This document shows, piece after piece, positions 1 through 64,000 of a stretch of DNA of 64,000 bases. The notes beneath the pieces are model-generated. The model was given only the letters and a program-made list of their open reading frames with translations. It was not told the DNA's origin and did not search any database. The stretch is taken from contig NZ_JAGIAW010000002.1 of NCBI RefSeq assembly GCF_017744655.1, positions 62,001 through 126,000 of the forward strand, in the 5' to 3' direction. Numbering within the stretch: the first letter of the stretch is position 1; each line of letters begins with the position of its first letter. Origin of the DNA: Devosia sp. (GTDB lineage Bacteria > Pseudomonadota > Alphaproteobacteria > Rhizobiales > Devosiaceae). The position numbers and the translations under genes were made by a program.

Positions 1-1716
1 CCCGAGCGGATCTATTGTTGGACCTGGGATGCACGGCCGTTTCCGGCCTTTCCGGCGCGGACCGATGTCTGGGCCGACGGCGTCAATCATGCCACGGGGC
101 ACTGGCTGACGGGGCGACTCGGGGCGATGAGCAATGACGAAATGGCCTCGGCCATGGCGGCCGAGCATGGCGCGGTGGTGCATGCCGGGGCGTCCGATCC
201 GATGGTTGCCGGCGTCATTCTGTCGGGGCCTGGCACGGCGCGCGATGCGCTGGAACCACTGCTCGAGATTACAGGGCAAAGACTGGTGGCGCGCGGGGGC
301 GTGCTCGCGGCCATTTCGGCGCGCGGCGGCACGGTTGTCGGGTTTGACCGGGAGGAACTGGCGCAGGACGAGGGTGCCGTGCTCTCGCAGCGTCGGGCGG
401 CGGCCATGGAACGCCCGGGGCGGCTAGCGCTCAACCATTTCGATAAGGGGCGGGACTATCTGACCGCCTCTGCGACGGCGGTACGGCCGGGGGCGGGGCA
501 GCTCGTCAGCGAAAGCGTCAATATGGTGCTCGATGGGGCATCGGCGCGCCTCGCGGCGGAGCGGCTGCTGGATGATCGCGCGGCTTCGGCGGACACGGTG
601 GAGTTTTCGCTGCCGCCCAATCTTGTAGCGATCGAGCCGGGCGACCGCGTGGTGGTCGACGGGGAGGGGCCGTACGAGGTTACCGAGATTCGCGATGGCG
701 CGGTGCGGCGGATAACGGCGCGGGCGGTTTCGGCGGGCACGGCTTCAGCGACCGGGATCGATCGTGCGCCGGCAGTTGCGCCGGTCGTCGGCTTGGCCGT
801 GGCACCGGTGGTTTTTGCCGCGCATTTGCCGCCGCTGGCAAGCGATCCCAGTCGGAGCCGGCTGGTGTTTGGCGCCTATGCAAAGCCCTGGCCGGGCACG
901 GTGCGGCTCGTCGATACAGCCACGGGCGCCGGGCTGCTCGATCTGACGCGGGCGGCGGCCCTGGGCGAAGTGGTCGAGGGGATCGAACCGGGGCCGGTCG
1001 CGGTTTGGGATCGGGGGAACGATCTCAGCATCAGGCTCTATGGCGGGCATATTGCCGATGGGACGGAGGCGGGGGTGTTGGCCGGGAGCAATCGGCTGGC
1101 GGTGGAAACCGATGTCGGGTTTTGGGAGATCATCGGTTTTGCCGAGGCGACACTGGCGGAGCCGGGGCTTTATCGGCTGACCAAACTGCTGCGCGGGCTG
1201 GAGGGCACGGACTGGGCAATGGGGCCGGTTTCACCGGGGCGGCGGGTGATCGTGCTCGACGGAAAGGTGGGCGTGGTACCGGTCGAGGCCGGGAGGCTGG
1301 GCGAGGCGCGGGATGTTCACGCCTATGCCGGTACGGCCGATCTCGTAGGTCAGGTGCTCACAGTTTCGACGACGACCGATCCGGGATTGCCACTGGCGCC
1401 GGTACATTTGCGCGCGAAAAGGAATGGGACGGACGCGATCGTCTTCTCCTGGATGCGGCGCAGCCGGGCCGAGGACGATGCCTGGGGCGCGGCAGAGCCA
1501 GCTCTGGACGTGACGCCCGAACTCTATCGGGTCTCCATTTTCGACGGAACGACGCTCAAGCGCAGCATCGAGGCTTCGACGCCTTTGGCGAGCTACGGCG
1601 CTGCCGAGCAGGCAGCGGATTTTGGCGGCCTTGCCACCAGTTTTGGATTTTCGGTGGCGCAGGTGAGCGCGGCACTGGGCACGGGCCATGTGGCGGAGGG
1701 GATCTATGGCGAATGA
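1..1716 (+). CDS. GTA-type baseplate/tail-tip protein, C-terminal part (5' end outside window)
   Basis: The ORF track starts this frame at 127, but it is open to base 1 with no stop, so the gene is cut by the window edge; 571 residues are visible. The first visible residues read IYCWTWDARPFPAFP, then VWADG and GHWLTGRLG, a pattern known from the very large host-specificity (tail-tip/baseplate) protein of alphaproteobacterial gene transfer agents and related siphophages. The protein would sit at the tail tip and contact the recipient cell. The rest is beta-rich with no catalytic motif I recognise. It overlaps the following endolysin gene by 11 bases, as expected at the end of a GTA or prophage structural operon. 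Codons here are unusually rich in GGG and GCG compared with genes later in the window. The family call is from remembered motifs, not a search. Confidence 0.82.
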   Translation, partial: PERIYCWTWDARPFPAFPARTDVWADGVNHATGHWLTGRLGAMSNDEMASAMAAEHGAVVHAGASDPMVAGVILSGPGTARDALEPLLEITGQRLVARGGVLAAISARGGTVVGFDREELAQDEGAVLSQRRAAAMERPGRLALNHFDKGRDYLTASATAVRPGAGQLVSESVNMVLDGASARLAAERLLDDRAASADTVEFSLPPNLVAIEPGDRVVVDGEGPYEVTEIRDGAVRRITARAVSAGTASATGIDRAPAVAPVVGLAVAPVVFAAHLPPLASDPSRSRLVFGAYAKPWPGTVRLVDTATGAGLLDLTRAAALGEVVEGIEPGPVAVWDRGNDLSIRLYGGHIADGTEAGVLAGSNRLAVETDVGFWEIIGFAEATLAEPGLYRLTKLLRGLEGTDWAMGPVSPGRRVIVLDGKVGVVPVEAGRLGEARDVHAYAGTADLVGQVLTVSTTTDPGLPLAPVHLRAKRNGTDAIVFSWMRRSRAEDDAWGAAEPALDVTPELYRVSIFDGTTLKRSIEASTPLASYGAAEQAADFGGLATSFGFSVAQVSAALGTGHVAEGIYGE

Positions 1717-2443
1717 CGAGCGGTTCGAGCGCTGTCTGACTGAAATTCTGCGGCACGAGGGCGGCTATGTCGACCATCCCAGCGATCCCGGCGGGGCAAC
1801 CAATATGGGGATTACCCGCAAGACGCTGGCGCGCTGGCGAAAGGTGACGCCCTGGACGGGGGTGTCCAAGGCGGCGGTCGCGGCGCTGACGCGAAATGAA
1901 GCGGCGCTGATCTATCGGGCAAATTATTGGAACACGGCCAAGGCCGGCTCCATGCCGAGCGGAGTCGATTTGGCGCTGTTCGACTTTGCGGTCAATTCGG
2001 GGCCGGACCGGGCGGTGCGTGTGCTGCAGGCGGCGCTTGGCGTGGCCGCCGATGGCGAGATCGGGCCGGTGACACTGGTGGCGGTCGAGGCGGCCGATCC
2101 AAGGCGACTGATCAATGCGCTCTGCGACCGGCGCCTGAGCTTTCTCCAGCGGCTGACCAGTTTTGCGGTCTTTGGCCGGGGCTGGACGCGCCGCGTGGCC
2201 GAAATCAGGGCGGCAGCGCTGACTGATGTGAAACTTCCTTCATCCATGCAACAGAGAGAGATCATGACCATGTTGTCGGGTTATCGGACCTATATTGTCG
2301 CGGCCTTCATGCTGGTGGCCGGTTTGGCGCAGGTGCTGGGGGTGGAACTGCCCGCGCTTGATGGCGGTTCGGCGGGGAGCCTCATTCTGGAAGCCCTGGC
2401 CATCATCTTCCTTCGCAAGGGGCTCAAAAGCGGCGCGGCGTGA
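1706..2443 (+). CDS. GH108-family endolysin (N-acetylmuramidase) with holin-like C-terminal tail
   Basis: A 245-residue protein. The ORF track starts at 1688, but ATG 1706 is preceded by GGAGGG at 5 bases and gives the usual MANDERFERCL start. Residues 18-21 are EGGY, whose Glu is the expected catalytic acid of glycoside hydrolase family 108, followed by SDPGGATNMGITRKT. A peptidoglycan-binding segment typical of the family follows (about 95-180). It would cleave the glycan backbone of peptidoglycan for cell lysis and GTA or phage release. Residues 187-245 are unlike an endolysin: two hydrophobic stretches (YIVAAFMLVAGLAQVLG and LILEALAIIFL) separated by a short polar linker and ending in basic residues, resembling a small holin. 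An in-frame ATG at 2264 with GAGAGAG upstream may start this tail separately. Confidence 0.88.
   Translation: MANDERFERCLTEILRHEGGYVDHPSDPGGATNMGITRKTLARWRKVTPWTGVSKAAVAALTRNEAALIYRANYWNTAKAGSMPSGVDLALFDFAVNSGPDRAVRVLQAALGVAADGEIGPVTLVAVEAADPRRLINALCDRRLSFLQRLTSFAVFGRGWTRRVAEIRAAALTDVKLPSSMQQREIMTMLSGYRTYIVAAFMLVAGLAQVLGVELPALDGGSAGSLILEALAIIFLRKGLKSGAA
2264..2443 (+). other. possible internal ORF: holin-like 59-residue product inside the endolysin frame
   Basis: ATG 2264 lies in the endolysin frame, preceded by AGAGAGAG at a workable distance. Translation from here would give a 59-residue protein with two predicted membrane segments and a basic C-terminus, the size and shape of a small class II holin. 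Whether it is made separately, only as the fused tail, or both cannot be told from sequence alone. Confidence 0.35.
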
Positions 2444-2448
2444 GATAC

Positions 2449-2464
2449 GCGCGGGGCCCCGCGC
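2449..2464. repeat. 16-bp perfect palindrome after the GTA lysis gene
   Basis: GCGCGGGGCCCCGCGC is a perfect inverted repeat without loop, six bases after the endolysin stop. There is no T-run, so it is not a standard intrinsic terminator, though it could act as a Rho-assisted 3' end or a protein-binding site. Confidence 0.4.
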
Positions 2465-2540
2465 ATAATGGGAACTGTGGACGCCAAGATGAATTGCCTT
2501 ATTCATGTCCCATTCAGTAAGACCCCGCTAGTTTGGCCTC

Positions 2541-2840
2541 ATGAAAACCAAAGCCCCAAAACCTTCCGCCGCTGCTGCCATCGCCCTGGCGCTCGCCCTT
2601 GCCCTTGCAGGCACCGGAACGAGCCAGGCCCAGGCCTGCCTTGGCCGCCAGGAAATTCAGGAGGCGGTCACCTCCGGCCAGATCATGTCGCTCGATGCTG
2701 TGCTGGCTTCGGCCGGGGTCGATCCCAGTGCTGAAATCCTGAGCGTTCAGGTTTGCGACCAGGGCGGGCAACTGGTTTATATCATTGGTGTCTTGACGGC
2801 TGACGGTCAGGCGCAGAATTTGGTTCTGAACGCGCAATAG
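2541..2840 (+). CDS. small periplasmic PepSY-like protein, candidate FeuN-type inhibitor
   Basis: 99 residues. The N-terminus has a long alanine/leucine hydrophobic core ending in SQAQA, a clear Sec signal peptide. The mature part (about 70 residues) has two cysteines and the helix plus beta-strand spacing of a PepSY-like fold (ILSVQVCDQGGQLVYIIGVL). It lies 22 bases upstream of a FeuP-like response regulator gene and its sensor kinase. In Sinorhizobium meliloti a small periplasmic protein, FeuN, is encoded at this position and restrains FeuQ signalling. Position, size and export signal make the same role plausible here, but I infer it from context. Identity to FeuN was not tested. Confidence 0.72.
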   Translation: MKTKAPKPSAAAAIALALALALAGTGTSQAQACLGRQEIQEAVTSGQIMSLDAVLASAGVDPSAEILSVQVCDQGGQLVYIIGVLTADGQAQNLVLNAQ

Positions 2841-2862
2841 CAGCTGAGCGGCGGGGGCAGTC

Positions 2863-3519
2863 ATGCGTATTCTAATTGTCGAAGACGATACCAATCTCAA
2901 CAGGCAGCTCAAAGAAGCTCTGACCGAAGCAGGCTATGTCGTCGACGTAGCCTTCGACGGGGAAGAGGGACATTTCCTCGGCGATACCGAACCTTATGAT
3001 GCGGTGGTGCTCGATATCGGCCTGCCGCAGATGGATGGCCTTTCCGTGCTCGAAGAATGGCGGCGGGCGGGCAAGACTCTGCCCGTGCTGCTGCTGACGG
3101 CGCGCGATCGCTGGAGCGACAAGGTGCAGGGCATCGATGCCGGCGCCGACGATTACGTCGCAAAGCCGTTCCACATGGAAGAAGTGCTGGCGCGCCTCCG
3201 TGCGCTGGTGCGCCGCGCCGCGGGCCATGCCAGCAACGAAATTACCGCAGGGCCGGTGCGGCTCGATGCGCGTTCGGGCCGTGTGACCGTGGACGGACAG
3301 GCGATCAAGCTGACGAGCCACGAATTGCGGCTCCTGAGCTACCTCATGCACCACAAGGGCAAGGTGGTTTCGCGCACGGAGCTGACGGAGCACCTCTACG
3401 ATCAGGATTTTGATCGCGACAGCAACACGATCGAAGTGTTCGTCGGGCGCCTGCGCAAGAAGCTGCCGGAAGACTGCATCCAGACCGTGCGTGGCCTCGG
3501 CTACCAGATCATCGAGTAG
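2863..3519 (+). CDS. feuP: OmpR-family response regulator, FeuP/PhoP-like
   Basis: 218 residues. The receiver domain has acidic residues D8/D9, the phospho-acceptor D51 in VVLDIGLPQMDG and K101 in VAKPF. A winged-helix OmpR/PhoB DNA-binding domain (about 125-218) ends in VRGLGYQIIE. It is a cytoplasmic transcription factor activated by phosphorylation. The gene is followed at 8 bases by its sensor kinase. The order (small periplasmic protein, regulator, kinase) matches the rhizobial feuN-feuP-feuQ cassette, which in S. meliloti controls the cyclic beta-glucan exporter gene ndvA and osmoadaptation. Targets in this organism are not visible in the window. Confidence 0.9.
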   Translation: MRILIVEDDTNLNRQLKEALTEAGYVVDVAFDGEEGHFLGDTEPYDAVVLDIGLPQMDGLSVLEEWRRAGKTLPVLLLTARDRWSDKVQGIDAGADDYVAKPFHMEEVLARLRALVRRAAGHASNEITAGPVRLDARSGRVTVDGQAIKLTSHELRLLSYLMHHKGKVVSRTELTEHLYDQDFDRDSNTIEVFVGRLRKKLPEDCIQTVRGLGYQIIE

Positions 3520-3527
3520 GTTCGGCC

Positions 3528-4958
3528 TTGTCTAGCGAGGCCGAGAAACCGGCGCCGCAACCCAGCGCGGCCAAGAACTGGTTGCGAAAGGGCTCCATTG
3601 CGGCCTCTCTGTTCTGGCTGACCGTGGGCTGGCTGGTCGTGGCGCTGCTGGCGACCGGCTTTTTGTTGACCGATCTTTATTCGCGGGCGCTCGATACGAC
3701 GCTGTCGCAGACCCTCGATTTTCACGTCGAAAGCCTTGCGGGCATTTTGCTGGAAGTGGGCGATCCGCGCGATCCCGATATTGCGCTGGCCGATCCGCGT
3801 TTCGATCGGCCACGCTCTGGTTGGTACTGGATCATCCGCGATGGCGATGGTGTGCTGGTCAATCTGTCCACGTCGGTGGTGGGCATCGACCTGCCGCAGC
3901 TTTCGGGCTCGCTCGACGAGCTGGGGCGGCGGACTGGCGTGGTGGCGGATGCATTTGGCACTCAGCTTCGCGTGGTTGAACGCAGCGTGACACTGGGCGG
4001 GGAGACCTATCGTATCGAGGTGGCGGGCAATCTCACCGAAATTCTCGGCCTCGTCGAAGATTTCCGCGGTCAGACGTTCATCGTGCTTGGTGCCGTGGGG
4101 GCGATGCTGGCGATCATGAGCGTGATCGTGGCGCGCTTTGCGCTGCGGCCCATCGACAGGCTCAGCGCCGCCATCGAAAGCGTGCGCGAGGGTGAAAGCA
4201 CCGAAATTACCGGCCAGTATCCAACCGAAATCGCGCCGCTGGCCGAGGAGGTCAACGAATTGCTGCGCTCGAATGCGCAGATCATCGAGCGGGCGCGTAA
4301 TCAGGTGGGCAATCTTGCCCATGGGCTGAAGACGCCGATTGCCGTGCTTCGCAACGAGGCAGGCGCCAAGAAGGGCGCGCTGGCTGACGTCGTGCAGGCC
4401 GAGACCGAGAAGATGAGCAATATGGTCTCGACCTATCTCGAACGGGCGCGGCTCGCGGCTCGCACGTCCATTGTCGGCAAGAAGGCCGACTCGACCATGA
4501 TCATGCTGCGCCTGACGCGCGTGATGCGCAAAATCCATCCCGATGTGACAGTGGCCTTCCAGCGGCCGGATGCTTCGCTGCCCTGGTTCCGGGGCGACGA
4601 GGCCGACCTCGAGGAAATGGCGGGGAACCTGCTCGACAATGCCTGCAAGTGGTCCAAGGGTCAGGTCGGCGTGCGTCTATCGAGCGAGCGCAATGCCAAG
4701 GGCACGCAATTGTTGATTCGTATTGACGACAACGGCCCCGGACTTTCCGAGGACGACGCGCGCAAAGTGTTGCGCCGCGGTGTCAGGCTGGACGAGAAAA
4801 CGCCGGGATCCGGACTGGGGCTGGATATCGTCAAGGAACTGGTTGATGTGTACGGCGGAAGTCTGGAGCTCAAGCGCTCTGCGCTTGGCGGGCTTCTGGT
4901 CGAACTCCGCCTGCCCACGGCGCGGCTGGGCGGTTTGGTTCGATCCCCGGCGGCCTGA
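3528..4958 (+). CDS. feuQ: sensor histidine kinase, FeuQ/PhoQ-like
   Basis: 476 residues from a TTG start 8 bases after the regulator stop; the first ATG in frame would remove the first membrane segment. TM1 is about residues 26-50, a periplasmic sensor region runs to about 180, TM2 is about 184-207, followed by a HAMP linker. The phospho-acceptor H265 lies in LAHGLKTPIAVL, the form of H-box known from PhoQ/FeuQ kinases, and the ATP-binding domain has N (LLDNACKW), DDNGPGL and GSGLGLDIV motifs. It would autophosphorylate and pass phosphate to the FeuP-like regulator encoded just upstream. The small periplasmic protein two genes upstream is a candidate ligand or inhibitor. Confidence 0.9.
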   Translation: MSSEAEKPAPQPSAAKNWLRKGSIAASLFWLTVGWLVVALLATGFLLTDLYSRALDTTLSQTLDFHVESLAGILLEVGDPRDPDIALADPRFDRPRSGWYWIIRDGDGVLVNLSTSVVGIDLPQLSGSLDELGRRTGVVADAFGTQLRVVERSVTLGGETYRIEVAGNLTEILGLVEDFRGQTFIVLGAVGAMLAIMSVIVARFALRPIDRLSAAIESVREGESTEITGQYPTEIAPLAEEVNELLRSNAQIIERARNQVGNLAHGLKTPIAVLRNEAGAKKGALADVVQAETEKMSNMVSTYLERARLAARTSIVGKKADSTMIMLRLTRVMRKIHPDVTVAFQRPDASLPWFRGDEADLEEMAGNLLDNACKWSKGQVGVRLSSERNAKGTQLLIRIDDNGPGLSEDDARKVLRRGVRLDEKTPGSGLGLDIVKELVDVYGGSLELKRSALGGLLVELRLPTARLGGLVRSPAA

Positions 4959-5017
4959 CGCACTTTCGCCGCATTGGCTCAACAAGTACCGACCATATGC
5001 TGAAAAGGTCCATATCA

Positions 5018-5491
5018 ATGAATCGCTTCGCCTTGTTTGCCACGCCAGTTCTTGCTCTGGTTCTCGCCGGTTGCTCCAGCACCGGGACGAGCCAGGTGGC
5101 CCAGGCGCCGGTTGTCACTGCCCCCGTCATCGCCCAGCCGCTGGTGCCGAGCTCGGCCCAGAACGTGCAGCAGGCGCGCCTGACGACCAATATCTCGAAC
5201 GGTTTCGTTGATCCGGCAGCTCTCGCCGTGATGACCGCCAAGGATTCGAACGAAGCCAACAGCGCTCAGTTCTATGCACTGCAGTTTGGCCGCCCGGGCG
5301 CGCCGCGCCAGTGGGCCGGCGACAAGGGCACGACCGGTTCGGTCTCCGTTGGCCCCTATGTCCGCGTCAACAATCTCGACTGCCGCGACTTCACCCACAC
5401 CGTCAAGGTCAATGGCCAGGACTATGTGAAGAAGGGCACCGCCTGCCGCGAGCAGACCGGCAACTGGAACGTGGTCCAGGGCGCGGCCTAA
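5018..5491 (+). CDS. outer-membrane lipoprotein, 17-kDa surface-antigen-like
   Basis: 157 residues. The ORF track starts at 4997, but ATG 5018 has AAAAGG upstream and gives a clean lipoprotein signal peptide MNRFALFATPVLALVLAGCSS with lipobox LAGC. The C-terminal half (RQWAGDKGTTGSVSVGPYV and LDCRDFTHTVKVNG) resembles the RT0821/Lpp0805-type surface antigen domain, including the paired cysteines (LDCRDF and TACREQ) that normally close the fold. It is probably anchored in the outer membrane facing the periplasm and may help envelope integrity. It stands alone, 59 bases after the sensor kinase. Confidence 0.78.
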   Translation: MNRFALFATPVLALVLAGCSSTGTSQVAQAPVVTAPVIAQPLVPSSAQNVQQARLTTNISNGFVDPAALAVMTAKDSNEANSAQFYALQFGRPGAPRQWAGDKGTTGSVSVGPYVRVNNLDCRDFTHTVKVNGQDYVKKGTACREQTGNWNVVQGAA

Positions 5492-5612
5492 AACCTATCG
5501 CAAACTGGTGATGCTGGCCGGTCTTACCGATAAGTCCGCACTCGGCAGTTAAGGATTGTTTACCTGCGGGCGTTAGGCTCGCAGGCAAACACCCCTCTGA
5601 CCGATAGTATTG

Positions 5613-6824
5613 ATGACACAGCTTGCCAACCGCGCGGACGTGAGTGCGTCGGCCCCGACAAACTCGGGGGCCGCAGCCACCAGAGCTTCGGGGCCGTTCT
5701 GCGGCCTCATCGATGCCGTTCTCGTGCAGGAACCGGTGATCGAGAATTTTCCCGGATCGGTGAATGCCGAAGCGGCGCAGGCCATATGGGTCTGGGTGAC
5801 GCGTGACCTCTGCAACGACATTTTCGCCCCGGAAAAGCTGAGCAACGGCACGCTGATTGCCGCCGATGTCGAAGCGGCCATGCCCGAAATTCTCGGCCGC
5901 ATGAAGGCCGGGCTCGCCCAGGGCCAGGCCGATGCCGAAGGCGCGCGGCGTCTTTCCGCGCAACTCGGTCGCGAGGATGCGCGGCATCACCTGCCGACCG
6001 TGATGCTGGCCCTGCGTAACCGGGCCCTTCTGGGCAAAGCCCAGGCGTTCGGCAAAGCGACCAATACAATCTCTGATGAAACCGCGCTCGGCACCGCCAT
6101 GCAGGCCATGCCGCTGCAGGACCCCGCGCTCGCTGCGCTGGTTTTTCAGGCGGCCCTGGGGCAGGTGGCGCAGCCCACCAAACTCATTCTCGCCGCGATC
6201 AAGGTTTCTGGCGCTGCGACGGAAGTGTCGGTGCGGCGCGCCGGCCTTGGGCCGCTGATCGATGCCTGCGTTTCGCATGCACAGAACCAGTTGCGGTTCT
6301 TCCAGGCCATTGGGCCGTTCGCCGATGTCGATCTGATCTGCCGGGCGCTCGAGCGCTTCCACAGGCTGGTGCGCGCCCTGACCGGCTATCTCGAATTCTC
6401 CCGCGGCAGCCAGGCGACGGCCGTCTTGTCGGCCATAACCAAGCATGTCTCGGACCGCATCGAGCCGCGGCTCAAGGAGGTCGTGACCGACCTCAACCAG
6501 GCCATGCGCCGGCGCGAAAATACCGATCGGCTCGATACCGACAAGCTGCTGGCGGCGGTGGGCGGTATCTATCTGCTGGCGACCGTTCGCGATTGCCGCG
6601 ATTCCCTGGCGCTGAATACCGTCTATGAACAGGCCTGGCACCAGTCGGGACAGGCGCTCGAAATTCACATCCAGCGCAATATGGATCTCTTCAAGGAAAA
6701 TCCTGACGACGCCAATACCATCGCCCGCCTTGATGCTGTCATCCAGATGGCGCAGGTGCGCTTCTCGCCAGAATATGCCGATACGCTGAAGCGTGCGCGG
6801 CAGGCGGCGGAGCGGCGGAACTAG
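5613..6824 (+). CDS. conserved hypothetical protein, unknown function
   Basis: 403 residues, mostly helical, without signal peptide, membrane segment or catalytic motif that I recognise. The ORF track uses TTG 5610, but ATG 5613 directly follows and is preferred. The N-terminal 30 residues are low-complexity (Ser, Ala, Thr), then comes a long helical body with regularly spaced hydrophobics and several Arg/Glu-rich helices. I believe similar proteins occur across Hyphomicrobiales but cannot name a family. It ends with a 4-base tail-to-tail overlap with the flavoprotein gene on the other strand. Confidence 0.7.
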   Translation: MTQLANRADVSASAPTNSGAAATRASGPFCGLIDAVLVQEPVIENFPGSVNAEAAQAIWVWVTRDLCNDIFAPEKLSNGTLIAADVEAAMPEILGRMKAGLAQGQADAEGARRLSAQLGREDARHHLPTVMLALRNRALLGKAQAFGKATNTISDETALGTAMQAMPLQDPALAALVFQAALGQVAQPTKLILAAIKVSGAATEVSVRRAGLGPLIDACVSHAQNQLRFFQAIGPFADVDLICRALERFHRLVRALTGYLEFSRGSQATAVLSAITKHVSDRIEPRLKEVVTDLNQAMRRRENTDRLDTDKLLAAVGGIYLLATVRDCRDSLALNTVYEQAWHQSGQALEIHIQRNMDLFKENPDDANTIARLDAVIQMAQVRFSPEYADTLKRARQAAERRN

Positions 6825-8767
6825 GGCTCCACCTCGGCTGGGATTGCCTGGCCGAGATCGCGTACCACGACATTGCGGACCGAAGCGGCGACAAGCGCTT
6901 CGGTTTTGCCGTTGCGCGTGCGCAGCACGACGCCGACGGCGCGGCGTGGATCAAGCGTATCTTCCCCTTCGAAAATCAGGGCGCCGCTGCCAAGCTGGCG
7001 CGACGGGTCGTGGCGCAGCATCGCCACGATGGCATCATGGCCAAAACGGTCAGCGAGATAGGACGGTATCCCGCTGGCTTCTTCAGCGGCGGGTTGTTGC
7101 GGCGGGGGGGCGCCAGTGAGAGGCACAAGCGCAACGCGCTCCTGCGCGACCACGCCGGCAGAGTCCGGTGGGATGAGGCCGATGCTGACCCCAGCACAAA
7201 TGGCACCGATGGAGAGCGGTTGTGGTGCTTCCGACAGGACTCGCACCGGTCCGTTTTGGGAGCCACGAAAAATATGTGTCCATCGGCGACGCGGTGGCGG
7301 GGCTGGGCGCAGCATCAAGGTATTGTCGGCGTCGAGATAGGTGGGCGCGGGCGCTTCCCCGCTATCGGCCACATGCATCTGCCGGTCTGGCGTTTCATAA
7401 AAGGCGTCGATGACGGGATCGTCGACGCCCTGGCCCGGTCGGCCGAGGAGGCGATCAACGGCATGGATGCCGCTGGTGACGCAGCCACGCCGGGTGAAAT
7501 GTCCCGCGGCGGAACCGGCCAATACGAGACCCGGCACTTCGCCGATGGGCTCGAGGCGCTCTCTCCGGATATTCCAGCGGCTTCCGCCGCCCGCCAGATG
7601 CCAAAGCGTCAGGTCGGGCTGCCAGCCGCCGCAGAGCACCAGGCGGTCGACAGCAACCGGCTCGCCATGCGGCAGCCCGATCAAAAGGCGGCCACTGGCG
7701 CCGGGGGTGACGGCGAGCGGAATAGTGCCGGGAAACTGCCTGAAGCCATAGGCCTTGCAGAATTCTATATAACGGGAGCTGGCCTGGTCGCGGCCATCGA
7801 GGATACGATCAAGGCCTATATTGCTTTCGGCGAGCAGGGTGGCGAGGCGATAGGCGGGATTGGCGGAGGTGGCAAGGAGCCAGGATTGGCCCGGCCAGAT
7901 GCCGTAGCGATAGGCGAGTTCGAACGCTTCCTGGGCGCCCGCTATGCCGGGCAGACGATTGCCCGGCAGCACGGGCAGACGTTCGAATGCGCCGGTTGCG
8001 AGGACGGTATGCCGTGCGGGCAGGTCAACGACCCGGCTTTCGACGCGCTCGCCGGTTATGTCGAGCTGGTGCACGCGTACGACGCCTTCGCCAATGGCAA
8101 AAACTTCGGCATGGGTGAGAACCGTGATTGTCGGGTTCACGGCAATTTCGGCCGTCAGCGTCGCGACATTTTCCTCGGGCGTGCTTTCGCCATCCTGGGT
8201 GCCGAAAAGGCCGGAATGACCGCCGAGATGTGGGCTTGCCTCGATGAGCGTGACCTTTAGCCCCGCATGGGCGCCGGCAAGGGCCGCGGCCATGCCGGCT
8301 ACACCCCCACCGACAACGATCAGGTCGGTGGGTTCTGCCTTCTCGCCCCGAATGGAGCGCCAGGGCCGCACGAGACTATTGGGTGTGTCGAGCGCGAGGC
8401 CGAGCGTGCGTCCCGGCTGGAAGAGCCGCGCGAAGAGGCCGGCCGTCGGGCCTTCGGCGACGATGCGATATTCGGCACCATCACGGGCGGGCGTGCGCTC
8501 CATCGGCAGGGCGTGTTCGGGCAGACTGGCTTTGGCAGCATAGGCAATGGCCGGAGCTGCCCCGGCGCGGAGGCCGAGCGGCAGGCCGGCATGGGTGCCG
8601 ATCGTATCGACGCCAGCGCCGAGGAGCGCGCTGAGGACCGTATCACCCTGAAAGCCAGGCGTGACGCGGCCATTGATGGTGAACCGGATCGGGCGGGTCC
8701 GGTCGATATGCGCGCCGGCAAGGCCCTTGCCGGTGGTGGCGGGCAGGCGATTGGTCTGTGGCCTCAT
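6821..8767 (-). CDS. FAD/NAD-dependent oxidoreductase, sarcosine-oxidase-alpha/HcnB-like large subunit
   Basis: 648 residues. The start at 8767 forms an ATGA overlap with the stop of the upstream flavoprotein; the ORF track start at 8851 lies inside that gene. Residues about 10-85 (RPIRFTINGRVTPGFQGDTV) look like the ferredoxin-like N-terminal domain of sarcosine oxidase alpha subunits, but carry no cysteine cluster. A Rossmann nucleotide-binding motif follows (LIVVGGGVAGMAAALAGA), then a pyridine-nucleotide-disulfide-oxidoreductase-type fold with VLATGAFERLPVLPGN and a second region near VLAGSAAGHFTRRG. The glycine-cleavage T-like domain of true sarcosine oxidase alpha is absent. With the neighbour it probably forms a heteromeric amine or amino-acid dehydrogenase; the substrate is unknown. 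Confidence 0.75.
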   Translation of the reverse strand: MRPQTNRLPATTGKGLAGAHIDRTRPIRFTINGRVTPGFQGDTVLSALLGAGVDTIGTHAGLPLGLRAGAAPAIAYAAKASLPEHALPMERTPARDGAEYRIVAEGPTAGLFARLFQPGRTLGLALDTPNSLVRPWRSIRGEKAEPTDLIVVGGGVAGMAAALAGAHAGLKVTLIEASPHLGGHSGLFGTQDGESTPEENVATLTAEIAVNPTITVLTHAEVFAIGEGVVRVHQLDITGERVESRVVDLPARHTVLATGAFERLPVLPGNRLPGIAGAQEAFELAYRYGIWPGQSWLLATSANPAYRLATLLAESNIGLDRILDGRDQASSRYIEFCKAYGFRQFPGTIPLAVTPGASGRLLIGLPHGEPVAVDRLVLCGGWQPDLTLWHLAGGGSRWNIRRERLEPIGEVPGLVLAGSAAGHFTRRGCVTSGIHAVDRLLGRPGQGVDDPVIDAFYETPDRQMHVADSGEAPAPTYLDADNTLMLRPAPPPRRRWTHIFRGSQNGPVRVLSEAPQPLSIGAICAGVSIGLIPPDSAGVVAQERVALVPLTGAPPPQQPAAEEASGIPSYLADRFGHDAIVAMLRHDPSRQLGSGALIFEGEDTLDPRRAVGVVLRTRNGKTEALVAASVRNVVVRDLGQAIPAEVEP

Positions 8768-9840
8768 GCCGCCTGCTCTTCGATCCGGGAATTGAACTCG
8801 GCCACAGAACGACCGAGACCGCGCTTGTCGGGGCGGCGCGCCTCGCACCATTCGGTCTCATCGGCGTTGGCCTCTCCCGCGAGCCAGCGCGCCAGGGCGG
8901 GCGCTAGAAAGGCGCCGGTCGGGCCAAGACCAGTGAGGAGAAGCGGTCCATCGATGGCGACCGGCCCGAGGAGTGGGGCGCCATCGCTCGGCACCAGCAT
9001 TTCGTATCCGACCTGGCCGACCTGTTGCAATTGTCCGGTCTCGGCCAGAAGCGTCGAGAGGCGGCCGGAAAAGGCGCTGAGACCGCCTGGGCCCATGGCG
9101 GCCATGCCGCCTTCCTCGTGCTGCACGAGAATGGTGCCACTATCGAGCTGCGCCATGATCGGACCGGCGAGATGACGGCTCGATGCGGTCAGGATGGTTG
9201 CGTGCGGCTGGCGCAATAGTTGGGCCGGCCATTGCCAGCCCGCCAAGGCGCGCGAAATGGCCCAGTCGTCGACCAGGATGGCACGGCGGGCGACGAGCGT
9301 TTCATCGCCGGCCTTGATGGCGGTGGCGCCGCCGGGCGCCATGGTTGCCGTTTCCGGAGCAAGGCGGCGAACACCGCTTTCGCTCAGCCAGGCTTCGAGC
9401 GCGGGTTCGAAACCCGGACGATGAATGGTCACCGCGTCGTTGATGCGTAGGGCGGCGCGTTCGGCACCGATCTTTGCCGGCGGCACGGTTTCGAGGATCA
9501 TGCCATGGGCGCGGGCCATATGGGAAAAATGCCCGAGGGCCTCGCGGGCGGCCGGGCCATCGGCAAAGAAGATCGGGTCGACGCGGCGCAGCGCGTGTCG
9601 CCCGCCGATCCTGGTGACGAGCTTGGAAATATCAGGCAGGCAGGCCTTGAGCAGCGCCCAGGTTTCGGGCCGCGTGATCGGGGCGACCGACATGTCGAGC
9701 GTCCGTGGCAGGCGATAGCGCGCCTGGGCGTCGCCGATGATAACCACGCTGCGCTTGTGACGGCTCGCCAGAAGCCCAGCGACGAGCCCGGCCAGGGGGC
9801 TCGAACCGAAGACGGCAAAATCCAGCTCGGCCTCGCTCAT
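8764..9840 (-). CDS. FAD-dependent oxidoreductase of the DAO superfamily, HcnC/SoxB-like small subunit
   Basis: 358 residues. The N-terminus (FAVFGSSPLAGLVAGLLA) is a somewhat degenerate Rossmann motif, with G-S-S-P in place of GxGxxG. The C-terminus (VGYEMLVPSDGAPLLGPV then LLTGLGPTGAFLAPALA) is the usual second FAD-contact region of D-amino-acid-oxidase-like proteins. The gene is first in a two-gene minus-strand unit and its stop overlaps the start of the large subunit by 4 bases, so the two products are probably made in step and form a complex. Related pairs oxidise glycine, sarcosine, opines or D-amino acids. Nothing nearby identifies the substrate here. Confidence 0.72.
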   Translation of the reverse strand: MSEAELDFAVFGSSPLAGLVAGLLASRHKRSVVIIGDAQARYRLPRTLDMSVAPITRPETWALLKACLPDISKLVTRIGGRHALRRVDPIFFADGPAAREALGHFSHMARAHGMILETVPPAKIGAERAALRINDAVTIHRPGFEPALEAWLSESGVRRLAPETATMAPGGATAIKAGDETLVARRAILVDDWAISRALAGWQWPAQLLRQPHATILTASSRHLAGPIMAQLDSGTILVQHEEGGMAAMGPGGLSAFSGRLSTLLAETGQLQQVGQVGYEMLVPSDGAPLLGPVAIDGPLLLTGLGPTGAFLAPALARWLAGEANADETEWCEARRPDKRGLGRSVAEFNSRIEEQAA

Positions 9841-9977
9841 GCACTCAAATCCCTGCGACCGGCTGCCGCTGTGGCAATGCGTCCACAGCGAACACGCGGG
9901 TTTTGATGGTTTTTCGCCGCAATGGGCTTATAGAGGACCCAAGCTTGCTCGTTGAGGAAAGCAAGCGTTTGGGGCCC

Positions 9978-11057
9978 ATGATTTTCTGGTCGATCGCCAT
10001 TGCAGTTACCGCCATTGCCTGCGCCGCGTTGTTGTACGCGGGGCGCGGTCGCATGGTCAACGTGAGCACGCCTGAAAGCGCTGATGCCAACAGCCATTTC
10101 CGCCTCGTGCTGGCCGGGATCGACGCCGATCTCGCAGCCGGCAAGATCGGGGCCGAGGAAGCCGTGGGCGCCAAGGGCGAATTGGCGCGCGAAATGCTGC
10201 GCGCCAAGGGCGAGGCTGAGCCACAAACCGCGTATGAACTGGGGCGGGGTACTCTGTTTGCTGGCATCGGTCTCGTCGCCGCTCTGGCGCTTGGGCTTTA
10301 TGCCTTTCTCGGTAGCCCCAACCTCCCGGCCCAGCCGCTTGCCGGGCGGGCCGATGTTGCGGCGCAGAATATCAGTCTTGATACGGCCATTGCGCGCATC
10401 GAAGCGCAGCTTGCGGCCAATCCCGATGATCTGCGCGGCTGGACTGTGCTGGCGCCGGCACTGCTGGAAGTCGGCCGCTTTGCCGATGCGGCAGATGCTT
10501 ATGGCCGCATCATTGATCTCTCCGAACCGACCGCCCAATTGCTGACCGATCGGGCTGAGGCCCTGTTGCTGGCGGCAGATGGTGTGGGATCGGAAGAGGC
10601 CATGGGCCTGTTGCGCAACGCCGCCGACATGGACCCCGCTCACGCGCAATCGCGACTTTATCTCGGTGCCGAGCTGACCCGCACGGGCCAATATGAAGAG
10701 GCTGCCCGCTTCTGGCAGGCCGCGATCGATCTCGCGCAAGGCGACGAACCCTGGCTGCAAGCGGCCCGCCAGGGGCTTGCCGTTGCCGAGAATGATGGTG
10801 TCGATACGACGGCGCAGGATCAGGCGGAGATGATCCGCGGCATGGTGGGAAGCCTTTCCGCGCGCCTCTTTGCCGATGGAGGAACCGTCGAGGAATGGTC
10901 GCAACTGGTGCGCTCATACATCGTGCTTGGCGACCTGCCCAATGCGCAGATTGCCTATGATGCCTCGGTAGTGGCCTATCCGGCAGCCTTCGACCGCGGG
11001 GAACTCGACAGCATGGCGCTGGCCGCCGGCCTCAAACTCAATGGAGACCAGCAATGA
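9978..11057 (+). CDS. ccmI: cytochrome c biogenesis protein CcmI (CycH)
   Basis: 359 residues. The ORF track begins at 9903, but the family starts at the first membrane helix, MIFWSIAIAVTAIACAALLY; TTG 9969, better placed relative to GAGGAAAG, is an alternative. A second membrane segment follows at about residues 95-115 (LFAGIGLVAALALGLYAFL), then a periplasmic TPR region (about 140-320) that in this family holds apocytochromes and presents them to CcmF/CcmH. It is the first gene of a ccmI-ccmE-ccmF-ccmH operon with 4-base overlaps at each junction. Confidence 0.92.
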   Translation: MIFWSIAIAVTAIACAALLYAGRGRMVNVSTPESADANSHFRLVLAGIDADLAAGKIGAEEAVGAKGELAREMLRAKGEAEPQTAYELGRGTLFAGIGLVAALALGLYAFLGSPNLPAQPLAGRADVAAQNISLDTAIARIEAQLAANPDDLRGWTVLAPALLEVGRFADAADAYGRIIDLSEPTAQLLTDRAEALLLAADGVGSEEAMGLLRNAADMDPAHAQSRLYLGAELTRTGQYEEAARFWQAAIDLAQGDEPWLQAARQGLAVAENDGVDTTAQDQAEMIRGMVGSLSARLFADGGTVEEWSQLVRSYIVLGDLPNAQIAYDASVVAYPAAFDRGELDSMALAAGLKLNGDQQ

Positions 11058-11530
11058 CCATGCCATCTGCCGTTCGCCGCAAGGGCTGGTCGCGCAAGCA
11101 GAAGCGCCTGGCCGTCATCATGGGGCTCGGCCTCGTGTTGGTGGTCGCTGCAGCGCTCGTGCTGACCGCGCTGCGCGACCAGATCGTGTTCTTCTATTCC
11201 CCAACCGACGTGCAGACGCGGGGCGTAGAAGCGGGCCACCCGATTCGCCTAGGCGGTCTCGTCAAGGACGGTAGTTGGGTGCGCGAAGGCCAGTCGAACA
11301 CCTTTGTCGTGACCGATGGCGCGACCGAAATCGTCGCGCACTATGTCGGCATCCTGCCCGACCTTTTCCGTGAAGGGCAGGGCGTCGTCGCCGAGGGTGC
11401 AATCGGGCCCGACGGCAGCTTCACCGCCACCAATGTGCTTGCCAAGCACGACGAAAACTACCTGCCGCGCGAAGTCGTCGATGCACTGAAGGCCCAGGGC
11501 GAGTGGCGGCCGGAGACTGCGACGCCGTGA
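11054..11530 (+). CDS. ccmE: cytochrome c maturation heme chaperone CcmE
   Basis: 158 residues, ATGA overlap with ccmI. One N-terminal membrane anchor (about 19-40) is followed by a periplasmic beta-barrel (OB fold). The heme-binding histidine is H132 in VLAKHDENYLPREV, the diagnostic motif, including the following tyrosine that contributes axial ligation. CcmE accepts heme from the CcmABCD release complex and hands it to CcmF. ccmABCD are not in this window, as is usual where ccm genes are split. Confidence 0.96.
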   Translation: MTMPSAVRRKGWSRKQKRLAVIMGLGLVLVVAAALVLTALRDQIVFFYSPTDVQTRGVEAGHPIRLGGLVKDGSWVREGQSNTFVVTDGATEIVAHYVGILPDLFREGQGVVAEGAIGPDGSFTATNVLAKHDENYLPREVVDALKAQGEWRPETATP

Positions 11531-13500
11531 GCATCGAACTTGGTCATTTTGCCCTGATCCTGGCTTGTGCCATCGCCACGGTTTCGGCGCTCGCCGGCCT
11601 GCTGCTCTGGCGTAGCGGTCAGCGTCTGGCTCAGGTATTGGCGCAGGCGTCCATCCTGCAATTCGTGCTGGTGGCCGTGGCCTTCCTCGCGGTGGTGCAG
11701 GCCTTTGTCACTTCCGATTTTTCGCTCAAGCTGGCGGTCGACAATTCGCATTCGCTGAAACCGCTGATCTTCAAGATCTCCGGCGTCTGGGGCAATCATG
11801 AGGGCTCGCTCCTCCTGTGGATCCTCATCCTCGTGCTCTTCGGCGCGCTGGTTGCCGCCTTTGGCCGACGCCTGCCGGCAGACCTCCTAAACTTGGTGCT
11901 TGGCGCGCAGAGCCTACTCGTCGCAGCCTTCGGTGGCTTTACGCTTTTCACCTCGAACCCATTTGAGCGCATTTCTCCGCCGCCGCTGGAAGGCTCGGAC
12001 CTCAACCCGATCCTGCAGGATATCGGCCTCGCCATTCATCCCCCGCTGCTCTATGCGGGCTATGTTGGCTTTTCGATCTGCTTCTCCTTTGCCATGGCGG
12101 CGCTGATTTCGGGGCGCATCGATCAGGCCTGGGCCCGCTGGGTGCGCCCCTGGACCATGCTGAGCTGGATCTTCCTCACCCTCGGCATCGCCATGGGGTC
12201 CTACTGGGCCTATTACGAACTCGGCTGGGGCGGCTGGTGGTTCTGGGATCCGGTCGAAAATGCCAGCTTCATGCCCTGGCTCGCCGGCACTGCGCTGTTG
12301 CATTCCGCACTGGTGATGGAAAAGCGCAATGCGCTGAAAATCTGGACGATCTTTTTGTCCATCATCACCTTCTCGCTGTCGCTGCTCGGCACCTTCCTCG
12401 TGCGCTCGGGTATTCTGACATCGGTCCATACCTTTGCCAGCGACCCCACGCGCGGCCTCGTCATCCTGACCATTCTGGCGGTCCTCATCGGTGGCGCCTT
12501 CCTGCTGTTCGCGCTGCGGGCAAGCAGCCTGCGTCAGGGCGGGCTTTTTGCGCCGATCTCTCGCGAAGGTGCGCTCATTCTCAACAACCTGTTCCTCGCC
12601 ACGGCGGTGGGCGCGGTGCTTGTGGGCACGCTCTATCCGCTGTTGCTCGATGCGCTGGCGGGCACGACGATCTCGGTCGGCGCGCCCTTCTTCAATCTCA
12701 CCTTCGGCGCGCTAATGGCGCCGCTATTGCTGGTGCTGCCCTTTGGGCCGCTGCTGCCGTGGAAGCGGGCCGATCTCGTCGCGGCGGGCCAAAGGCTGGC
12801 TGGCGCTGCGGTCCTTGCCGTGTTCCTCACCATTCTGGTTTCGGCGCTTGGCGGCATTTCCATTTCGCTGGCGCCGCTCGGCCTCTTGCTCGGCTTCTGG
12901 GTGACCTTCGGCGCCTTTGCAGAGCTGATCGAGCGCGGCCGCATTGGTCGCATTCCGGTCGGCGAAAGCGTTCGCCGCCTTGTCGGCCTGCCGCGCACCA
13001 TCTGGTCAACGGCACTCGGGCATATGGGGCTGGGCCTGACTGTGCTCGGCATTGTCTCGGTTAGCGCCTGGGAAACTGAGCTGGTGACGACGCTCAATCC
13101 CGGCGAGACGGCGGAGCTGAGCGGCTATACGCTTGCTTTCGACAGTTTCGAGCAAGTCCCAGGGCCGAACTATATGGCCGATACTGGGCATTTCACCGTC
13201 ACTGCACCCGGCGGCGGTACCAAGACGCTGGAGGCCGAGCGCCGCACCTATGTGGCGAGCGGCATGCCGACGACGGAAGCGGCGATCGAAACCTATGGGC
13301 TCTCGCAATTCTACCTGCAACTGGGCGAGCCGCTCGACAACACCCATGTCGTGCGCATCTGGTACAAGCCATACATCCTGTTGATCTGGCTCGGCGCCCT
13401 CGTCATGGCCGGTGCCGGCGTGCTGTCGCTGACGGATAGGCGCCTGCGCGTCGGCGCGCCGCAGCGGACGGCCAAGCCTGCCATGGAGCCAGCCGAATGA
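11527..13500 (+). CDS. ccmF: cytochrome c heme lyase subunit CcmF
   Basis: 657 residues from GTG 11527, which overlaps the ccmE stop as GTGA; the ORF track start at 11503 would add eight residues inside ccmE. It is a polytopic inner-membrane protein with many hydrophobic helices, the WWD heme-handling motif WGGWWFWDPVENASFMPWL near residues 234-252, and conserved histidines in loops (for example IHPPLLYAG). It ligates heme from CcmE to apocytochrome thiols together with CcmH and CcmI. Confidence 0.96.
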   Translation: MSIELGHFALILACAIATVSALAGLLLWRSGQRLAQVLAQASILQFVLVAVAFLAVVQAFVTSDFSLKLAVDNSHSLKPLIFKISGVWGNHEGSLLLWILILVLFGALVAAFGRRLPADLLNLVLGAQSLLVAAFGGFTLFTSNPFERISPPPLEGSDLNPILQDIGLAIHPPLLYAGYVGFSICFSFAMAALISGRIDQAWARWVRPWTMLSWIFLTLGIAMGSYWAYYELGWGGWWFWDPVENASFMPWLAGTALLHSALVMEKRNALKIWTIFLSIITFSLSLLGTFLVRSGILTSVHTFASDPTRGLVILTILAVLIGGAFLLFALRASSLRQGGLFAPISREGALILNNLFLATAVGAVLVGTLYPLLLDALAGTTISVGAPFFNLTFGALMAPLLLVLPFGPLLPWKRADLVAAGQRLAGAAVLAVFLTILVSALGGISISLAPLGLLLGFWVTFGAFAELIERGRIGRIPVGESVRRLVGLPRTIWSTALGHMGLGLTVLGIVSVSAWETELVTTLNPGETAELSGYTLAFDSFEQVPGPNYMADTGHFTVTAPGGGTKTLEAERRTYVASGMPTTEAAIETYGLSQFYLQLGEPLDNTHVVRIWYKPYILLIWLGALVMAGAGVLSLTDRRLRVGAPQRTAKPAMEPAE

Positions 13501-13976
13501 AGCGTCTCTTGTCGCTCCTCGCCCTGGTCCTCTGCCTCGTCGCGCCTGTCTTTGCCGTCTCGCCCGATGAAATGCTGGACGACCCGGTGCTGGAGCAGCG
13601 CGCCCGCGATATTTCGGCGGGGTTGCGGTGCCTCGTGTGCCAAAACCAGTCCATCGACGATAGCGACGCCGACCTTGCGCGCGACCTCCGCGTTCTGGTG
13701 CGCGAGCGGCTGGTGGCGGGCGATAGCAATGCGCAGGTGGAACAATATCTCGTCGACCGCTACGGCGAATATGTGCTGCTCAATCCGCGCCTCAACAACC
13801 ACACGCTGATCCTCTGGATCGCGGCGCCTGTCTTGTTGGCGCTGGGGCTCTTTGGCCTCTTCTGGGCGATGCGGCGGGCGCCGTCGGGGCCCAAAGTCGC
13901 GCCTCTTTCCGAAGACGAAAAACGCATTCTGGCGGAACTTTCCGACACTGAGGAAAGTGACGCGACAAAGGGTTGA
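13497..13976 (+). CDS. ccmH: cytochrome c maturation thiol oxidoreductase CcmH (CycL)
   Basis: 159 residues, ATGA overlap with ccmF. The signal peptide MKRLLSLLALVLCLVAPVFA is followed by a periplasmic domain with redox pair C45/C48 in LRCLVCQNQSI, which keeps apocytochrome cysteines reduced, and a membrane anchor at about 101-122 (LILWIAAPVLLALGLFGLFW). It is the last gene of the ccm operon. A CcmG/DsbE thioredoxin is not encoded beside it, so that partner must lie elsewhere. Confidence 0.95.
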   Translation: MKRLLSLLALVLCLVAPVFAVSPDEMLDDPVLEQRARDISAGLRCLVCQNQSIDDSDADLARDLRVLVRERLVAGDSNAQVEQYLVDRYGEYVLLNPRLNNHTLILWIAAPVLLALGLFGLFWAMRRAPSGPKVAPLSEDEKRILAELSDTEESDATKG

Positions 13977-14018
13977 GGGCGGCTTGCTGGCGCCTTGGTG
14001 GCGGGATATGCCTCTCTC

Positions 14019-16898
14019 ATGAGCATCCATCTCTCGCCTTTGCCCGCCATTTCACATCCCGCTTTTGACGCTCTGCTGGCCGAATTGCCGGCCACGGCTG
14101 TTTCTGCCTTCAAGGCGGCGACACCCACCCTCGGCACCTTGCTGCAATCGGCGCCCTACCTGCTCGAATTGGCCCGGACCCATGCCGATTGGCTGGCAGA
14201 TGCGCTCGAGCGCGGGCCGGATACAGTCTTTGCCGAGCTTTTGCTGTCGGTCGCCGAAGCGGGTATCACGGCGGACGAAGCCGGCCTTGGCCAGACGCTG
14301 CGCATCGCCAAGGGACGCACTGCGCTTCTGGCGGCCGTGGCTGAAACCGGTGGCGTCTGGACCACGGCGCGAGCAACCGAAGCACTGTCCGACCTAGCCG
14401 ATGCCGCCCTTGAGGCCGCGCTCGATTTCCTCATGGGACAGGCCTTTGACAAGGGCCAGTTGACGCTCTCGCGCGAAGACGCACGCGCCAAAAATTCCGG
14501 CCTGGCGCTGTTCGCCCTGGGCAAGCATGGCGGTCGCGAGCTCAACTATTCCTCCGATATCGACATCGTCGCCTTCTTCGATCCGCAGAAGCCTGTGCTG
14601 GTCGATCCGAGCGAAGGCACGAAAATCTATTCGCGCATGGTGCAGAAGCTGGTTGGCCTGATGGAGGACCATCAAGCCCACGGCTATGTCTTCCGCACCG
14701 ACCTGCGCCTCCGCCCCGATCCGGGCTCGACGCCGGTAGCGCTCTCCGTCGATGCAGCGCTGGCCTACTACGAAGTGCGCGGCCAGAACTGGGAGCGCGC
14801 CGCCTGGATCAAGGCGCGACCCTGTGCCGGCGACAAGCAGGTGGGCGAGGCGTTCGTGAAGGAGCTCGCGCCCTATGTCTGGCGCAAGCATCTCGATTTC
14901 GCGACCATTGCCGATATCCAGGCGATGAAACGCCAGATCAACGTGTCCAAAAATGTCGGCGACATCCGCGTCGAGGGCCACAATGTCAAACTCGGCCGCG
15001 GCGGCATCCGCGAGATCGAGTTTTTTGCCCAGACCCAACAGCTAATCGCCGGTGGCCGCGACAAGGCCCTGCGCGTGCGCCCGACCTCGAAGGCCCTGGC
15101 GGCTTTGGCGGCGGCCAACTGGATCAGTCCGACCACGGCGAGCGAGTTGACCGAAACCTATTGGTATCTCCGCGCCGTCGAAAACCGCCTGCAGATGCTG
15201 CGCGACGAGCAGACCCACATCATGCCCGGCACGCCCGTGGCTGTAGCTGTCATCGGCCGGCTGATGAACCAGCCCGACCTACAAACTTTCGAGACCGATT
15301 ATCGCGCTGCGCTGGAGCGCGTCGCGCGCTACTATGCCGAGCTTTTCACCGAAGGAGAGTCCCTCGGCACGGTGGAAGGCAATCTCGTTTTCACCGGCAG
15401 CGATGACGATCCGAACACGCTCGAAACGCTGACTAATATGGGTTTTGCCGATGCCCACAAGGCCATCGAGACGGTGCGAAAATGGCATTATGGCAGCTAT
15501 GCCGCCACGCGCAGCGCCGCCGCGCGTGCGCACCTGACCGAACTGCTGCCTTCCCTGCTGACGACCCTCGCCAATGCCGGCAGCGCCGATCTTGGCTTGG
15601 CGCGCATGGACGATTTCCTCTCCCGTCTGCCGGGCGGCGTCCAGCTTTTTGCGCTGCTGCGCAACCATGCGCAGTTGCGTTCGCTGCTGGTGCAGTTCAT
15701 GGCCTCGGCGCCGCGCATGGCCGAGGCGGTTATCCATCGCGCCCATGTGGTGGACGGCCTCATCGATCCAGCCTTTGCCAATGACGTCACCCATCGCGAT
15801 GTGCTGGTGGCCAAGGTGGATTCATTCCTTGCCGATGCCCGCACCTATGAAGAGCTGATCGATCGCGCCCGCATCATCGGGCAGGAGCAAAAGTTCCTCG
15901 TCGCCGCGGGCCTGCTCTCGGGTACTGTCAGTGCCGCGGTGGCCGGGGAGCAGTTTACGGCTCTCGCCGAAACTCTGCTCAACCGCCTCTTTGCCAGTGT
16001 GCAGGAGGAATTTGCCCGCCGCCATGGCCGCATTACCGGCGCCTCCACGGCGCTTCTCGCCTTCGGCAAGATGGCGAGCCGGGAGATGACTTTTACCTCC
16101 GACCTCGATTTCATCCTGCTCTATGACGCGCCGGACACCGAGTCAGACGGCGAGCGTCCGCTGGCCCCGTCGCACTATTTCGCACGTCTGACCCAGCGCC
16201 TAGTCGCTGCGCTTGCGGCCCCGACGAGCGAGGGCGTGCTCTACGAAACCGATATGCGTCTGCGTCCTTCGGGCAATGCCGGGCCACTCGCCACCAGTCT
16301 CGCCTCCTTCCGCTCCTATCAGCGCGGCGAGGCCTGGACCTGGGAGCACCTGGCCCTCAGCCGCGCCCGCGTCGTCGCCGGGACGGGTGATCTGCCCCAT
16401 GTGGTCGAGCGTGAGATCGCCGAGGTCATGGCAATGCCGCGCGACAGGGGCAAGATCATTGACGATGTCGTCAGTATGCGGGCGCTGATGGCCAAGGAGC
16501 GCAAACCGCGTCACGCTTTCGACCTGAAACTCGCCGATGGCGGTCTCGTCGATCTCGAATTCATTGCCCAGTCGGCACAACTGGTCGCGGGCCCGCAAAT
16601 CGCTCTGCCGCAAGCGCCACCGGCCGAGGTTCTGGCGCGTCTCGGCGAAATCGGTCTCGTCCCCAGGGGCCAGCGCCTCGCCGAAATCCACACGGTTTAC
16701 GCGACCGTGCTGCAGGTGATGAGTTCGGCGCTGGTCAGTCCGTTCAAGGACGAAGCCTGGTCGCCAGCCTTCCAGGACCTCCTCGCCCAGCTTTGCCACT
16801 ATCCCGATTTCGGGCGGTTGGCGCTTGATGTGTCGGAGATGCAGGGAGAAGTCGCTGCGGCGGCCGCGGCCTGGTACGAGACGGCGCGAACGCTCTAG
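14019..16898 (+). CDS. glnE: bifunctional glutamine synthetase adenylyltransferase/deadenylyltransferase
   Basis: 959 residues from ATG 14019 (the ORF track adds eight residues from a TTG). Two nucleotidyltransferase domains are visible: the deadenylylase half with NYSSDIDIVAFFD and GRGGIREIEFFAQTQQL, and the adenylylase half with FTSDLDFILLYD and DGGLVDLEFIAQ. Each has a following helical domain. GlnE adds or removes AMP on glutamine synthetase under control of PII proteins, tuning nitrogen assimilation. The gene follows ccmH by 42 bases but is functionally unrelated to it. Its last codon overlaps the end of a small minus-strand gene. Confidence 0.96.
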   Translation: MSIHLSPLPAISHPAFDALLAELPATAVSAFKAATPTLGTLLQSAPYLLELARTHADWLADALERGPDTVFAELLLSVAEAGITADEAGLGQTLRIAKGRTALLAAVAETGGVWTTARATEALSDLADAALEAALDFLMGQAFDKGQLTLSREDARAKNSGLALFALGKHGGRELNYSSDIDIVAFFDPQKPVLVDPSEGTKIYSRMVQKLVGLMEDHQAHGYVFRTDLRLRPDPGSTPVALSVDAALAYYEVRGQNWERAAWIKARPCAGDKQVGEAFVKELAPYVWRKHLDFATIADIQAMKRQINVSKNVGDIRVEGHNVKLGRGGIREIEFFAQTQQLIAGGRDKALRVRPTSKALAALAAANWISPTTASELTETYWYLRAVENRLQMLRDEQTHIMPGTPVAVAVIGRLMNQPDLQTFETDYRAALERVARYYAELFTEGESLGTVEGNLVFTGSDDDPNTLETLTNMGFADAHKAIETVRKWHYGSYAATRSAAARAHLTELLPSLLTTLANAGSADLGLARMDDFLSRLPGGVQLFALLRNHAQLRSLLVQFMASAPRMAEAVIHRAHVVDGLIDPAFANDVTHRDVLVAKVDSFLADARTYEELIDRARIIGQEQKFLVAAGLLSGTVSAAVAGEQFTALAETLLNRLFASVQEEFARRHGRITGASTALLAFGKMASREMTFTSDLDFILLYDAPDTESDGERPLAPSHYFARLTQRLVAALAAPTSEGVLYETDMRLRPSGNAGPLATSLASFRSYQRGEAWTWEHLALSRARVVAGTGDLPHVVEREIAEVMAMPRDRGKIIDDVVSMRALMAKERKPRHAFDLKLADGGLVDLEFIAQSAQLVAGPQIALPQAPPAEVLARLGEIGLVPRGQRLAEIHTVYATVLQVMSSALVSPFKDEAWSPAFQDLLAQLCHYPDFGRLALDVSEMQGEVAAAAAAWYETARTL

Positions 16899-17068
16899 CG
16901 CCGCCGTTCAGGCTGCGGAATACCGCGCTTTGCCAATTCTGCCTTGATGCTCTCGGGCATGTTCCGGCAGCCGCAGACTTGGGCATGCTCGATATGCCAT
17001 GCAACGCGTTCGTCTAGCTTGGCTTTCGGACCCAGACGATGCGCTTCGTGCCACTCGCGGTTGATCAT
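16895..17068 (-). CDS. 57-residue conserved small protein with CxC motif (missing from ORF track)
   Basis: Reading the minus strand from ATG 17068 gives MINREWHEAHRLGPKAKLDE, then ERVAWHIEHAQVCGCR and a basic tail RGIPQPERRR, ending at TAG 16895. It is too short for the ORF track. The composition (Trp/His-rich, charged, few codon oddities) is that of a real soluble protein, and I recognise the WHxEHAxxCGCR pattern from small unannotated proteins of Hyphomicrobiales. The start lies 3 bases after the stop of the upstream histidine kinase gene, so it is probably co-transcribed with it. The C-x-C with nearby histidines could bind a metal, which is inference. Confidence 0.75.
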   Translation of the reverse strand: MINREWHEAHRLGPKAKLDERVAWHIEHAQVCGCRNMPESIKAELAKRGIPQPERRR

Positions 17069-17071
17069 GAT

Positions 17072-18739
17072 CTAGGCCGCCACGGTCACTTTGCTGTGCC
17101 GCACGTCGAGCGGCAGCGAAATGGCGACCGTCGTGCCGACGGATGGCGCCGAGTCGATGACCATGCGGCCTCCGCTCAATTCGGCTATGGCGCGGGAAAT
17201 GGAAATCCCGAGACCCGGCCCGACACCCTCGCGGGTGAATGTGGCATCGCCCAGAGCGAAGGGCTGGCTGAGGCTCGAAAGCCGCTCCTCGGTCATGCCG
17301 ATGCCGGTATCGGTGACCTCGATGACGACGCCATCGTCTGCGGCAAAGGTCGCGAGGGTTAGTTTACCACCGGCCGGGGTAAAGCGAATCGCATTCTCGA
17401 CGATATTGCCAACCATGCGCACAAAGGCCAGTCGATCGCCGCAGAGCATCGCCCCGGTTTCGGAATTGACGGAGAGGGAAAGACCGGCCCGGGCAATCTG
17501 ACCGCGGAAGCGGCGGCAGGTCGCGGTGATGACTTCGTCGAGCGGGACGGCGTCGGCGCGCAACACCTTTTGTCCATTTTCGAGTTCGGCGAGATCGAGA
17601 ATGGCGGCGAAGGAATTGAGCAGGTGTTCGCCCGAGGTTTTGATCGACTGCACATATTCCGCGTAACGCGGATCGCCCATCTTGCCATAGGTCTCGCATT
17701 CCATCAGTTCGGCAAAGCCGATGATGTGGTTGAGCGGGGTGCGAATGTCGTGGCTGAGATGGGCGAGGAAATTGGTCTTGGCGCGGCTCGCGGCTTCCGC
17801 CTTGATCTTTTCTTCGTGGTAGCGGCGGGCCAGCAGGCGCTGTTCTTCGCGGATGGTCGAGAGCAGAACGTCAGTGCGACGGCGCTCGGTTTCATCCGAC
17901 AAGATCGTCATGAACCCGCCATCGGGAAGGGGGCGTTCGTCGATCAGCAGGCAGGAGCCGTCTTGCTGATGCAGTTCCAGGAGCCGGTTGCCGCTCTCTT
18001 CGCGCAGCAGCTTCATATAGCCGCCAGCAATCAGGCGCCCCAGAGCCTCGGGGTAGCTGATGCTGTCGCTTTCGAGCTTGAGGCGTTCGCGATAATCGCC
18101 ATTGCAAACGATCATTCGACCGTCGGTAGTCCAGCAGGCAATGCCCATGGGGATCGCCGAAGTGAGGGAGCGATAGGTGTGGCGCTCCATCGGATCGGGC
18201 ATGTCCTCGCCGCGGCGACGGCGCAACGTCAGCGCGGTCACCAGGCTGGCAAGCGCCAGGGCTGCTGCGCCGCGCCCGGCAAGGGCGCCAACTGCGCCCG
18301 ATTGCTCTGCCTGAACGCTGAGCAGGCCATGCGACCCGGCCGGCACGGCGTGAGAGAAGAAATCGCCGAAATCGGCCTCCGCTTCGACAAAGCGCGCGCG
18401 GGTAATACCCGGAAAATCGCTTGGCGTGCTCGCAAGTGTCGTTTCGGCGGCGGTGACGGGCTCATTGGCAACGCGCGCGGCGACGGCGACCCCGATAAGT
18501 GAGAGTTCGCGCTTCACTTCGCCCAGCGTCGTGACGACGTCGTAAACGATGAAAAGGGTCGCTGCGGCAAAGGCGGTGGCGGCGACAGCCAGCGTCATCG
18601 GCGTCAGGACACGGTGTCTGAACCCTCGGGGTGCAGCCGTGCCCTGGCGGCGGAGGCGCCGAAATTTATCCCCATTGCCCATGCCGAATCCATCAGCATC
18701 GGCGCCGGATACCTCCGACGACCGCATGAAATTCTCCAT
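17072..18739 (-). CDS. membrane sensor histidine kinase with PAS-like domain, PleC/DivJ-like
   Basis: 555 residues (an ATG at 18727 is an alternative start). A basic cytoplasmic N-terminus precedes TM1 at about 47-68, a periplasmic loop of about 85 residues, and TM2 at about 155-172. A PAS-like segment (195-285, with IACWTTDGRMIVCNG) leads into a coiled linker. H330 is the phospho-acceptor in LAHLSHDIRTPLNHIIGFAELM, followed by an ATPase domain with NIVENAIRFTP, DTGIGMTEE and GPGLGISI. The C-terminus lacks a receiver domain. This H-box is typical of the PleC/DivJ/PdhS kinases that control DivK and the cell cycle in Alphaproteobacteria, but membership and partner are inferred. Confidence 0.85.
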   Translation of the reverse strand: MENFMRSSEVSGADADGFGMGNGDKFRRLRRQGTAAPRGFRHRVLTPMTLAVAATAFAAATLFIVYDVVTTLGEVKRELSLIGVAVAARVANEPVTAAETTLASTPSDFPGITRARFVEAEADFGDFFSHAVPAGSHGLLSVQAEQSGAVGALAGRGAAALALASLVTALTLRRRRGEDMPDPMERHTYRSLTSAIPMGIACWTTDGRMIVCNGDYRERLKLESDSISYPEALGRLIAGGYMKLLREESGNRLLELHQQDGSCLLIDERPLPDGGFMTILSDETERRRTDVLLSTIREEQRLLARRYHEEKIKAEAASRAKTNFLAHLSHDIRTPLNHIIGFAELMECETYGKMGDPRYAEYVQSIKTSGEHLLNSFAAILDLAELENGQKVLRADAVPLDEVITATCRRFRGQIARAGLSLSVNSETGAMLCGDRLAFVRMVGNIVENAIRFTPAGGKLTLATFAADDGVVIEVTDTGIGMTEERLSSLSQPFALGDATFTREGVGPGLGISISRAIAELSGGRMVIDSAPSVGTTVAISLPLDVRHSKVTVAA

Positions 18740-18941
18740 AAATTTAAAGGGTTAGCCCCGAAGCGATTTGCTCGTTAACAAGTAATGAATCACCCCGAGG
18801 GGGCTTGTCCATAGGGGTGTTTGCGCCTTTGCGGGCGCGGCGCCAAAACGTGAGTCGATTGAATCACTTAGGTGAAAAGAAAAATCCTTCCACAGCCCTG
18901 TGAAAAACACGGCTCAAGGCGACGTGGGGCCGAAAACGGCA

Positions 18942-18971
18942 ATGCCTCCCCCTTTTGAGGTGGGGAAGCAT
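18942..18971. other. imperfect stem-loop between histidine kinase and pepN
   Basis: ATGCCTCCCC and GGGGAAGCAT form a 10-bp arm pair with one mismatch around a 10-base loop, followed on the plus strand by CTCATTTTTG. It sits in the 257-base gap after pepN (minus strand) and before the kinase gene. It may form the 3' end of the pepN transcript, but the T-run is on the wrong side for that, so the role is unclear. Confidence 0.3.
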
Positions 18972-18996
18972 CTCATTTTTGCTCGATATCAGGCGT

Positions 18997-21633
18997 TTAG
19001 CCTGCCAAGATTCGGTCGACGATATCGCCGGTATTGCGGCTGAGCGTGTGCTGGTTTTTGAGCGCTTCGAGAGCGGCCCGGCCGGCCTCGCGGCGACCCG
19101 GTTCGAGCAGCGGCAGAATGCGGAAGCCGGTGAGTACGCGCGCGGCAACCTGCGGATTGACCTTGTCGATCTCGGCCGCCGCTTCCGTCACGAACCGGAA
19201 GCCCAGTCCATCGCCCCGAGCGAACTGCGCCGGATTGCTCATGACGAAGCTGCCGAGCAGGGCTCGCAGCCGATTGGGATTGGTACGCGGGAAGTCCGGT
19301 GCAGCGAGGATAGCCCGCAGGCGCTCGATGGCGCCCTCGTCCGGCGCCTGCGAGGAAGCAACGAGCCACTTGTCGAAAACCAGCGGATCACCACCGAAGC
19401 GGGTGCGGAAATCGCCCAGAAGGGCTGGGGCTGCTTGGGTCCAATTGTGAGCGGAAATCGCGAGCGCCGCATAGCGATCGGTCATGTTGCTGGCCGAATG
19501 ATACTGCGCCTCGGCAAGAGCTGCACCCCGGTCCGACCCGGCAGTCAGCAGCGAGAGGAGGCCATTACGCAACGAGCGGCGGCCGGCCTGGGCCGCACCG
19601 GGACTATAGGGTTCGATGACCTCCAATTCGGCATGGAGCGCCTCGAGGTGCTCGGCCACCGGGCCGACGATAGCGCGGATCAGCGCCCGGCGCGCTTCGG
19701 CGACGGCGTTCGGATCGACATCCCTGCCGATCTGGCGGGCAATGACCGTTTCGTCCGGCATGGCGATGACCTGGGCCTTAAACGCATGGTCAAGAGAGGG
19801 ATCGCTGAGCGTGTCGACGATAGCCTGGCGCAGCGCGTCGACATCGCTTGATGCCGGCGCCTTGCCGGTAGCGGCGGCGGCCAGCAATTGCGTCGCCACC
19901 GTCTGCAGTGCGTCCCAGCGATTGAACGGATCGCTATCGTGTCGCGCGAGGAACAGCAGGTCCTGCTGGGTCAGATTGGTCGAGAGCTTTACCGGAGCCG
20001 AGAAGCCGCGCAGCAGCGACGGCACCGGGCGATTGGCAACCCCGGTAAAGGTCAGCGTGACGCTATCGCCATCAAGCACGATGAGGTCGTCCTTGACCGT
20101 GCCGCCGCTGACGCTGGACCAGCCCATCGGGCTACCATTGGGGCCGATCAGACCGAATTTCACCGGAATGACGAAAGGCGGCTTGTCCGGCTGGTTCGGC
20201 GTCGGCGCGGTCTTTTGTGACAGGGTCAGCGTATAGGTCTGGCTTCCCGCGTCGTAGCTGTCGTTGGCGGTGACAGCAGGCGTACCGGCATTGAGATACC
20301 AGCGCGAAAACTGGCTGAGATCGGTGCCGGTCGCATCCTCAAAGACCTTCAGGAAGGCCTCGATCGTTGTCGCCTCGCCATCGTGGCGCTCGAAATAAAG
20401 GTCCATGCCTTTGCGGAAACCGGCTTCGCCCAGGAGCGTTGCCAGCATGCGCACGACTTCCGAGCCCTTTTGGTAGACCGTCGTCGTATAAAAATTGTTG
20501 ATCTCGCGATAGCGATCCGGCCGCGGCGGATGGGCCAGCGGCCCGCCATCCTCGGGGAATTGCGTGATGCGCAGATTTTCCACGTCATGGATGCGCTGCA
20601 CCGGGCGGCTGCGCTCGTCCGAAGAAAATTCCTGATCGCGATAAACCGTCAGGCCTTCCTTGAGGCAGAGCTGGAACCAGTCGCGGCAGGTGATGCGATT
20701 GCCAGTCCAATTGTGAAAGTATTCGTGCGCAATGACGCGCTCGATATTGGCATAGTTGGCATCGCTCGCCGTCTCGGGCAGGGCGAAGACGAGCTTGTCG
20801 TTAAAAATGTTGAGGCCCTTGTTCTCCATCGCGCCGAAGTTGAAATCGGAGACGGCGACGATGTTGAACACATCGAGATCATATTCGCGGCCAAAGCGCT
20901 TTTCGTCCCAGGCCATGGAGCGCTTCAGGCTGTCCATCGCATAAAGGCACTCAGCCTCTTTGCCATGAGTACAGTAGATGGCAAGGTCGACCTTGCGCCC
21001 GCTGGCGGTGGTAAAAGTGTCGGTGATCGAACCGAGATCGCCGGCCACGAGCGCGAAGAGATAGGCGGGCTTGGGGAAGGGGTCTTCCCAGAGGGCAAAA
21101 TGCGTACCGTCGCCAGCATCGCCCTTGTCGATAAGGTTGCCGTTGGAAAGCAGGACCGGCGCGATGTTGCGCGGCGCTGATATCCGCACCTTGAAGGGCG
21201 CCAGAATATCCGGGCGGTCGAGATAATAGGTGATGCGCCTGAAACCCTCGGGCTCGCACTGGGTGCACCAGGTGCCGCTCGAGCGATAAAGTCCCATGAG
21301 CTTGGTATTGGTCTCGGGCGTGAGGTTGACTTCGGTTTCGAGCACGAAGCGCCGGAAGGGCGGCTCGACGACGGTCAGGCCGTTGTCGTCTGTCGCATAA
21401 CCCGAGAGCATCAGCGGCAGGCCGTCGATAGCGATCGATTGCAGCGTCAAACCGTCGCCGTCGAGCACCAGCGACGTACCCGGTTCCGTCTCCGGCCTCG
21501 GCTCCACGGTCATCTGCGTCCGAACGCGCGTGCCAGCCTCGCTGATCTTGAAATCCATGTCCACGGCAACGATCCGGTACGGCGTCGGTGCATAGTCTTT
21601 CAGGAAGATCGTGTGCTCGTTTTCGGTGCGCAT
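18997..21633 (-). CDS. pepN: aminopeptidase N (M1 family zinc metalloprotease)
   Basis: 878 residues from ATG 21633 (MRTENEHTIFLKDYAPTPY); the ORF track start adds 18 unlikely residues. The exopeptidase motif GAMENKGLNIF and the zinc site HEYFHNWTGNR with the downstream Glu (LKEGLTVYRDQEF) near residue 300 are intact. The C-terminal half is the helical cap domain, ending NTGDIVDRILAG. It removes N-terminal amino acids from peptides in the cytoplasm. The length fits the bacterial PepN group. It appears to be a single-gene unit. Confidence 0.96.
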   Translation of the reverse strand: MRTENEHTIFLKDYAPTPYRIVAVDMDFKISEAGTRVRTQMTVEPRPETEPGTSLVLDGDGLTLQSIAIDGLPLMLSGYATDDNGLTVVEPPFRRFVLETEVNLTPETNTKLMGLYRSSGTWCTQCEPEGFRRITYYLDRPDILAPFKVRISAPRNIAPVLLSNGNLIDKGDAGDGTHFALWEDPFPKPAYLFALVAGDLGSITDTFTTASGRKVDLAIYCTHGKEAECLYAMDSLKRSMAWDEKRFGREYDLDVFNIVAVSDFNFGAMENKGLNIFNDKLVFALPETASDANYANIERVIAHEYFHNWTGNRITCRDWFQLCLKEGLTVYRDQEFSSDERSRPVQRIHDVENLRITQFPEDGGPLAHPPRPDRYREINNFYTTTVYQKGSEVVRMLATLLGEAGFRKGMDLYFERHDGEATTIEAFLKVFEDATGTDLSQFSRWYLNAGTPAVTANDSYDAGSQTYTLTLSQKTAPTPNQPDKPPFVIPVKFGLIGPNGSPMGWSSVSGGTVKDDLIVLDGDSVTLTFTGVANRPVPSLLRGFSAPVKLSTNLTQQDLLFLARHDSDPFNRWDALQTVATQLLAAAATGKAPASSDVDALRQAIVDTLSDPSLDHAFKAQVIAMPDETVIARQIGRDVDPNAVAEARRALIRAIVGPVAEHLEALHAELEVIEPYSPGAAQAGRRSLRNGLLSLLTAGSDRGAALAEAQYHSASNMTDRYAALAISAHNWTQAAPALLGDFRTRFGGDPLVFDKWLVASSQAPDEGAIERLRAILAAPDFPRTNPNRLRALLGSFVMSNPAQFARGDGLGFRFVTEAAAEIDKVNPQVAARVLTGFRILPLLEPGRREAGRAALEALKNQHTLSRNTGDIVDRILAG

Positions 21634-21938
21634 GAAATGGTCCAGTGCAACGTTATTTTCTGGCGTCCGAATGTGGCCAACAGGCAACAGCCGACTCTAG
21701 CCTTTTGTGTATGCTACGCCGCTCTTGGCTGCATAGCCCAATTCTTCAATGCCAATTGGGACGGCATTGGGGAGGAGGCCTGGGCTAAACGCCACGCGGC
21801 TCCTCTGCGTTCATTGGAACGTATCGAGCGCGGTCTTTAAATTTCCCTGGATGGATCGACCATCGCCAGCCTCTGCTGACGGCCCTTGTCATCGCCGTCA
21901 CTTAGCGTTCGGCCATGGTGTCCTTCCGGACGATATAC

Positions 21939-23801
21939 ATGGTGACGCAAGTGCTGAAATGGTTTGAAAAGCAGTTGGACGCTTATCCCTCGGGAGAGCC
22001 AACCGAGCCACCAAAGGGCCTTCTGGCCTTCTGTCTGCACTATAGCCATGGCGCCAAGAAGTGGCTGGCCCTGATGGCCTTTGCCGCCGCGGCTGTCGCC
22101 ATCGGCGAAATCCTCGTCTTCAGCTTCATTGGCGACGTGGTGAACTGGCTTGCCGGTGCCAATCCCGAGACCTTCCTCCAGACCGACGGATGGAAGCTGG
22201 CCTTCATGGGCGCGATGATCGTCATCATCCTCCCCGGCTTCGCGCTGCTCTCGACCCTGACCATGCACCAGACGCTGCTCGGGAATTTCCCGCAGCGCAT
22301 TCGCTGGATGGCGCACCGCTACCTCATCCGCCAGTCGATGAGCTATTTTCAGGACGAGTTTGCCGGCCGCATCGGCGCCAAGCTGATGCAGACCTCGCTC
22401 GCCGTGCGCGAAGTGGTGATGAAGCTCCTCGACATGCTGGTTTATGTCGTCGTCTACTTCACCGGCGCTGTGTTCCTGGCCGCCTCGGCGGATTGGCGCC
22501 TCGCCATTCCGTTCCTCGTCTGGCTCGCCGCCTATATCGCCCTGATGGTCTATTTCATCCCGCGCATGGGCAAGATTTCACAGGCCCAAGCCGATGCGCG
22601 CTCGATGATGACCGGCCGTATCGTCGACAGCTACACCAATATCGCGACCGTAAAACTCTTCAGCCATTCCAACCGCGAAGAGTCCTATGCCCGCGAGGCC
22701 ATGGATGAGTTTCTGGGCACCGTCTATCGCCAGATGCGGCTCTTCACCTGGCTCAATATGCTGGTCCTCTGGTCCAATGCCCTGCTGCTCTTCTCGGTCG
22801 GCGCTACGGGTATCTGGCTCTGGATGCAGGGCGTCATGAGCCCGGGCGCACTCGCGGTGTCCCTCGGCCTCGTCATGCGCTTCCAGGGCATGAGCCAGTG
22901 GGTCATGTGGGAAATGTCTTCCCTGTTCGAGAACATCGGCACGGTCAAGGATGGCATCAATTCCATCTCGCTGCCGCGCGTCGTGTCGGACAAGCCAGAT
23001 GCCAAGCCGATCGGCCGCGTCGAAGGCGACATCAAGTTCGACAATGTCTCGTTCCACTATGGAAAGTCGTCCGGCGTCATCGAGGGCCTCAACCTCAATA
23101 TCCGCCCGGGCGAGAAGATCGGCCTTGTCGGTCGCTCCGGCGCGGGCAAGTCGACCATCGTCAACCTCTTGCTGCGTTTCTACGACCGGCAGGGCGGACG
23201 CATTCTGGTCGATAGCAACGACATCGCGACCATCCAGCAGGATAGCCTCCGCGCCAATATCGGCGTCGTCACCCAGGACACCTCCCTGCTGCATCGCTCG
23301 GTGCGCGACAACATCGTCTACGGCCGCCCCGACGCGACCGAAGAAGAGATGATCGAGGCCGCCAAGCTCGCCGAAGCCCACGACTTCATCGCCGACCTTT
23401 CGGACTACAAGGGCCGCAAGGGTTACGATGCCCATGTGGGCGAGCGCGGGGTGAAACTCTCGGGTGGTCAGCGCCAGCGCATCGCCATCGCACGCGTGCT
23501 CTTGAAAAATGCACCGATTCTGGTGCTCGATGAGGCAACGTCCGCTCTCGACTCCGAAGTGGAAGCTGCCATCCAGAGCCAGTTCGAGCTTTTGATGCGC
23601 GGCAAGACCGTCATCGCCATCGCGCACCGCCTCTCGACCATCGCCATGATGGACCGCCTGGTGGTGCTCGATAAGGGTGAGATCGTCGAACAGGGCACCC
23701 ATGCCGAGCTCGTGGATACGGGCGGCATCTATTCCCAGCTCTGGGCACGCCAATCGGGCGGGTTCCTGGAGATGGACCAGGTCGAGGACGCGGCGCAGTA
23801 A
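21939..23801 (+). CDS. ABC exporter half-transporter (fused permease and ATPase), first of a pair
   Basis: 620 residues from ATG 21939, which has CCGGACG upstream and aligns with the start of the paralogue downstream; ATG 21915 is an alternative. Six membrane helices (about residues 30-320) precede a nucleotide-binding domain with Walker A GRSGAGKST, signature LSGGQRQRIAIAR, Walker B ILVLDEATS and H-loop IAIAHRLST. It is an inner-membrane exporter half. The neighbour downstream is a close paralogue, with the same extended N-terminus and TM layout, so a heterodimer is likely. Both catalytic sites keep the Glu after Walker B. The substrate cannot be deduced. Confidence 0.93.
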   Translation: MVTQVLKWFEKQLDAYPSGEPTEPPKGLLAFCLHYSHGAKKWLALMAFAAAAVAIGEILVFSFIGDVVNWLAGANPETFLQTDGWKLAFMGAMIVIILPGFALLSTLTMHQTLLGNFPQRIRWMAHRYLIRQSMSYFQDEFAGRIGAKLMQTSLAVREVVMKLLDMLVYVVVYFTGAVFLAASADWRLAIPFLVWLAAYIALMVYFIPRMGKISQAQADARSMMTGRIVDSYTNIATVKLFSHSNREESYAREAMDEFLGTVYRQMRLFTWLNMLVLWSNALLLFSVGATGIWLWMQGVMSPGALAVSLGLVMRFQGMSQWVMWEMSSLFENIGTVKDGINSISLPRVVSDKPDAKPIGRVEGDIKFDNVSFHYGKSSGVIEGLNLNIRPGEKIGLVGRSGAGKSTIVNLLLRFYDRQGGRILVDSNDIATIQQDSLRANIGVVTQDTSLLHRSVRDNIVYGRPDATEEEMIEAAKLAEAHDFIADLSDYKGRKGYDAHVGERGVKLSGGQRQRIAIARVLLKNAPILVLDEATSALDSEVEAAIQSQFELLMRGKTVIAIAHRLSTIAMMDRLVVLDKGEIVEQGTHAELVDTGGIYSQLWARQSGGFLEMDQVEDAAQ

Positions 23802-23828
23802 GCGCCGCTCTTTTCCTCGCCACCCACG

Positions 23829-23903
23829 GCGTCATTCCCGCGAAAGCGGGAATCCCATGCGGTGGCGGGTAGCCAGAGATTCCCGCTTTCGCGGGAATGA
23901 CGC
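23829..23903. repeat. REP-like palindromic pair (two 26-bp inverted copies)
   Basis: GCGTCATTCCCGCGAAAGCGGGAATC occurs at 23829-23854 and as its exact reverse complement at 23878-23903, with a 23-base spacer. Each copy itself folds through ATTCCCGC/GCGGGAAT. The same core recurs before nadE. This is the form of extragenic palindromes common in Alphaproteobacteria. It lies between two cotranscribed ABC genes and may stabilise or partly terminate the transcript. Confidence 0.85.
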
Positions 23904-23954
23904 AGAGTTTTTATCCGCTTCCCTGAGGGGAGGCTCAACCAGAGGAGATCCCAA

Positions 23955-24047
23955 ATGGGAGATATCATTATGACGCGACATGAAGGCAATCAGCCCGGTG
24001 CATTTGCCCCCAGCCAACCCAAACCCACCGATAGGCACCGAACCTGA
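23955..24047 (+). CDS. possible 30-codon small ORF between the ABC genes
   Basis: AGAGGAG lies 8 bases before ATG 23955, which opens a 30-codon frame (MGDIIMTRHEGNQPGAF, then Pro-rich) ending at TGA 24047. It is followed by two stem-loops (24058-24074 and 24080-24095), the second placed just before the start of the next ABC gene. The good ribosome-binding site suggests translation, perhaps as a leader, but the peptide resembles nothing I know and the ORF is short enough to be chance. Confidence 0.3.
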   Translation: MGDIIMTRHEGNQPGAFAPSQPKPTDRHRT

Positions 24048-24057
24048 TACGAACCGA

Positions 24058-24095
24058 CTGAAAGGTTCTTTCAGGCGCGGCTCAATAAAATGAGC
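24058..24095 (+). promoter_or_regulatory. two consecutive stem-loops in the 5' region of the second ABC gene
   Basis: CTGAAAG-GTT-CTTTCAG (24058-24074) and GCTCA-ATAAAA-TGAGC (24080-24095). The second arm TGAGC covers the only purine-rich stretch before the ATG at 24101, so folding could limit initiation. Seen by eye only; no energies were computed. Confidence 0.35.
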
Positions 24096-24100
24096 AGAAA

Positions 24101-25957
24101 ATGTTCAACCGCGTCATCGACTTCTTCGACAATCTCTATTCGCCCATCGCCCTGGCCAAGAATCGCCAGCCGCCCATGGGTCTCACGCCCTTCGTTCGCT
24201 ACTTCGTTGCCCAGTTCAAAGGCGCTTTCGCGATCCGCATTGGCCTAGTTGCCATCGGTTCGATCGCCGACGCGCTCATGCCGGTCTTTGTCGGCATGGT
24301 GGTGGGCATGTTGGCGACAACCAATCCCGGCGAAATCTTCGACCTGCACACCCAGACTTTCCTCTGGATGGTCTTTGTCGTCGTCATCGTCCGGCCGCTG
24401 ACCTTCGTGCTCGACACGCTCGTGCGCAACCACGGCATCGTCCCTAACCTCGTCGATATCGTCCGATGGCAAAGCCATTGGCATGTCATCCGGCAAAGCT
24501 GGACCTTCTTCCAGAACGACTTTGCCGGCCGCATCGCCAACAAGGTCATCCAGGCCGGTGAAGCCATCGAAATCGGCGTCAACCTCACCATCGACGCGGC
24601 CTGGTATGCCCTGGTCTTCGTCGTGGTCGCCGTCGTCGTCCTGGCCCAGCTCGATCCGGTGCTGCTGGTGCCGATTGGTGTCTGGCTGCTTCTCTATGCG
24701 GTGCTCTTCTCGATCACCATGCCGCTCATTGCCCGCTATTCCGAAGAGCTTTCGGAGAGCAAATCGGTGATGACCGGCCGCATCGTCGACAGCTACACCA
24801 ATATCCAGACGCTCAAGACCTTCGCCTCCGGCGCGCATGAAGACAAATATGTCGCCGACAGCGTGCTCGACCACGCCGTGAGCTTCCGCAAATTGATGCG
24901 GGTGTTCACCTACATGTGGTCGATCCTGTTCATGCTCAATGCGGGCCTCGTGGTCTCGGTCACCTGGCTGGCTCTCGCCGGCTGGAACAATGGCGTGCTG
25001 ACGGCTGCCGCGGTGGCGACGGCGATCCCCTTCGCCCTGCAGATCATGAACATGAGCGGTTGGATCCTCGAAATCGGTTCCAACATCTTCCGTCAGATCG
25101 GTACGACGCGGGACTCGATGGACACCATCGCCCAGCCCCTGACCATGCTCGACGCGCCGGAAGCCAAGCCTCTTGCCGTCACCAGGGGCGAGCTGAACTA
25201 TGACAATGTCAGCTTCAACTACTGGCGCGGCAAGGAAGGCTCGGTCATCGACGAGTTCAGCCTTGCGGTGAAGCCGGGCGAAAAGATTGGCCTTGTCGGC
25301 CGCTCCGGCTCGGGCAAGTCGACCCTGGTCAATCTCGCTTTGCGCATGTTCGATGTGCAGGACGGTTCGATCAAGATCGACGGGCACGACGTCCGCTCGG
25401 TGACCCAGGAAAGCCTCCGCGCCGCCATCGGCCTTGTCAGCCAGGATACGTCCCTGCTGCATCGCTCCGTCCGCGAAAACCTCAAATATGGTCGCCAGAA
25501 CGCGACCGACGAGGAAATGATGCGGGCGGCCGAACAGGCCAATGTCCACGATGTCATCATGGGTCTTTCCGACCCGCAGGGCCGCAAGGCTTATGATGCG
25601 CATGTGGGCGAACGCGGCGTAAAGCTCTCCGGCGGCCAGCGTCAGCGCGTCGCCATCGCCCGCGTTCTCCTCAAGAACGCGCCGATTCTGGTACTCGACG
25701 AAGCCACTTCCGCGCTCGATTCCGAAGTGGAAGCGGCGATCCAGGAGCAGCTCACCATGCTCATGCAGGGCAAGACGGTGATCGCTATCGCGCACCGCCT
25801 CTCGACCATTGCGGCCATGGACCGGCTCGTGGTGCTCGAAAGGGGCAAGATCGTGGAAGAGGGCACCCACGCCCAACTCCTCGCCTCGGGCGGCCACTAC
25901 GCCATGCTCTGGGAACGCCAGTCCGGCGGGTTCCTGGACCTCGAAGCAGCGCAGTAA
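24101..25957 (+). CDS. ABC exporter half-transporter, second of a pair
   Basis: 618 residues. The N-terminal motif MFNRVIDFFDNLYSPI parallels the upstream half-transporter. Six membrane helices (about 35-320) are followed by an ATPase domain with Walker A GRSGSGKST, signature LSGGQRQRVAIAR, Walker B ILVLDEATS and H-loop IAHRLSTI. Both halves share VMTGRIVDSYTNI before the second half of the membrane domain, showing origin by duplication. The gene ends six bases before a strong intrinsic terminator, so the two-gene unit is complete here. Confidence 0.93.
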   Translation: MFNRVIDFFDNLYSPIALAKNRQPPMGLTPFVRYFVAQFKGAFAIRIGLVAIGSIADALMPVFVGMVVGMLATTNPGEIFDLHTQTFLWMVFVVVIVRPLTFVLDTLVRNHGIVPNLVDIVRWQSHWHVIRQSWTFFQNDFAGRIANKVIQAGEAIEIGVNLTIDAAWYALVFVVVAVVVLAQLDPVLLVPIGVWLLLYAVLFSITMPLIARYSEELSESKSVMTGRIVDSYTNIQTLKTFASGAHEDKYVADSVLDHAVSFRKLMRVFTYMWSILFMLNAGLVVSVTWLALAGWNNGVLTAAAVATAIPFALQIMNMSGWILEIGSNIFRQIGTTRDSMDTIAQPLTMLDAPEAKPLAVTRGELNYDNVSFNYWRGKEGSVIDEFSLAVKPGEKIGLVGRSGSGKSTLVNLALRMFDVQDGSIKIDGHDVRSVTQESLRAAIGLVSQDTSLLHRSVRENLKYGRQNATDEEMMRAAEQANVHDVIMGLSDPQGRKAYDAHVGERGVKLSGGQRQRVAIARVLLKNAPILVLDEATSALDSEVEAAIQEQLTMLMQGKTVIAIAHRLSTIAAMDRLVVLERGKIVEEGTHAQLLASGGHYAMLWERQSGGFLDLEAAQ

Positions 25958-25962
25958 AGAAA

Positions 25963-25990
25963 GGCCCGGTCAATCGACCGGGCCTTTTTT
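25963..25990 (+). terminator. intrinsic terminator after the ABC exporter pair
   Basis: GGCCCGGTC-AATC-GACCGGGCC gives a perfect 9-bp stem followed by six T. On the minus strand the stem is followed by TTTCTTT, so it may also stop transcripts arriving from the convergent DoxX gene. Confidence 0.93.
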
Positions 25991-26010
25991 GTCTACGATA
26001 CCCCCACCAT

Positions 26011-26085
26011 CGTCATTGCCGGGCTTGTCCCGGCAATCCATCTCACCTCCGCTGGGGACCACCGGGACAAGCCCGGTGGTGACGA
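26011..26085. repeat. dispersed palindromic repeat (second family)
   Basis: ATTGCCGGG-CTTGT-CCCGGCAAT (26015-26037) and CCACCGGG-ACAAG-CCCGGTGG (26059-26079) are two hairpins that are also near inverted copies of each other (CGTCATTGCC...GGTGACG, three mismatches). The arrangement copies that of the REP pair at 23829-23903 but with a different core. It lies between convergent genes, just after the terminator. Confidence 0.7.
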
Positions 26086-26096
26086 CGATTTGTGAG

Positions 26097-26468
26097 CTAC
26101 CGCACGATCGGAAACAGGTTCCTGATCCTCGGCTCCCGCAACCACAGCGCCACCCAGGCAAACGTCCCGAAATAAATGCTGAACAGCGTATGGCTGAAGA
26201 GCGGGTTGTCGACCCGCAGGTTCGCCGCCAGCGCCGCGCCGAGCAATGCCGTCATCAACACGGCGCCCAGCAGGGCCGTGCGCGGAATGATGTAGAGCAC
26301 GGCGACCACAACCTCGATGATACCGATCAGCAACAGATACTTCGCCGGCCACCCCACTACTTCCAATGGCTCCAGCGCCAGCGGTGAATTGATGAGTTTC
26401 GGCGCCGCCGAAGCGCCCAGAAGAAAGAGCGTCACCAGCGCGCTCATTACCCAACCTGTCCTGATCAT
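26097..26468 (-). CDS. DoxX-like integral membrane protein
   Basis: 123 residues with four hydrophobic helices (about 7-25, 42-62, 65-85, 93-113) and short polar loops, ending in basic residues. The pattern of a Gly/Ala-rich first helix (MSALVTLFLLGASAAPKL) and a second beginning PAKYLLLIGIIEV is typical of the DoxX/DoxX_2 superfamily of small quinone-linked or uncharacterised membrane proteins. No catalytic function can be assigned. It is a single gene, convergent with the ABC pair. Confidence 0.75.
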   Translation of the reverse strand: MIRTGWVMSALVTLFLLGASAAPKLINSPLALEPLEVVGWPAKYLLLIGIIEVVVAVLYIIPRTALLGAVLMTALLGAALAANLRVDNPLFSHTLFSIYFGTFAWVALWLREPRIRNLFPIVR

Positions 26469-26570
26469 TTTGCCCTGCCTTGTTCCCTGGACCCGATAGT
26501 GTCCGTTCGCTTTGACGACGAAGCAATGGGCCGGACTTCGACAGCTGCGGGCGAAGAATCACTGCCGATC

Positions 26571-28553
26571 TCAGCTTACCGCGCCAAAGCGCTGGCTGTG
26601 CTCCGGGCGCCAGCCCGCTTCGCTTTGCTCGGCATGAGCCAGCGCCTGGTCCGGCGGCATCGGCCGCCCGAAGAGATAACCCTGCATGACCGTGCCGCCG
26701 AGCCCGGCAAGCGCTTCAAGCTGCGCCTCGGTTTCGATCCCTTCAAAGACGCAGGACATGCCCAGGTTCCGACAGAGATCGACCATGGTCTTGACGATGG
26801 CGCGGCTCGTCGGATCGCTCGTCACTTCGGCCACAAAACTGCGATCGATCTTGATACGATGCAGCGGCAGGCGCTGCACGTGGGTAAGGCTCGAATGCCC
26901 CGTGCCGAAATCGTCAAGCGCAATCCGCGCGCCAAGCCCGAGGAGGCGGGATAAGGCCTCCTTGGCGTGGTCGAGATCGCGCATGATGGCGGTCTCGGTG
27001 ATTTCGAAATCGACCCGGCTCGGGCGTGGCGCGGCCTCCACCTGGGCGATGACGGCGTCGATAGCGGCAGGCGAGCCGATGTCATTGGCAGAGAGATTGA
27101 CCGAAAGACGCATGCGCCGGGGCAGTTTCTCGCTGACCGCCAGCGCCTTGCGCAACACGACCTGGGTGATCCGCCCGATCAGGCCCATGCGTTCGGCCAT
27201 GGGAATGAACTCGGCAGGCGATATTTCCCCGAGGACCGGGCTGCGCCAGCGCGCCAGGACCTCAAAACCCGTCGTCTCGCCGATGGCGATGTCGAATTGC
27301 GGCTGCAGCAGGATATAGATCTCTTCGTCGAGATCGGCCGTATGTAGCAGATGCTCCATGCGCCGGATCTGCCTGAGGTCATGCGCATCGATGGCGGAAA
27401 ACACCATGGTGCCGCCGCGCGCATCGCGCTTGGCGAGCAGGCCGGCATAGTCGGCATGGTCGAACAGCGTTTCCAGCGTGTCCTCGGGGCCCGATGCTGC
27501 AAAGCCGATGGAGGCGGTCACATGCGTAGTGCCCAGCGGCAGCTTGATCGGCCGCGCAATGGCCTCGCAAAGCCGCTGGCCGAGCTTTTCAAGGCTTGGT
27601 CCCGAGGAATTCTCCGTCAGGATCAGCGCGAAATTGTCGCTGTCGAGGCGGGCGAGAAAGGAAGAAAACGGCCGATGGACATCGATCCGCTGTGCCACCT
27701 CGATCAAAACCCGGTCGCCGGCAATCTGCCCGAACACCTCGTTCACTGCTTTGAAGCGATCGAGGTTGAGCCGCGCTACGGCGATTGTCCTGCCGCCCGC
27801 CTTTGCTTCCTCCAGCGCACGCGCCAGTTCCTTATGGAACGAGCGGCGATTGGGCACGCCCGTCAGGCTGTCGAGCCAGGCGAGGCGGTGGTTTTCGTCG
27901 AGCAACTGCTGTGTCTGCTCTTGCCGACGAGCCATTTCCTGACGCGAGGCGACGAGCCCGGCAAAGTCGCGATAATTGTCGAGAAGAATAGTGGTGAGCA
28001 CCGCGGTCACCACGACCATGTTGAGCGCAATGGCAATGAAGACGGGCTGTCCTGTCAGAACGAAGAAGCCCGTGAAAGGAATGAGGACGCAGGCGCTGAT
28101 CGCCACGGCCGCCTTGCGCACATTGAGCAGGCAGAACATGCAGCCGATGGTGGTGATCGCCATGAAGAAGGCAATATGCGCCTGCTGCGGCGGGCTGCCA
28201 AAGGGGTAAAGGCTCAATGCCCAGCCGGCAAAGCCGATGGCGATGAGCGGACCAAGGATCACCATGGCCCTGATGTCGCGGTTGGCTTGCTCCGGCGTGA
28301 TTGTCGCGCTGTCGCTACCCACCCAGCGCAGAACCCGCGTTGCGCAAAGCGCGATCATCACGCACGGAACAAGGATCGTCAGAAATTTCGGTGCGCTCGA
28401 AAGGTGCGTCGCCGCCAGGATGACCATATTGGCCAGCAACATGGCGTACATCAGCGGCACCTGGCGCCTAAGTGCGTGCCATTGGGCCAGCGACAGTTCT
28501 GCCGACCCCGGAGATTCAAAAATGACACGGCCCAGGCGCCGGAATACTGACAT
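26571..28553 (-). CDS. membrane GGDEF/EAL protein: decayed cyclase domain, intact c-di-GMP phosphodiesterase
   Basis: 660 residues. About six membrane helices occupy residues 33-190. A GGDEF-fold domain follows (about 225-390) in which the signature is DSDNF (304-308) instead of GGDEF, so cyclase activity is not expected. The EAL domain (about 405-640) has EVL (431-433), the metal-ligand Asn in VNLSAND, FEITET, IALDDFGTGHSS, KIDRSF and EGIETE, that is, the residues needed for hydrolysis of cyclic di-GMP. It is therefore most likely an inner-membrane phosphodiesterase, possibly with GTP sensing by the inactive domain as in CdgA/PdeA-type proteins. It appears to be a single gene. Confidence 0.9.
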   Translation of the reverse strand: MSVFRRLGRVIFESPGSAELSLAQWHALRRQVPLMYAMLLANMVILAATHLSSAPKFLTILVPCVMIALCATRVLRWVGSDSATITPEQANRDIRAMVILGPLIAIGFAGWALSLYPFGSPPQQAHIAFFMAITTIGCMFCLLNVRKAAVAISACVLIPFTGFFVLTGQPVFIAIALNMVVVTAVLTTILLDNYRDFAGLVASRQEMARRQEQTQQLLDENHRLAWLDSLTGVPNRRSFHKELARALEEAKAGGRTIAVARLNLDRFKAVNEVFGQIAGDRVLIEVAQRIDVHRPFSSFLARLDSDNFALILTENSSGPSLEKLGQRLCEAIARPIKLPLGTTHVTASIGFAASGPEDTLETLFDHADYAGLLAKRDARGGTMVFSAIDAHDLRQIRRMEHLLHTADLDEEIYILLQPQFDIAIGETTGFEVLARWRSPVLGEISPAEFIPMAERMGLIGRITQVVLRKALAVSEKLPRRMRLSVNLSANDIGSPAAIDAVIAQVEAAPRPSRVDFEITETAIMRDLDHAKEALSRLLGLGARIALDDFGTGHSSLTHVQRLPLHRIKIDRSFVAEVTSDPTSRAIVKTMVDLCRNLGMSCVFEGIETEAQLEALAGLGGTVMQGYLFGRPMPPDQALAHAEQSEAGWRPEHSQRFGAVS

Positions 28554-28789
28554 GGCACTGCCCTTTGTATGACAAGCCTAAGCCTAGATTTCCTAATAGA
28601 TCAGTAAATCTACGTCGGTGGGGGCCCTAAGCAGCAAATTTGGCATTCGCAACGATGCAACAGGCCGTAAAAACCCCTTTTGGCCCATTGGAAGGCGTCG
28701 CGCTTCCCGCTACAAACGCCTCCGAAATCGATTTCGGTAGTTGATTTGCGACTGCCAGAGGTGCCGGCCGCGGCCGGCAGGAGGACGAC

Positions 28790-31264
28790 TTGACTATTCC
28801 GAGCTTCAACACCGCGCTTGATCTCAGCGGCGCCTATGGCCTGACCGCGCCATCGCGAAACATCACGACGGCAATCACCCTCCCGGGCGACGTCCACGGC
28901 GCGCTCCTCGCCGCCGATCTCATTCCCGATCCCTATTTCGGCGAGAACGAAAAAGTCGTTATGTGGGTGGGCGAGACCGAGTGGCATGTCGAGCGCCGCT
29001 TTGACGCCTCGGCCGCCGATATCGACGGCTACCTGACGCTGACTCTGTCCGAAGTCGACTGCATCGCCACCATCCTCCTCAATGGCGAAGTCGTCGCCCG
29101 CACCGACAACAGTTTTGTGCGCCACGACATCGACGTCACCGGCAAGGTGCACCAGGGCGAGAACACGCTACGCATCGAGTTCGGCGTGGCGCCCGACGTC
29201 GCCAAGGCGCGCTCCGACGCTCACCCGTTCCCGATTCCCTTCACCTACAATTACCAAACCAACGGGTTGAAGGGCATCCACATGAACTTCATCCGCAAGG
29301 CGGCCTGCCATGCAGGTTGGGACTGGGGCATCTGCACCATGCCTGTCGGCGTCTATGGCACGATGAGCCTGCGCAAAGCGCATCTCGCCCGCCAGGACAG
29401 CGTCGAAGTCGAGCAGACCCACGGCACAAACTCGGTCGAACTTTCCATCAAGACCCGTGTCTTTGCCTTCGCCCATGGCGAGGTTGAACTTGAACACAGG
29501 ATCGACGGCCAGATCATCACCGACAAGGTCGTGGTCCAGAAGGGCGAAAACGTCTTCACCCACAATGTGACGATCCAGAGCCCGAAAATCTGGTGGCCAG
29601 CCGGGCAGGGCGCCCAGCCGCTCTACGAGCTGACGACGAACCTCGAAGGCGAAGTCACGACCCGCAAGATCGGTCTCCGCAAGCTGGAGTGGATCATCGA
29701 GAAGGACGAGATCGACCACACCTTCAAGTGCCGCATCAATGGCCGCGACATCACCATGATGGGTGCCAACTGGATCCCGGCTGACGCCATTCCCTCGCGC
29801 ATTACTCCGGCGGTCATCCGCGACCTGCTCGAAAGCGCAAAAGCCGCCAATATGAACATGCTCCGCATCTGGGGTGGCGGTCAGTATGAGCCGGACTATT
29901 TCTACGAGCTCTGCGACGAGCTCGGCATCCTGCTCTGGCACGATTTCATGTTCTCCTGCATGAGCTATCCGTCCGACCGCGACTTCCTCGCCTCGGTCGA
30001 AACCGAAATCACCCAGCAGGTCCGCCGTCTGTCGCACCACGCCTCCATTGCCCTCTGGTGTGGCGACAATGAAGTCATCGGCTCGCTCAACTGGTATCCG
30101 GAAACTCGCGCCGAAAAAGAGCGCTATATCGCCAATTACGACCGCCTCAACTCCATGCTGCACCGGATCGTCGAGGACGAAGACCCATCCCGCCGCTTCT
30201 GGCCGTCTTCGCCCTCCCTCGGCTACATGGACTTCTCCGATGGCTGGCATTCGGATACACGCGGCGACCTCCACTATTGGGACGTCTGGCACTCGGCCAA
30301 GAGCTTTGATGCCTACCGCACCGTCAATCCGCGCTTCGCCTCCGAATTCGGCTTCCAGTCCTTTACCTCTATGAACGTCATCGAGACCTTCTCGGAAGAA
30401 AAGGACCGCAATCCGTCCTCGCCGGTCATGGAAAACCACCAGCGCAACAATGGCGGCAATGCCCGCATCATCGAGACGATGACGCGCTATTTCCGCTTCC
30501 CGCGCGACTTCGACCAGATGGTGTTCCTCTCCCAGATCCAGCAGGGCCTCGCCATCAAGACTGCCATCGAATACTGGCGCTCCACCAAGCCGCGCTGCAT
30601 GGGCACGCTCTATTGGCAGATCAACGACATCTGGCCGGTGGCGAGCTGGTCGAGCCTCGACTATGGCGGGCAGTGGAAGCTGATGCACCACATGGCCAAG
30701 CGCTTCTTCCGCCTCGTCAACGTCGTGGCCGTGCCCAATGCCGACGGCTCCGAAATCACCCTCCGCGCCATCAACGACACCGGCCGCCCGATCTCGATCG
30801 CGCTCGAAGTCACTGCCGCAAAAGTCACCGGCGAAAGCCGTGTTGTCTTCTCCGGCAACAGCGCCATCAGCGCCGATGCCGCCATCAGCGTCACGACCAT
30901 CGCAGCCGCTGACCTCGTCGCTGACGAGTTCCTCTACTTCACCTGGAAAGACGCATCCGGCAAAATCCTCGGTGAAAACGACTATTTCCCCAAACCCTAC
31001 AAGGCCTACGAGCTGGTGCAGCCCACCATCTCCTCCTCCTGGTCGGATCGGGATGGCCAGGCCGTCTTGACGCTCTCAAGCGACAAGCCTGCCTTCTTCG
31101 CCACGGCCTCGGTCAATGTCCCCGGCTATTTCTCCGACAATGCGGTCACCCTTCTGCCCGGCCGCCCCGTGGAACTGACCTTCATTCCGCGCCACGGCGC
31201 AGCGGTCACCGCGGCCGATCTCTCCGCCTCGCTCTCCGTGCGCAATCTGGCAGAGACGTTCTGA
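28790..31264 (+). CDS. beta-mannosidase, glycoside hydrolase family 2
   Basis: 824 residues from TTG 28790, which has GGAGG about six bases upstream. Layout fits family 2: jelly-roll sugar-binding domain (1-180), immunoglobulin-like domain (about 190-290), TIM barrel (about 300-640) and C-terminal beta domains. The acid/base Glu lies in ALWCGDNEV (GDNE replaces the commoner GNNE) and the nucleophile in RFASEFGFQSF. NYQTNGLKGIHMNFIRKA and AGWDWG are typical of beta-mannosidases rather than beta-galactosidases. No signal peptide is present, so it acts in the cytoplasm on imported manno-oligosaccharides. No sugar transporter is adjacent. Confidence 0.92.
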   Translation: MTIPSFNTALDLSGAYGLTAPSRNITTAITLPGDVHGALLAADLIPDPYFGENEKVVMWVGETEWHVERRFDASAADIDGYLTLTLSEVDCIATILLNGEVVARTDNSFVRHDIDVTGKVHQGENTLRIEFGVAPDVAKARSDAHPFPIPFTYNYQTNGLKGIHMNFIRKAACHAGWDWGICTMPVGVYGTMSLRKAHLARQDSVEVEQTHGTNSVELSIKTRVFAFAHGEVELEHRIDGQIITDKVVVQKGENVFTHNVTIQSPKIWWPAGQGAQPLYELTTNLEGEVTTRKIGLRKLEWIIEKDEIDHTFKCRINGRDITMMGANWIPADAIPSRITPAVIRDLLESAKAANMNMLRIWGGGQYEPDYFYELCDELGILLWHDFMFSCMSYPSDRDFLASVETEITQQVRRLSHHASIALWCGDNEVIGSLNWYPETRAEKERYIANYDRLNSMLHRIVEDEDPSRRFWPSSPSLGYMDFSDGWHSDTRGDLHYWDVWHSAKSFDAYRTVNPRFASEFGFQSFTSMNVIETFSEEKDRNPSSPVMENHQRNNGGNARIIETMTRYFRFPRDFDQMVFLSQIQQGLAIKTAIEYWRSTKPRCMGTLYWQINDIWPVASWSSLDYGGQWKLMHHMAKRFFRLVNVVAVPNADGSEITLRAINDTGRPISIALEVTAAKVTGESRVVFSGNSAISADAAISVTTIAAADLVADEFLYFTWKDASGKILGENDYFPKPYKAYELVQPTISSSWSDRDGQAVLTLSSDKPAFFATASVNVPGYFSDNAVTLLPGRPVELTFIPRHGAAVTAADLSASLSVRNLAETF

Positions 31265-31296
31265 ACGGCTTTGCTTCCATACCAGAGCATTGACTT

Positions 31297-31335
31297 GGCG
31301 GTCCCCATCGCGCATCGGTGCGGGACCGCCTTTTT
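31297..31335 (+). terminator. intrinsic terminator after beta-mannosidase
   Basis: GGCGGTCCC (31297-31305) pairs with GGGACCGCC (31322-31330), loop 16 bases, followed by TTTTT. It lies 33 bases after the mannosidase stop. Confidence 0.85.
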
Positions 31336-31413
31336 CTTCCTGCCCGGACCAGCCATGTCTCGCCCCCGTATTCTCGGCACGTCTTTGTTCCCTGCCGGAT
31401 ACGGGCGCGTCTG

Positions 31414-32331
31414 ATGGCTTCCCCGGTCTCCCCCATTGAAAGCCGCGCCAATCTCGGCATTGCGCTCGTTCTGGCGTCCCAGCTTGTGCTGCTGGTCCTC
31501 GACATTTCGGCCAAGTGGCTGTCGATCGAAGGCATGGCGACGACGCAGATCGTCTTCATGCGCTATGGCATGCATCTGGCGCTCCTGTTGCTGCTCTTCC
31601 TGCCGGTTAGCGGTATCAACCTTGTGAAGAGCAATAACTGGAAGCTCGAAGTCCTGCGCGGCTTCTGTCTCCTCGGGACGACCGGGCTCAACTTCCTCTC
31701 CATGCGCTATCTGCCGCTCACGGTCACCAGCGCCATCCTCTTCACCTCGCCCCTGCTGATCTGCGCCCTGTCCGGTCCGCTTTTGGGCGACACGGTCGGC
31801 TGGCGCCGCTGGCTCGCAATTGGCGTCGGCTTCATCGGCATCCTGATCATCGTTCGCCCCGGCTCCGAGGCCTTTCAGCCAACCGCTCTATTGAGCGTGG
31901 GCGCTGCTCTGTTCCTGGCGCTGTTCTCCATCCTCACCCGCAAACTGGCGGGCGTCGACAGCGCCTCGACCCAGCAGTTCTTTGCCGGCGCCACGCCGGT
32001 CATCCTCTTGGCGCCCATAGCCTTCACCGATTGGGTCTGGCCGACCCAGCCGATTTCCTGGATCGCTTTCCTCATCATGGGCGCGGCAGGGCTCGGCGGA
32101 CACTTTCTCAATTCGGTGGCGCATCGTTTCGCCACCCCGGCCATCCTTGCTCCGTTTAGCTATCTCAGCCTGCTCTATCTCTCGATAGCGAGCTGGCTGA
32201 TCTTCAATCAGCCGCCCGATCAATGGTTCATACTCGGCGCCGCCATCATCATCCTCAGCGGCCTCTACATCTGGCTGCGCGAGCGCCAACTCTCCAAGGC
32301 CGAGGTCACGCTGGTCAACGAGCCGGCTTAG
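31414..32331 (+). CDS. DMT-superfamily transporter with two EamA domains
   Basis: 305 residues from ATG 31414 (MASPVSPIESRANLG); the ORF track start at 31318 lies in the terminator of the previous gene. Ten hydrophobic segments in two EamA repeats are visible, the first starting IALVLASQLVLLVLDISAKW, the second around ALFLALFSILTRKLAG. Such proteins export metabolites or amino acids across the inner membrane. The substrate is unknown. The C-terminus is short and basic. The stop overlaps the end of the ndh gene by 17 bases, tail to tail. Confidence 0.88.
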   Translation: MASPVSPIESRANLGIALVLASQLVLLVLDISAKWLSIEGMATTQIVFMRYGMHLALLLLLFLPVSGINLVKSNNWKLEVLRGFCLLGTTGLNFLSMRYLPLTVTSAILFTSPLLICALSGPLLGDTVGWRRWLAIGVGFIGILIIVRPGSEAFQPTALLSVGAALFLALFSILTRKLAGVDSASTQQFFAGATPVILLAPIAFTDWVWPTQPISWIAFLIMGAAGLGGHFLNSVAHRFATPAILAPFSYLSLLYLSIASWLIFNQPPDQWFILGAAIIILSGLYIWLRERQLSKAEVTLVNEPA

Positions 32332-33625
32332 GCACTTCCTGCTCGATTTCCTTGAGCGGCTCCGCCGTCGGCGCCAGTCCATGGGTGATCAGCCGCGCAC
32401 TGCGCTGGCCGGTGAGGTAGATCCAGAGCCAACTCATGGCCACGAAGATGCGGTTCTTCGCATCGACCAGGAAGTAGATATGGGCAATGCCCCATACCCA
32501 CCAGGCAAACCAGCCCTTGAGCGTGAGCCAGCCGAAATCGATCACCGCCGCCTGCTTGCCGATGGTCGCGAGATCGCCTGCATGATTGTAGGCAAAGGGC
32601 TGTCTCGCTCCACCCCCCGCGAGCCGCTTCAGCACAGCGCGAGCCGCATGCGCCCCAGCCTGCTTGGCCGCCGGAGCCACGCCCGGCACCGGCTTACCAT
32701 CGGGCTTGATGATGCTAGCCGTATCGCCGACCACGAAAATCTCGGGATGACCCGGCACAGACAAGTCCGGTTCCACCTTCACCCGCCCCGACCGATCCGC
32801 TTCGACACCCAGCCACTTGGCCGCAGGCGATGCCGCCACACCCGCCGCCCAGATGACAGTCTTGGTCGCCAGCCGCTTCTCGCCGAAAGTCACCCCGTCC
32901 TCATCGACCGCCTTGACCATCTGCCCCAACTCGACCTCGACACCGAGATGCTCCAGCGACTTCAGCGCATAGGCCGATAGTTCCGGCTTGAAATTGAGCA
33001 GCACTCGGTCCGCCCCTTCGATCAGCACGACCCGCAAATCCTCCGGCGCAATCGTCCGGAATTGCCCTGCCAAGCTCGCCCGTCCCAGTTCGCTGATCGC
33101 CCCGGCCATTTCGACGCCCGTCGGACCCGCACCGATAATGGCAAAGGTCAGCAGCGCCCGGCGCTTGCGCGGATCGAATTCCCGCTCCGCCGCCTCGAAG
33201 GCCAGCAGCAGCTTTCGCCTGATGGCGGTGGCGTCCTCGAGCGTCTTCAGCCCCGGCGCAAACTCTTCCCATTGGTCATTGCCGAAATAGGCGTGCTGCG
33301 CGCCCGTCGCGATGATCAGGCTATCGTAATGCTCCGGCGCACCATCCTCGATCAGCACTTGCCTGTTGGCGGTATCGATCCCGGTCACCGTCGCCATGAT
33401 CACCCGCGTATTGCGCTGCTTGCGCAGGATATGGCGGATCGGCCAGGCGATTTCCGAGGGGCTCAGCGATGCCGTCGCAACCTGATAGAGCAGGGGCTGG
33501 AAGAGGTGATGGTTGCGCCGGTCGATCACCAGCACTTCGACATCGGCACGCGCCAGCACCTGCGCCGCCGCTATACCGCCAAAGCCTCCGCCAATGATGA
33601 CGATGCGGTGCTTGGGCGTTGCCAT
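32315..33625 (-). CDS. ndh: type II NADH dehydrogenase-like FAD oxidoreductase
   Basis: 436 residues from ATG 33625, which has GGAGG five bases upstream; the ORF track start is 13 codons earlier. FAD-binding motif IVIIGGGFGGIAAAQVL at residues 7-23, NAD-binding region IIGAGPTGVEMAGAISEL near 170, and the second FAD motif (IFVVGDTASI) near 300. A C-terminal hydrophobic, membrane-associating stretch (WFAWWVWGIAHIYFLV) is characteristic of NDH-2. It would pass electrons from NADH to quinone without pumping protons. It is preceded by a sugar kinase gene on the same strand at 71 bases. Confidence 0.9.
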   Translation of the reverse strand: MATPKHRIVIIGGGFGGIAAAQVLARADVEVLVIDRRNHHLFQPLLYQVATASLSPSEIAWPIRHILRKQRNTRVIMATVTGIDTANRQVLIEDGAPEHYDSLIIATGAQHAYFGNDQWEEFAPGLKTLEDATAIRRKLLLAFEAAEREFDPRKRRALLTFAIIGAGPTGVEMAGAISELGRASLAGQFRTIAPEDLRVVLIEGADRVLLNFKPELSAYALKSLEHLGVEVELGQMVKAVDEDGVTFGEKRLATKTVIWAAGVAASPAAKWLGVEADRSGRVKVEPDLSVPGHPEIFVVGDTASIIKPDGKPVPGVAPAAKQAGAHAARAVLKRLAGGGARQPFAYNHAGDLATIGKQAAVIDFGWLTLKGWFAWWVWGIAHIYFLVDAKNRIFVAMSWLWIYLTGQRSARLITHGLAPTAEPLKEIEQEVPKPAR

Positions 33626-33696
33626 GTCGGCCTCCATATCTGTGCCCCAGACATGGGATACCAATGGCCTGCCGTCAATGCATCTCAGCCGAAGGT

Positions 33697-35070
33697 CTAG
33701 GCCTTCGCGCGTTCCCGCCAGCGCCGCGCATATTCGGTAAAACCCGGATGGGCCAGCGGCACGATCGGGCTATCGTGCTGCTCATGCGCAGCCTTTCCGC
33801 CAAACAACAGGCTTGCCCCAAGGCTGGTGCCCGTCCCATCTCCGGAGGCATGCACTGGCCGCCCGGCGAGCGTCGCCAGTGCCGCACCAAACAGCGCATT
33901 GCGCGCCAGCGGCCCCTCGATGGTGATGCTCTTGCCCAGCCCACAGAGATCGAGGCATTCGCGCGCCACCAGCGCCAGATAAAGCGACGCCGCGGCCGTA
34001 CGCTCCCCGTGCGTTAGGTCTTCCGGCGCCACCGTCCAACGGCCCCGCCCATTGGCAAAGGGACCAACGCCGGGCGCAAAGGTCGGCAGTGCCTGCACAT
34101 CTCGCTCGATCACGGCCACAATGTCCGCTTCGCTCGGGGTCACGATCTCGCGCACGATGGTGTCGAATTCTCGCCCGCCCATGAAGCGCGCCGTCGGCAC
34201 GGGCCGGCCAAAGGCATCGACATTGGCAAGGCTGTCGCGTGCCTGATCGAGCTTTGCCGTGTCGCCACCGACCGTCATGGCAATGGCCCAGGTGCCCGTC
34301 GACAGGATGGTGAAGGGCGCTTCTCGGCGGCCCAGATGTGGCACCAGCGATGCATTGGAATCGTGAATGCCGCAGGTCACCGGCGTGCCGGCCGGCACGC
34401 CCGTATAGCCGGCAAGATTGTTAAGGATCGGTCCGAGCACCGAGGCTGCCGGCCTGATCTGCGGAAAGAAAGCCCGCCAGCCCTGCTCGTCGACCATGGA
34501 CGAAAAGTCGCCCTTGTCCGGCGCCCAGAGATCGGTATGGCAACCGAGCGAGGTTACTTCGCTGGCCAGAATGCCGGTCAGGCGCCAGGCCCAATATTGC
34601 GGATAGGTCAGGATCGCCGTGACCTTGGCGAAGTCTTCCGGAAAAGCCCGCGATTGCCAGAAAATCTGTGCGCCGAGATTGAGCCCATTGGGCAGGCGCG
34701 CCGATAGCGTCTCGGCAAAGAGAGGCCGCGCGCGGTCATAGGCTTCGTCGGACGAGTCCGGGCCGTCATATTCATAGTCGAGCACCGGCATCGCCAGCCG
34801 ATCGCCCGCCATCAGCGCAGCGGTGGCGCCATGCGTGGTGATGGAAATGCCATCGATCCCGTGCTCGCGATGCAGTTCACCCAGGCTCGAGAGGATAAAA
34901 TCCCAAAGCCCTTCGACATCGGCATGCGGGTAGGGCGCATCGCGCTGCACGCTATTGGGCTGGCTGAGCGAGCCCAGCAGCGCTTCGCTTGCCGCATCGA
35001 TCAGCACGACCTTGGCATTGGTCTTGCCGATATCGATCACGGCGATATGGCGGGGCAGGGACTGGGTCAT
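33697..35070 (-). CDS. FGGY-family carbohydrate kinase
   Basis: 457 residues from ATG 35070 (MTQSLPRHIAVIDIGKTNAK); the ORF track adds 22 residues. The N-terminal ATPase motif is IDIGKTNAKVVLID, the substrate Asp region is CGIHDSNASLVPHL, and the phosphate 2-like motif is FTILSTGTWAIAM. This TGTW signature resembles rhamnulo- and fuculokinase relatives rather than glycerol or xylulose kinases. It would phosphorylate a keto- or deoxy-sugar in the cytoplasm. No isomerase, aldolase or transporter is adjacent, so the substrate is undetermined. Confidence 0.85.
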   Translation of the reverse strand: MTQSLPRHIAVIDIGKTNAKVVLIDAASEALLGSLSQPNSVQRDAPYPHADVEGLWDFILSSLGELHREHGIDGISITTHGATAALMAGDRLAMPVLDYEYDGPDSSDEAYDRARPLFAETLSARLPNGLNLGAQIFWQSRAFPEDFAKVTAILTYPQYWAWRLTGILASEVTSLGCHTDLWAPDKGDFSSMVDEQGWRAFFPQIRPAASVLGPILNNLAGYTGVPAGTPVTCGIHDSNASLVPHLGRREAPFTILSTGTWAIAMTVGGDTAKLDQARDSLANVDAFGRPVPTARFMGGREFDTIVREIVTPSEADIVAVIERDVQALPTFAPGVGPFANGRGRWTVAPEDLTHGERTAAASLYLALVARECLDLCGLGKSITIEGPLARNALFGAALATLAGRPVHASGDGTGTSLGASLLFGGKAAHEQHDSPIVPLAHPGFTEYARRWRERAKA

Positions 35071-35150
35071 GGCGCGACGCTCTTCTTGGGATACCGGCCC
35101 ATAGCGGAAAATCCGGCACCGCGCCATAGCTGACATGTTAGCGCTGCGCG

Positions 35151-35175
35151 CGGAAAAGCGGGCACCGGTTTTCCG
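35151..35175. repeat. short dispersed palindrome CGGAAAA...TTTTCCG
   Basis: CGGAAAA (35151-35157) and TTTTCCG (35169-35175) pair around GCGGGCACCGG. This sequence type recurs in intergenic DNA of Hyphomicrobiales. It sits between the universal stress protein stop and the sugar kinase start and could act as a weak terminator. Confidence 0.5.
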
Positions 35176-35200
35176 AAAGGAACGAAGCGCCGGAGATACG

Positions 35201-35650
35201 CTATTTGATGATCAGCACCGGAATTTCGGCATGCGCCAGAACTTCCGCCGCCTGAGAACCAAGCAACAGCCGACCGAGCCCGCGACGGCCATGCGAGCCC
35301 ATGACGATCAGGTCGGCACCGATGGTCTTGGCTTGCTTGATAATGCCTTCCGCTGCCGGCAGGTCCGGCAGGTGTTGGGTCGCAAGAGTAATGCCCGCGG
35401 CACTCGCGAGCTTGGTCGCGTCCTCCAGCACGCCCTTGGCGGATTCGGCCTTGGCCTTGTCGAGCTCTTCAAGAATGCTCGACGTATCCACCATCATCAT
35501 TTCGGCGCCCGGCGCGATGATGATGGAAGGCTCGGTCACGGTGACGGCTGTCAGCTTGGCGCCAAGCTTGCCCGCGAGGGCAATGGCATGGGTAAAGGCC
35601 TTGGTGCTGAGATCCGAGCCGTCGATGGCGCAAACGATGTTCGAGTACAT
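35201..35650 (-). CDS. universal stress protein, UspA family
   Basis: 149 residues from ATG 35650, with GGGGGAA upstream; the ORF track start extends 68 codons into unlikely sequence. One Usp domain starts YSNIVCAIDGSDLS, and the ATP-binding motif is GSHGRRGLGRLLLGSQA, followed by a beta-strand ending VLIIK. It is a cytoplasmic, probably dimeric, nucleotide-binding stress protein. It is transcribed divergently from dusA, sharing a 119-base intergenic region. Confidence 0.93.
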   Translation of the reverse strand: MYSNIVCAIDGSDLSTKAFTHAIALAGKLGAKLTAVTVTEPSIIIAPGAEMMMVDTSSILEELDKAKAESAKGVLEDATKLASAAGITLATQHLPDLPAAEGIIKQAKTIGADLIVMGSHGRRGLGRLLLGSQAAEVLAHAEIPVLIIK

Positions 35651-35769
35651 GGCGAAAATTCCCCCGTTGAAGATGACGCACAGTAGAACAACGTGGCAGC
35701 CAGAACTTTGATCCAGATCACGCCGGCATTGCCCGCCGGGCGAGAAGGGGCTATTGGAGCCACCTTCGA

Positions 35770-36813
35770 ATGATAGATGAAATTGCGCTAATGACCGAAC
35801 TGGGGCGCGGCCAGGACGTCTCGCTTGAGACCGCCCGCCGCTTTTCCGTCGCACCGATGATCGACTGGACTGATAGGCATTGCAGATATCTGCATCGCCT
35901 GCTGACCAGGCGCGGCCTGCTGTTCACGGAAATGATCACCACCGGCGCCGTCATTCATGGCGATACCGAGCGCCATCTGCGCTTCGACCCCGCCGAGCAG
36001 CCCGTCGCCCTGCAATTGGGCGGTTCCGACCCGATTGACCTTGCCGCCGCCACCCGCCAAGGCGACCTTTACGGCTACGACGAGATCAATCTCAATGTCG
36101 GCTGCCCTTCGGACCGCGTGCAGTCCGGCAAGTTCGGCGCCTGCCTGATGGCCGAGCCCGATCTCGTTGCCGATTGCGTCCGCGCCATGCGCTCGGCCAC
36201 CGACAAGCCGGTGACCGTAAAGTGCCGCATCGGCATCGATGACCAAGACATCGAAGAAAGCCTTGATCGTTTCGCCGACAAGATGGCCGAAGCCGGCGTC
36301 GCCGCGCTCTATGTCCACGCCCGCAAAGCCTGGCTCCAGGGACTAAGTCCCAAGGAAAACCGCACCATCCCGCCGCTCAACTATCCGCGCGCCTATCGCC
36401 TGCGCCAGCGGCTCGCGCCCCTGCCGATAATGATCAATGGCGGCATCGAGACGTTCGAACAGATCGACGAGCATCTTCAGCACATGGATGGCGTTATGCT
36501 CGGTCGCGCCGCCTATCACAATCCGATGATGCTGGCCGACGTCGACCACCGCCTTTTCGGCGACGAACCATCCACGCTGACCCTCGCCGACATCATGCGA
36601 GCTATGGCCGACTATGCCGAAGCCCAATTGCAGACCGGCACGCGCCTCAACAACATCGCCCGCCACATGCTCGGCCTCGCCAACGGCCGCCCCGGCGCCC
36701 GCCAGTTCCGCCAGATCCTCAGCGTGGACGCCTGCAAACCCAAGGCCGGCCCGGAAGTATTCATGCACGCCCTCTCCGTCGTCGAAGAACGCGCCGAAGC
36801 CGTCGCGAGCTAG
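35770..36813 (+). CDS. dusA: tRNA-dihydrouridine synthase A
   Basis: 347 residues. The FMN-dependent TIM barrel starts RRFSVAPMIDWTDRHCRYLHR. The catalytic Cys is in EINLNVGCPSDRVQ; the conserved KCRIG and HARKAWLQGLSP motifs follow, the latter diagnostic for the DusA subgroup. PIMINGGIETFEQ binds FMN phosphate. DusA reduces uridine 20/20a in the D-loop of tRNA using NADPH. An internal ATG (MTELGRG) is an alternative start. It overlaps the end of the aspartic protease gene by 4 bases. Confidence 0.95.
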   Translation: MIDEIALMTELGRGQDVSLETARRFSVAPMIDWTDRHCRYLHRLLTRRGLLFTEMITTGAVIHGDTERHLRFDPAEQPVALQLGGSDPIDLAAATRQGDLYGYDEINLNVGCPSDRVQSGKFGACLMAEPDLVADCVRAMRSATDKPVTVKCRIGIDDQDIEESLDRFADKMAEAGVAALYVHARKAWLQGLSPKENRTIPPLNYPRAYRLRQRLAPLPIMINGGIETFEQIDEHLQHMDGVMLGRAAYHNPMMLADVDHRLFGDEPSTLTLADIMRAMADYAEAQLQTGTRLNNIARHMLGLANGRPGARQFRQILSVDACKPKAGPEVFMHALSVVEERAEAVAS

Positions 36814-37514
36814 TCCTGCAATTCCAGCGAGTTCTGCGTCACGCTATAGCGGCCCAGCGTTTCCAGAAACGTCATGCCTAAAAGGCTCGTTTCCAGCGCC
36901 CCGTCCTCAGCCACGAAAGCGGGAATATTGCGCCGTGAAATGCCGCCAACCTCGATGGTCTTGAGCCGCGTCCGCGCCGCCATACCGGTGCCATTGGCCG
37001 TCGAAACCGGGATCGCATAGCGCAGTTCCGATAGATCGATGCCCGCCGCCTCCGCATCCGCCCGCGTCAGCACCACGGCACTGGCGCCCGTATCAAAAAT
37101 CATCGGCGTCGTATGGCCATTGACGGTGGCGGCAATCTCGAAATGCCCGCCAAAACCGCGCCGGAACACCGCCGTGCCGCGCTCGCTGTCGACCACGGCA
37201 ACACCGGGCCGCAATTCGCCGGTGACCCGGCCGACCACGCCCATCAATTCGTCGCGATAGGCATAGCCAACCCCGACCACGGCAAAGATGCCGACCCAGA
37301 GCACCAGCGCCCCAACCAATTCGGCCGCTTGCCGGCGTCGCGCAAAGGCGCCACCGGCAAAGATGATGAGGATGACGACGAGCGGCACCAGTTGCGCTGT
37401 CTGCGTCTGGGTGAGGCCGATCATGCTCCCGGCATCGGCCGAGATCATCAGGGCGATTCCGGCCGCTACAAGCAGGGCAATGCCGATAAAGATCATGTCT
37501 CTGCTTTCCATCAA
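36810..37514 (-). CDS. membrane-anchored retropepsin-like aspartic protease (TIGR02281 type)
   Basis: 234 residues. Three hydrophobic segments (about 7-26, 42-57, 66-85) precede a periplasmic clan AA domain. The catalytic motif is MIFDTGASAVVLT with D141, one per chain, so dimerisation is needed for activity, as in retroviral proteases. The C-terminal flap and strand motif ETSLLGMTFLETLGRY is typical. The substrate is unknown. The gene is divergent from cobT. Confidence 0.88.
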   Translation of the reverse strand: MMESRDMIFIGIALLVAAGIALMISADAGSMIGLTQTQTAQLVPLVVILIIFAGGAFARRRQAAELVGALVLWVGIFAVVGVGYAYRDELMGVVGRVTGELRPGVAVVDSERGTAVFRRGFGGHFEIAATVNGHTTPMIFDTGASAVVLTRADAEAAGIDLSELRYAIPVSTANGTGMAARTRLKTIEVGGISRRNIPAFVAEDGALETSLLGMTFLETLGRYSVTQNSLELQD

Positions 37515-37680
37515 CCTTTGATCCCTTCGATTAAGGGACGGACCGCTACGATTTCAAGACTTTGCGCCGCCGATATGGCGCAGTCACAGTGCCGCAGCTT
37601 TGCCGCGGACTGCCTCAATTGCAATTGGAACCATTCTGGGCAACAAGTCCGCACTCCTTCGCCCATTTCGGACTCGCCCC

Positions 37681-38703
37681 ATGCCTGCGCTCAATCCCGC
37701 CTTTGCCGATATCGTGGAACTGCTGACCGCCGTGCCCGATGGCGACGAGGCCGCTGTCGCCGCCGTTCGTCGCCGCGATGCTGAATTGACCAAGCCCGCC
37801 GGTTCGCTCGGGCGCCTCGAAGAACTCGTGGAATTCCTCGCCCGCTGGCAGCATCGCCAGACCCCGCGCCTCGAAAACCCGATGGTCACCATTTTTGCCG
37901 GTAATCACGGCGTGGCTGACCAGGGCGTTTCCGCCTTCCCGCCGGATGTGACCGCCCAGATGGTCGCCAATTTCACCAATGGCGGCGCAGCTATTTCGCA
38001 GATCTGTGGCCTGCATGAAATCAACTTGCGCGTCTTCGAACTCGCGCTCGAACTGCCCACCGGCGACATCACCCAGGAAGCAGCGCTCGACGACCAGATG
38101 TGCGCCGCCACCATCGCCTATGGCATGGAGGCGGTGGCCGGAAAGCCCGATATCATCGGCCTCGGCGAAATGGGCATCGGCAACACCACCATTGCTGCCG
38201 CCATCTTCGCCGCCCTCTATGGCGGCACCGGCGCCGATTGGGCCGGCCGTGGCACTGGCGTCGACGATGCCGGCTATGCGCGCAAGGTCGACGCGATCGA
38301 CCAAGCCCTTGCCCTGCACCAAGATGGCCTCGACCATCCCCTCGCGATCCTCGCCCGCCTTGGAGGCCGCGAAATCGCCGCCATGCTCGGGGCGCTGATC
38401 GCCGCACGCCACCAGAAGGTGCCGGTGGTCATCGACGGCTATGTGGCAACCGCCGCCGCGGCAATCGCCCATGCGGTCAATCCCGAGGCCATCGACCATT
38501 GCCTCTTCGCCCACATCACCAGGGAAGGCGCGCATGCCCGCGTGCTGGAGCATATGGGAAAGGCGCCGCTGCTCGATCTCGGCATGCGTCTCGGGGAGGG
38601 CACAGGCGCCGCGCTTGGCGTGGTGCTGGTCAAGACCGCGCTGCATCTTCACACCAATATGGCGACCTTCGACAGCGCCTCAGTCAGTCGCCGGCTGGAT
38701 TAG
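37681..38703 (+). CDS. cobT: nicotinate-nucleotide:dimethylbenzimidazole phosphoribosyltransferase
   Basis: 340 residues from ATG 37681 (MPALNPAFADIVELL); the ORF track start is 27 codons earlier. Visible family motifs: ELTKPAGSLGRLEEL for the substrate pocket, FAGNHGVADQGVSAFP, GEMGIGNTTIAAAI, and the catalytic Glu in MRLGEGTGAALG. It makes alpha-ribazole phosphate for the lower loop of cobalamin. I see no cobalamin riboswitch in the 166-base upstream gap, and no cobS or cobU neighbour. Confidence 0.95.
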   Translation: MPALNPAFADIVELLTAVPDGDEAAVAAVRRRDAELTKPAGSLGRLEELVEFLARWQHRQTPRLENPMVTIFAGNHGVADQGVSAFPPDVTAQMVANFTNGGAAISQICGLHEINLRVFELALELPTGDITQEAALDDQMCAATIAYGMEAVAGKPDIIGLGEMGIGNTTIAAAIFAALYGGTGADWAGRGTGVDDAGYARKVDAIDQALALHQDGLDHPLAILARLGGREIAAMLGALIAARHQKVPVVIDGYVATAAAAIAHAVNPEAIDHCLFAHITREGAHARVLEHMGKAPLLDLGMRLGEGTGAALGVVLVKTALHLHTNMATFDSASVSRRLD

Positions 38704-39328
38704 CCAGTCGCGCCTTGGGCGCAAAGCCCTCGGGGCCAGGTTGCAATGCCAAAAGATCGACGCCCATTTCCTGGCGGAAGCGCGTCACCGATGCCAGTGC
38801 CAGCCTGCCCAGCGCTGTGACGTCTTTTCGCATCACCGCATCATTGAGCGCGGCATGCTCCACAAGGAAGCGCAGGATATAGCCCTCGGCCATCTCTTGC
38901 TTCTGCAGATTGTTGAGCGCGCGAAAGTTCGCATCCGCCGCCATGGATGCCTGGAGCTGCGCCCGGATGGGCGCATTGTCCACCTTGAAATTGTAGCGCG
39001 CATTGGCCGTCACCCAATTCAGCACCCAATAGGCGGTGAGGGCATCGACCACGTTGCCAGTCTTGAGCCCGTCTGCGGCCACAAGGTCCTGCCAGATGTC
39101 GAGGGCGGGGCGCTCGGCAAAGGCGGCTGCGAGATTGTTCCGGGCCTCGGCGCTGACGCTCCAGCGGATATTGTCGAGAAACTGGCGCTGAATACGCGCT
39201 GAAATTATCGCCGAAGCCGGATAGCTCGTATCATAGGGAGCGGCAGAAGCTGAATTGTCCTGCGCCAAAGCCAGGCCCGGCAAAAAGATAAGAGCGGCCA
39301 ACAGGCCCAAAAGTCGTTTCACAGGCAA
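38684..39328 (-). CDS. secreted protein of unknown function
   Basis: 214 residues with signal peptide MPVKRLLGLLAALIFLPGLALA. The mature part is helical, with DALTAYWVLNWVTANARYNF and regularly spaced aromatic residues; I cannot name a family with confidence. It is probably periplasmic. Its end overlaps cobT by 20 bases, tail to tail. The upstream gap (39329-39392) separates it from a histidine kinase gene on the same strand. Confidence 0.75.
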   Translation of the reverse strand: MPVKRLLGLLAALIFLPGLALAQDNSASAAPYDTSYPASAIISARIQRQFLDNIRWSVSAEARNNLAAAFAERPALDIWQDLVAADGLKTGNVVDALTAYWVLNWVTANARYNFKVDNAPIRAQLQASMAADANFRALNNLQKQEMAEGYILRFLVEHAALNDAVMRKDVTALGRLALASVTRFRQEMGVDLLALQPGPEGFAPKARLANPAGD

Positions 39329-39392
39329 ATACCCCCAATCGCCGCAAAGAAGCTGGCGATGAGGGCAAATTTGGGACGTGACCGCGGCCCGA

Positions 39393-40919
<1,527 letters not shown>

Positions 40920-41097
40920 GAACGGTACTCATTACTAACTCACGCAATGGCAACGGCCATCGCAACGCTCGGTGCTGAAGTTAGGCGAGGCGTGGTTAAC
41001 ACCCCGTGAAATTCGAGCTTTGATCGCGGCTTGATCGATGCGAAACGGGCCAGTGCCTGGTTAATCCTCCCTTACCAGTGATAATACGAGTGCGTGA

Positions 41098-41112
41098 CGC
41101 AATTTTATTGCG
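41098..41112. promoter_or_regulatory. 15-bp palindrome, candidate Lrp operator
   Basis: CGCAATTTTATTGCG is a perfect inverted repeat (6-bp arms, TTT centre) in the 279-base divergent region between the histidine kinase and lrp genes, 87 bases before the lrp start. AT-rich centred palindromes of this length are the form bound by Lrp/AsnC proteins, which usually control their own gene. Confidence 0.5.
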
Positions 41113-41198
41113 CCATGAACGCCGATATGGCAGTTTCCGCTGCGTACGTGCCCCAAAAATCGTCAATAAGAAAAATCTGATTTCAAAGAGAGGGCCTG

Positions 41199-41684
41199 AT
41201 GGCACTGGACAAGATCGACCGCAAGATACTGACGCTCCTGCAAAAAGACGCAACCATGCCGGTCGCCGAGATCGGCCGCAAGGTTGGCCTCTCCACGACG
41301 CCCTGCTGGCGGCGTATCCAGAAGATGGAAGAAGACGGCGTCATCCAGCGGCGCGTGGCCGTGCTCGACCCCAACAAGGTCAATGTCGGCGTGACGGTCT
41401 TTGTCTCGGTCAAGACCAATGAGCACAACGAAGCCTGGATGCGCAAATTCTCCGGCGTCATCGACGAATTCCCCGAGGTCGTTGAGTTCTATCGCATGAG
41501 CGGCGATGTCGATTATCTGATGCGCGTCGTTGTGCCCGATATCCAGGCCTATGATGCCTTCTACAAGCGGCTCATCAGCAAGATCAACCTGACCGATGTC
41601 AGCTCGGCCTTCGCCATGGGCCAAATCAAATATACCACGGCCCTGCCGCTCGATTTTGCCATCGTCGTGGACGACGACAAGTAA
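41199..41684 (+). CDS. Lrp/AsnC-family transcriptional regulator
   Basis: 161 residues. The N-terminal HTH (LDKIDRKILTLLQKDATMPV then VGLSTTPCWRRIQKME) is followed by a RAM/ligand-binding domain (about 65-150) with VEFYRMSGDVDYLMRVVV. STTPCWRR is the recognition-helix form of the Lrp subgroup sensing small amino acids. The C-terminal extension is acidic. A palindrome upstream is a candidate self-operator. The next gene starts 5 bases after the stop. Confidence 0.93.
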   Translation: MALDKIDRKILTLLQKDATMPVAEIGRKVGLSTTPCWRRIQKMEEDGVIQRRVAVLDPNKVNVGVTVFVSVKTNEHNEAWMRKFSGVIDEFPEVVEFYRMSGDVDYLMRVVVPDIQAYDAFYKRLISKINLTDVSSAFAMGQIKYTTALPLDFAIVVDDDK

Positions 41685-41688
41685 AACC

Positions 41689-42093
41689 ATGCTGCTCGGG
41701 TTCGAACATGTCGGCATGACCGTCTCGGACATGGACCGGGCGATCGCCTTTTACTGCGATCTCCTGGGGTTGCGCCTCGTGCTGCGCAAAAGCGCCGATC
41801 GCGGCGAACTGGCCTTCCTCGATACCGGCTCGGGCATGCTCGAAGTGTTTGCGCCGTCGGCGGCGTTGGTCGACCGCTTTCGTGATGTGCCGCTGCATGA
41901 AGCAGGCTTGCGGCACCTCACCTTCGCCTTTTCTGACATGGACGAGATCGTCACGCGGCTGGGCGCGGCCGGCTTTCCGACGGTCGAAGGGCCGCGGCCG
42001 GCGCGCAATTCCACGCTTCTCAAGCAACTCGCCTTCGTCCGCGATCCCGATGGCATTCTGGTGGAACTGGTGGAGCGCGGCGAGGGGCGCTAG
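41689..42093 (+). CDS. VOC-superfamily (glyoxalase-like) protein
   Basis: 134 residues from ATG 41689 ([19 protein letters not shown]); the ORF track start lies inside lrp. Two beta-alpha-beta-beta-beta modules are visible. Candidate metal ligands are H7, the Glu in GMLEVF, the His in LRHLTFAF and the Glu in ILVELVERG, a complete set for a VOC metalloenzyme such as a lactoylglutathione lyase or dioxygenase. Five bases separate it from lrp, so it is probably cotranscribed. It overlaps the end of moaA by 4 bases. Confidence 0.85.
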
Positions 42094-43106
42094 CCGCCTG
42101 TCACGCTCATATGGCGCGCCACGGCCGGCGCGCCCGAACTGCCGCGATCGAGCACGAAATCATGGCCCTTCGGCTTGATCAGCATGGCTTGATCGAGCGC
42201 CGCGTCGAGCGCCGCCGGCCCGCCGTCACGCAGCGCATCGCGCAGGTTCACCTGGTCTTCCTGCCCCAGGCACAGGAAAAGTTGCCCCGTCGCCGTCAAC
42301 CGCACCCGATTGCAGCTCTCGCAGAAATTGTGGCTCATCGGCGTGATGAAGCCGAGCACGCCGCCGGTTTCGGCAACGTGCACATAGCGCGCCGGGCCGC
42401 CCGTGCGCTTGTCGAGCCGCGTCAGCGTATAGCGCCGCGCCAGCCGATCATGCAGTTCCCGCAGCGGCAGATAGCTGTCGACGCGGTCGATTCCAACCTC
42501 ACCCAGCGGCATGCCCTCTATGAGCGTCAACCCCATGCCCCGGCCATGGGCCCAGGCCATCATCGGCTCGATCTCGTCGTCATTGACGCCCCGCATCGCC
42601 ACCATGTTAATCTTGATCGCGAGGCCCGCTGCCTGCGCGGCCTCGATCCCCGCCATGACGTCGGGCAGGCGTCCTCTTCGGGTAATGGCAGTAAACCGCT
42701 CTGCGTCGAGCGTATCGAGCGAAACATTGATCCGCCGCACCCCGGCCGCAAAAAGCCCCTCGGCATGCTTGGCCAGTTGGCTGCCATTGGTGGTGACGGT
42801 CAGCTCTTCGAGACCCGAGCCGATCTTGGCCCCAAGGCTCTTCACCAGATCCATGATGTCGCGCCGCACCAGCGGCTCGCCGCCGGTCAGCCGGATCTTG
42901 GTCGTCCCCCGCGCGACGAAAGCCGAGGCAATCGTCTCGACTTCCTCAAAACTCAGCACGTCTTTCTTGGGCAGAAAGACCATGTCTTCCGCCATACAGT
43001 AGACGCAACGGAAATCGCAGCGGTCCGTCACCGAAATGCGCAAATAGCTTATCGTCCGGCCATAGCGGTCGATGAGCGGTCGGGACGGAAGGAAAGGCGC
43101 GTTCAT
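42090..43106 (-). CDS. moaA: GTP 3',8-cyclase (molybdenum cofactor biosynthesis)
   Basis: 338 residues from ATG 43106 ([17 protein letters not shown]). Radical-SAM cluster cysteines are C30, C34 and C37 in [11 protein letters not shown]; the C-terminal cluster is in [20 protein letters not shown], and the protein ends MSVTGG, the essential di-glycine tail of MoaA. It converts GTP to 3',8-cyclo-GTP in the first step of molybdopterin synthesis. No other moa gene is adjacent. Confidence 0.96.
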
Positions 43107-43180
43107 GAGACTATTGTAAGTGCAGACGCGGCCAATTGGAATTCCCATCTCGGTGTGTCGAGGCTCTAGGCCTCCAAAAC

Positions 43181-43202
43181 AAAAAAGGCCGCCGAAGCGA
43201 CC
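43181..43202 (-). terminator. intrinsic terminator of the L,D-transpeptidase gene, UUCG loop
   Basis: On the minus strand GGTCGC-TTCG-GCGGCC forms a 6-bp stem with a UUCG tetraloop, followed by six T. It lies 28 bases after the transpeptidase stop, ahead of moaA. Confidence 0.9.
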
Positions 43203-43230
43203 TCTTTCAAAATTCTATGCCGAGATAATC

Positions 43231-43824
43231 TCAGTGATTGACGACGATCCGGGCGCCAACCTTCACGCGCTCGTAAAGGTCGGTCACGTCGTCATTGGTC
43301 AGACGGATGCAGCCCGAAGAGACGGCCTGGCCGATGGACCACGGTTCAGAAGTGCCGTGCACGCGATAGAGGGTCGAACCGATATAGAGGGCGCGGGCAC
43401 CAAGCGGATTGTCCGGGCCGCCGGGCATATAGGCCGGAAGGTCGGGAACGCGCTTGCGCATCTGCGGGGGCGGGGTCCAGCCGGGCCACTCGGCCTTGCG
43501 GGTGATGCGGTGGGTACCGGACCAGGTGAAACCATCGCGGCCGACGCCGATGCCGTAACGCATGGCCTTGCCACCTTCGAGTACGAGATAGAGACGGCGT
43601 TCGCCGGTCTCGACCACAATCGTGCCGACCGCATAATTGGTATCGTAGTCGACGATCTGCTTCTTGACCGGGCTGCCGCCGCGGCTACGCGTAGCCACAA
43701 CGGAGGGTTCTTCCCAGGTATTGGTATCGGGATTGTAGACGCGGGCGGCCTGGCTTGGCACGGCCATGCCCACCGCCAACAGGATCGACAGCACCACGGC
43801 CATAGCCGCTTTCATAAACTTCAT
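43231..43824 (-). CDS. L,D-transpeptidase (YkuD domain)
   Basis: 197 residues from ATG 43824, with GGAAGAGC upstream. The signal peptide is MKFMKAAMAVVLSILLAVGMAVPSQA. The YkuD domain (about 68-196) has catalytic H156 in YRVHGTSEPWSIG and C172 in VSSGCIRLTNDDV, the canonical HxxG...SxGCIR arrangement. It acts in the periplasm on peptidoglycan, making 3-3 crosslinks or attaching proteins. It is a single-gene unit with its own terminator. Confidence 0.95.
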   Translation of the reverse strand: MKFMKAAMAVVLSILLAVGMAVPSQAARVYNPDTNTWEEPSVVATRSRGGSPVKKQIVDYDTNYAVGTIVVETGERRLYLVLEGGKAMRYGIGVGRDGFTWSGTHRITRKAEWPGWTPPPQMRKRVPDLPAYMPGGPDNPLGARALYIGSTLYRVHGTSEPWSIGQAVSSGCIRLTNDDVTDLYERVKVGARIVVNH

Positions 43825-44075
43825 GCTCTTCCAGGCCTCTGAATGAATGCGGCTCAATGATTCGGGTGACCGCAAGTAATGCCGCTATTTACATTTCCGC
43901 AATTTAGTCGAGAAGGGTTAACAGTCACCTTTTCGCCACATCCGTGGCACCCGTGCCTTATTGTGTTGCGGAGCCGCTACAGTCGCTATTCACCAATGCG
44001 TGAACGCCCGGGTTTGCAAGGCTTGACAGCATGGTCCCAGACCCTGCATCACGCTTGCATATTAGCGAGGTGCCA

Positions 44076-44774
44076 ATGTCTGAAGATCTCAAGCGCGAAG
44101 CAGCGGCGCGAGCCATCGAAGACGTTCGCCCCGGCATGCGTCTGGGGCTTGGCACCGGCTCTACCGCTCGTCATTTCGTCGACCTCCTCGGCGGCAAGGT
44201 TGCCCAGGGTCTGGACGTGATCTGCGTACCGACCTCCGAAGTCACAGCCCGCCAGGCCGAGGGCCTCGGCATCCCGCTGTCAGACCTCGATCGGCTGGGT
44301 CGGCTCGACCTGACGGTCGATGGCGCCGACGAACTCGACGCCGATCTCAACCTGATCAAGGGCGGTGGCGGTGCGCTGCTGCGCGAAAAGATCGTCGCGG
44401 CGGCTTCCGATATCATGATCGTGATTGCCGACAGCACTAAGGTGGTTGAGGCTCTCGGCCGCTTTCCGCTGCCCATCGAAGTCAATCGTTTCGGCCTCGG
44501 CGCCACCCGCCACGCCGTCAATGCTGTCATCAAGGCGCATGGGGCCGAAGGCGGGCTGAAGCTGCGCGGTGAAGACAAGGGCGAAGTCTTCCTTACCGAT
44601 GGCGGACACCTGATCCTCGATGCTTTTTTTGGCCGCATTTCGCAGCCAGAAGCGCTTTCACGCGATCTGCTCGACATTCCGGGAGTGGTCCAGCACGGAC
44701 TTTTTCTCAATATGTGCAGCAAGGCTTATGTGGCAGCGCCCGATGGCGTAAAAACACTTTTCAAGGGCAAATGA
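44076..44774 (+). CDS. rpiA: ribose-5-phosphate isomerase A
   Basis: 232 residues from ATG 44076, which has GAGGTG upstream. Family motifs: [44 protein letters not shown] with the catalytic Asp/Glu/Lys set, and the C-terminal [10 protein letters not shown]. It interconverts ribose-5-phosphate and ribulose-5-phosphate in the pentose phosphate pathway. A DUF2059 gene follows closely, with a possible ATGA overlap. Confidence 0.96.
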
Positions 44775-44806
44775 CGTCAGCCCGCAACAGACAGATGGGG
44801 AACCGG

Positions 44807-45322
44807 ATGAACAGGGATTTTATGCGCGGCGCCAAGGCGATCTTCGCGGCCGTGGTGACTGCCAGCATGATTGGCCTCGCAGCCCCCGCCTTCGCGCAGG
44901 AAGTGCCGCCCGAACAGTTGGCGCTGGCGCGCAAGTATATCGACCTGACCGATCGCGGCGGTGTCTATGAAGTCACCATCGTCGAGACCGGCGTCGAGGC
45001 GATGCAGCAGATCGTCACCCAGAACCCTGAGATCATCGATCAGACCAATGCTGCGATCACCAAGGTCATCGAGGAATATCGCGGTCGCAAGGGTGAGCTT
45101 CTCGATCAGTTCGCCCGCGTCTATGCCCTGCGCTTCACCTCCGAAGAATTGCAGTCCATCGTGGCCTTCTACGAGACCCCGACCGGCCAGAAGCTGGCTC
45201 AGGCCAATTCCGAGATCAACACCGATCTCCAGCGCGTCATGCAGGTCTTCTCGAACAACCTCAAGCGCGAATTCTTCGCCAAGGTCCGCGCCGAGCTGCG
45301 CGCCCAGAACATCGAAATCTGA
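44807..45322 (+). CDS. periplasmic DUF2059 protein
   Basis: 171 residues from ATG 44807, with GGGGAA upstream; an ATG at 44771 overlapping the rpiA stop is an alternative. The signal peptide ends APAFAQE. The mature helical domain contains ALRFTSEELQSIVAFYETPTGQKL, the signature of DUF2059. Function unknown, probably a small periplasmic helical protein. It follows rpiA by 32 bases, so cotranscription is likely, and ends before a strong terminator. Confidence 0.9.
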   Translation: MNRDFMRGAKAIFAAVVTASMIGLAAPAFAQEVPPEQLALARKYIDLTDRGGVYEVTIVETGVEAMQQIVTQNPEIIDQTNAAITKVIEEYRGRKGELLDQFARVYALRFTSEELQSIVAFYETPTGQKLAQANSEINTDLQRVMQVFSNNLKREFFAKVRAELRAQNIEI

Positions 45323-45344
45323 TCGATCACCTCTGCCGACCATT

Positions 45345-45373
45345 GACCCCGCCAATGTGCGGGGTCTTTTTTT
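45345..45373 (+). terminator. intrinsic terminator of rpiA-DUF2059
   Basis: GACCCCGC-CAATGT-GCGGGGTC forms a perfect 8-bp stem, followed by seven T. Confidence 0.94.
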
Positions 45374-45431
45374 GTGCGCAACAGACGCCTAGATATATCG
45401 TCAATTGACGATGAATGATGTGGGGACTTCC

Positions 45432-46808
45432 ATGGCTTACGACTACGATCTTCTGGTGATCGGTGCCGGCTCCGGCGGCGTGCGCGCGGCGCGTATGTCG
45501 GCAACCTATGGTGCCAAGGTGGCCATCATCGAGGAGTTCCGTGTCGGCGGCACCTGCGTCATCCGCGGCTGCGTCCCCAAAAAGCTCTATGTCTATGCCT
45601 CGCGCTTTGCCGATCAGTTCGATCTTGCCCCCAGCTTCGGCTGGCAGGTCGATGCATCATTCGATTGGCCGGCCCTGGTCGCTGCCAAGGAAAAGGAAAT
45701 CACCCGGCTCGAAGCGGCCTATACCGCCAATCTCGAAAAGCCCGGCGTCGAAATCATCAAGGAGCGTGCCGTTGTCACCGGCCCCAATAGCATCAAGCTT
45801 CTGGGTTCGGGTCGCGAGCTGACAGCGGAGCGCCTGCTGATCGCCACCGGCTCGCATCCCCATATTCCCGATGTTCCCGGCGCCGAATTCGGCATCACCT
45901 CCAACGAAGCCTTCGATCTGCCGACCCTGCCTAAAACCATTCTTATCGAGGGCGGTGGTTATATCGCGGTGGAGTTTGCCACCATCTTCGCGGGCCTCGG
46001 CGTCGATACGACGCTGATCTATCGCGGTGACCGCGTATTGCGCGGCTTCGATGAAGATATGCGGATCGGTCTTGAAGCAGGCCTCACCACCCGCGGCGTC
46101 AGACTGATCTATCAGACCACCGTCGCCTCCCTCGCCAAGATGGGTGACGCCGTCCACGCCACCTTTAGCGATGGCGTCACCGCCCCCTTTGACGCGGTCA
46201 TGTTCGCCACCGGCCGTCGCGCCAACACCAATGGCCTCGGTCTCGAAACCGCCAACGTAAAACTCAACGACGATGGCAGCGTCGCCGTGGACGCCTATTC
46301 GCAAAGCTCTGCACCCTCGGTCTATGCCGTCGGCGATGTCACCGGTCGCGCCCAGCTCACCCCGGTCGCCATCCGCGAAGGCTGGTACTTCGCCGAGACG
46401 GTCTACAACAACAAGCCCCTGGCGGTTGACCACTCGATCATCCCGACCGCCGTTTTCAGCGAGCCCGAAATCGGCGTCGTCGGCCTCAACGAAGAAGAAG
46501 CAGCGACCCATGGTGACATCGACGTCTATGTCGCCCGTTTCCGGCCCATGCAGAATACGCTGTCCACCAAGACTGAGCGCATGGTCCTAAAACTCATCAC
46601 CGAAAAGGACGAGGGTAAGGTCCTCGGCGTCCACATCCTCGGGCCCAGCGCCGCCGAGATGATCCAGCTCGTTGGCATTGCCGTCGGCATGGGCGCCACC
46701 AAGGCCGATTTCGACCGCACCATCGCGCTTCACCCCTCCGCTGCCGAAGAACTCGTGACCTTCAAGGCCCCGAGCTACACCTATCGGAACGGCAAGAAGA
46801 CGTCTTAG
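45432..46808 (+). CDS. gor: glutathione-disulfide reductase
   Basis: 458 residues from ATG 45432, with GGGGA upstream. FAD motif LLVIGAGSGGVRAAR, redox-active C42/C47 in GGTCVIRGCVPKKLYVYA, the NAD(P)-binding region IEGGGYIAVEFATIFAG with arginines after it (IYRGDRVLRG) that favour NADPH, VYAVGDVTGRAQLTP, and C-terminal HPSAAEELV with the catalytic His. It keeps glutathione reduced in the cytoplasm. The four GFA-family genes near 61 kb belong to a superfamily that in part uses glutathione, a loose functional link only. Confidence 0.95.
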   Translation: MAYDYDLLVIGAGSGGVRAARMSATYGAKVAIIEEFRVGGTCVIRGCVPKKLYVYASRFADQFDLAPSFGWQVDASFDWPALVAAKEKEITRLEAAYTANLEKPGVEIIKERAVVTGPNSIKLLGSGRELTAERLLIATGSHPHIPDVPGAEFGITSNEAFDLPTLPKTILIEGGGYIAVEFATIFAGLGVDTTLIYRGDRVLRGFDEDMRIGLEAGLTTRGVRLIYQTTVASLAKMGDAVHATFSDGVTAPFDAVMFATGRRANTNGLGLETANVKLNDDGSVAVDAYSQSSAPSVYAVGDVTGRAQLTPVAIREGWYFAETVYNNKPLAVDHSIIPTAVFSEPEIGVVGLNEEEAATHGDIDVYVARFRPMQNTLSTKTERMVLKLITEKDEGKVLGVHILGPSAAEMIQLVGIAVGMGATKADFDRTIALHPSAAEELVTFKAPSYTYRNGKKTS

Positions 46809-46875
46809 GCCTGCTTAGGCCTTGGCAGGGCCCGCGTGGCTTGGTAGACCGCCCGCACCCTAGGAATGCCCCCGG

Positions 46876-48267
46876 GTGAGCGAGATGACCATGACCACGT
46901 GGACCCCCAATAGCTGGCGCGAAAAGCCGATCAAGCAGGTTCCTGCCTATCCCGATCCGGCGGCTCTCGCCGAAGCCGAACGCCAGCTCTCGACCTTTCC
47001 CCCGCTGGTCTTTGCCGGCGAAGCCCGTGAGCTGAAGTCTCGTCTCGCCGCCGTTGCCCGTGGTGAAGCCTTCCTGCTGCAGGGCGGCGATTGCGCCGAA
47101 AGCTTTGCCGAGCATGGCGCGGATCACATCCGCGACTTCTTCCGCGTCTTCCTGCAGATGGCTGTTGTCCTGACCCACGGCGCCTCCAAGCCCGTGGTAA
47201 AAGTCGGCCGCGTCGCCGGTCAGTTCGCAAAACCCCGCTCGGCCGATACCGAAATCATTGACGGCGTCGAGCTGCCGAGCTATCGCGGCGACATCATCAA
47301 TGCCATCGAGTTCAACGAGGCCGCACGCGTCCCTGATCCCGATCGCATGCTGCAGGCCTATCGCCAGTCCGCCGCGACGCTCAATCTGCTGCGCGCCTTC
47401 TCCATGGGCGGATATGCCGAACTGACGCGCATCCACGAATGGACCATGGGCTTCATGAAGGGGTCCAACTGGAACGTCCGCTTCGAGGAAGTCGCCAAGA
47501 AAATCGACGACGCCATCACCTTCATGGCGGCCCTCGGCCTCAACCCGGAAAACACCCCGGCGCTGAAGCAGACCAGTTTCTACACCAGCCACGAAGCCCT
47601 GCTGCTTGGCTATGAAGAAGCCCTGACCCGCCGCGATTCCCTCACCAACAATTGGTACGCGACCTCGGGCCACATGCTCTGGATCGGCGATCGCACCCGC
47701 CAGCCCGATGCAGCGCATGTCGAATATTTTGCCGGCATTCACAATCCCATCGGCATCAAGTGTGGCCCGAGCCTTGCCAGCGACGATCTGCTGCGCCTCC
47801 TCGACCGGCTCAACCCGACCGACGAAGCCGGCCGCATTACCCTGATCTCGCGCTTCGGCGCCGAAAAGGTGCACGAGCATCTGCCGCGCCTCATCGAGAC
47901 CGTCCAGAAGGCCGGCCGCACCGTCGTCTGGTGCTGCGACCCGATGCACGGCAATACGATCAAGGCGTCGACCGGCTACAAGACTCGCCCCTTCGATCGC
48001 GTCCTCACCGAGGTGCGCAACTTCTTCGACGTGCACCGCGAAATGGGCACCTATGCCGGCGGCGTGCATATCGAGATGACCGGCGACGACGTCACCGAAT
48101 GCGTTGGCGGCCTCTCGGCCGTCACCGAAACCACCCTGGCCGATCGCTACAACACCTATTGCGACCCCCGCCTTAATGCGAGCCAGGCGCTGGAATTGGC
48201 CTTCCTCGTCGCTGAGGAAGTGCACTCGCAAAAGCCTCCCGTTCAGCGCCGCGCTGCCGGCGAATAG
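46876..48267 (+). CDS. class II 3-deoxy-7-phosphoheptulonate (DAHP) synthase
   Basis: 463 residues from GTG 46876; ATG 46885 or 46891 are equally plausible starts. Class II motifs: [15 protein letters not shown] at the start, [14 protein letters not shown] with the metal Cys, [24 protein letters not shown], and [15 protein letters not shown] for metal and substrate binding. It condenses erythrose-4-phosphate and phosphoenolpyruvate as the first step of the shikimate pathway. I looked for a Trp, Phe or Tyr leader peptide upstream and found none. A hairpin terminator follows. Confidence 0.96.
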
Positions 48268-48297
48268 TTCTCGGCTCCATTGGTGAACCCAAATAAG

Positions 48298-48333
48298 GGC
48301 CGCGCGTTCATTATGGGCTGCGCGGCCTTTTCT
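48298..48333 (+). terminator. intrinsic terminator of DAHP synthase gene
   Basis: GGCCGCGC (48298-48305) pairs with GCGCGGCC (48320-48327), 14-base loop, followed by TTTTCTTT. Confidence 0.85.
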
Positions 48334-48381
48334 TTGCCCGCATCCGGGCACAGGATAGTGGTCCGCTAAGGTGAGTAGGTA

Positions 48382-50307
48382 ATGCCGAGATCTCTGTTTC
48401 CCCACGCCGCGCCCGAAACTCGAGCCGCGCTTGAACGAGACCCGACAGTCAAGTTGTTGAATGATTATGACTGGACCCAGAACCCCCTGGGGCCTATCCC
48501 GGACTGGCCCGACAGCCTCAAGGGCGCCGTAAGGCTCATGATGGTCGCCTCAACCCCCATGGTCATGCTGGTGGGGTATCAGGGTATTCTGATCTACAAT
48601 AATGCCTATGCGGTGTTCGCTGGACAACGCCACCCCGCCATTTTCGGCATGCCGGCGCTCGAAGCCTGGCCAGAGATCGCCGAGTTCAATCGCGTCAATA
48701 TGGAGCGTGGTCTCAGCGGCGAATCCTGGATGCTTCGAGATCAGGAACTGGTGCTGAGTCGTCACGGGCAACCTGAATCTGCCTGGATGGACCTCCACTA
48801 TAGTCCCATAGCCGGCGACGACGGGCTGTCCATGGGCACCCTCTGCGTCGTCCATGAAACCACCGATCGGATCCTCACAGAAAAGGCATTGATGCGAAGC
48901 GAGGAGCGCCTGTCACTGGCACTGTCGAGTTCGGCATTGGTCGGTACCTGGGATTGGGACGTCATCAACAATGTCGTGACAGCTGATGACCGTTTTGCTC
49001 GCCTCTTCAATATCGACTCCCAGGTAGCCGGCCTCGGCGCGCCGCTTGAGCAATATTTGTTGGCCATCGAGCACGAAGACTTGCCGCGCGTGAATGCTGA
49101 ATTGCAGCAAGCGATTGTCGACGGCAGCGAGTTCCGCAGCGAATATCGCGTGGTCGGCGGAGATGGCGTTCGTCGCTGGCTAATGGTGTCGGGCCGTCCG
49201 CGCAAGGATGGCGAGGGTCGGGTCTATCGCTTTCCGGGCGTGGCCATCGACATCACTGATCAGCGACGCGCCGCCGAGGCCCTCGCCAAGAGCGAGCTCG
49301 AATTCCGCACCCTGGCCGACACGATGCCGCAAATGGTCTGGGCCACCCGCCCCGATGGATTTCACGACTACTACAACGCTCGCTGGTACGATTTCACCGG
49401 CGTGCCCTTCGGTTCGACCAATGGCGAGGGTTGGAATGACATGTTCCATCCCGACGATCAGGAGCGCGCCTGGCGCCTCTGGCGTCACTCGCTGGAAACC
49501 GGCGAGCCCTACCAGATCGAATACCGCCTGCGCCACCACAGCGGCGAATATCGCTGGACTTTGGGACGGGCGCTACCGGTTCGCGATGCGACGGACCAGA
49601 TTATTCGGTGGATTGGCACCTGTACCGATATCCATGACTCGCGCCTCGCTGCCGAGGAGCGCGAATTGGTGGCGCAGGAGTTGAGCCATCGCATCAAGAA
49701 TATTTTCGCCGTCCTCACCGGCATCGTCTCGCTCTCCGCCCGCGGCCAGCCCGAGGTAAAGCCTTTCGCCGAGCAGTTGCGGCAGCGCATCTTCGCGCTC
49801 GGCGAGGCGCATGACTTCGTCCGCCCGCAAAACTACCTCTCCGCCAGCAAGACGGGGCAGGGGACGCTCTCGGCACTCGTCACCCGCCTGATGCGCCCCT
49901 ATGAAGGCGAAGATGGCGAAAACCGCGTCCGCTATTCGGGCGAAGATACGATCATCGACGATGCTGCTGCGACCCCGCTGGCGCTGCTCTTCCACGAACT
50001 GGCGACCAACGCGGCCAAATATGGTGCCTTGAGCCGGCCCGATGGCTGGACGAGCCTTTCCGGCCGCACCGATGGGGAACGATTCCATCTGACCTGGAAA
50101 GAGCACGGCGGACCCGAGATCGCCGAACCGAGCCAGCTATCCGGCTTCGGCTCCAAGCTCATCGAGCTATCCGTAAGCGGTCAGCTTCGCGGCGAGATCG
50201 AACGCTTCTGGGAAAAGGATGGTCTGCGGGTCGAACTGTCCCTGCCGCTCGCCGCGCTTACGCGGTCCAGCCGGCTGCGCTCGACCGAAAAGGCCGAAGA
50301 CGCATAG
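48382..50307 (+). CDS. cytoplasmic PAS-domain HWE histidine kinase
   Basis: 641 residues without membrane segments. Three PAS-like units are visible: about 45-165, 172-295 (with PAC end VYRFPGVAIDITDQ) and 303-420 (GFHDYYNARWYDFTGVPFG, then IGTCTDIHDSR). The kinase core is HWE-type: H436 in ELSHRIKNIFAVLTGIVS, the N-box HELATNAAKYGALS, and the WxE motif LTWKEHGG. Second PAS residues resemble FMN or heme pockets only loosely, so the signal is unknown. Many HWE kinases feed the PhyR-NepR-EcfG general stress pathway. A single-domain response regulator is encoded convergently 8 bases after the stop and is the likely partner or phosphate sink. Confidence 0.9.
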   Translation: MPRSLFPHAAPETRAALERDPTVKLLNDYDWTQNPLGPIPDWPDSLKGAVRLMMVASTPMVMLVGYQGILIYNNAYAVFAGQRHPAIFGMPALEAWPEIAEFNRVNMERGLSGESWMLRDQELVLSRHGQPESAWMDLHYSPIAGDDGLSMGTLCVVHETTDRILTEKALMRSEERLSLALSSSALVGTWDWDVINNVVTADDRFARLFNIDSQVAGLGAPLEQYLLAIEHEDLPRVNAELQQAIVDGSEFRSEYRVVGGDGVRRWLMVSGRPRKDGEGRVYRFPGVAIDITDQRRAAEALAKSELEFRTLADTMPQMVWATRPDGFHDYYNARWYDFTGVPFGSTNGEGWNDMFHPDDQERAWRLWRHSLETGEPYQIEYRLRHHSGEYRWTLGRALPVRDATDQIIRWIGTCTDIHDSRLAAEERELVAQELSHRIKNIFAVLTGIVSLSARGQPEVKPFAEQLRQRIFALGEAHDFVRPQNYLSASKTGQGTLSALVTRLMRPYEGEDGENRVRYSGEDTIIDDAAATPLALLFHELATNAAKYGALSRPDGWTSLSGRTDGERFHLTWKEHGGPEIAEPSQLSGFGSKLIELSVSGQLRGEIERFWEKDGLRVELSLPLAALTRSSRLRSTEKAEDA

Positions 50308-50315
50308 GCAGGCGT

Positions 50316-50741
50316 TCAGGTCGCGATGGGATTGTCGTTCGACCAGTCAAAAAGCTTGAGGCGCCGCGGCGGATTGGCTTCCGCGGCCGCACGCCGCGCC
50401 ACGGCATAGTCGACGACGTCGCGCAGGTCTCTCTCGGCAATCGGCTTTGAAACCACGCCGATTGTGCCGGGCACGCCACTGCCGAGCTGAGCGGGGTTGG
50501 CGGTAATGAAAATGACACTTGCGCCATGTGTCTGGGCCAAAATCTTGCCAATCTCGATACCCGTCGGCCCATCGCGCAGGTTGAGGTCGACGAGGGCGAC
50601 TTCGGTATCGCCGGCAAAACGCAGGGCACTCTTCTTGTCGGCGGCAATGCCGACTGGATCGTGGCCCATTTCGGCTACGACCTGTTCGATTTCGGAAGCG
50701 ACGAAAATTTCGTCTTCAACAATGAGAATACGGCACGACAT
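50316..50741 (-). CDS. single-domain (CheY-like) response regulator
   Basis: 141 residues from ATG 50741 (MSCRILIVEDEIFVASEIEQ); the ORF track adds 32 residues. One receiver domain: D10/E11, phospho-acceptor D52 in VALVDLNLRDGPTG, T in VIFITANP, and K in GVVSKPI. There is no output domain. The convergent neighbour is an HWE kinase. The pair resembles LovK/LovR-type modules that modulate the general stress response, which is inference from architecture. Confidence 0.9.
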   Translation of the reverse strand: MSCRILIVEDEIFVASEIEQVVAEMGHDPVGIAADKKSALRFAGDTEVALVDLNLRDGPTGIEIGKILAQTHGASVIFITANPAQLGSGVPGTIGVVSKPIAERDLRDVVDYAVARRAAAEANPPRRLKLFDWSNDNPIAT

Positions 50742-50903
50742 CACAAAACTGGCTTCTGAGAAAACTTCATTCGAACCGATCCAACTCCTCACGCGCCGCC
50801 TCGGTTGCATGCGAACCAGGCAATGGAGGCCTGCCAACGGTATTTTCGGTCAAGGAAGTTACCAAAGCCCCAATCACGCCAACATGTAACTTAGCGGAAC
50901 ATT

Positions 50904-50928
50904 AACCCTAATCATTCACAAACGTTCC
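50904..50928 (-). promoter_or_regulatory. possible EcfG-type promoter for the single-domain regulator
   Basis: On the minus strand GGAAC (50928-50924) and GTT (50906-50904) are separated by 17 bases, close to the EcfG general-stress consensus GGAAC-N16/17-cGTT, with G instead of C before GTT. It is 163 bases upstream of the response regulator start. Short motif, modest evidence. Confidence 0.3.
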
Positions 50929-50964
50929 ACGATGCTTAACGGTAAAACCGATCGGGAGTGTGTG

Positions 50965-51879
50965 ATGAAGCAGGTTGCCCTCAGCGCCCTTGTGCTACTT
51001 TCGAGCGCCGCCACCCAGCAAGTGCTTGCCGCAGACTATGGCGCCTTCCCCGGCCTGCGCCCGTCCTATCCCGATCAGTGGCAGCCGGAAGCAGATGATC
51101 CGCTGAGCTTTGAGGCCGGTGTGCGTTATTGGTATTCGCGTGGCGGTCAGCAGTTGTCCCTTAATGGCGAGACATTGCGGACCAACGATACGAGCCACAT
51201 TCTCGAAGGCCACTTCCGGATCAACGACGACTATACCGGATCCTACGTCAAGGGCACCGGTGGCTACGCCTTCGCAACCGAAGGAACCTATAGTTCAAAC
51301 CTCCTTCCCGGTGATGTGGGGTTTACCGGCGGTCAGATTGGCCACGTGGGCGCCGACTTCGGCTATATGCCGTTCGGCAATGAGACGTTTCGTGTCGGTG
51401 GCCTCGTCGGCTACCAATATCTCAAGGAATCGCCCGACAAGGCCCGTGCCGACATCCTGAAGTTCGACGGTCTACACGTGCATGCTCTGCGTCTCGGCGT
51501 TACGGCCAAGGCCGAATTGAGCACGTTCGCCGACATCACTGCCGAGGTCGCCGGCGTTCCCTATGCTTGGGTCACGGGTACCACTCCCAGCTATGTCATT
51601 CCCAACACAGCTATTGGCGGCATGACTGCCAACCGCGTTACGGGCTCTATTGATGGGGCGGCTTATGGTGCCAGCGGCGAACTGATGCTCGGTTTGCACC
51701 CGACAGAAAACTTGACGGTTCGGGTTGGCGGTAGAGGCTGGTGGCTAAACGGGCCTGCCAGTGCAAATACGACCTATTCGAACACGGCCACGCCGAACGT
51801 AACCTATACAGCGGGCACCGTGGATAACCTGTCGCTATTCCGCTACGGCGCGCTGCTCGAAGTCACCGGCCGCTTCTAG
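50965..51879 (+). CDS. outer-membrane beta-barrel protein
   Basis: 304 residues from ATG 50965, with GGGAGTG upstream. The signal peptide MKQVALSALVLLSSAATQQVLA ends at AADYG. The mature protein has alternating polar/hydrophobic strands (LSFEAGVRYWYSRGG, YTGSYVKGTGGYAF, RVGGLVGYQYL) and ends in the C-terminal Phe (LLEVTGRF) recognised by the Bam machinery. It resembles rhizobial outer-membrane surface proteins rather than a trimeric porin. The function is not known. Confidence 0.85.
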   Translation: MKQVALSALVLLSSAATQQVLAADYGAFPGLRPSYPDQWQPEADDPLSFEAGVRYWYSRGGQQLSLNGETLRTNDTSHILEGHFRINDDYTGSYVKGTGGYAFATEGTYSSNLLPGDVGFTGGQIGHVGADFGYMPFGNETFRVGGLVGYQYLKESPDKARADILKFDGLHVHALRLGVTAKAELSTFADITAEVAGVPYAWVTGTTPSYVIPNTAIGGMTANRVTGSIDGAAYGASGELMLGLHPTENLTVRVGGRGWWLNGPASANTTYSNTATPNVTYTAGTVDNLSLFRYGALLEVTGRF

Positions 51880-51926
51880 TTTAGGGACGCAGCCGCTTCC
51901 AAGCTTCCTCAAAAACACACCGTGTC

Positions 51927-51946
51927 ATTCCCGCGAAAGCGGGAAT
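51927..51946. repeat. REP-like palindrome, single copy, before nadE
   Basis: ATTCCCGC-GAAA-GCGGGAAT, the same core as the pair at 23829-23903, here as a half element 123 bases before the nadE start. The in-frame translation of this repeat creates the spurious MSFPRKRESP start in the ORF track. Confidence 0.8.
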
Positions 51947-52068
51947 CTCCGTTTCTTTCCCTCCCCCGCTTCGCCCGCGGGCGCTTGCTCTCCCACGGTC
52001 CAGAGGCTAAGTCTTGCCCGCGTTCGGCCGCGGGCCGGGCGGTCCGTCCATTTACCCAGGTTTCTTCC

Positions 52069-53736
52069 GTGACCGACCAGCTCAGAATTGCGCTCGCCCA
52101 GCTCAATCCCAAGGTTGGCGACCTTCCCGGCAATCTCGCTTTGGCCCAGAAGGCCCTTGCCGATGCGGTTGCCGCCAAGGCCGACATCCTGATGTTTTCC
52201 GAGCTGTTCCTGACCGGCTATTTCCCGGACGACCTGCTCTTCAAGCCCCAGTTCGTCACCGACGCCATGGCATCAGCCCAGACGCTGGCCGCCGAAACCG
52301 CCGGCACCGATGTCGTCCTCGTCCTCCCCACCATCTGGAAGGACCAGACCGGTCTCCACAACGCCGTCATCGTCGCCGAAAAGGGCCATATCTTCGCCCT
52401 GCGCTTCAAGCGCGAGCTGCCCAATGACGACGTCTTCTACGAAAAGCGCTATTTCGCCGCCGGCCCGCTGCCTCTCCCGGTGACGATCAAGGGCGTCTCG
52501 GTCGGCATCCCGATCTGCGAAGACATCTGGCACCCCTGGGTCTGCGAACACCTGATGCGGGAAGGCGCCGAAATCCTGCTCTGCCCCAATGGTTCGCCCT
52601 ACTGGACCAACAAGCAGCACATCCGCAAGGAGCTGGTGCGCAAGCACGCTGTCGAGCATGACGTGCCCCTGATCTATCTCAACCAGGTCGGCGGCCAGGA
52701 CGAACTGGTCTTCGACGGCGCCTCCTTCGCCATCGCCCCCGGCGATAAGTTGGTCCTCCAGGGCAAAAGCTTCGAAACCGACTTCCTGATCTCCGACTGG
52801 CGCCGCGACGGCGACACCTGGACCTCGACCAATGGGCGCATCGAAGAACTGACCTCGGTGGAAGAGGCCCCTTGGCGCGCCGCCGTCCTCGGCCTTCGCG
52901 ACTATGTCTTCAAGAACGGTTTTAGCCACGTCGTCCTCGGCCTCTCCGGCGGCATCGACAGCGCCGTCGTCGCCGCCATGGCCGTCGATGCATTCGGACC
53001 CGAAAAAGTCCACTGCATCATGCTGCCCTATCGTTACACGTCCGATGAAAGCCTCAAGGACGCCAAGGATTGCGCCGAGCGTCTCGGCGTGCGCTACGAC
53101 GTGGTCTCGATCGGCAATCCCGTTGACGACGCCCTCGTCGAACTCGCACCCATCTTCGACAATCGTCCCGCCGATCTCGCCGAAGAAAACATCCAGTCGC
53201 GCATGCGCGGCGTCGTGCTCATGGCCGTCTCCAACAAGCTCGGCTCCATGCTGCTCACCACCGGCAACAAGTCCGAAATGGGCGTCGGCTACGCCACCAT
53301 CTATGGCGACATGAACGGTGGCTACAATCCGCTCAAGGACATGTTCAAGATGGAAGTCTATGCGCTGGCCGATTGGCGCAACAAGCACATGCCCGGCGAC
53401 AGTTTTGGGCCCACGGGCGAGGTCATCCCCCAGTCCATCATCGACAAGGCCCCCTCGGCCGAACTCCGCCCCAACCAGACCGATCAGGACAGCCTGCCGC
53501 CCTATCCGGTGCTGGACGATATCCTGCGCTCCATCGTCGAGGACGAAATGAGCCTCGGCGATGTCGTCGCCCGCGGCCACGATCCCGCCCTCGTCAAGCG
53601 CATCGAACGCCTCATCAATATTGCCGAATACAAGCGCCGCCAGTCCGCGCCGGGTCCGAAACTGACCCCGCGCGCCTTCGGCCTCGGCCGCAAATACCCC
53701 ATCACCAATGGCTATAAGGACGTGACCGTCGGATGA
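52069..53736 (+). CDS. nadE: glutamine-hydrolysing NAD+ synthase
   Basis: 555 residues from GTG 52069 (reading TDQLRIALAQLNPKVGD after the start), with CCAGG upstream. The ORF track start at 51922 adds 49 residues translated from a palindromic repeat and is rejected. The N-terminal nitrilase domain has the E45 (FSELFLTG), K114 (FKRELPN), C150 (GIPICEDIW) triad that releases ammonia from glutamine. The C-terminal synthetase domain has the ATP P-loop LSGGIDSAVVAAM at about 292-304 and TTGNKSEMGVGYATIYGD. It converts deamido-NAD to NAD. The stop overlaps the gltX start as ATGA. Confidence 0.95.
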   Translation: MTDQLRIALAQLNPKVGDLPGNLALAQKALADAVAAKADILMFSELFLTGYFPDDLLFKPQFVTDAMASAQTLAAETAGTDVVLVLPTIWKDQTGLHNAVIVAEKGHIFALRFKRELPNDDVFYEKRYFAAGPLPLPVTIKGVSVGIPICEDIWHPWVCEHLMREGAEILLCPNGSPYWTNKQHIRKELVRKHAVEHDVPLIYLNQVGGQDELVFDGASFAIAPGDKLVLQGKSFETDFLISDWRRDGDTWTSTNGRIEELTSVEEAPWRAAVLGLRDYVFKNGFSHVVLGLSGGIDSAVVAAMAVDAFGPEKVHCIMLPYRYTSDESLKDAKDCAERLGVRYDVVSIGNPVDDALVELAPIFDNRPADLAEENIQSRMRGVVLMAVSNKLGSMLLTTGNKSEMGVGYATIYGDMNGGYNPLKDMFKMEVYALADWRNKHMPGDSFGPTGEVIPQSIIDKAPSAELRPNQTDQDSLPPYPVLDDILRSIVEDEMSLGDVVARGHDPALVKRIERLINIAEYKRRQSAPGPKLTPRAFGLGRKYPITNGYKDVTVG

Positions 53737-55058
53737 CCGTCGTTCGCTGGGCCCCGTCTCCCACGGGCCGCATCCATCTCGGCAATGCCCGCCCGGCGCT
53801 GCTCAACTGGTTCTTCGCCCGCCGCACCGGCGGCCGCTACGTCCTGCGCATGGACGATACGGACCTCGCGCGCTCCACCCGCGAATTCGCCGATGGCATC
53901 GAGGTCGACCTGGCCTGGCTCGGCGTCACGCCCGATCTGCTCGTCCGCCAGTCCGAACGCACCGCGCTCTACGACGCCGCCCGCGATAAGCTGATCGCCG
54001 CCGGCCGCCTCTACCCGGCCTACGAAACCGAAGACGAACTCGACCGCAAGCGCGCCCGCGCCCGCCTCCTCGGCAAGCCCCCGATCTACGATCGCGCCGC
54101 CCTGAACCTCACCGAAGAAGACAAGGCCAAAAACGAAGCCGAAGGCCGCAAGCCCCATTGGCGCTTCAAGCTCGACGGGCGTCCGGTGCAATTTGAAGAC
54201 CTCATCAAGGGCCAGCAGACGGTCAACACCGCCTCCATGTCCGACCCGGTCCTCATTCGCGCCGACGGCTCCTATCTCTATACGCTGCCCTCGGTCGTCG
54301 ATGACATCGACCTGGGCATCACCCACGTCATTCGCGGCGAAGACCATGTCTCCAATACCGGCACCCAGATCGAGATCATCGAGGCTCTGGGCGGCACGGT
54401 CCCGACCTTCGCCCATCACAATCTCCTCACCGATGCCGCTGGCCAGGGTTTTTCCAAGCGCCTGGGTTCTCAGTCCATCTCCGATTTCCGCACTGAAGGC
54501 TACGAGCCGCTCGCCGTGGCCATCATGGCGACCCTGACCGGCACCAGCCTGCCCATCGAACCCTATGCTGGCCTCGACGCCATCGCCGAAAAACTCGAAC
54601 TGTCGATGATTTCGCACGGCGCCGCCCGCTTCGATCCCGCCGAACTCGACAGCCTCAACGCGCGCCTCCTCCACACCATGTCCTACGAGGAAGCGCTGCC
54701 GCGTCTCTCCTCCATGGGCCTCGAAGGCGAAGCCATCTGGCTCCTCCTGCGCGAAAATCTCGTGCGCTTCCCCGATATCGTGGAATGGTCAAAGCTCGTC
54801 ACCGGCCCCATCGAGCCGGTCGTTGCCGAAGAAGATCGCGAATTCCTCGATCTCGCCAAGGCCATGCTGCCGCCCGAGCCGTGGGACGAAACCACCTGGG
54901 CCACCTGGACCAACGCCCTGAAGGGCGCCACTGGCCGCAAGGGCAAAGCCCTGTTCCTGCCGCTGCGCATGGTCCTCACGGGCCGTCACGATGGCCCGGA
55001 ACTTAAGTCCCTGCTCGTCCTGCTTGGGCGTAAGGCGTGTCTGGACCGACTACCCTGA
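53733..55058 (+). CDS. gltX: glutamyl-tRNA synthetase (short form)
   Basis: 441 residues, ATGA overlap with nadE. Class I motifs: HIGH region APSPTGRIHLGN at residues 7-18, and a KMSKS-like loop reading GFSKRLGSQS. RMDDTDLARSTREFADGIE is also typical. Hyphomicrobiales often carry two GltX paralogues, one of them charging tRNA-Gln for GatCAB; which one this is cannot be decided here. The last 56 bases overlap the DUF2865 gene tail to tail. Confidence 0.93.
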   Translation: MTVVRWAPSPTGRIHLGNARPALLNWFFARRTGGRYVLRMDDTDLARSTREFADGIEVDLAWLGVTPDLLVRQSERTALYDAARDKLIAAGRLYPAYETEDELDRKRARARLLGKPPIYDRAALNLTEEDKAKNEAEGRKPHWRFKLDGRPVQFEDLIKGQQTVNTASMSDPVLIRADGSYLYTLPSVVDDIDLGITHVIRGEDHVSNTGTQIEIIEALGGTVPTFAHHNLLTDAAGQGFSKRLGSQSISDFRTEGYEPLAVAIMATLTGTSLPIEPYAGLDAIAEKLELSMISHGAARFDPAELDSLNARLLHTMSYEEALPRLSSMGLEGEAIWLLLRENLVRFPDIVEWSKLVTGPIEPVVAEEDREFLDLAKAMLPPEPWDETTWATWTNALKGATGRKGKALFLPLRMVLTGRHDGPELKSLLVLLGRKACLDRLP

Positions 55059-56160
55059 CGGTCTTGTCCCCGAAGTGGACGATCCGCAAGTCTGCCTCGG
55101 CCGGCGCCTGGTTGGCAGCGGGGCGAACTGCAACTTCGCCTGGGCCTGTCGGGCGTGGACGGGGCAGGGGGACATCGATCATGGCGACCGCCGCGACAGC
55201 CTCGACCGGCGCCGCCTGAACGGGCGTCACCGGCACCACGCCACGCGGATCGCGCCGGGGCAGGGGAAACGACAGGCCCGCAATATCGATCATCGCCCGC
55301 GCATCCCCGCCGCCTGAAGCCGTCAGCGTCACCGTGCCGTCATTCTTCGGCGCCACCTTGCAACTGGCATTCTTGTCGAACTGGTTGCGATAGGCGAAGG
55401 CGGTCGGCAGCGACGTATAGGGCGCGCCATACATATTGCGCATCTGCTCCGGCTCCTGGCCGGGATTGTCGTAATAATAGAGCTCGACCTGCGTATTGGG
55501 ACACATGGCCTGACACTGCTGCGCATCATTGCCGATATAGTCCGGCAGGGTGGAATAGCTGATGGGCCAGAAATACCCGTCCGAAAGCCGCACGCAGACC
55601 GTGCGCACCGTCGCATAGCCCTGGTAGCCCCAGTAATCCCCACCATCGACGAAATCGCCATTGGTGAAGTCGCCTTCCGAGGTCGAGCCAAAGACCCGGT
55701 CGAAAACGGACTGGCGTTCCTGATTGAATGTCGCGCTCGAGCCTGAATTGCAGCCGAAGCGTGCCATTTCCTGGAGGATTGCCTCGCGCTGCTGCGCCAC
55801 GGCATTGGCCGTATCGACCGACTGGGAAACCCGCGCATAGTCGTCACGCAGCTGCAGCACCGCGCGTGCAATCTGCTGGCACTGCCGCGTCAACTGTTGC
55901 CCGGCCCGCGCCGCGTCGTTGCAGCCCTGGCGGATATATTGGCTTTCCGCTGCCTGCACGTCGCGCTGCAATTGCCGCGCCGCACCCGAATTGTTCTGCA
56001 TCTGCCGGAAATCGCCATTGCGATCGAACTGATAGAGCGCGCTTTCCAGCTGCCGGCACTGCGTCGATTGGGCATAGACGGTCTGCACATCGAGCGAGAA
56101 AAGCAGCGCCGCCAGGAGCAGCAAAATCGATGCGCGAAAACCGGAAGCAGATATGGTCAC
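55003..56160 (-). CDS. secreted DUF2865 protein
   Basis: 385 residues with a signal peptide (SILLLLAALLFSLDVQTVYAQ). Residues about 30-150 are helical with spaced cysteines (TQCRQLE, RQGCNDAA, TRQCQQ, RFGCNSG). The DUF2865 core (about 170-270) has YATVRTVCVRLSDGYFWPIS, QCQAMCPNTQVELYYY and LPTAFAYRNQF. A Pro/Val-rich disordered tail follows. Probably a periplasmic structural or envelope protein, found in Hyphomicrobiales, role unknown. Its 3' end overlaps gltX by 56 bases. Confidence 0.88.
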   Translation of the reverse strand: MTISASGFRASILLLLAALLFSLDVQTVYAQSTQCRQLESALYQFDRNGDFRQMQNNSGAARQLQRDVQAAESQYIRQGCNDAARAGQQLTRQCQQIARAVLQLRDDYARVSQSVDTANAVAQQREAILQEMARFGCNSGSSATFNQERQSVFDRVFGSTSEGDFTNGDFVDGGDYWGYQGYATVRTVCVRLSDGYFWPISYSTLPDYIGNDAQQCQAMCPNTQVELYYYDNPGQEPEQMRNMYGAPYTSLPTAFAYRNQFDKNASCKVAPKNDGTVTLTASGGGDARAMIDIAGLSFPLPRRDPRGVVPVTPVQAAPVEAVAAVAMIDVPLPRPRPTGPGEVAVRPAANQAPAEADLRIVHFGDKTVRVVGPDTPYAQAGRAGT

Positions 56161-56298
56161 GAATGGGTCCTGTTCGTCGGCCAGAAGAGGTGGCCGTATG
56201 TCGCCTTAAGACATCGCTGGCGAGGATGGCAACACTATAGCAATCTGAAACGCCGACGATATCGCCGCCGAGCAACACAAAAGAGAGATCGCCCGTCC

Positions 56299-57306
56299 AT
56301 GAAACTCGCCACCCTCCGCGCGAACCGCCCCGACGGGCAATTGGTTGTCGTCTCCCACGATCTCACTCGCTGCGTTTCCGCCGGCCGCATTGCCCCCAGC
56401 CTTCAAGCGGCGCTGGACGATTGGGACCGTCTTTCTCCCGCTCTCGCTGCCCTTTCCACTCAACTCGACAAGGGCGAAATATCAGGCCAGACCTTCGAGC
56501 CGTCCGCCGTTCTCGCCCCGCTTCCTCGCGCTTTCCAGTGGATCGACGGCGCCGGATATATGGGCCATCTCGAGCGCGTCCGGTCCCTGAAGGGTAGCAA
56601 GGACGAAGAACTGCAATCCGTCCGCCCCTTGCTCTATCAGGGCGGCTCCGATTCGCTCTCCGGCGCCTCCGACCCCATCGTCGTCCCCGAAGACGATCTT
56701 GCCCTCGATTTCGAGGTGGAAGTCGCCGTCATCATCGGCGCCGTGCCAATGCGCCCCAGCCGCGAACAGGCGGCCTCAGCCATTCGCCTCGTCACCATCT
56801 GCAACGACGTCTCCCTGCGCCGCCTCGTCGCCGACGACCTGCAAAACGGCTTTGGCTTCTTCCATTCAAAACCCTCCACCAGCTTCGCTCCCGTCGTCGT
56901 CACCCCCGACACCCTCGGCGACCGCTGGCGCGACAACCGCCTGCACCTGCCGGTGCGCGTCGAGGTCAATGGCACGCTTTACGGTCAGCCCAATGCCGGC
57001 GTGGATGTCCACTTCGATCTCGTCGACCTCATCGTCGAGGCCGCCCGCACCCGCCAGCTCGGCGCCGGCACCATCATCGGCTCGGGCACCATCGCCAACC
57101 ATCACGATGCGACCCTGCCCATCAAGGAAGACGGCATCGGCTTTGGCTGCATCGCCGAGGCGCGCACCGCCGAAAAGGCCAAATTCGGCCGCGCCCGCAC
57201 GCCCTTCCTCAAGCCCGGCGACCGCGTCCGCATCGCCGCCATCGGCACCGGCAATCGCTCTGTTTTCGGCGATATCGACCAGACTGTGGTGGCGCTGCGA
57301 CCCTGA
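56299..57306 (+). CDS. fumarylacetoacetate hydrolase-family protein
   Basis: 335 residues from ATG 56299 (MKLATLRANRPDGQLVVVS); the ORF track start at 55897 lies antisense to the DUF2865 gene. The FAH fold is seen as an N-terminal domain (about 1-115, with AFQWIDGAGYMGHLERVR) and a catalytic domain with DLALDFEVEVAVIIG for the metal-binding Glu residues, then QPNAGVDVHFDLVDLIVEAA and GTIIGSGTIANH. Likely an acylpyruvate or fumarylacetoacetate hydrolase; no homogentisate-pathway genes are adjacent. Confidence 0.88.
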   Translation: MKLATLRANRPDGQLVVVSHDLTRCVSAGRIAPSLQAALDDWDRLSPALAALSTQLDKGEISGQTFEPSAVLAPLPRAFQWIDGAGYMGHLERVRSLKGSKDEELQSVRPLLYQGGSDSLSGASDPIVVPEDDLALDFEVEVAVIIGAVPMRPSREQAASAIRLVTICNDVSLRRLVADDLQNGFGFFHSKPSTSFAPVVVTPDTLGDRWRDNRLHLPVRVEVNGTLYGQPNAGVDVHFDLVDLIVEAARTRQLGAGTIIGSGTIANHHDATLPIKEDGIGFGCIAEARTAEKAKFGRARTPFLKPGDRVRIAAIGTGNRSVFGDIDQTVVALRP

Positions 57307-57450
57307 CCGCAATTCGGTAACATTCCTGTGTTGGCGTTGGGGGCGTCACGGCCCCGTGGCACTGTCGGCCCGTCGGATGGAGGAGCCGGCAGGTTTCGTC
57401 GGACCGTTGGAGCGGTCCGTACTGTGTTCAAGCATGTTGAGGGTGCATTG

Positions 57451-57897
57451 ATGATTTCGAAGAAATTCATGGGTATCGCCATTGCGGGGCTCCTCGCCGC
57501 CGGCACTGTCGCCGCCCTGGCGCAGGAATTCGTGGCCCCCGCGACGCCCGAAGAGGCTGTCACCATGCGCAAGAACCTGATGCGCGAAGATGGCGGCATT
57601 CTGCGTAGTGCCGGTAACCTCACCGGTGCTGAGGCCGTCGCCGCCCTGACCAAGCTGCGCGACAACTACAGTCACATCCCAGCCCTTTTCCCCGAAGGCT
57701 CTATCGTCGGCGAATCCGAAGCGCTCCCCGTCATCTGGGAAAATTTCGACGCCTTCACCGCCATCGTCGATACCGGCATCACTGCCGCAGAAGCCGGCAT
57801 TGCCGCCGCTGACGCAGGCGATGCCGCGGCCTATGCCGCAGCCCTCCAGACCATTGGCGGCACCTGCGGCCAGTGCCATCAGCAGTTTCGCGGGTAA
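57451..57897 (+). CDS. cytochrome c' / c556-type periplasmic cytochrome
   Basis: 148 residues from ATG 57451, with GAGGG upstream. Signal peptide ends VAALAQEF. The mature protein is a four-helix bundle with the single heme site at the C-terminus, CGQCHQQFRG (C139, C142, H143). A Met in the first helix (VTMRKNLMREDGG) may be the sixth ligand, as in c556. It is a substrate of the Ccm system encoded at 9978-13976. It is monocistronic, ahead of a terminator. Confidence 0.93.
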   Translation: MISKKFMGIAIAGLLAAGTVAALAQEFVAPATPEEAVTMRKNLMREDGGILRSAGNLTGAEAVAALTKLRDNYSHIPALFPEGSIVGESEALPVIWENFDAFTAIVDTGITAAEAGIAAADAGDAAAYAAALQTIGGTCGQCHQQFRG

Positions 57898-57956
57898 CTC
57901 CACGGCCGCGTCATAGGATCATCCTCCCTGGATGATGTTCGCCTCCAAAGCGAAAT

Positions 57957-57987
57957 GGGCGGCCCTCGGGCCGCCCTCTTTTCTTTT
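57957..57987 (+). terminator. intrinsic terminator after cytochrome c'
   Basis: GGGCGGCC-CTCG-GGCCGCCC is a perfect 8-bp stem, followed by TCTTTTCTTTT. It insulates the cysS leader region from the upstream gene. Confidence 0.92.
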
Positions 57988-58027
57988 GCGCTTGATTTAT
58001 TCACGGCGCCCGGCCAATCTCCGGCCC

Positions 58028-58072
58028 ATGAAGACCAAGTGCACCATTACCGTCTGCATTATTACCTGCTAA
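58028..58072 (+). CDS. Cys-rich leader peptide of cysS (MKTKCTITVCIITC)
   Basis: ATG AAG ACC AAG TGC ACC ATT ACC GTC TGC ATT ATT ACC TGC TAA: fourteen codons, three of them TGC (positions 5, 10, 14), the last immediately before the stop. The CGGCC before the ATG is a weak ribosome-binding site. The ORF starts 41 bases after a terminator and ends 96 bases before cysS, which encodes the enzyme that charges tRNA-Cys. Cysteine is among the rarest residues in this proteome's visible genes, so three in fourteen, directly ahead of this gene, is strong circumstantial evidence for a leader that senses Cys-tRNA supply. No experimental support is visible from sequence. Confidence 0.8.
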   Translation: MKTKCTITVCIITC

Positions 58073-58153
58073 CCCAAGCGTTGGCGGAGCGGTCTTCTTC
58101 ATCTAAAATTCTCTGAAGATAGAGGCTCCCGCCAGAGCAAATGCATGTCTGGC
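58068..58153 (+). promoter_or_regulatory. cysS attenuator: three overlapping, mutually exclusive stem-loops
   Basis: Helix A: GCTAAC (58068-58073) with GTTGGC (58080-58085), one G-U pair; it contains the last Cys codon and the stop. Helix B: GGCGGAGC (58083-58090) with GCTCCCGCC (58125-58133), one bulge, with an inner TCTTCA/TGAAGA stem. Helix C: GCCAGA (58131-58136) with TCTGGC (58148-58153), which includes the upstream cysS ATG (58145) and ends four bases before the AGGA that serves ATG 58169. A and B share 58083-58085; B and C share 58131-58133. A ribosome stalled on a Cys codon would cover A, favour B and open C. There is no T-run, so control would be translational. Confidence 0.6.
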
Positions 58154-58168
58154 CCACAGGACCTCTCG

Positions 58169-59578
58169 ATGACCCCGCAGATCGCCCTCTACAACACGCT
58201 CAGCCGCACCAAGGCGCCCTTCGCGCCCATGGATGCGAACAATGTGCGCATGTATGTCTGCGGTCCCACGGTCTATGACTTTGCCCATATCGGCAATGCG
58301 CGCCCGGTCATCGTTTTCGACGTGCTCTTCCGCCTGTTGCGCCATGTCTATGGCGAAAACCACGTCACCTATGTGCGCAACATCACCGACGTCGACGACA
58401 AGATCAACGCCCGCGCCCTGCGCGATTTCCCCGATCTGCCGCTCAACGAGGCGATCCGCAAGGTCACGGAAAAGACCGAGGACCAGTTCCTCGCCGACGT
58501 GAAGGCCCTCGGCACGCTGCAACCCACCCACCAGCCGCGCGCCACCGACAACATCACCGAGATGCAGACCCTGATCTCGGCGCTGATCGAAAAGAACCAC
58601 GCCTACAATGCCGGCGGCGAAGTCCTCTTCCGCACCCGTTCCATGGAAGATTACGGCCAGCTTTCCGGCCGCAACCTGGAAGACAACCTTGCCGGCGCCC
58701 GCGTCGCCGTCGAAGCGCACAAAGAAGACCCGGCCGACTTCGTCCTCTGGAAACTCTCCTCGGAAACCGAACCCGGCTGGCCGAGCCCCTGGGGCCGCGG
58801 CCGCCCCGGCTGGCACATCGAATGCTCCGCCATGTCCGAGCGCTATCTCGGCCAGACTTTTGACATCCATGGCGGCGGCCTCGATCTGATCTTCCCGCAC
58901 CATGAAAACGAAATCGCCCAGTCCCGTTGCGCCCACGGCACCCACGCCATGGCCAATGTCTGGATGCACAACGGCTTCCTGCAGGTCGAAGGACAGAAAA
59001 TGTCCAAGAGCCTCGGCAATTTCGTCACCATCAACGAACTCTTGGAAACCGGCGCCATGGGCGGCCGCGCCTGGATCGGCGACGTCCTGCGCCTTGCCAT
59101 GCTCATGACGCACTACCGCGAGCCCATCGACTTCACGGTCAAGCGCCTCGAAGAGGCCGAGGCAAAACTCCGCGACTGGCAACGCGCCGCCCGCGGCGCA
59201 ACCCTTGCCGAGGGTGACGCCCCCGACGCCTCGGTGGTCAATGAACTCGCCGACGACCTCAATTTCCACCGCGCCAGCGTCGCGCTCGATTTCATCGCCA
59301 AGAAAGCCAATCGCGAAGAAGGCAACGCCAAGCACTGCCTCGCCGCCACCCTGCGCTTCCTCGGCTTCAGCCTCGACAGCTTGCTGGACTCCAACGATGG
59401 CTGGGAAGCCCCCGCCCACATCGCCAACGCCATCGCCGACCGCCTCGCCGCCCTCAACGCCAAGGACTTTGCGAAGGCAGACACCATCCGCAACGAGCTG
59501 GCCGAACAAGGCATTGCCCTCCTCGACTACAAGGACGAACAGGGCCAGCGTGCGACCAAATGGGAAGTGAAGCGGTGA
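58169..59578 (+). CDS. cysS: cysteinyl-tRNA synthetase
   Basis: 469 residues from ATG 58169, with AGGA seven bases upstream (ATG 58145 is an in-frame alternative, eight codons earlier). Class I motifs: [18 protein letters not shown] with zinc ligand C31 and HIGN at 40-43; further zinc ligands in [14 protein letters not shown] and [19 protein letters not shown]. The enzyme attaches cysteine to tRNA-Cys. A Cys-codon-rich leader lies directly upstream. Its stop overlaps an ATG (TGATG) of the following repeat-associated frame. Confidence 0.97.
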
Positions 59579-60114
59579 TGGTGGCCCCCGAGCATACCCC
59601 TCACCCGTCTCGGCCTCCGGCCGATCCACCCTCTCCCGCAAGGGGCGAGGGCGGGCCAGCGCTTTTGATTGGCACATTGCCTGCCACCTCCGCCGGTCTG
59701 CCTTCTCCCCTTGCGGGAGAAGGTGCCCGGAGGGCGGATGAGGGGTATTCTTCGCCGAAGCATCGAAAAGTTTCCGGTCTCCTCCGCGGTCGTGCCCGCT
59801 CCATGCGCCACGACCCGACCGAAGCCGAACAGCGGCTGTGGCGTCTCCTGCGAAGCCGTCGCTTCTCCGGCTTCAAATTCCGCCGGCAGTTTCCGGTCGA
59901 TCACTACATCGCCGACTTCGTCTGCCTCGATGCTCGTCTCATCATCGAAGCCGACGGCTCCCAACACGCTGAATCCCTCCGCGACCTCGTCCGCGACGCC
60001 TATCTCCATGCGCAAAATTTCCGCCTCCTCCGCCTCTGGAACAACGCCATCCTCGCCCGTCCCGACGACGTCAGCGAAACCATCTGGGCCACTCTCCACG
60101 AGAAACCCCAATGA
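59578..60114 (+). CDS. DUF559 (restriction-endonuclease-like fold) protein, N-terminus from repeat
   Basis: The conserved part begins near residue 75 with RARSMRHDPTEAEQRLWRLL and continues FKFRRQFPVDHYIADFVCLD and LIIEADGSQH to NAILARPDDV, the DUF559 endonuclease-like fold related to very-short-patch nucleases, with FRRQ...DF.C...IIE.DG.QH as the catalytic-core pattern. ATG 59578 overlaps the cysS stop, but the first 57 or so residues are translated from a palindromic repeat; ATG 59803 would give a 103-residue protein that loses the first residues of the domain. Function unknown. Such genes are often found beside this kind of repeat. Confidence 0.75.
   Translation: MVAPEHTPHPSRPPADPPSPARGEGGPALLIGTLPATSAGLPSPLAGEGARRADEGYSSPKHRKVSGLLRGRARSMRHDPTEAEQRLWRLLRSRRFSGFKFRRQFPVDHYIADFVCLDARLIIEADGSQHAESLRDLVRDAYLHAQNFRLLRLWNNAILARPDDVSETIWATLHEKPQ
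59594..59748. repeat. palindromic, MITE-like repeat between cysS and the DUF559 domain
   Basis: Outer arms ATACCCCTCA (59594-59603) and TGAGGGGTAT (59739-59748) are perfect 10-bp inverted repeats. Inside, CCTTCTCCC-CTTGC-GGGAGAAGG (59701-59723) is a 9-bp hairpin, and CTCTCCCGCAAGGGGCGAGGG near 59631 is a degenerate inverted copy. It lies within the frame leading to the DUF559 gene. It encodes no transposase. Confidence 0.7.
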
Positions 60115-60186
60115 CCGCATTCCTCCTGACAGCCCCTGTCACCGCGACCCCATCTCCATGGTCTCCTCAACACAGGAGCTACCACC

Positions 60187-60570
60187 ATGCTTGATCACGT
60201 CGGAATTCTCGTCGCAGACTGGAACAAGACCAAGGCCTTCTACGACGCCGCCTTCGCCCCTCTGGGCATCAGCCTTCTGATGCAGGTACCGGAAGAATAT
60301 ACCGGCGGCGTCAAGGTTGCCGGCTATGGCAAGGGCCAGCCCGATTTCTGGCTGACCGAGGCCAAGGACACCGGCCCCGGCCGCCACTACGCCTTCGGCT
60401 CGGACAATCGCGCCGCCATCGACGCCTTCTATGCCGCCGCCATGGCTGCCGGTGGCCGCGATAATGGCGCGCCCGGCCTCCGCCCGCACTATAGCGAAAA
60501 CTACTACGCCGCCTTCGTCCTCGATCCCGATGGCAACAATATCGAAGTGGTCTGTCATGCCCCAGAATGA
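60187..60570 (+). CDS. VOC-superfamily protein, lactoylglutathione-lyase-like
   Basis: 127 residues, with CAGGAG upstream. The N-terminal LDHVGILVADWNKTKAFYDAAF and C-terminal YYAAFVLDPDGNNIEVVCH are the paired VOC module ends; H4 and the Glu in NIEVV are likely metal ligands, while the middle His and Glu are less clear. Possibly a glyoxalase-like enzyme or a binding protein. Its stop lies 14 bases inside the first GFA-family gene, so the five genes form one translational unit. Confidence 0.9.
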   Translation: MLDHVGILVADWNKTKAFYDAAFAPLGISLLMQVPEEYTGGVKVAGYGKGQPDFWLTEAKDTGPGRHYAFGSDNRAAIDAFYAAAMAAGGRDNGAPGLRPHYSENYYAAFVLDPDGNNIEVVCHAPE

Positions 60571-61027
60571 AGCCCATACCGGGGGCTGCCAGTGTGGCGC
60601 GGTTCGTTTCCGCGTCACACGTCTCGGCCGGCCCTCCATCTGCCATTGCCGCATGTGCCAAAAGGCGTTCGGCGGCTTTTTCGGTCCGCTGGTCACGTCA
60701 CACAACGCCACCTGGACCCGTGGCGAACCCAAATGGTTCCAGAGTTCGGACGCTGCCCGCCGCGCCTTCTGCGGCGATTGCGGCACCCCGCTCGCCTATG
60801 AAACCCGCTTCGGTCTCGAACTCGCCATCGGCGCCTTCGACGATCCCACCGTCGCCGCCCCCGAAATTCAGGTCAATCCCGCCGACAAGCAGCCCTTTTT
60901 CGACACGCTGACGAGCCTGCCCATGCGCAGCGAGGTTAGCGACGAATGGCGCGACTTCATGGCCGGCATCCATTCCAACCAGCATCCGGACCACGATACG
61001 GAAGCCTGGCCGCCGAGGCACGAATAG
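60557..61027 (+). CDS. GFA-family protein, tandem copy 1
   Basis: 156 residues from ATG 60557, overlapping the VOC stop by 14 bases; the ORF track start is inside the VOC gene. GFA/CENP-V fold with two zinc sites: GGCQCGAVRF, CHCRMCQKAFGG and FCGDCGTPLAY. The C-terminal tail has NQHPDHDTEAWPP, shared by all four copies. The family is named after glutathione-dependent formaldehyde-activating enzyme (Gfa), but most members have no proven activity. The TAG stop is directly followed by the ATG of copy 2. Confidence 0.92.
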   Translation: MPQNEAHTGGCQCGAVRFRVTRLGRPSICHCRMCQKAFGGFFGPLVTSHNATWTRGEPKWFQSSDAARRAFCGDCGTPLAYETRFGLELAIGAFDDPTVAAPEIQVNPADKQPFFDTLTSLPMRSEVSDEWRDFMAGIHSNQHPDHDTEAWPPRHE

Positions 61028-61561
61028 ATGTCCGGCACGGAGGAGAGCCTAGCCTGGCGCAAGGATGAAAGCGGAGACGATGTGCGTATCACCGGCGGCT
61101 GCCAGTGCGGCGCCGTGCGCTATGCGCTCCATCGCCAGCCCGCGCGCCCCTGCATCTGCCATTGCCGCATGTGCCAGAAAGCCTCGGGCAATCTCTTCGG
61201 CAGCTTTGCCGGCGTTCCCGCGCGCTTCTTCGAATTGACGCGTGGCCAGCTCTCGGTCTTTCGCACTTCCGATGAAGGCGAGCGCTGCTTCTGCACGGCC
61301 TGCGGCACGCCGCTTGCCTGGCGCACGCCCGATCAGTCATGGGTTTCCATTACCATCGGCTCCCTCGATAATCCCGAAGCCATGCGCCCCACCCATTTTT
61401 ATGGCGAAGAGGGCCGTATTTCCTGGGCGGCCGATGTCGTCGCCCATATCGCCACCATTACTGGCCAGGGCGATGACACGCTCGTGCAAGCCATCAAGCG
61501 CAGCAATCATCAGCATCCGGATCACGACACCGAGAGCTGGCCGCCCAAGGAGACCACCTGA
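61028..61561 (+). CDS. GFA-family protein, tandem copy 2
   Basis: 177 residues, starting on the base after the copy 1 stop. It has an N-terminal extension of about 20 residues (MSGTEESLAWRKDESGDD), the longest of the four. Zinc-site motifs GGCQCGAVRYAL, CHCRMCQKASGN and CFCTACGTPLAW are intact, and the tail reads NHQHPDHDTESWPPK. Its middle (GEEGRISWAADVVAHIA) differs from the other copies, so substrate preference may have diverged. The stop overlaps copy 3 as TGATG. Confidence 0.92.
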   Translation: MSGTEESLAWRKDESGDDVRITGGCQCGAVRYALHRQPARPCICHCRMCQKASGNLFGSFAGVPARFFELTRGQLSVFRTSDEGERCFCTACGTPLAWRTPDQSWVSITIGSLDNPEAMRPTHFYGEEGRISWAADVVAHIATITGQGDDTLVQAIKRSNHQHPDHDTESWPPKETT

Positions 61562-62046
61562 TGGACCGTTACAAGATGGACGTAAGCGGCGGCTGCCAAT
61601 GCGGCGCCGTGCGCTATCACGCCACCGAAATGTTCGACAATTCGCACATCTGCCACTGCCGCATGTGCCAGAAGGCGGTGGGCAATATCTTCGCCGCCCT
61701 CGTCGCCGCCCCGCGCGAAGTCATCACCTGGACCCGCGGCACCCCCAGCCGCTTCCGCAGTTCCGACCACGTAGATCGCGGCTTCTGCAACAAGTGCGGC
61801 ACGCCTCTTTTCTACGAAGACCTCACCGGCAACCGCGTCAATTTCACCATCGGCTCGCTCGATCATCCCGAGCTCTTCCCGCCTGGCGCCAATACCGGCA
61901 ATGAAAGCCGCGTGCCCTGGTTCGATACGCTCCCCAGCATCGAACACGGCGGCATCACCGAAGACCCAAACCGGCAGGATTGGTGGAGCGGTATCAAGGC
62001 CACCAACAGCCAGCACCCCGATCACGACACGGACAAATGGCCATGA
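61561..62046 (+). CDS. GFA-family protein, tandem copy 3
   Basis: 161 residues, TGATG overlap with copy 2. Motifs GGCQCGAVRYHA, CHCRMCQKAVGN and FCNKCGTPLFY, with tail NSQHPDHDTDKWP. The region GNESRVPWFDTLPSI is shared with copy 4 (GNESRVAWYGNLLSV), so copies 3 and 4 look like the most recent duplication pair. The stop overlaps copy 4 as ATGA. Confidence 0.92.
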   Translation: MDRYKMDVSGGCQCGAVRYHATEMFDNSHICHCRMCQKAVGNIFAALVAAPREVITWTRGTPSRFRSSDHVDRGFCNKCGTPLFYEDLTGNRVNFTIGSLDHPELFPPGANTGNESRVPWFDTLPSIEHGGITEDPNRQDWWSGIKATNSQHPDHDTDKWP

Positions 62047-62525
62047 GCACCGTCCTGCTCACCGGCGGCTGCCAATGCGGCGCTGTGCGCTACGCACTCG
62101 ACCAGCAGCCCTTCAATGTCCACGTCTGCCATTGCCGCATGTGCCAGAAAGCCGTCGGCGGCCCATTCGCCGTTATCTGCCCGGTGATGAAGACCGCCTT
62201 CCGCGTCACGCGCGGCACCATCAGCTATTTTCATAGCTCCGATGTCGCGCGCCGCGGTTTCTGCGCCGCCTGCGGCACGCCGCTGCTCTTCGAATATCCC
62301 GAAGGCCAGGATCTCGGCGTACTCGTCGGCACCCTCGACGAGCCCGATCGCGCTCCACCTGAAAACCAGTACGGCAATGAAAGCCGGGTCGCCTGGTACG
62401 GGAATTTGCTGTCCGTTCCCGGCGATCGTCCAACCTATGCCGACAATCCCGAAATGCTGCATCGCATCAGCAGCACCAGTCACCAGCATCCCGACCACGA
62501 CACGGCCACCTGGCCCCCCAAGTAA
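62043..62525 (+). CDS. GFA-family protein, tandem copy 4
   Basis: 160 residues from ATG 62043 (ATGA overlap); the ORF track start is inside copy 3. Motifs GGCQCGAVRYAL, CHCRMCQKAVGG and FCAACGTPLLF, with tail SHQHPDHDTATWPPK. It lies 21 bases before cimA, so the GFA run and cimA may be on one transcript. Confidence 0.92.
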   Translation: MSTVLLTGGCQCGAVRYALDQQPFNVHVCHCRMCQKAVGGPFAVICPVMKTAFRVTRGTISYFHSSDVARRGFCAACGTPLLFEYPEGQDLGVLVGTLDEPDRAPPENQYGNESRVAWYGNLLSVPGDRPTYADNPEMLHRISSTSHQHPDHDTATWPPK

Positions 62526-62546
62526 CTCGACTAGCAGGCCCCCAAA

Positions 62547-64000
62547 ATGTCCCGAGACCGCCTCTATCTTTTCGACACGACCCTGCGCGACGGCGCGCAG
62601 ACGGCCGGCGTAGAATTCTCGCTCGAGGACAAGATCGCCATTATTGATCTCCTGGAGGAACTGGGCGTCGACTACATCGAAGGCGGCTATCCCGGTGCCA
62701 ATCCGGTCGACACCGCCTTTTTCGAGAAGAAGCGCACCAAGAACGCCACCTTCACCGCCTTCGGCATGACCAAGCGGGCAGGGCGCTCCGCCGCCAACGA
62801 TCCCGGCGTCCAGGGCCTCGTCAATTCCGCCGCCGCCGCCACCTGCTTCGTTGCGAAAGCCTGGGACTACCAGGTCGAACTCGCTTTGAGCTCCACCACC
62901 GACGAGCACCTCGAAGGCCTCGCCGACACGGTCCGCACTGCCGCATCAGCCGGCAAGGAAGTGCTCATCGACCTCGAACACTTCTTCGACGGCTTCAAAG
63001 CCAATCCCGAATACGCCCTATCCTGCGTCACGACGGCCCTCGAAGCCGGTGCCCGCTGGGTCGTCCTCTGCGACACCAATGGCGGCACCATGCCCTCCGA
63101 AGTCCGCACCATCATCGGCACAGTCCTCAAGTTCGCCCCCGGCGAAAGGCTCGGCATCCACCCCCATGACGATACCGGCCAGGCCGTCGCCAATGCACTT
63201 GCCGCCGTTGAAACCGGCGTTCGCCAGATCCAGGGCACGCTCAATGGCCTCGGCGAGCGCTGCGGCAATGCCAATCTCGTCACCCTGATCCCGACGCTGG
63301 TCCTCAAACCCTACTATGCCGAGCGCTTCGAAACCGGCATCACGCCCGAAAAGCTCGAACGTCTGACCCACATCTCCCGCGCCTTCGACGATCGCCTCAA
63401 CCGCGCCCCCGCGCGCCAGGCCCCCTATGTCGGCGCCGCCGCCTTCGCCACCAAAGCCGGCATCCATGCCTCGGCCCTGCTCAAGGATTTTTCGACCTAT
63501 GAGCACGTTCCGCCCGAAAGCGTCGGCAATGAACGTGCCATCATGGTCTCTCAGCAGGCCGGCAAGTCGAACCTGCTCACCGCTTTGGCCCGCCACGATA
63601 TCGTGCTCGAAAAGGACGATCCCCGCCTCGAAAAGCTGCTGTCCACGGTCAAGGAGCGCGAGGCCCAAGGTTATTCCTATGACGGCGCGGATGCCTCCTT
63701 CGCCGTCCTCGCCCGCTCCGTCCTCGGCACGCTCCCGAGCTTCTTCGATGTCGAGCACTACCGCGCCATGGTCGAGCGCCGCCACAATGCGCAGGGCGAA
63801 GAGATCACCGTCACCGAAGCCGTGGTAAAAGTCCGCGTCGATGGCCAATTGCTGATGTCCGTCGCCGAAGGCAATGGCCCCGTCAACGCCCTCGATCAGG
63901 CCTTGCGAAAAGATCTCGGCATTTATTCCGCGCGCATCGAAGACCTGGAGCTGGTCGATTTCAAGGTCCGTATCCTGGACGGCGGCACGGGCGCGGTCAC
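62547..64000 (+). CDS. cimA: (R)-citramalate synthase, 5' part (runs off the window)
   Basis: Not in the ORF track because no stop falls inside the window; 484 codons are visible. The family N-terminus MSRDRLYLFDTTLRDGAQTA and catalytic-barrel motifs (LFDTTLRDG, LCDTNGGTMPSEV, GIHPHDDTGQAVAN, GTLNGLGERCGNANL) belong to the homocitrate/2-isopropylmalate synthase family. The long form with FATKAGIHASALLKD and a C-terminal allosteric domain (starting around residue 390) fits citramalate synthase (CimA), which condenses pyruvate and acetyl-CoA for isoleucine synthesis. 2-isopropylmalate synthase is the alternative. Confidence 0.9.
   Translation, partial: MSRDRLYLFDTTLRDGAQTAGVEFSLEDKIAIIDLLEELGVDYIEGGYPGANPVDTAFFEKKRTKNATFTAFGMTKRAGRSAANDPGVQGLVNSAAAATCFVAKAWDYQVELALSSTTDEHLEGLADTVRTAASAGKEVLIDLEHFFDGFKANPEYALSCVTTALEAGARWVVLCDTNGGTMPSEVRTIIGTVLKFAPGERLGIHPHDDTGQAVANALAAVETGVRQIQGTLNGLGERCGNANLVTLIPTLVLKPYYAERFETGITPEKLERLTHISRAFDDRLNRAPARQAPYVGAAAFATKAGIHASALLKDFSTYEHVPPESVGNERAIMVSQQAGKSNLLTALARHDIVLEKDDPRLEKLLSTVKEREAQGYSYDGADASFAVLARSVLGTLPSFFDVEHYRAMVERRHNAQGEEITVTEAVVKVRVDGQLLMSVAEGNGPVNALDQALRKDLGIYSARIEDLELVDFKVRILDGGTGAV

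Follow-up and report, generated by a model that had tools for sequence, protein, structure and literature searches.

The window, a stretch of 64,000 nucleotides from a Devosia sp. contig, contains a row of four genes of the GFA family. The row is probably an instance, with four copies, of a tandem cluster that is old and variable in size and lies between cysS and cimA in Hyphomicrobiales. Its genes belong to a single GFA subfamily, whose members share a beta-tent fold, two zinc sites and a fixed QHPD..T..W tail. The copies are most likely zinc/thiol-binding paralogues under purifying selection, each specialised for a thiol or aldehyde substrate that differs from those of the others.

The four genes are complete ORFs on the forward strand (60557-62525) that overlap or abut one another. 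Copy 1 (60557-61027, 156 aa) is followed by copy 2 (61028-61561, 177 aa), copy 3 (61561-62046, 161 aa) and copy 4 (62043-62525, 160 aa), and the successive junctions read TAG-ATG, TGATG and ATGA. Immediately upstream is a gene for a VOC/glyoxalase-fold protein (PF00903; 60187..60570, + strand), the stop codon of which (60568-60570) falls within copy 1. There are no intergenic bases from the VOC gene through the end of copy 4. A 21-base gap then separates copy 4 from cimA (62547..63998, + strand), a citramalate synthase-like gene that reaches the window end and is the conserved downstream neighbour of the cluster. The conserved upstream neighbour, cysS, is at 58145..59578 on the same strand. 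The preliminary description of four adjacent, coupled GFA genes, with these junctions, the coupled VOC gene and the short gap before cimA, is confirmed in the ORFs. A row of four GFA genes with common motifs is far beyond chance. A search for independent promoters across 59500-62700 returned one promoter-like site (61344-61372), and shuffled sequence yields as many; independent promoters were rejected on this result. Between cysS and the VOC gene is a DUF559 (restriction-endonuclease-like) gene (59560-60114), and similar genes are found at this place in several relatives. Nested inverted repeats (59591-59751) lie between cysS and the DUF559 gene, with 35-nt arms that are 83% complementary and 17-nt arms that are 88% complementary. 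The DUF559 ORF as listed reads through these repeats in its N-terminal part, so the gene itself probably starts near 59803.

All four copies pass the curated cut-off (24.3 bits) for the GFA/CENP-V domain (PF04828), scoring 64.3, 85.2, 77.5 and 84.4 bits for copies 1-4, respectively. Forty-nine columns are invariant across the four, including all seven zinc cysteines and Q-H-P-D-H-D-T..W-P. The motifs GGCQCGAVR, CHCRMCQKA, FCxxCGTPL and QHPDHDTxxWP, already recognised in the preliminary description, are unchanged in every copy. The seven cysteines (4 + 3) line up with the cysteines of Paracoccus Gfa (1X6M) and are predicted zinc ligands; the Paracoccus protein has two zinc sites, C31/C33/C99/C102 and C52/C54/C57 (PMC4682968). 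Copies 1 and 3 were modelled with AF2; the models match the fold of PA2722 (8AJQ), 3FAC and Gfa 1X6M, and the top Foldseek matches are all GFA-family entries, both for copy 3 (E 3.5e-8 to 1.3e-4) and for copy 1 (E 6.4e-7 to 3.4e-4). The best structural and sequence match is the CENP-V/GFA-domain protein PA2722 of Pseudomonas aeruginosa (PDB 8AJQ; profile E 5e-19, TM about 0.6-0.75), but this protein has only 132 aa and the alignment ends ahead of the tail.

The shared domain and cysteines, a neighbour with a glyoxalase fold and the presence of frmA and fghA in the genome could be taken to mean that the copies are true Gfa, acting as S-(hydroxymethyl)glutathione synthases in canonical glutathione-dependent formaldehyde detoxification. 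We regard this as distinctly unlikely. The copies score 20.7-22.6 bits against TIGR02820, for which the equivalog cut-off is 234.55, and copy 1 has no match, while frmA and fghA are found together on another contig (C14). The identity as S-(hydroxymethyl)glutathione synthase was rejected on these scores, which are ten-fold under the cut-off. Paracoccus denitrificans Gfa (PDB 1X6M/1XA8) likewise has the GFA domain, the seven zinc-binding cysteines and the beta-tent fold, but its profile alignment with the array spans positions 10-82 only and leaves the QHPDHDT tail unmatched. The array proteins are also far under the equivalog cut-off.

The tail of copy 1, QHPDHDTEAWP, comprises residues 142-152 (60980..61012, + strand), and copies 2-4 end in the same tail. 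The source genome has 13 GFA-domain places. The array supplies the four with the QHPD tail, and it was found at none of the other places where a GFA ORF was recovered. We also examined named loci from GTDB genomes, retrieved with the patterns GGCQCGA[VI] and CRMCQKAxG (the best 80 of 564, a set biased towards close relatives). QHPD is present in 139 of the 140 GFA genes at these 80 loci. The filter HPDx[DE][ST] itself accounts for part of the tail invariance that was counted. The Q and W on either side, which it does not include, are nevertheless conserved at 99-100% as well. The QHPD-tailed proteins of other Hyphomicrobiales, Xanthomonadaceae and Methylovulum (L091-L170) have the same tail and core as the array. 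Those of Hyphomicrobiales also have the same cysS-GFA-cimA neighbourhood, usually with one to three copies; outside this order, the genes are single and cysS and cimA are absent from view. Since single GFA genes with the tail occur in, e.g., Xanthomonadaceae and Methylovulum, yet the other GFA ORFs recovered from the source genome do not have it, the tail is a mark of a whole GFA subfamily and not a feature of arrays.

The preliminary description took the conserved tail to suggest a shared partner. In a stronger form, the four proteins would make up a hetero-oligomer tied together by their C-terminal tails, e.g., by swapping of tails between subunits. The strict translational coupling and a tail conserved equally with the zinc cysteines are in keeping with this. 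However, single-copy species keep the tail, and in the AF2 monomer of copy 3 (alignment of 125) the tail is ordered, the final two full blocks having pLDDT 95 and 90 in turn. An ordered tail in a predicted monomer therefore implies by itself no shared partner. Close relatives also vary in subunit number (1, 2, 3 or 4) and in the lineages that they hold, and the constant subunit set across species to be expected of an obligate complex is not seen. The suggestion of a shared partner is thus unsupported, and the hetero-oligomer is in our view quite improbable, although a homo-oligomer joined through the tail may still occur. The model of copy 3 points instead to a tail that packs onto its own domain. 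The tail of copy 1 was modelled with a lower pLDDT, about 75, from a shallower alignment. Among solved GFA structures, the sequence matches stop at profile position 122 or earlier and none covers the tail region.

The ancestry of the copies was examined in a tree of 74 rows, with AU tests on groups that the preliminary description had named in advance. Each copy in the window clusters with its own orthologous lineage, and for each the nearest homologue is a different one in another Devosia genome: the match is 97% with G023 for copy 1, 89% with G023 for copy 2, 92% with L091 for copy 3 and 84% with D. geojensis for copy 4. This is the outcome that the preliminary description had set as a refutation of its reading. 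The copies are not one another's closest relatives. A clade of all four copies is rejected (p 3e-51). Copies 3 and 4, previously thought to be the most recent pair, are likewise rejected as sisters (p 6e-31), and each has its closest relatives elsewhere. The two do share GNESRV, as had been observed. GNESRV was rejected as a sign of a recent pair: orthologues of copy 4 (G006, D. geojensis) also have it, one copy 3 orthologue has GNEARV, and the stretch is old, since G-x-E-x-R occurs in the subfamily consensus. Genes of one family that lie in tandem, overlapping and on the same strand might be taken as a recent amplification in this strain, raising dosage under aldehyde stress. The other array copies are only 44-48% identical to copy 4, the AU tests exclude both the common clade and the 3+4 pair, and other species hold orthologues of each copy. 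By these trees, recent amplification is already refuted, and we give it next to no credence. The proposal that the row arose by divergence of an enzyme family is supported, with a divergence that is ancient and older than these species. From pN/pS of 0.06-0.38 against their orthologues, all four copies therefore appear to be kept by purifying selection.

Of 61 genomes searched with copy 4, namely the source genome and those of 60 relatives, 58 gave matches. cysS upstream and cimA downstream flank all 36 same-genus loci that have an intact tail-bearing gene, and a VOC neighbour was found in only about half of them (19 of the 36). At this locus, the 36 arrays have one copy in 7 cases, two in 23, three in 5 and four in 1, which is the window. 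cysS and cimA are both present in 57 of the best 80 of 564 named loci, where the arrays at this locus have one (16), two (28), three (12) or four copies (1, Devosia geojensis L096). The D. geojensis set is a different one: it lacks copy 2 and combines a copy 1 type and a copy 4 type with two relatives of copy 3. Four genes in a row, noted before as unusual, are so only as the top of a range of one to four, in which one to three is usual. The row is the long end of the normal range and not a new machine. The copies differ in distribution. The lineage of copy 1 is present across nearly the whole genus, and that of copy 3 (HATE-M-DN type) is common. Copies 2 and 4 are patchy within the genus; the copy 2 lineage was seen in just three genomes of the genus (G000, G001 and G023) and that of copy 4 in G000, G006 and D. 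geojensis, with a broken relative in G012. Because of this patchiness and the broken relative, the history of the locus reads as gain and loss among old paralogues.

By homology, each protein would hold two zincs, a structural one (4 Cys) and a three-Cys one, and the latter may bind a low-molecular-weight thiol, e.g., glutathione. Each would then act on or carry thiol-aldehyde adducts, with the tail closing over its own domain and probably shaping the substrate pocket. The residues at positions 20, 46, 47, 68, 88, 89, 93 and 106 are constant inside each lineage but vary from one lineage to another, while the zinc and tail positions are invariant. Such lineage-specific residues around an invariant core fit a separate substrate for each copy; the copies may thus differ in the substrates they handle, and the set could be tuned between species as copies are gained and lost. 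Co-translation would give matched expression, for which a heteromer is not necessary. The label of enzyme is itself uncertain. Paracoccus Gfa binds glutathione but showed no measurable catalysis of hydroxymethylglutathione formation (PMC4682968), so that the array proteins may just as plausibly carry or handle thiol adducts as catalyse a reaction. More speculatively, and with a rather low probability, the QHPD..T..W-tailed proteins could form a GFA subfamily with a function of its own, where His and Asp of the tail add catalytic or metal-binding groups at the three-cysteine zinc site. Their target would be an uncharacterised thiol adduct linked to the cysS-cimA neighbourhood, and each paralogue would have its own substrate.

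What appeared to be an oddity becomes a tractable family. A tail conserved like the zinc ligands and a Hyphomicrobiales-wide neighbourhood mark a large subfamily, the name of which comes only from a formaldehyde enzyme of disputed activity. The varying copy sets are natural comparisons for seeking the real substrates, and it is the tail and the neighbourhood that deserve to be followed up. In the open-access literature, no description of the tail, of the cysS-GFA-cimA neighbourhood or of the array was found among the titles and abstracts returned.

Across most of the Hyphomicrobiales loci fetched, the conserved neighbourhood is cysS-(VOC)-GFA x1-4-(aminopeptidase-like hydrolase)-cimA. The hydrolase, an alpha/beta hydrolase that matches the S33 serine-aminopeptidase model, lies between the GFA genes and cimA in Rhizobiaceae and others and is probably a prolyl aminopeptidase, judging from its sequence. 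It is found inside or after the GFA array in L046, L061, L062, L069, L099, L122, L136 and many Rhizobiaceae loci; no close copy was found in the source genome, where the best match is 37% over part of its length. The broken relative of copy 4 in G012 (L055, 7012-7800; 69%) has two stop codons, and neither cysS nor cimA is in view there. The gap between cysS and the GFA genes in Rhizobium and Agrobacterium vitis holds what, judged by eye, is a VapB/VapC-like toxin-antitoxin pair (L129, 4127-4998; L141, 3803-4509).
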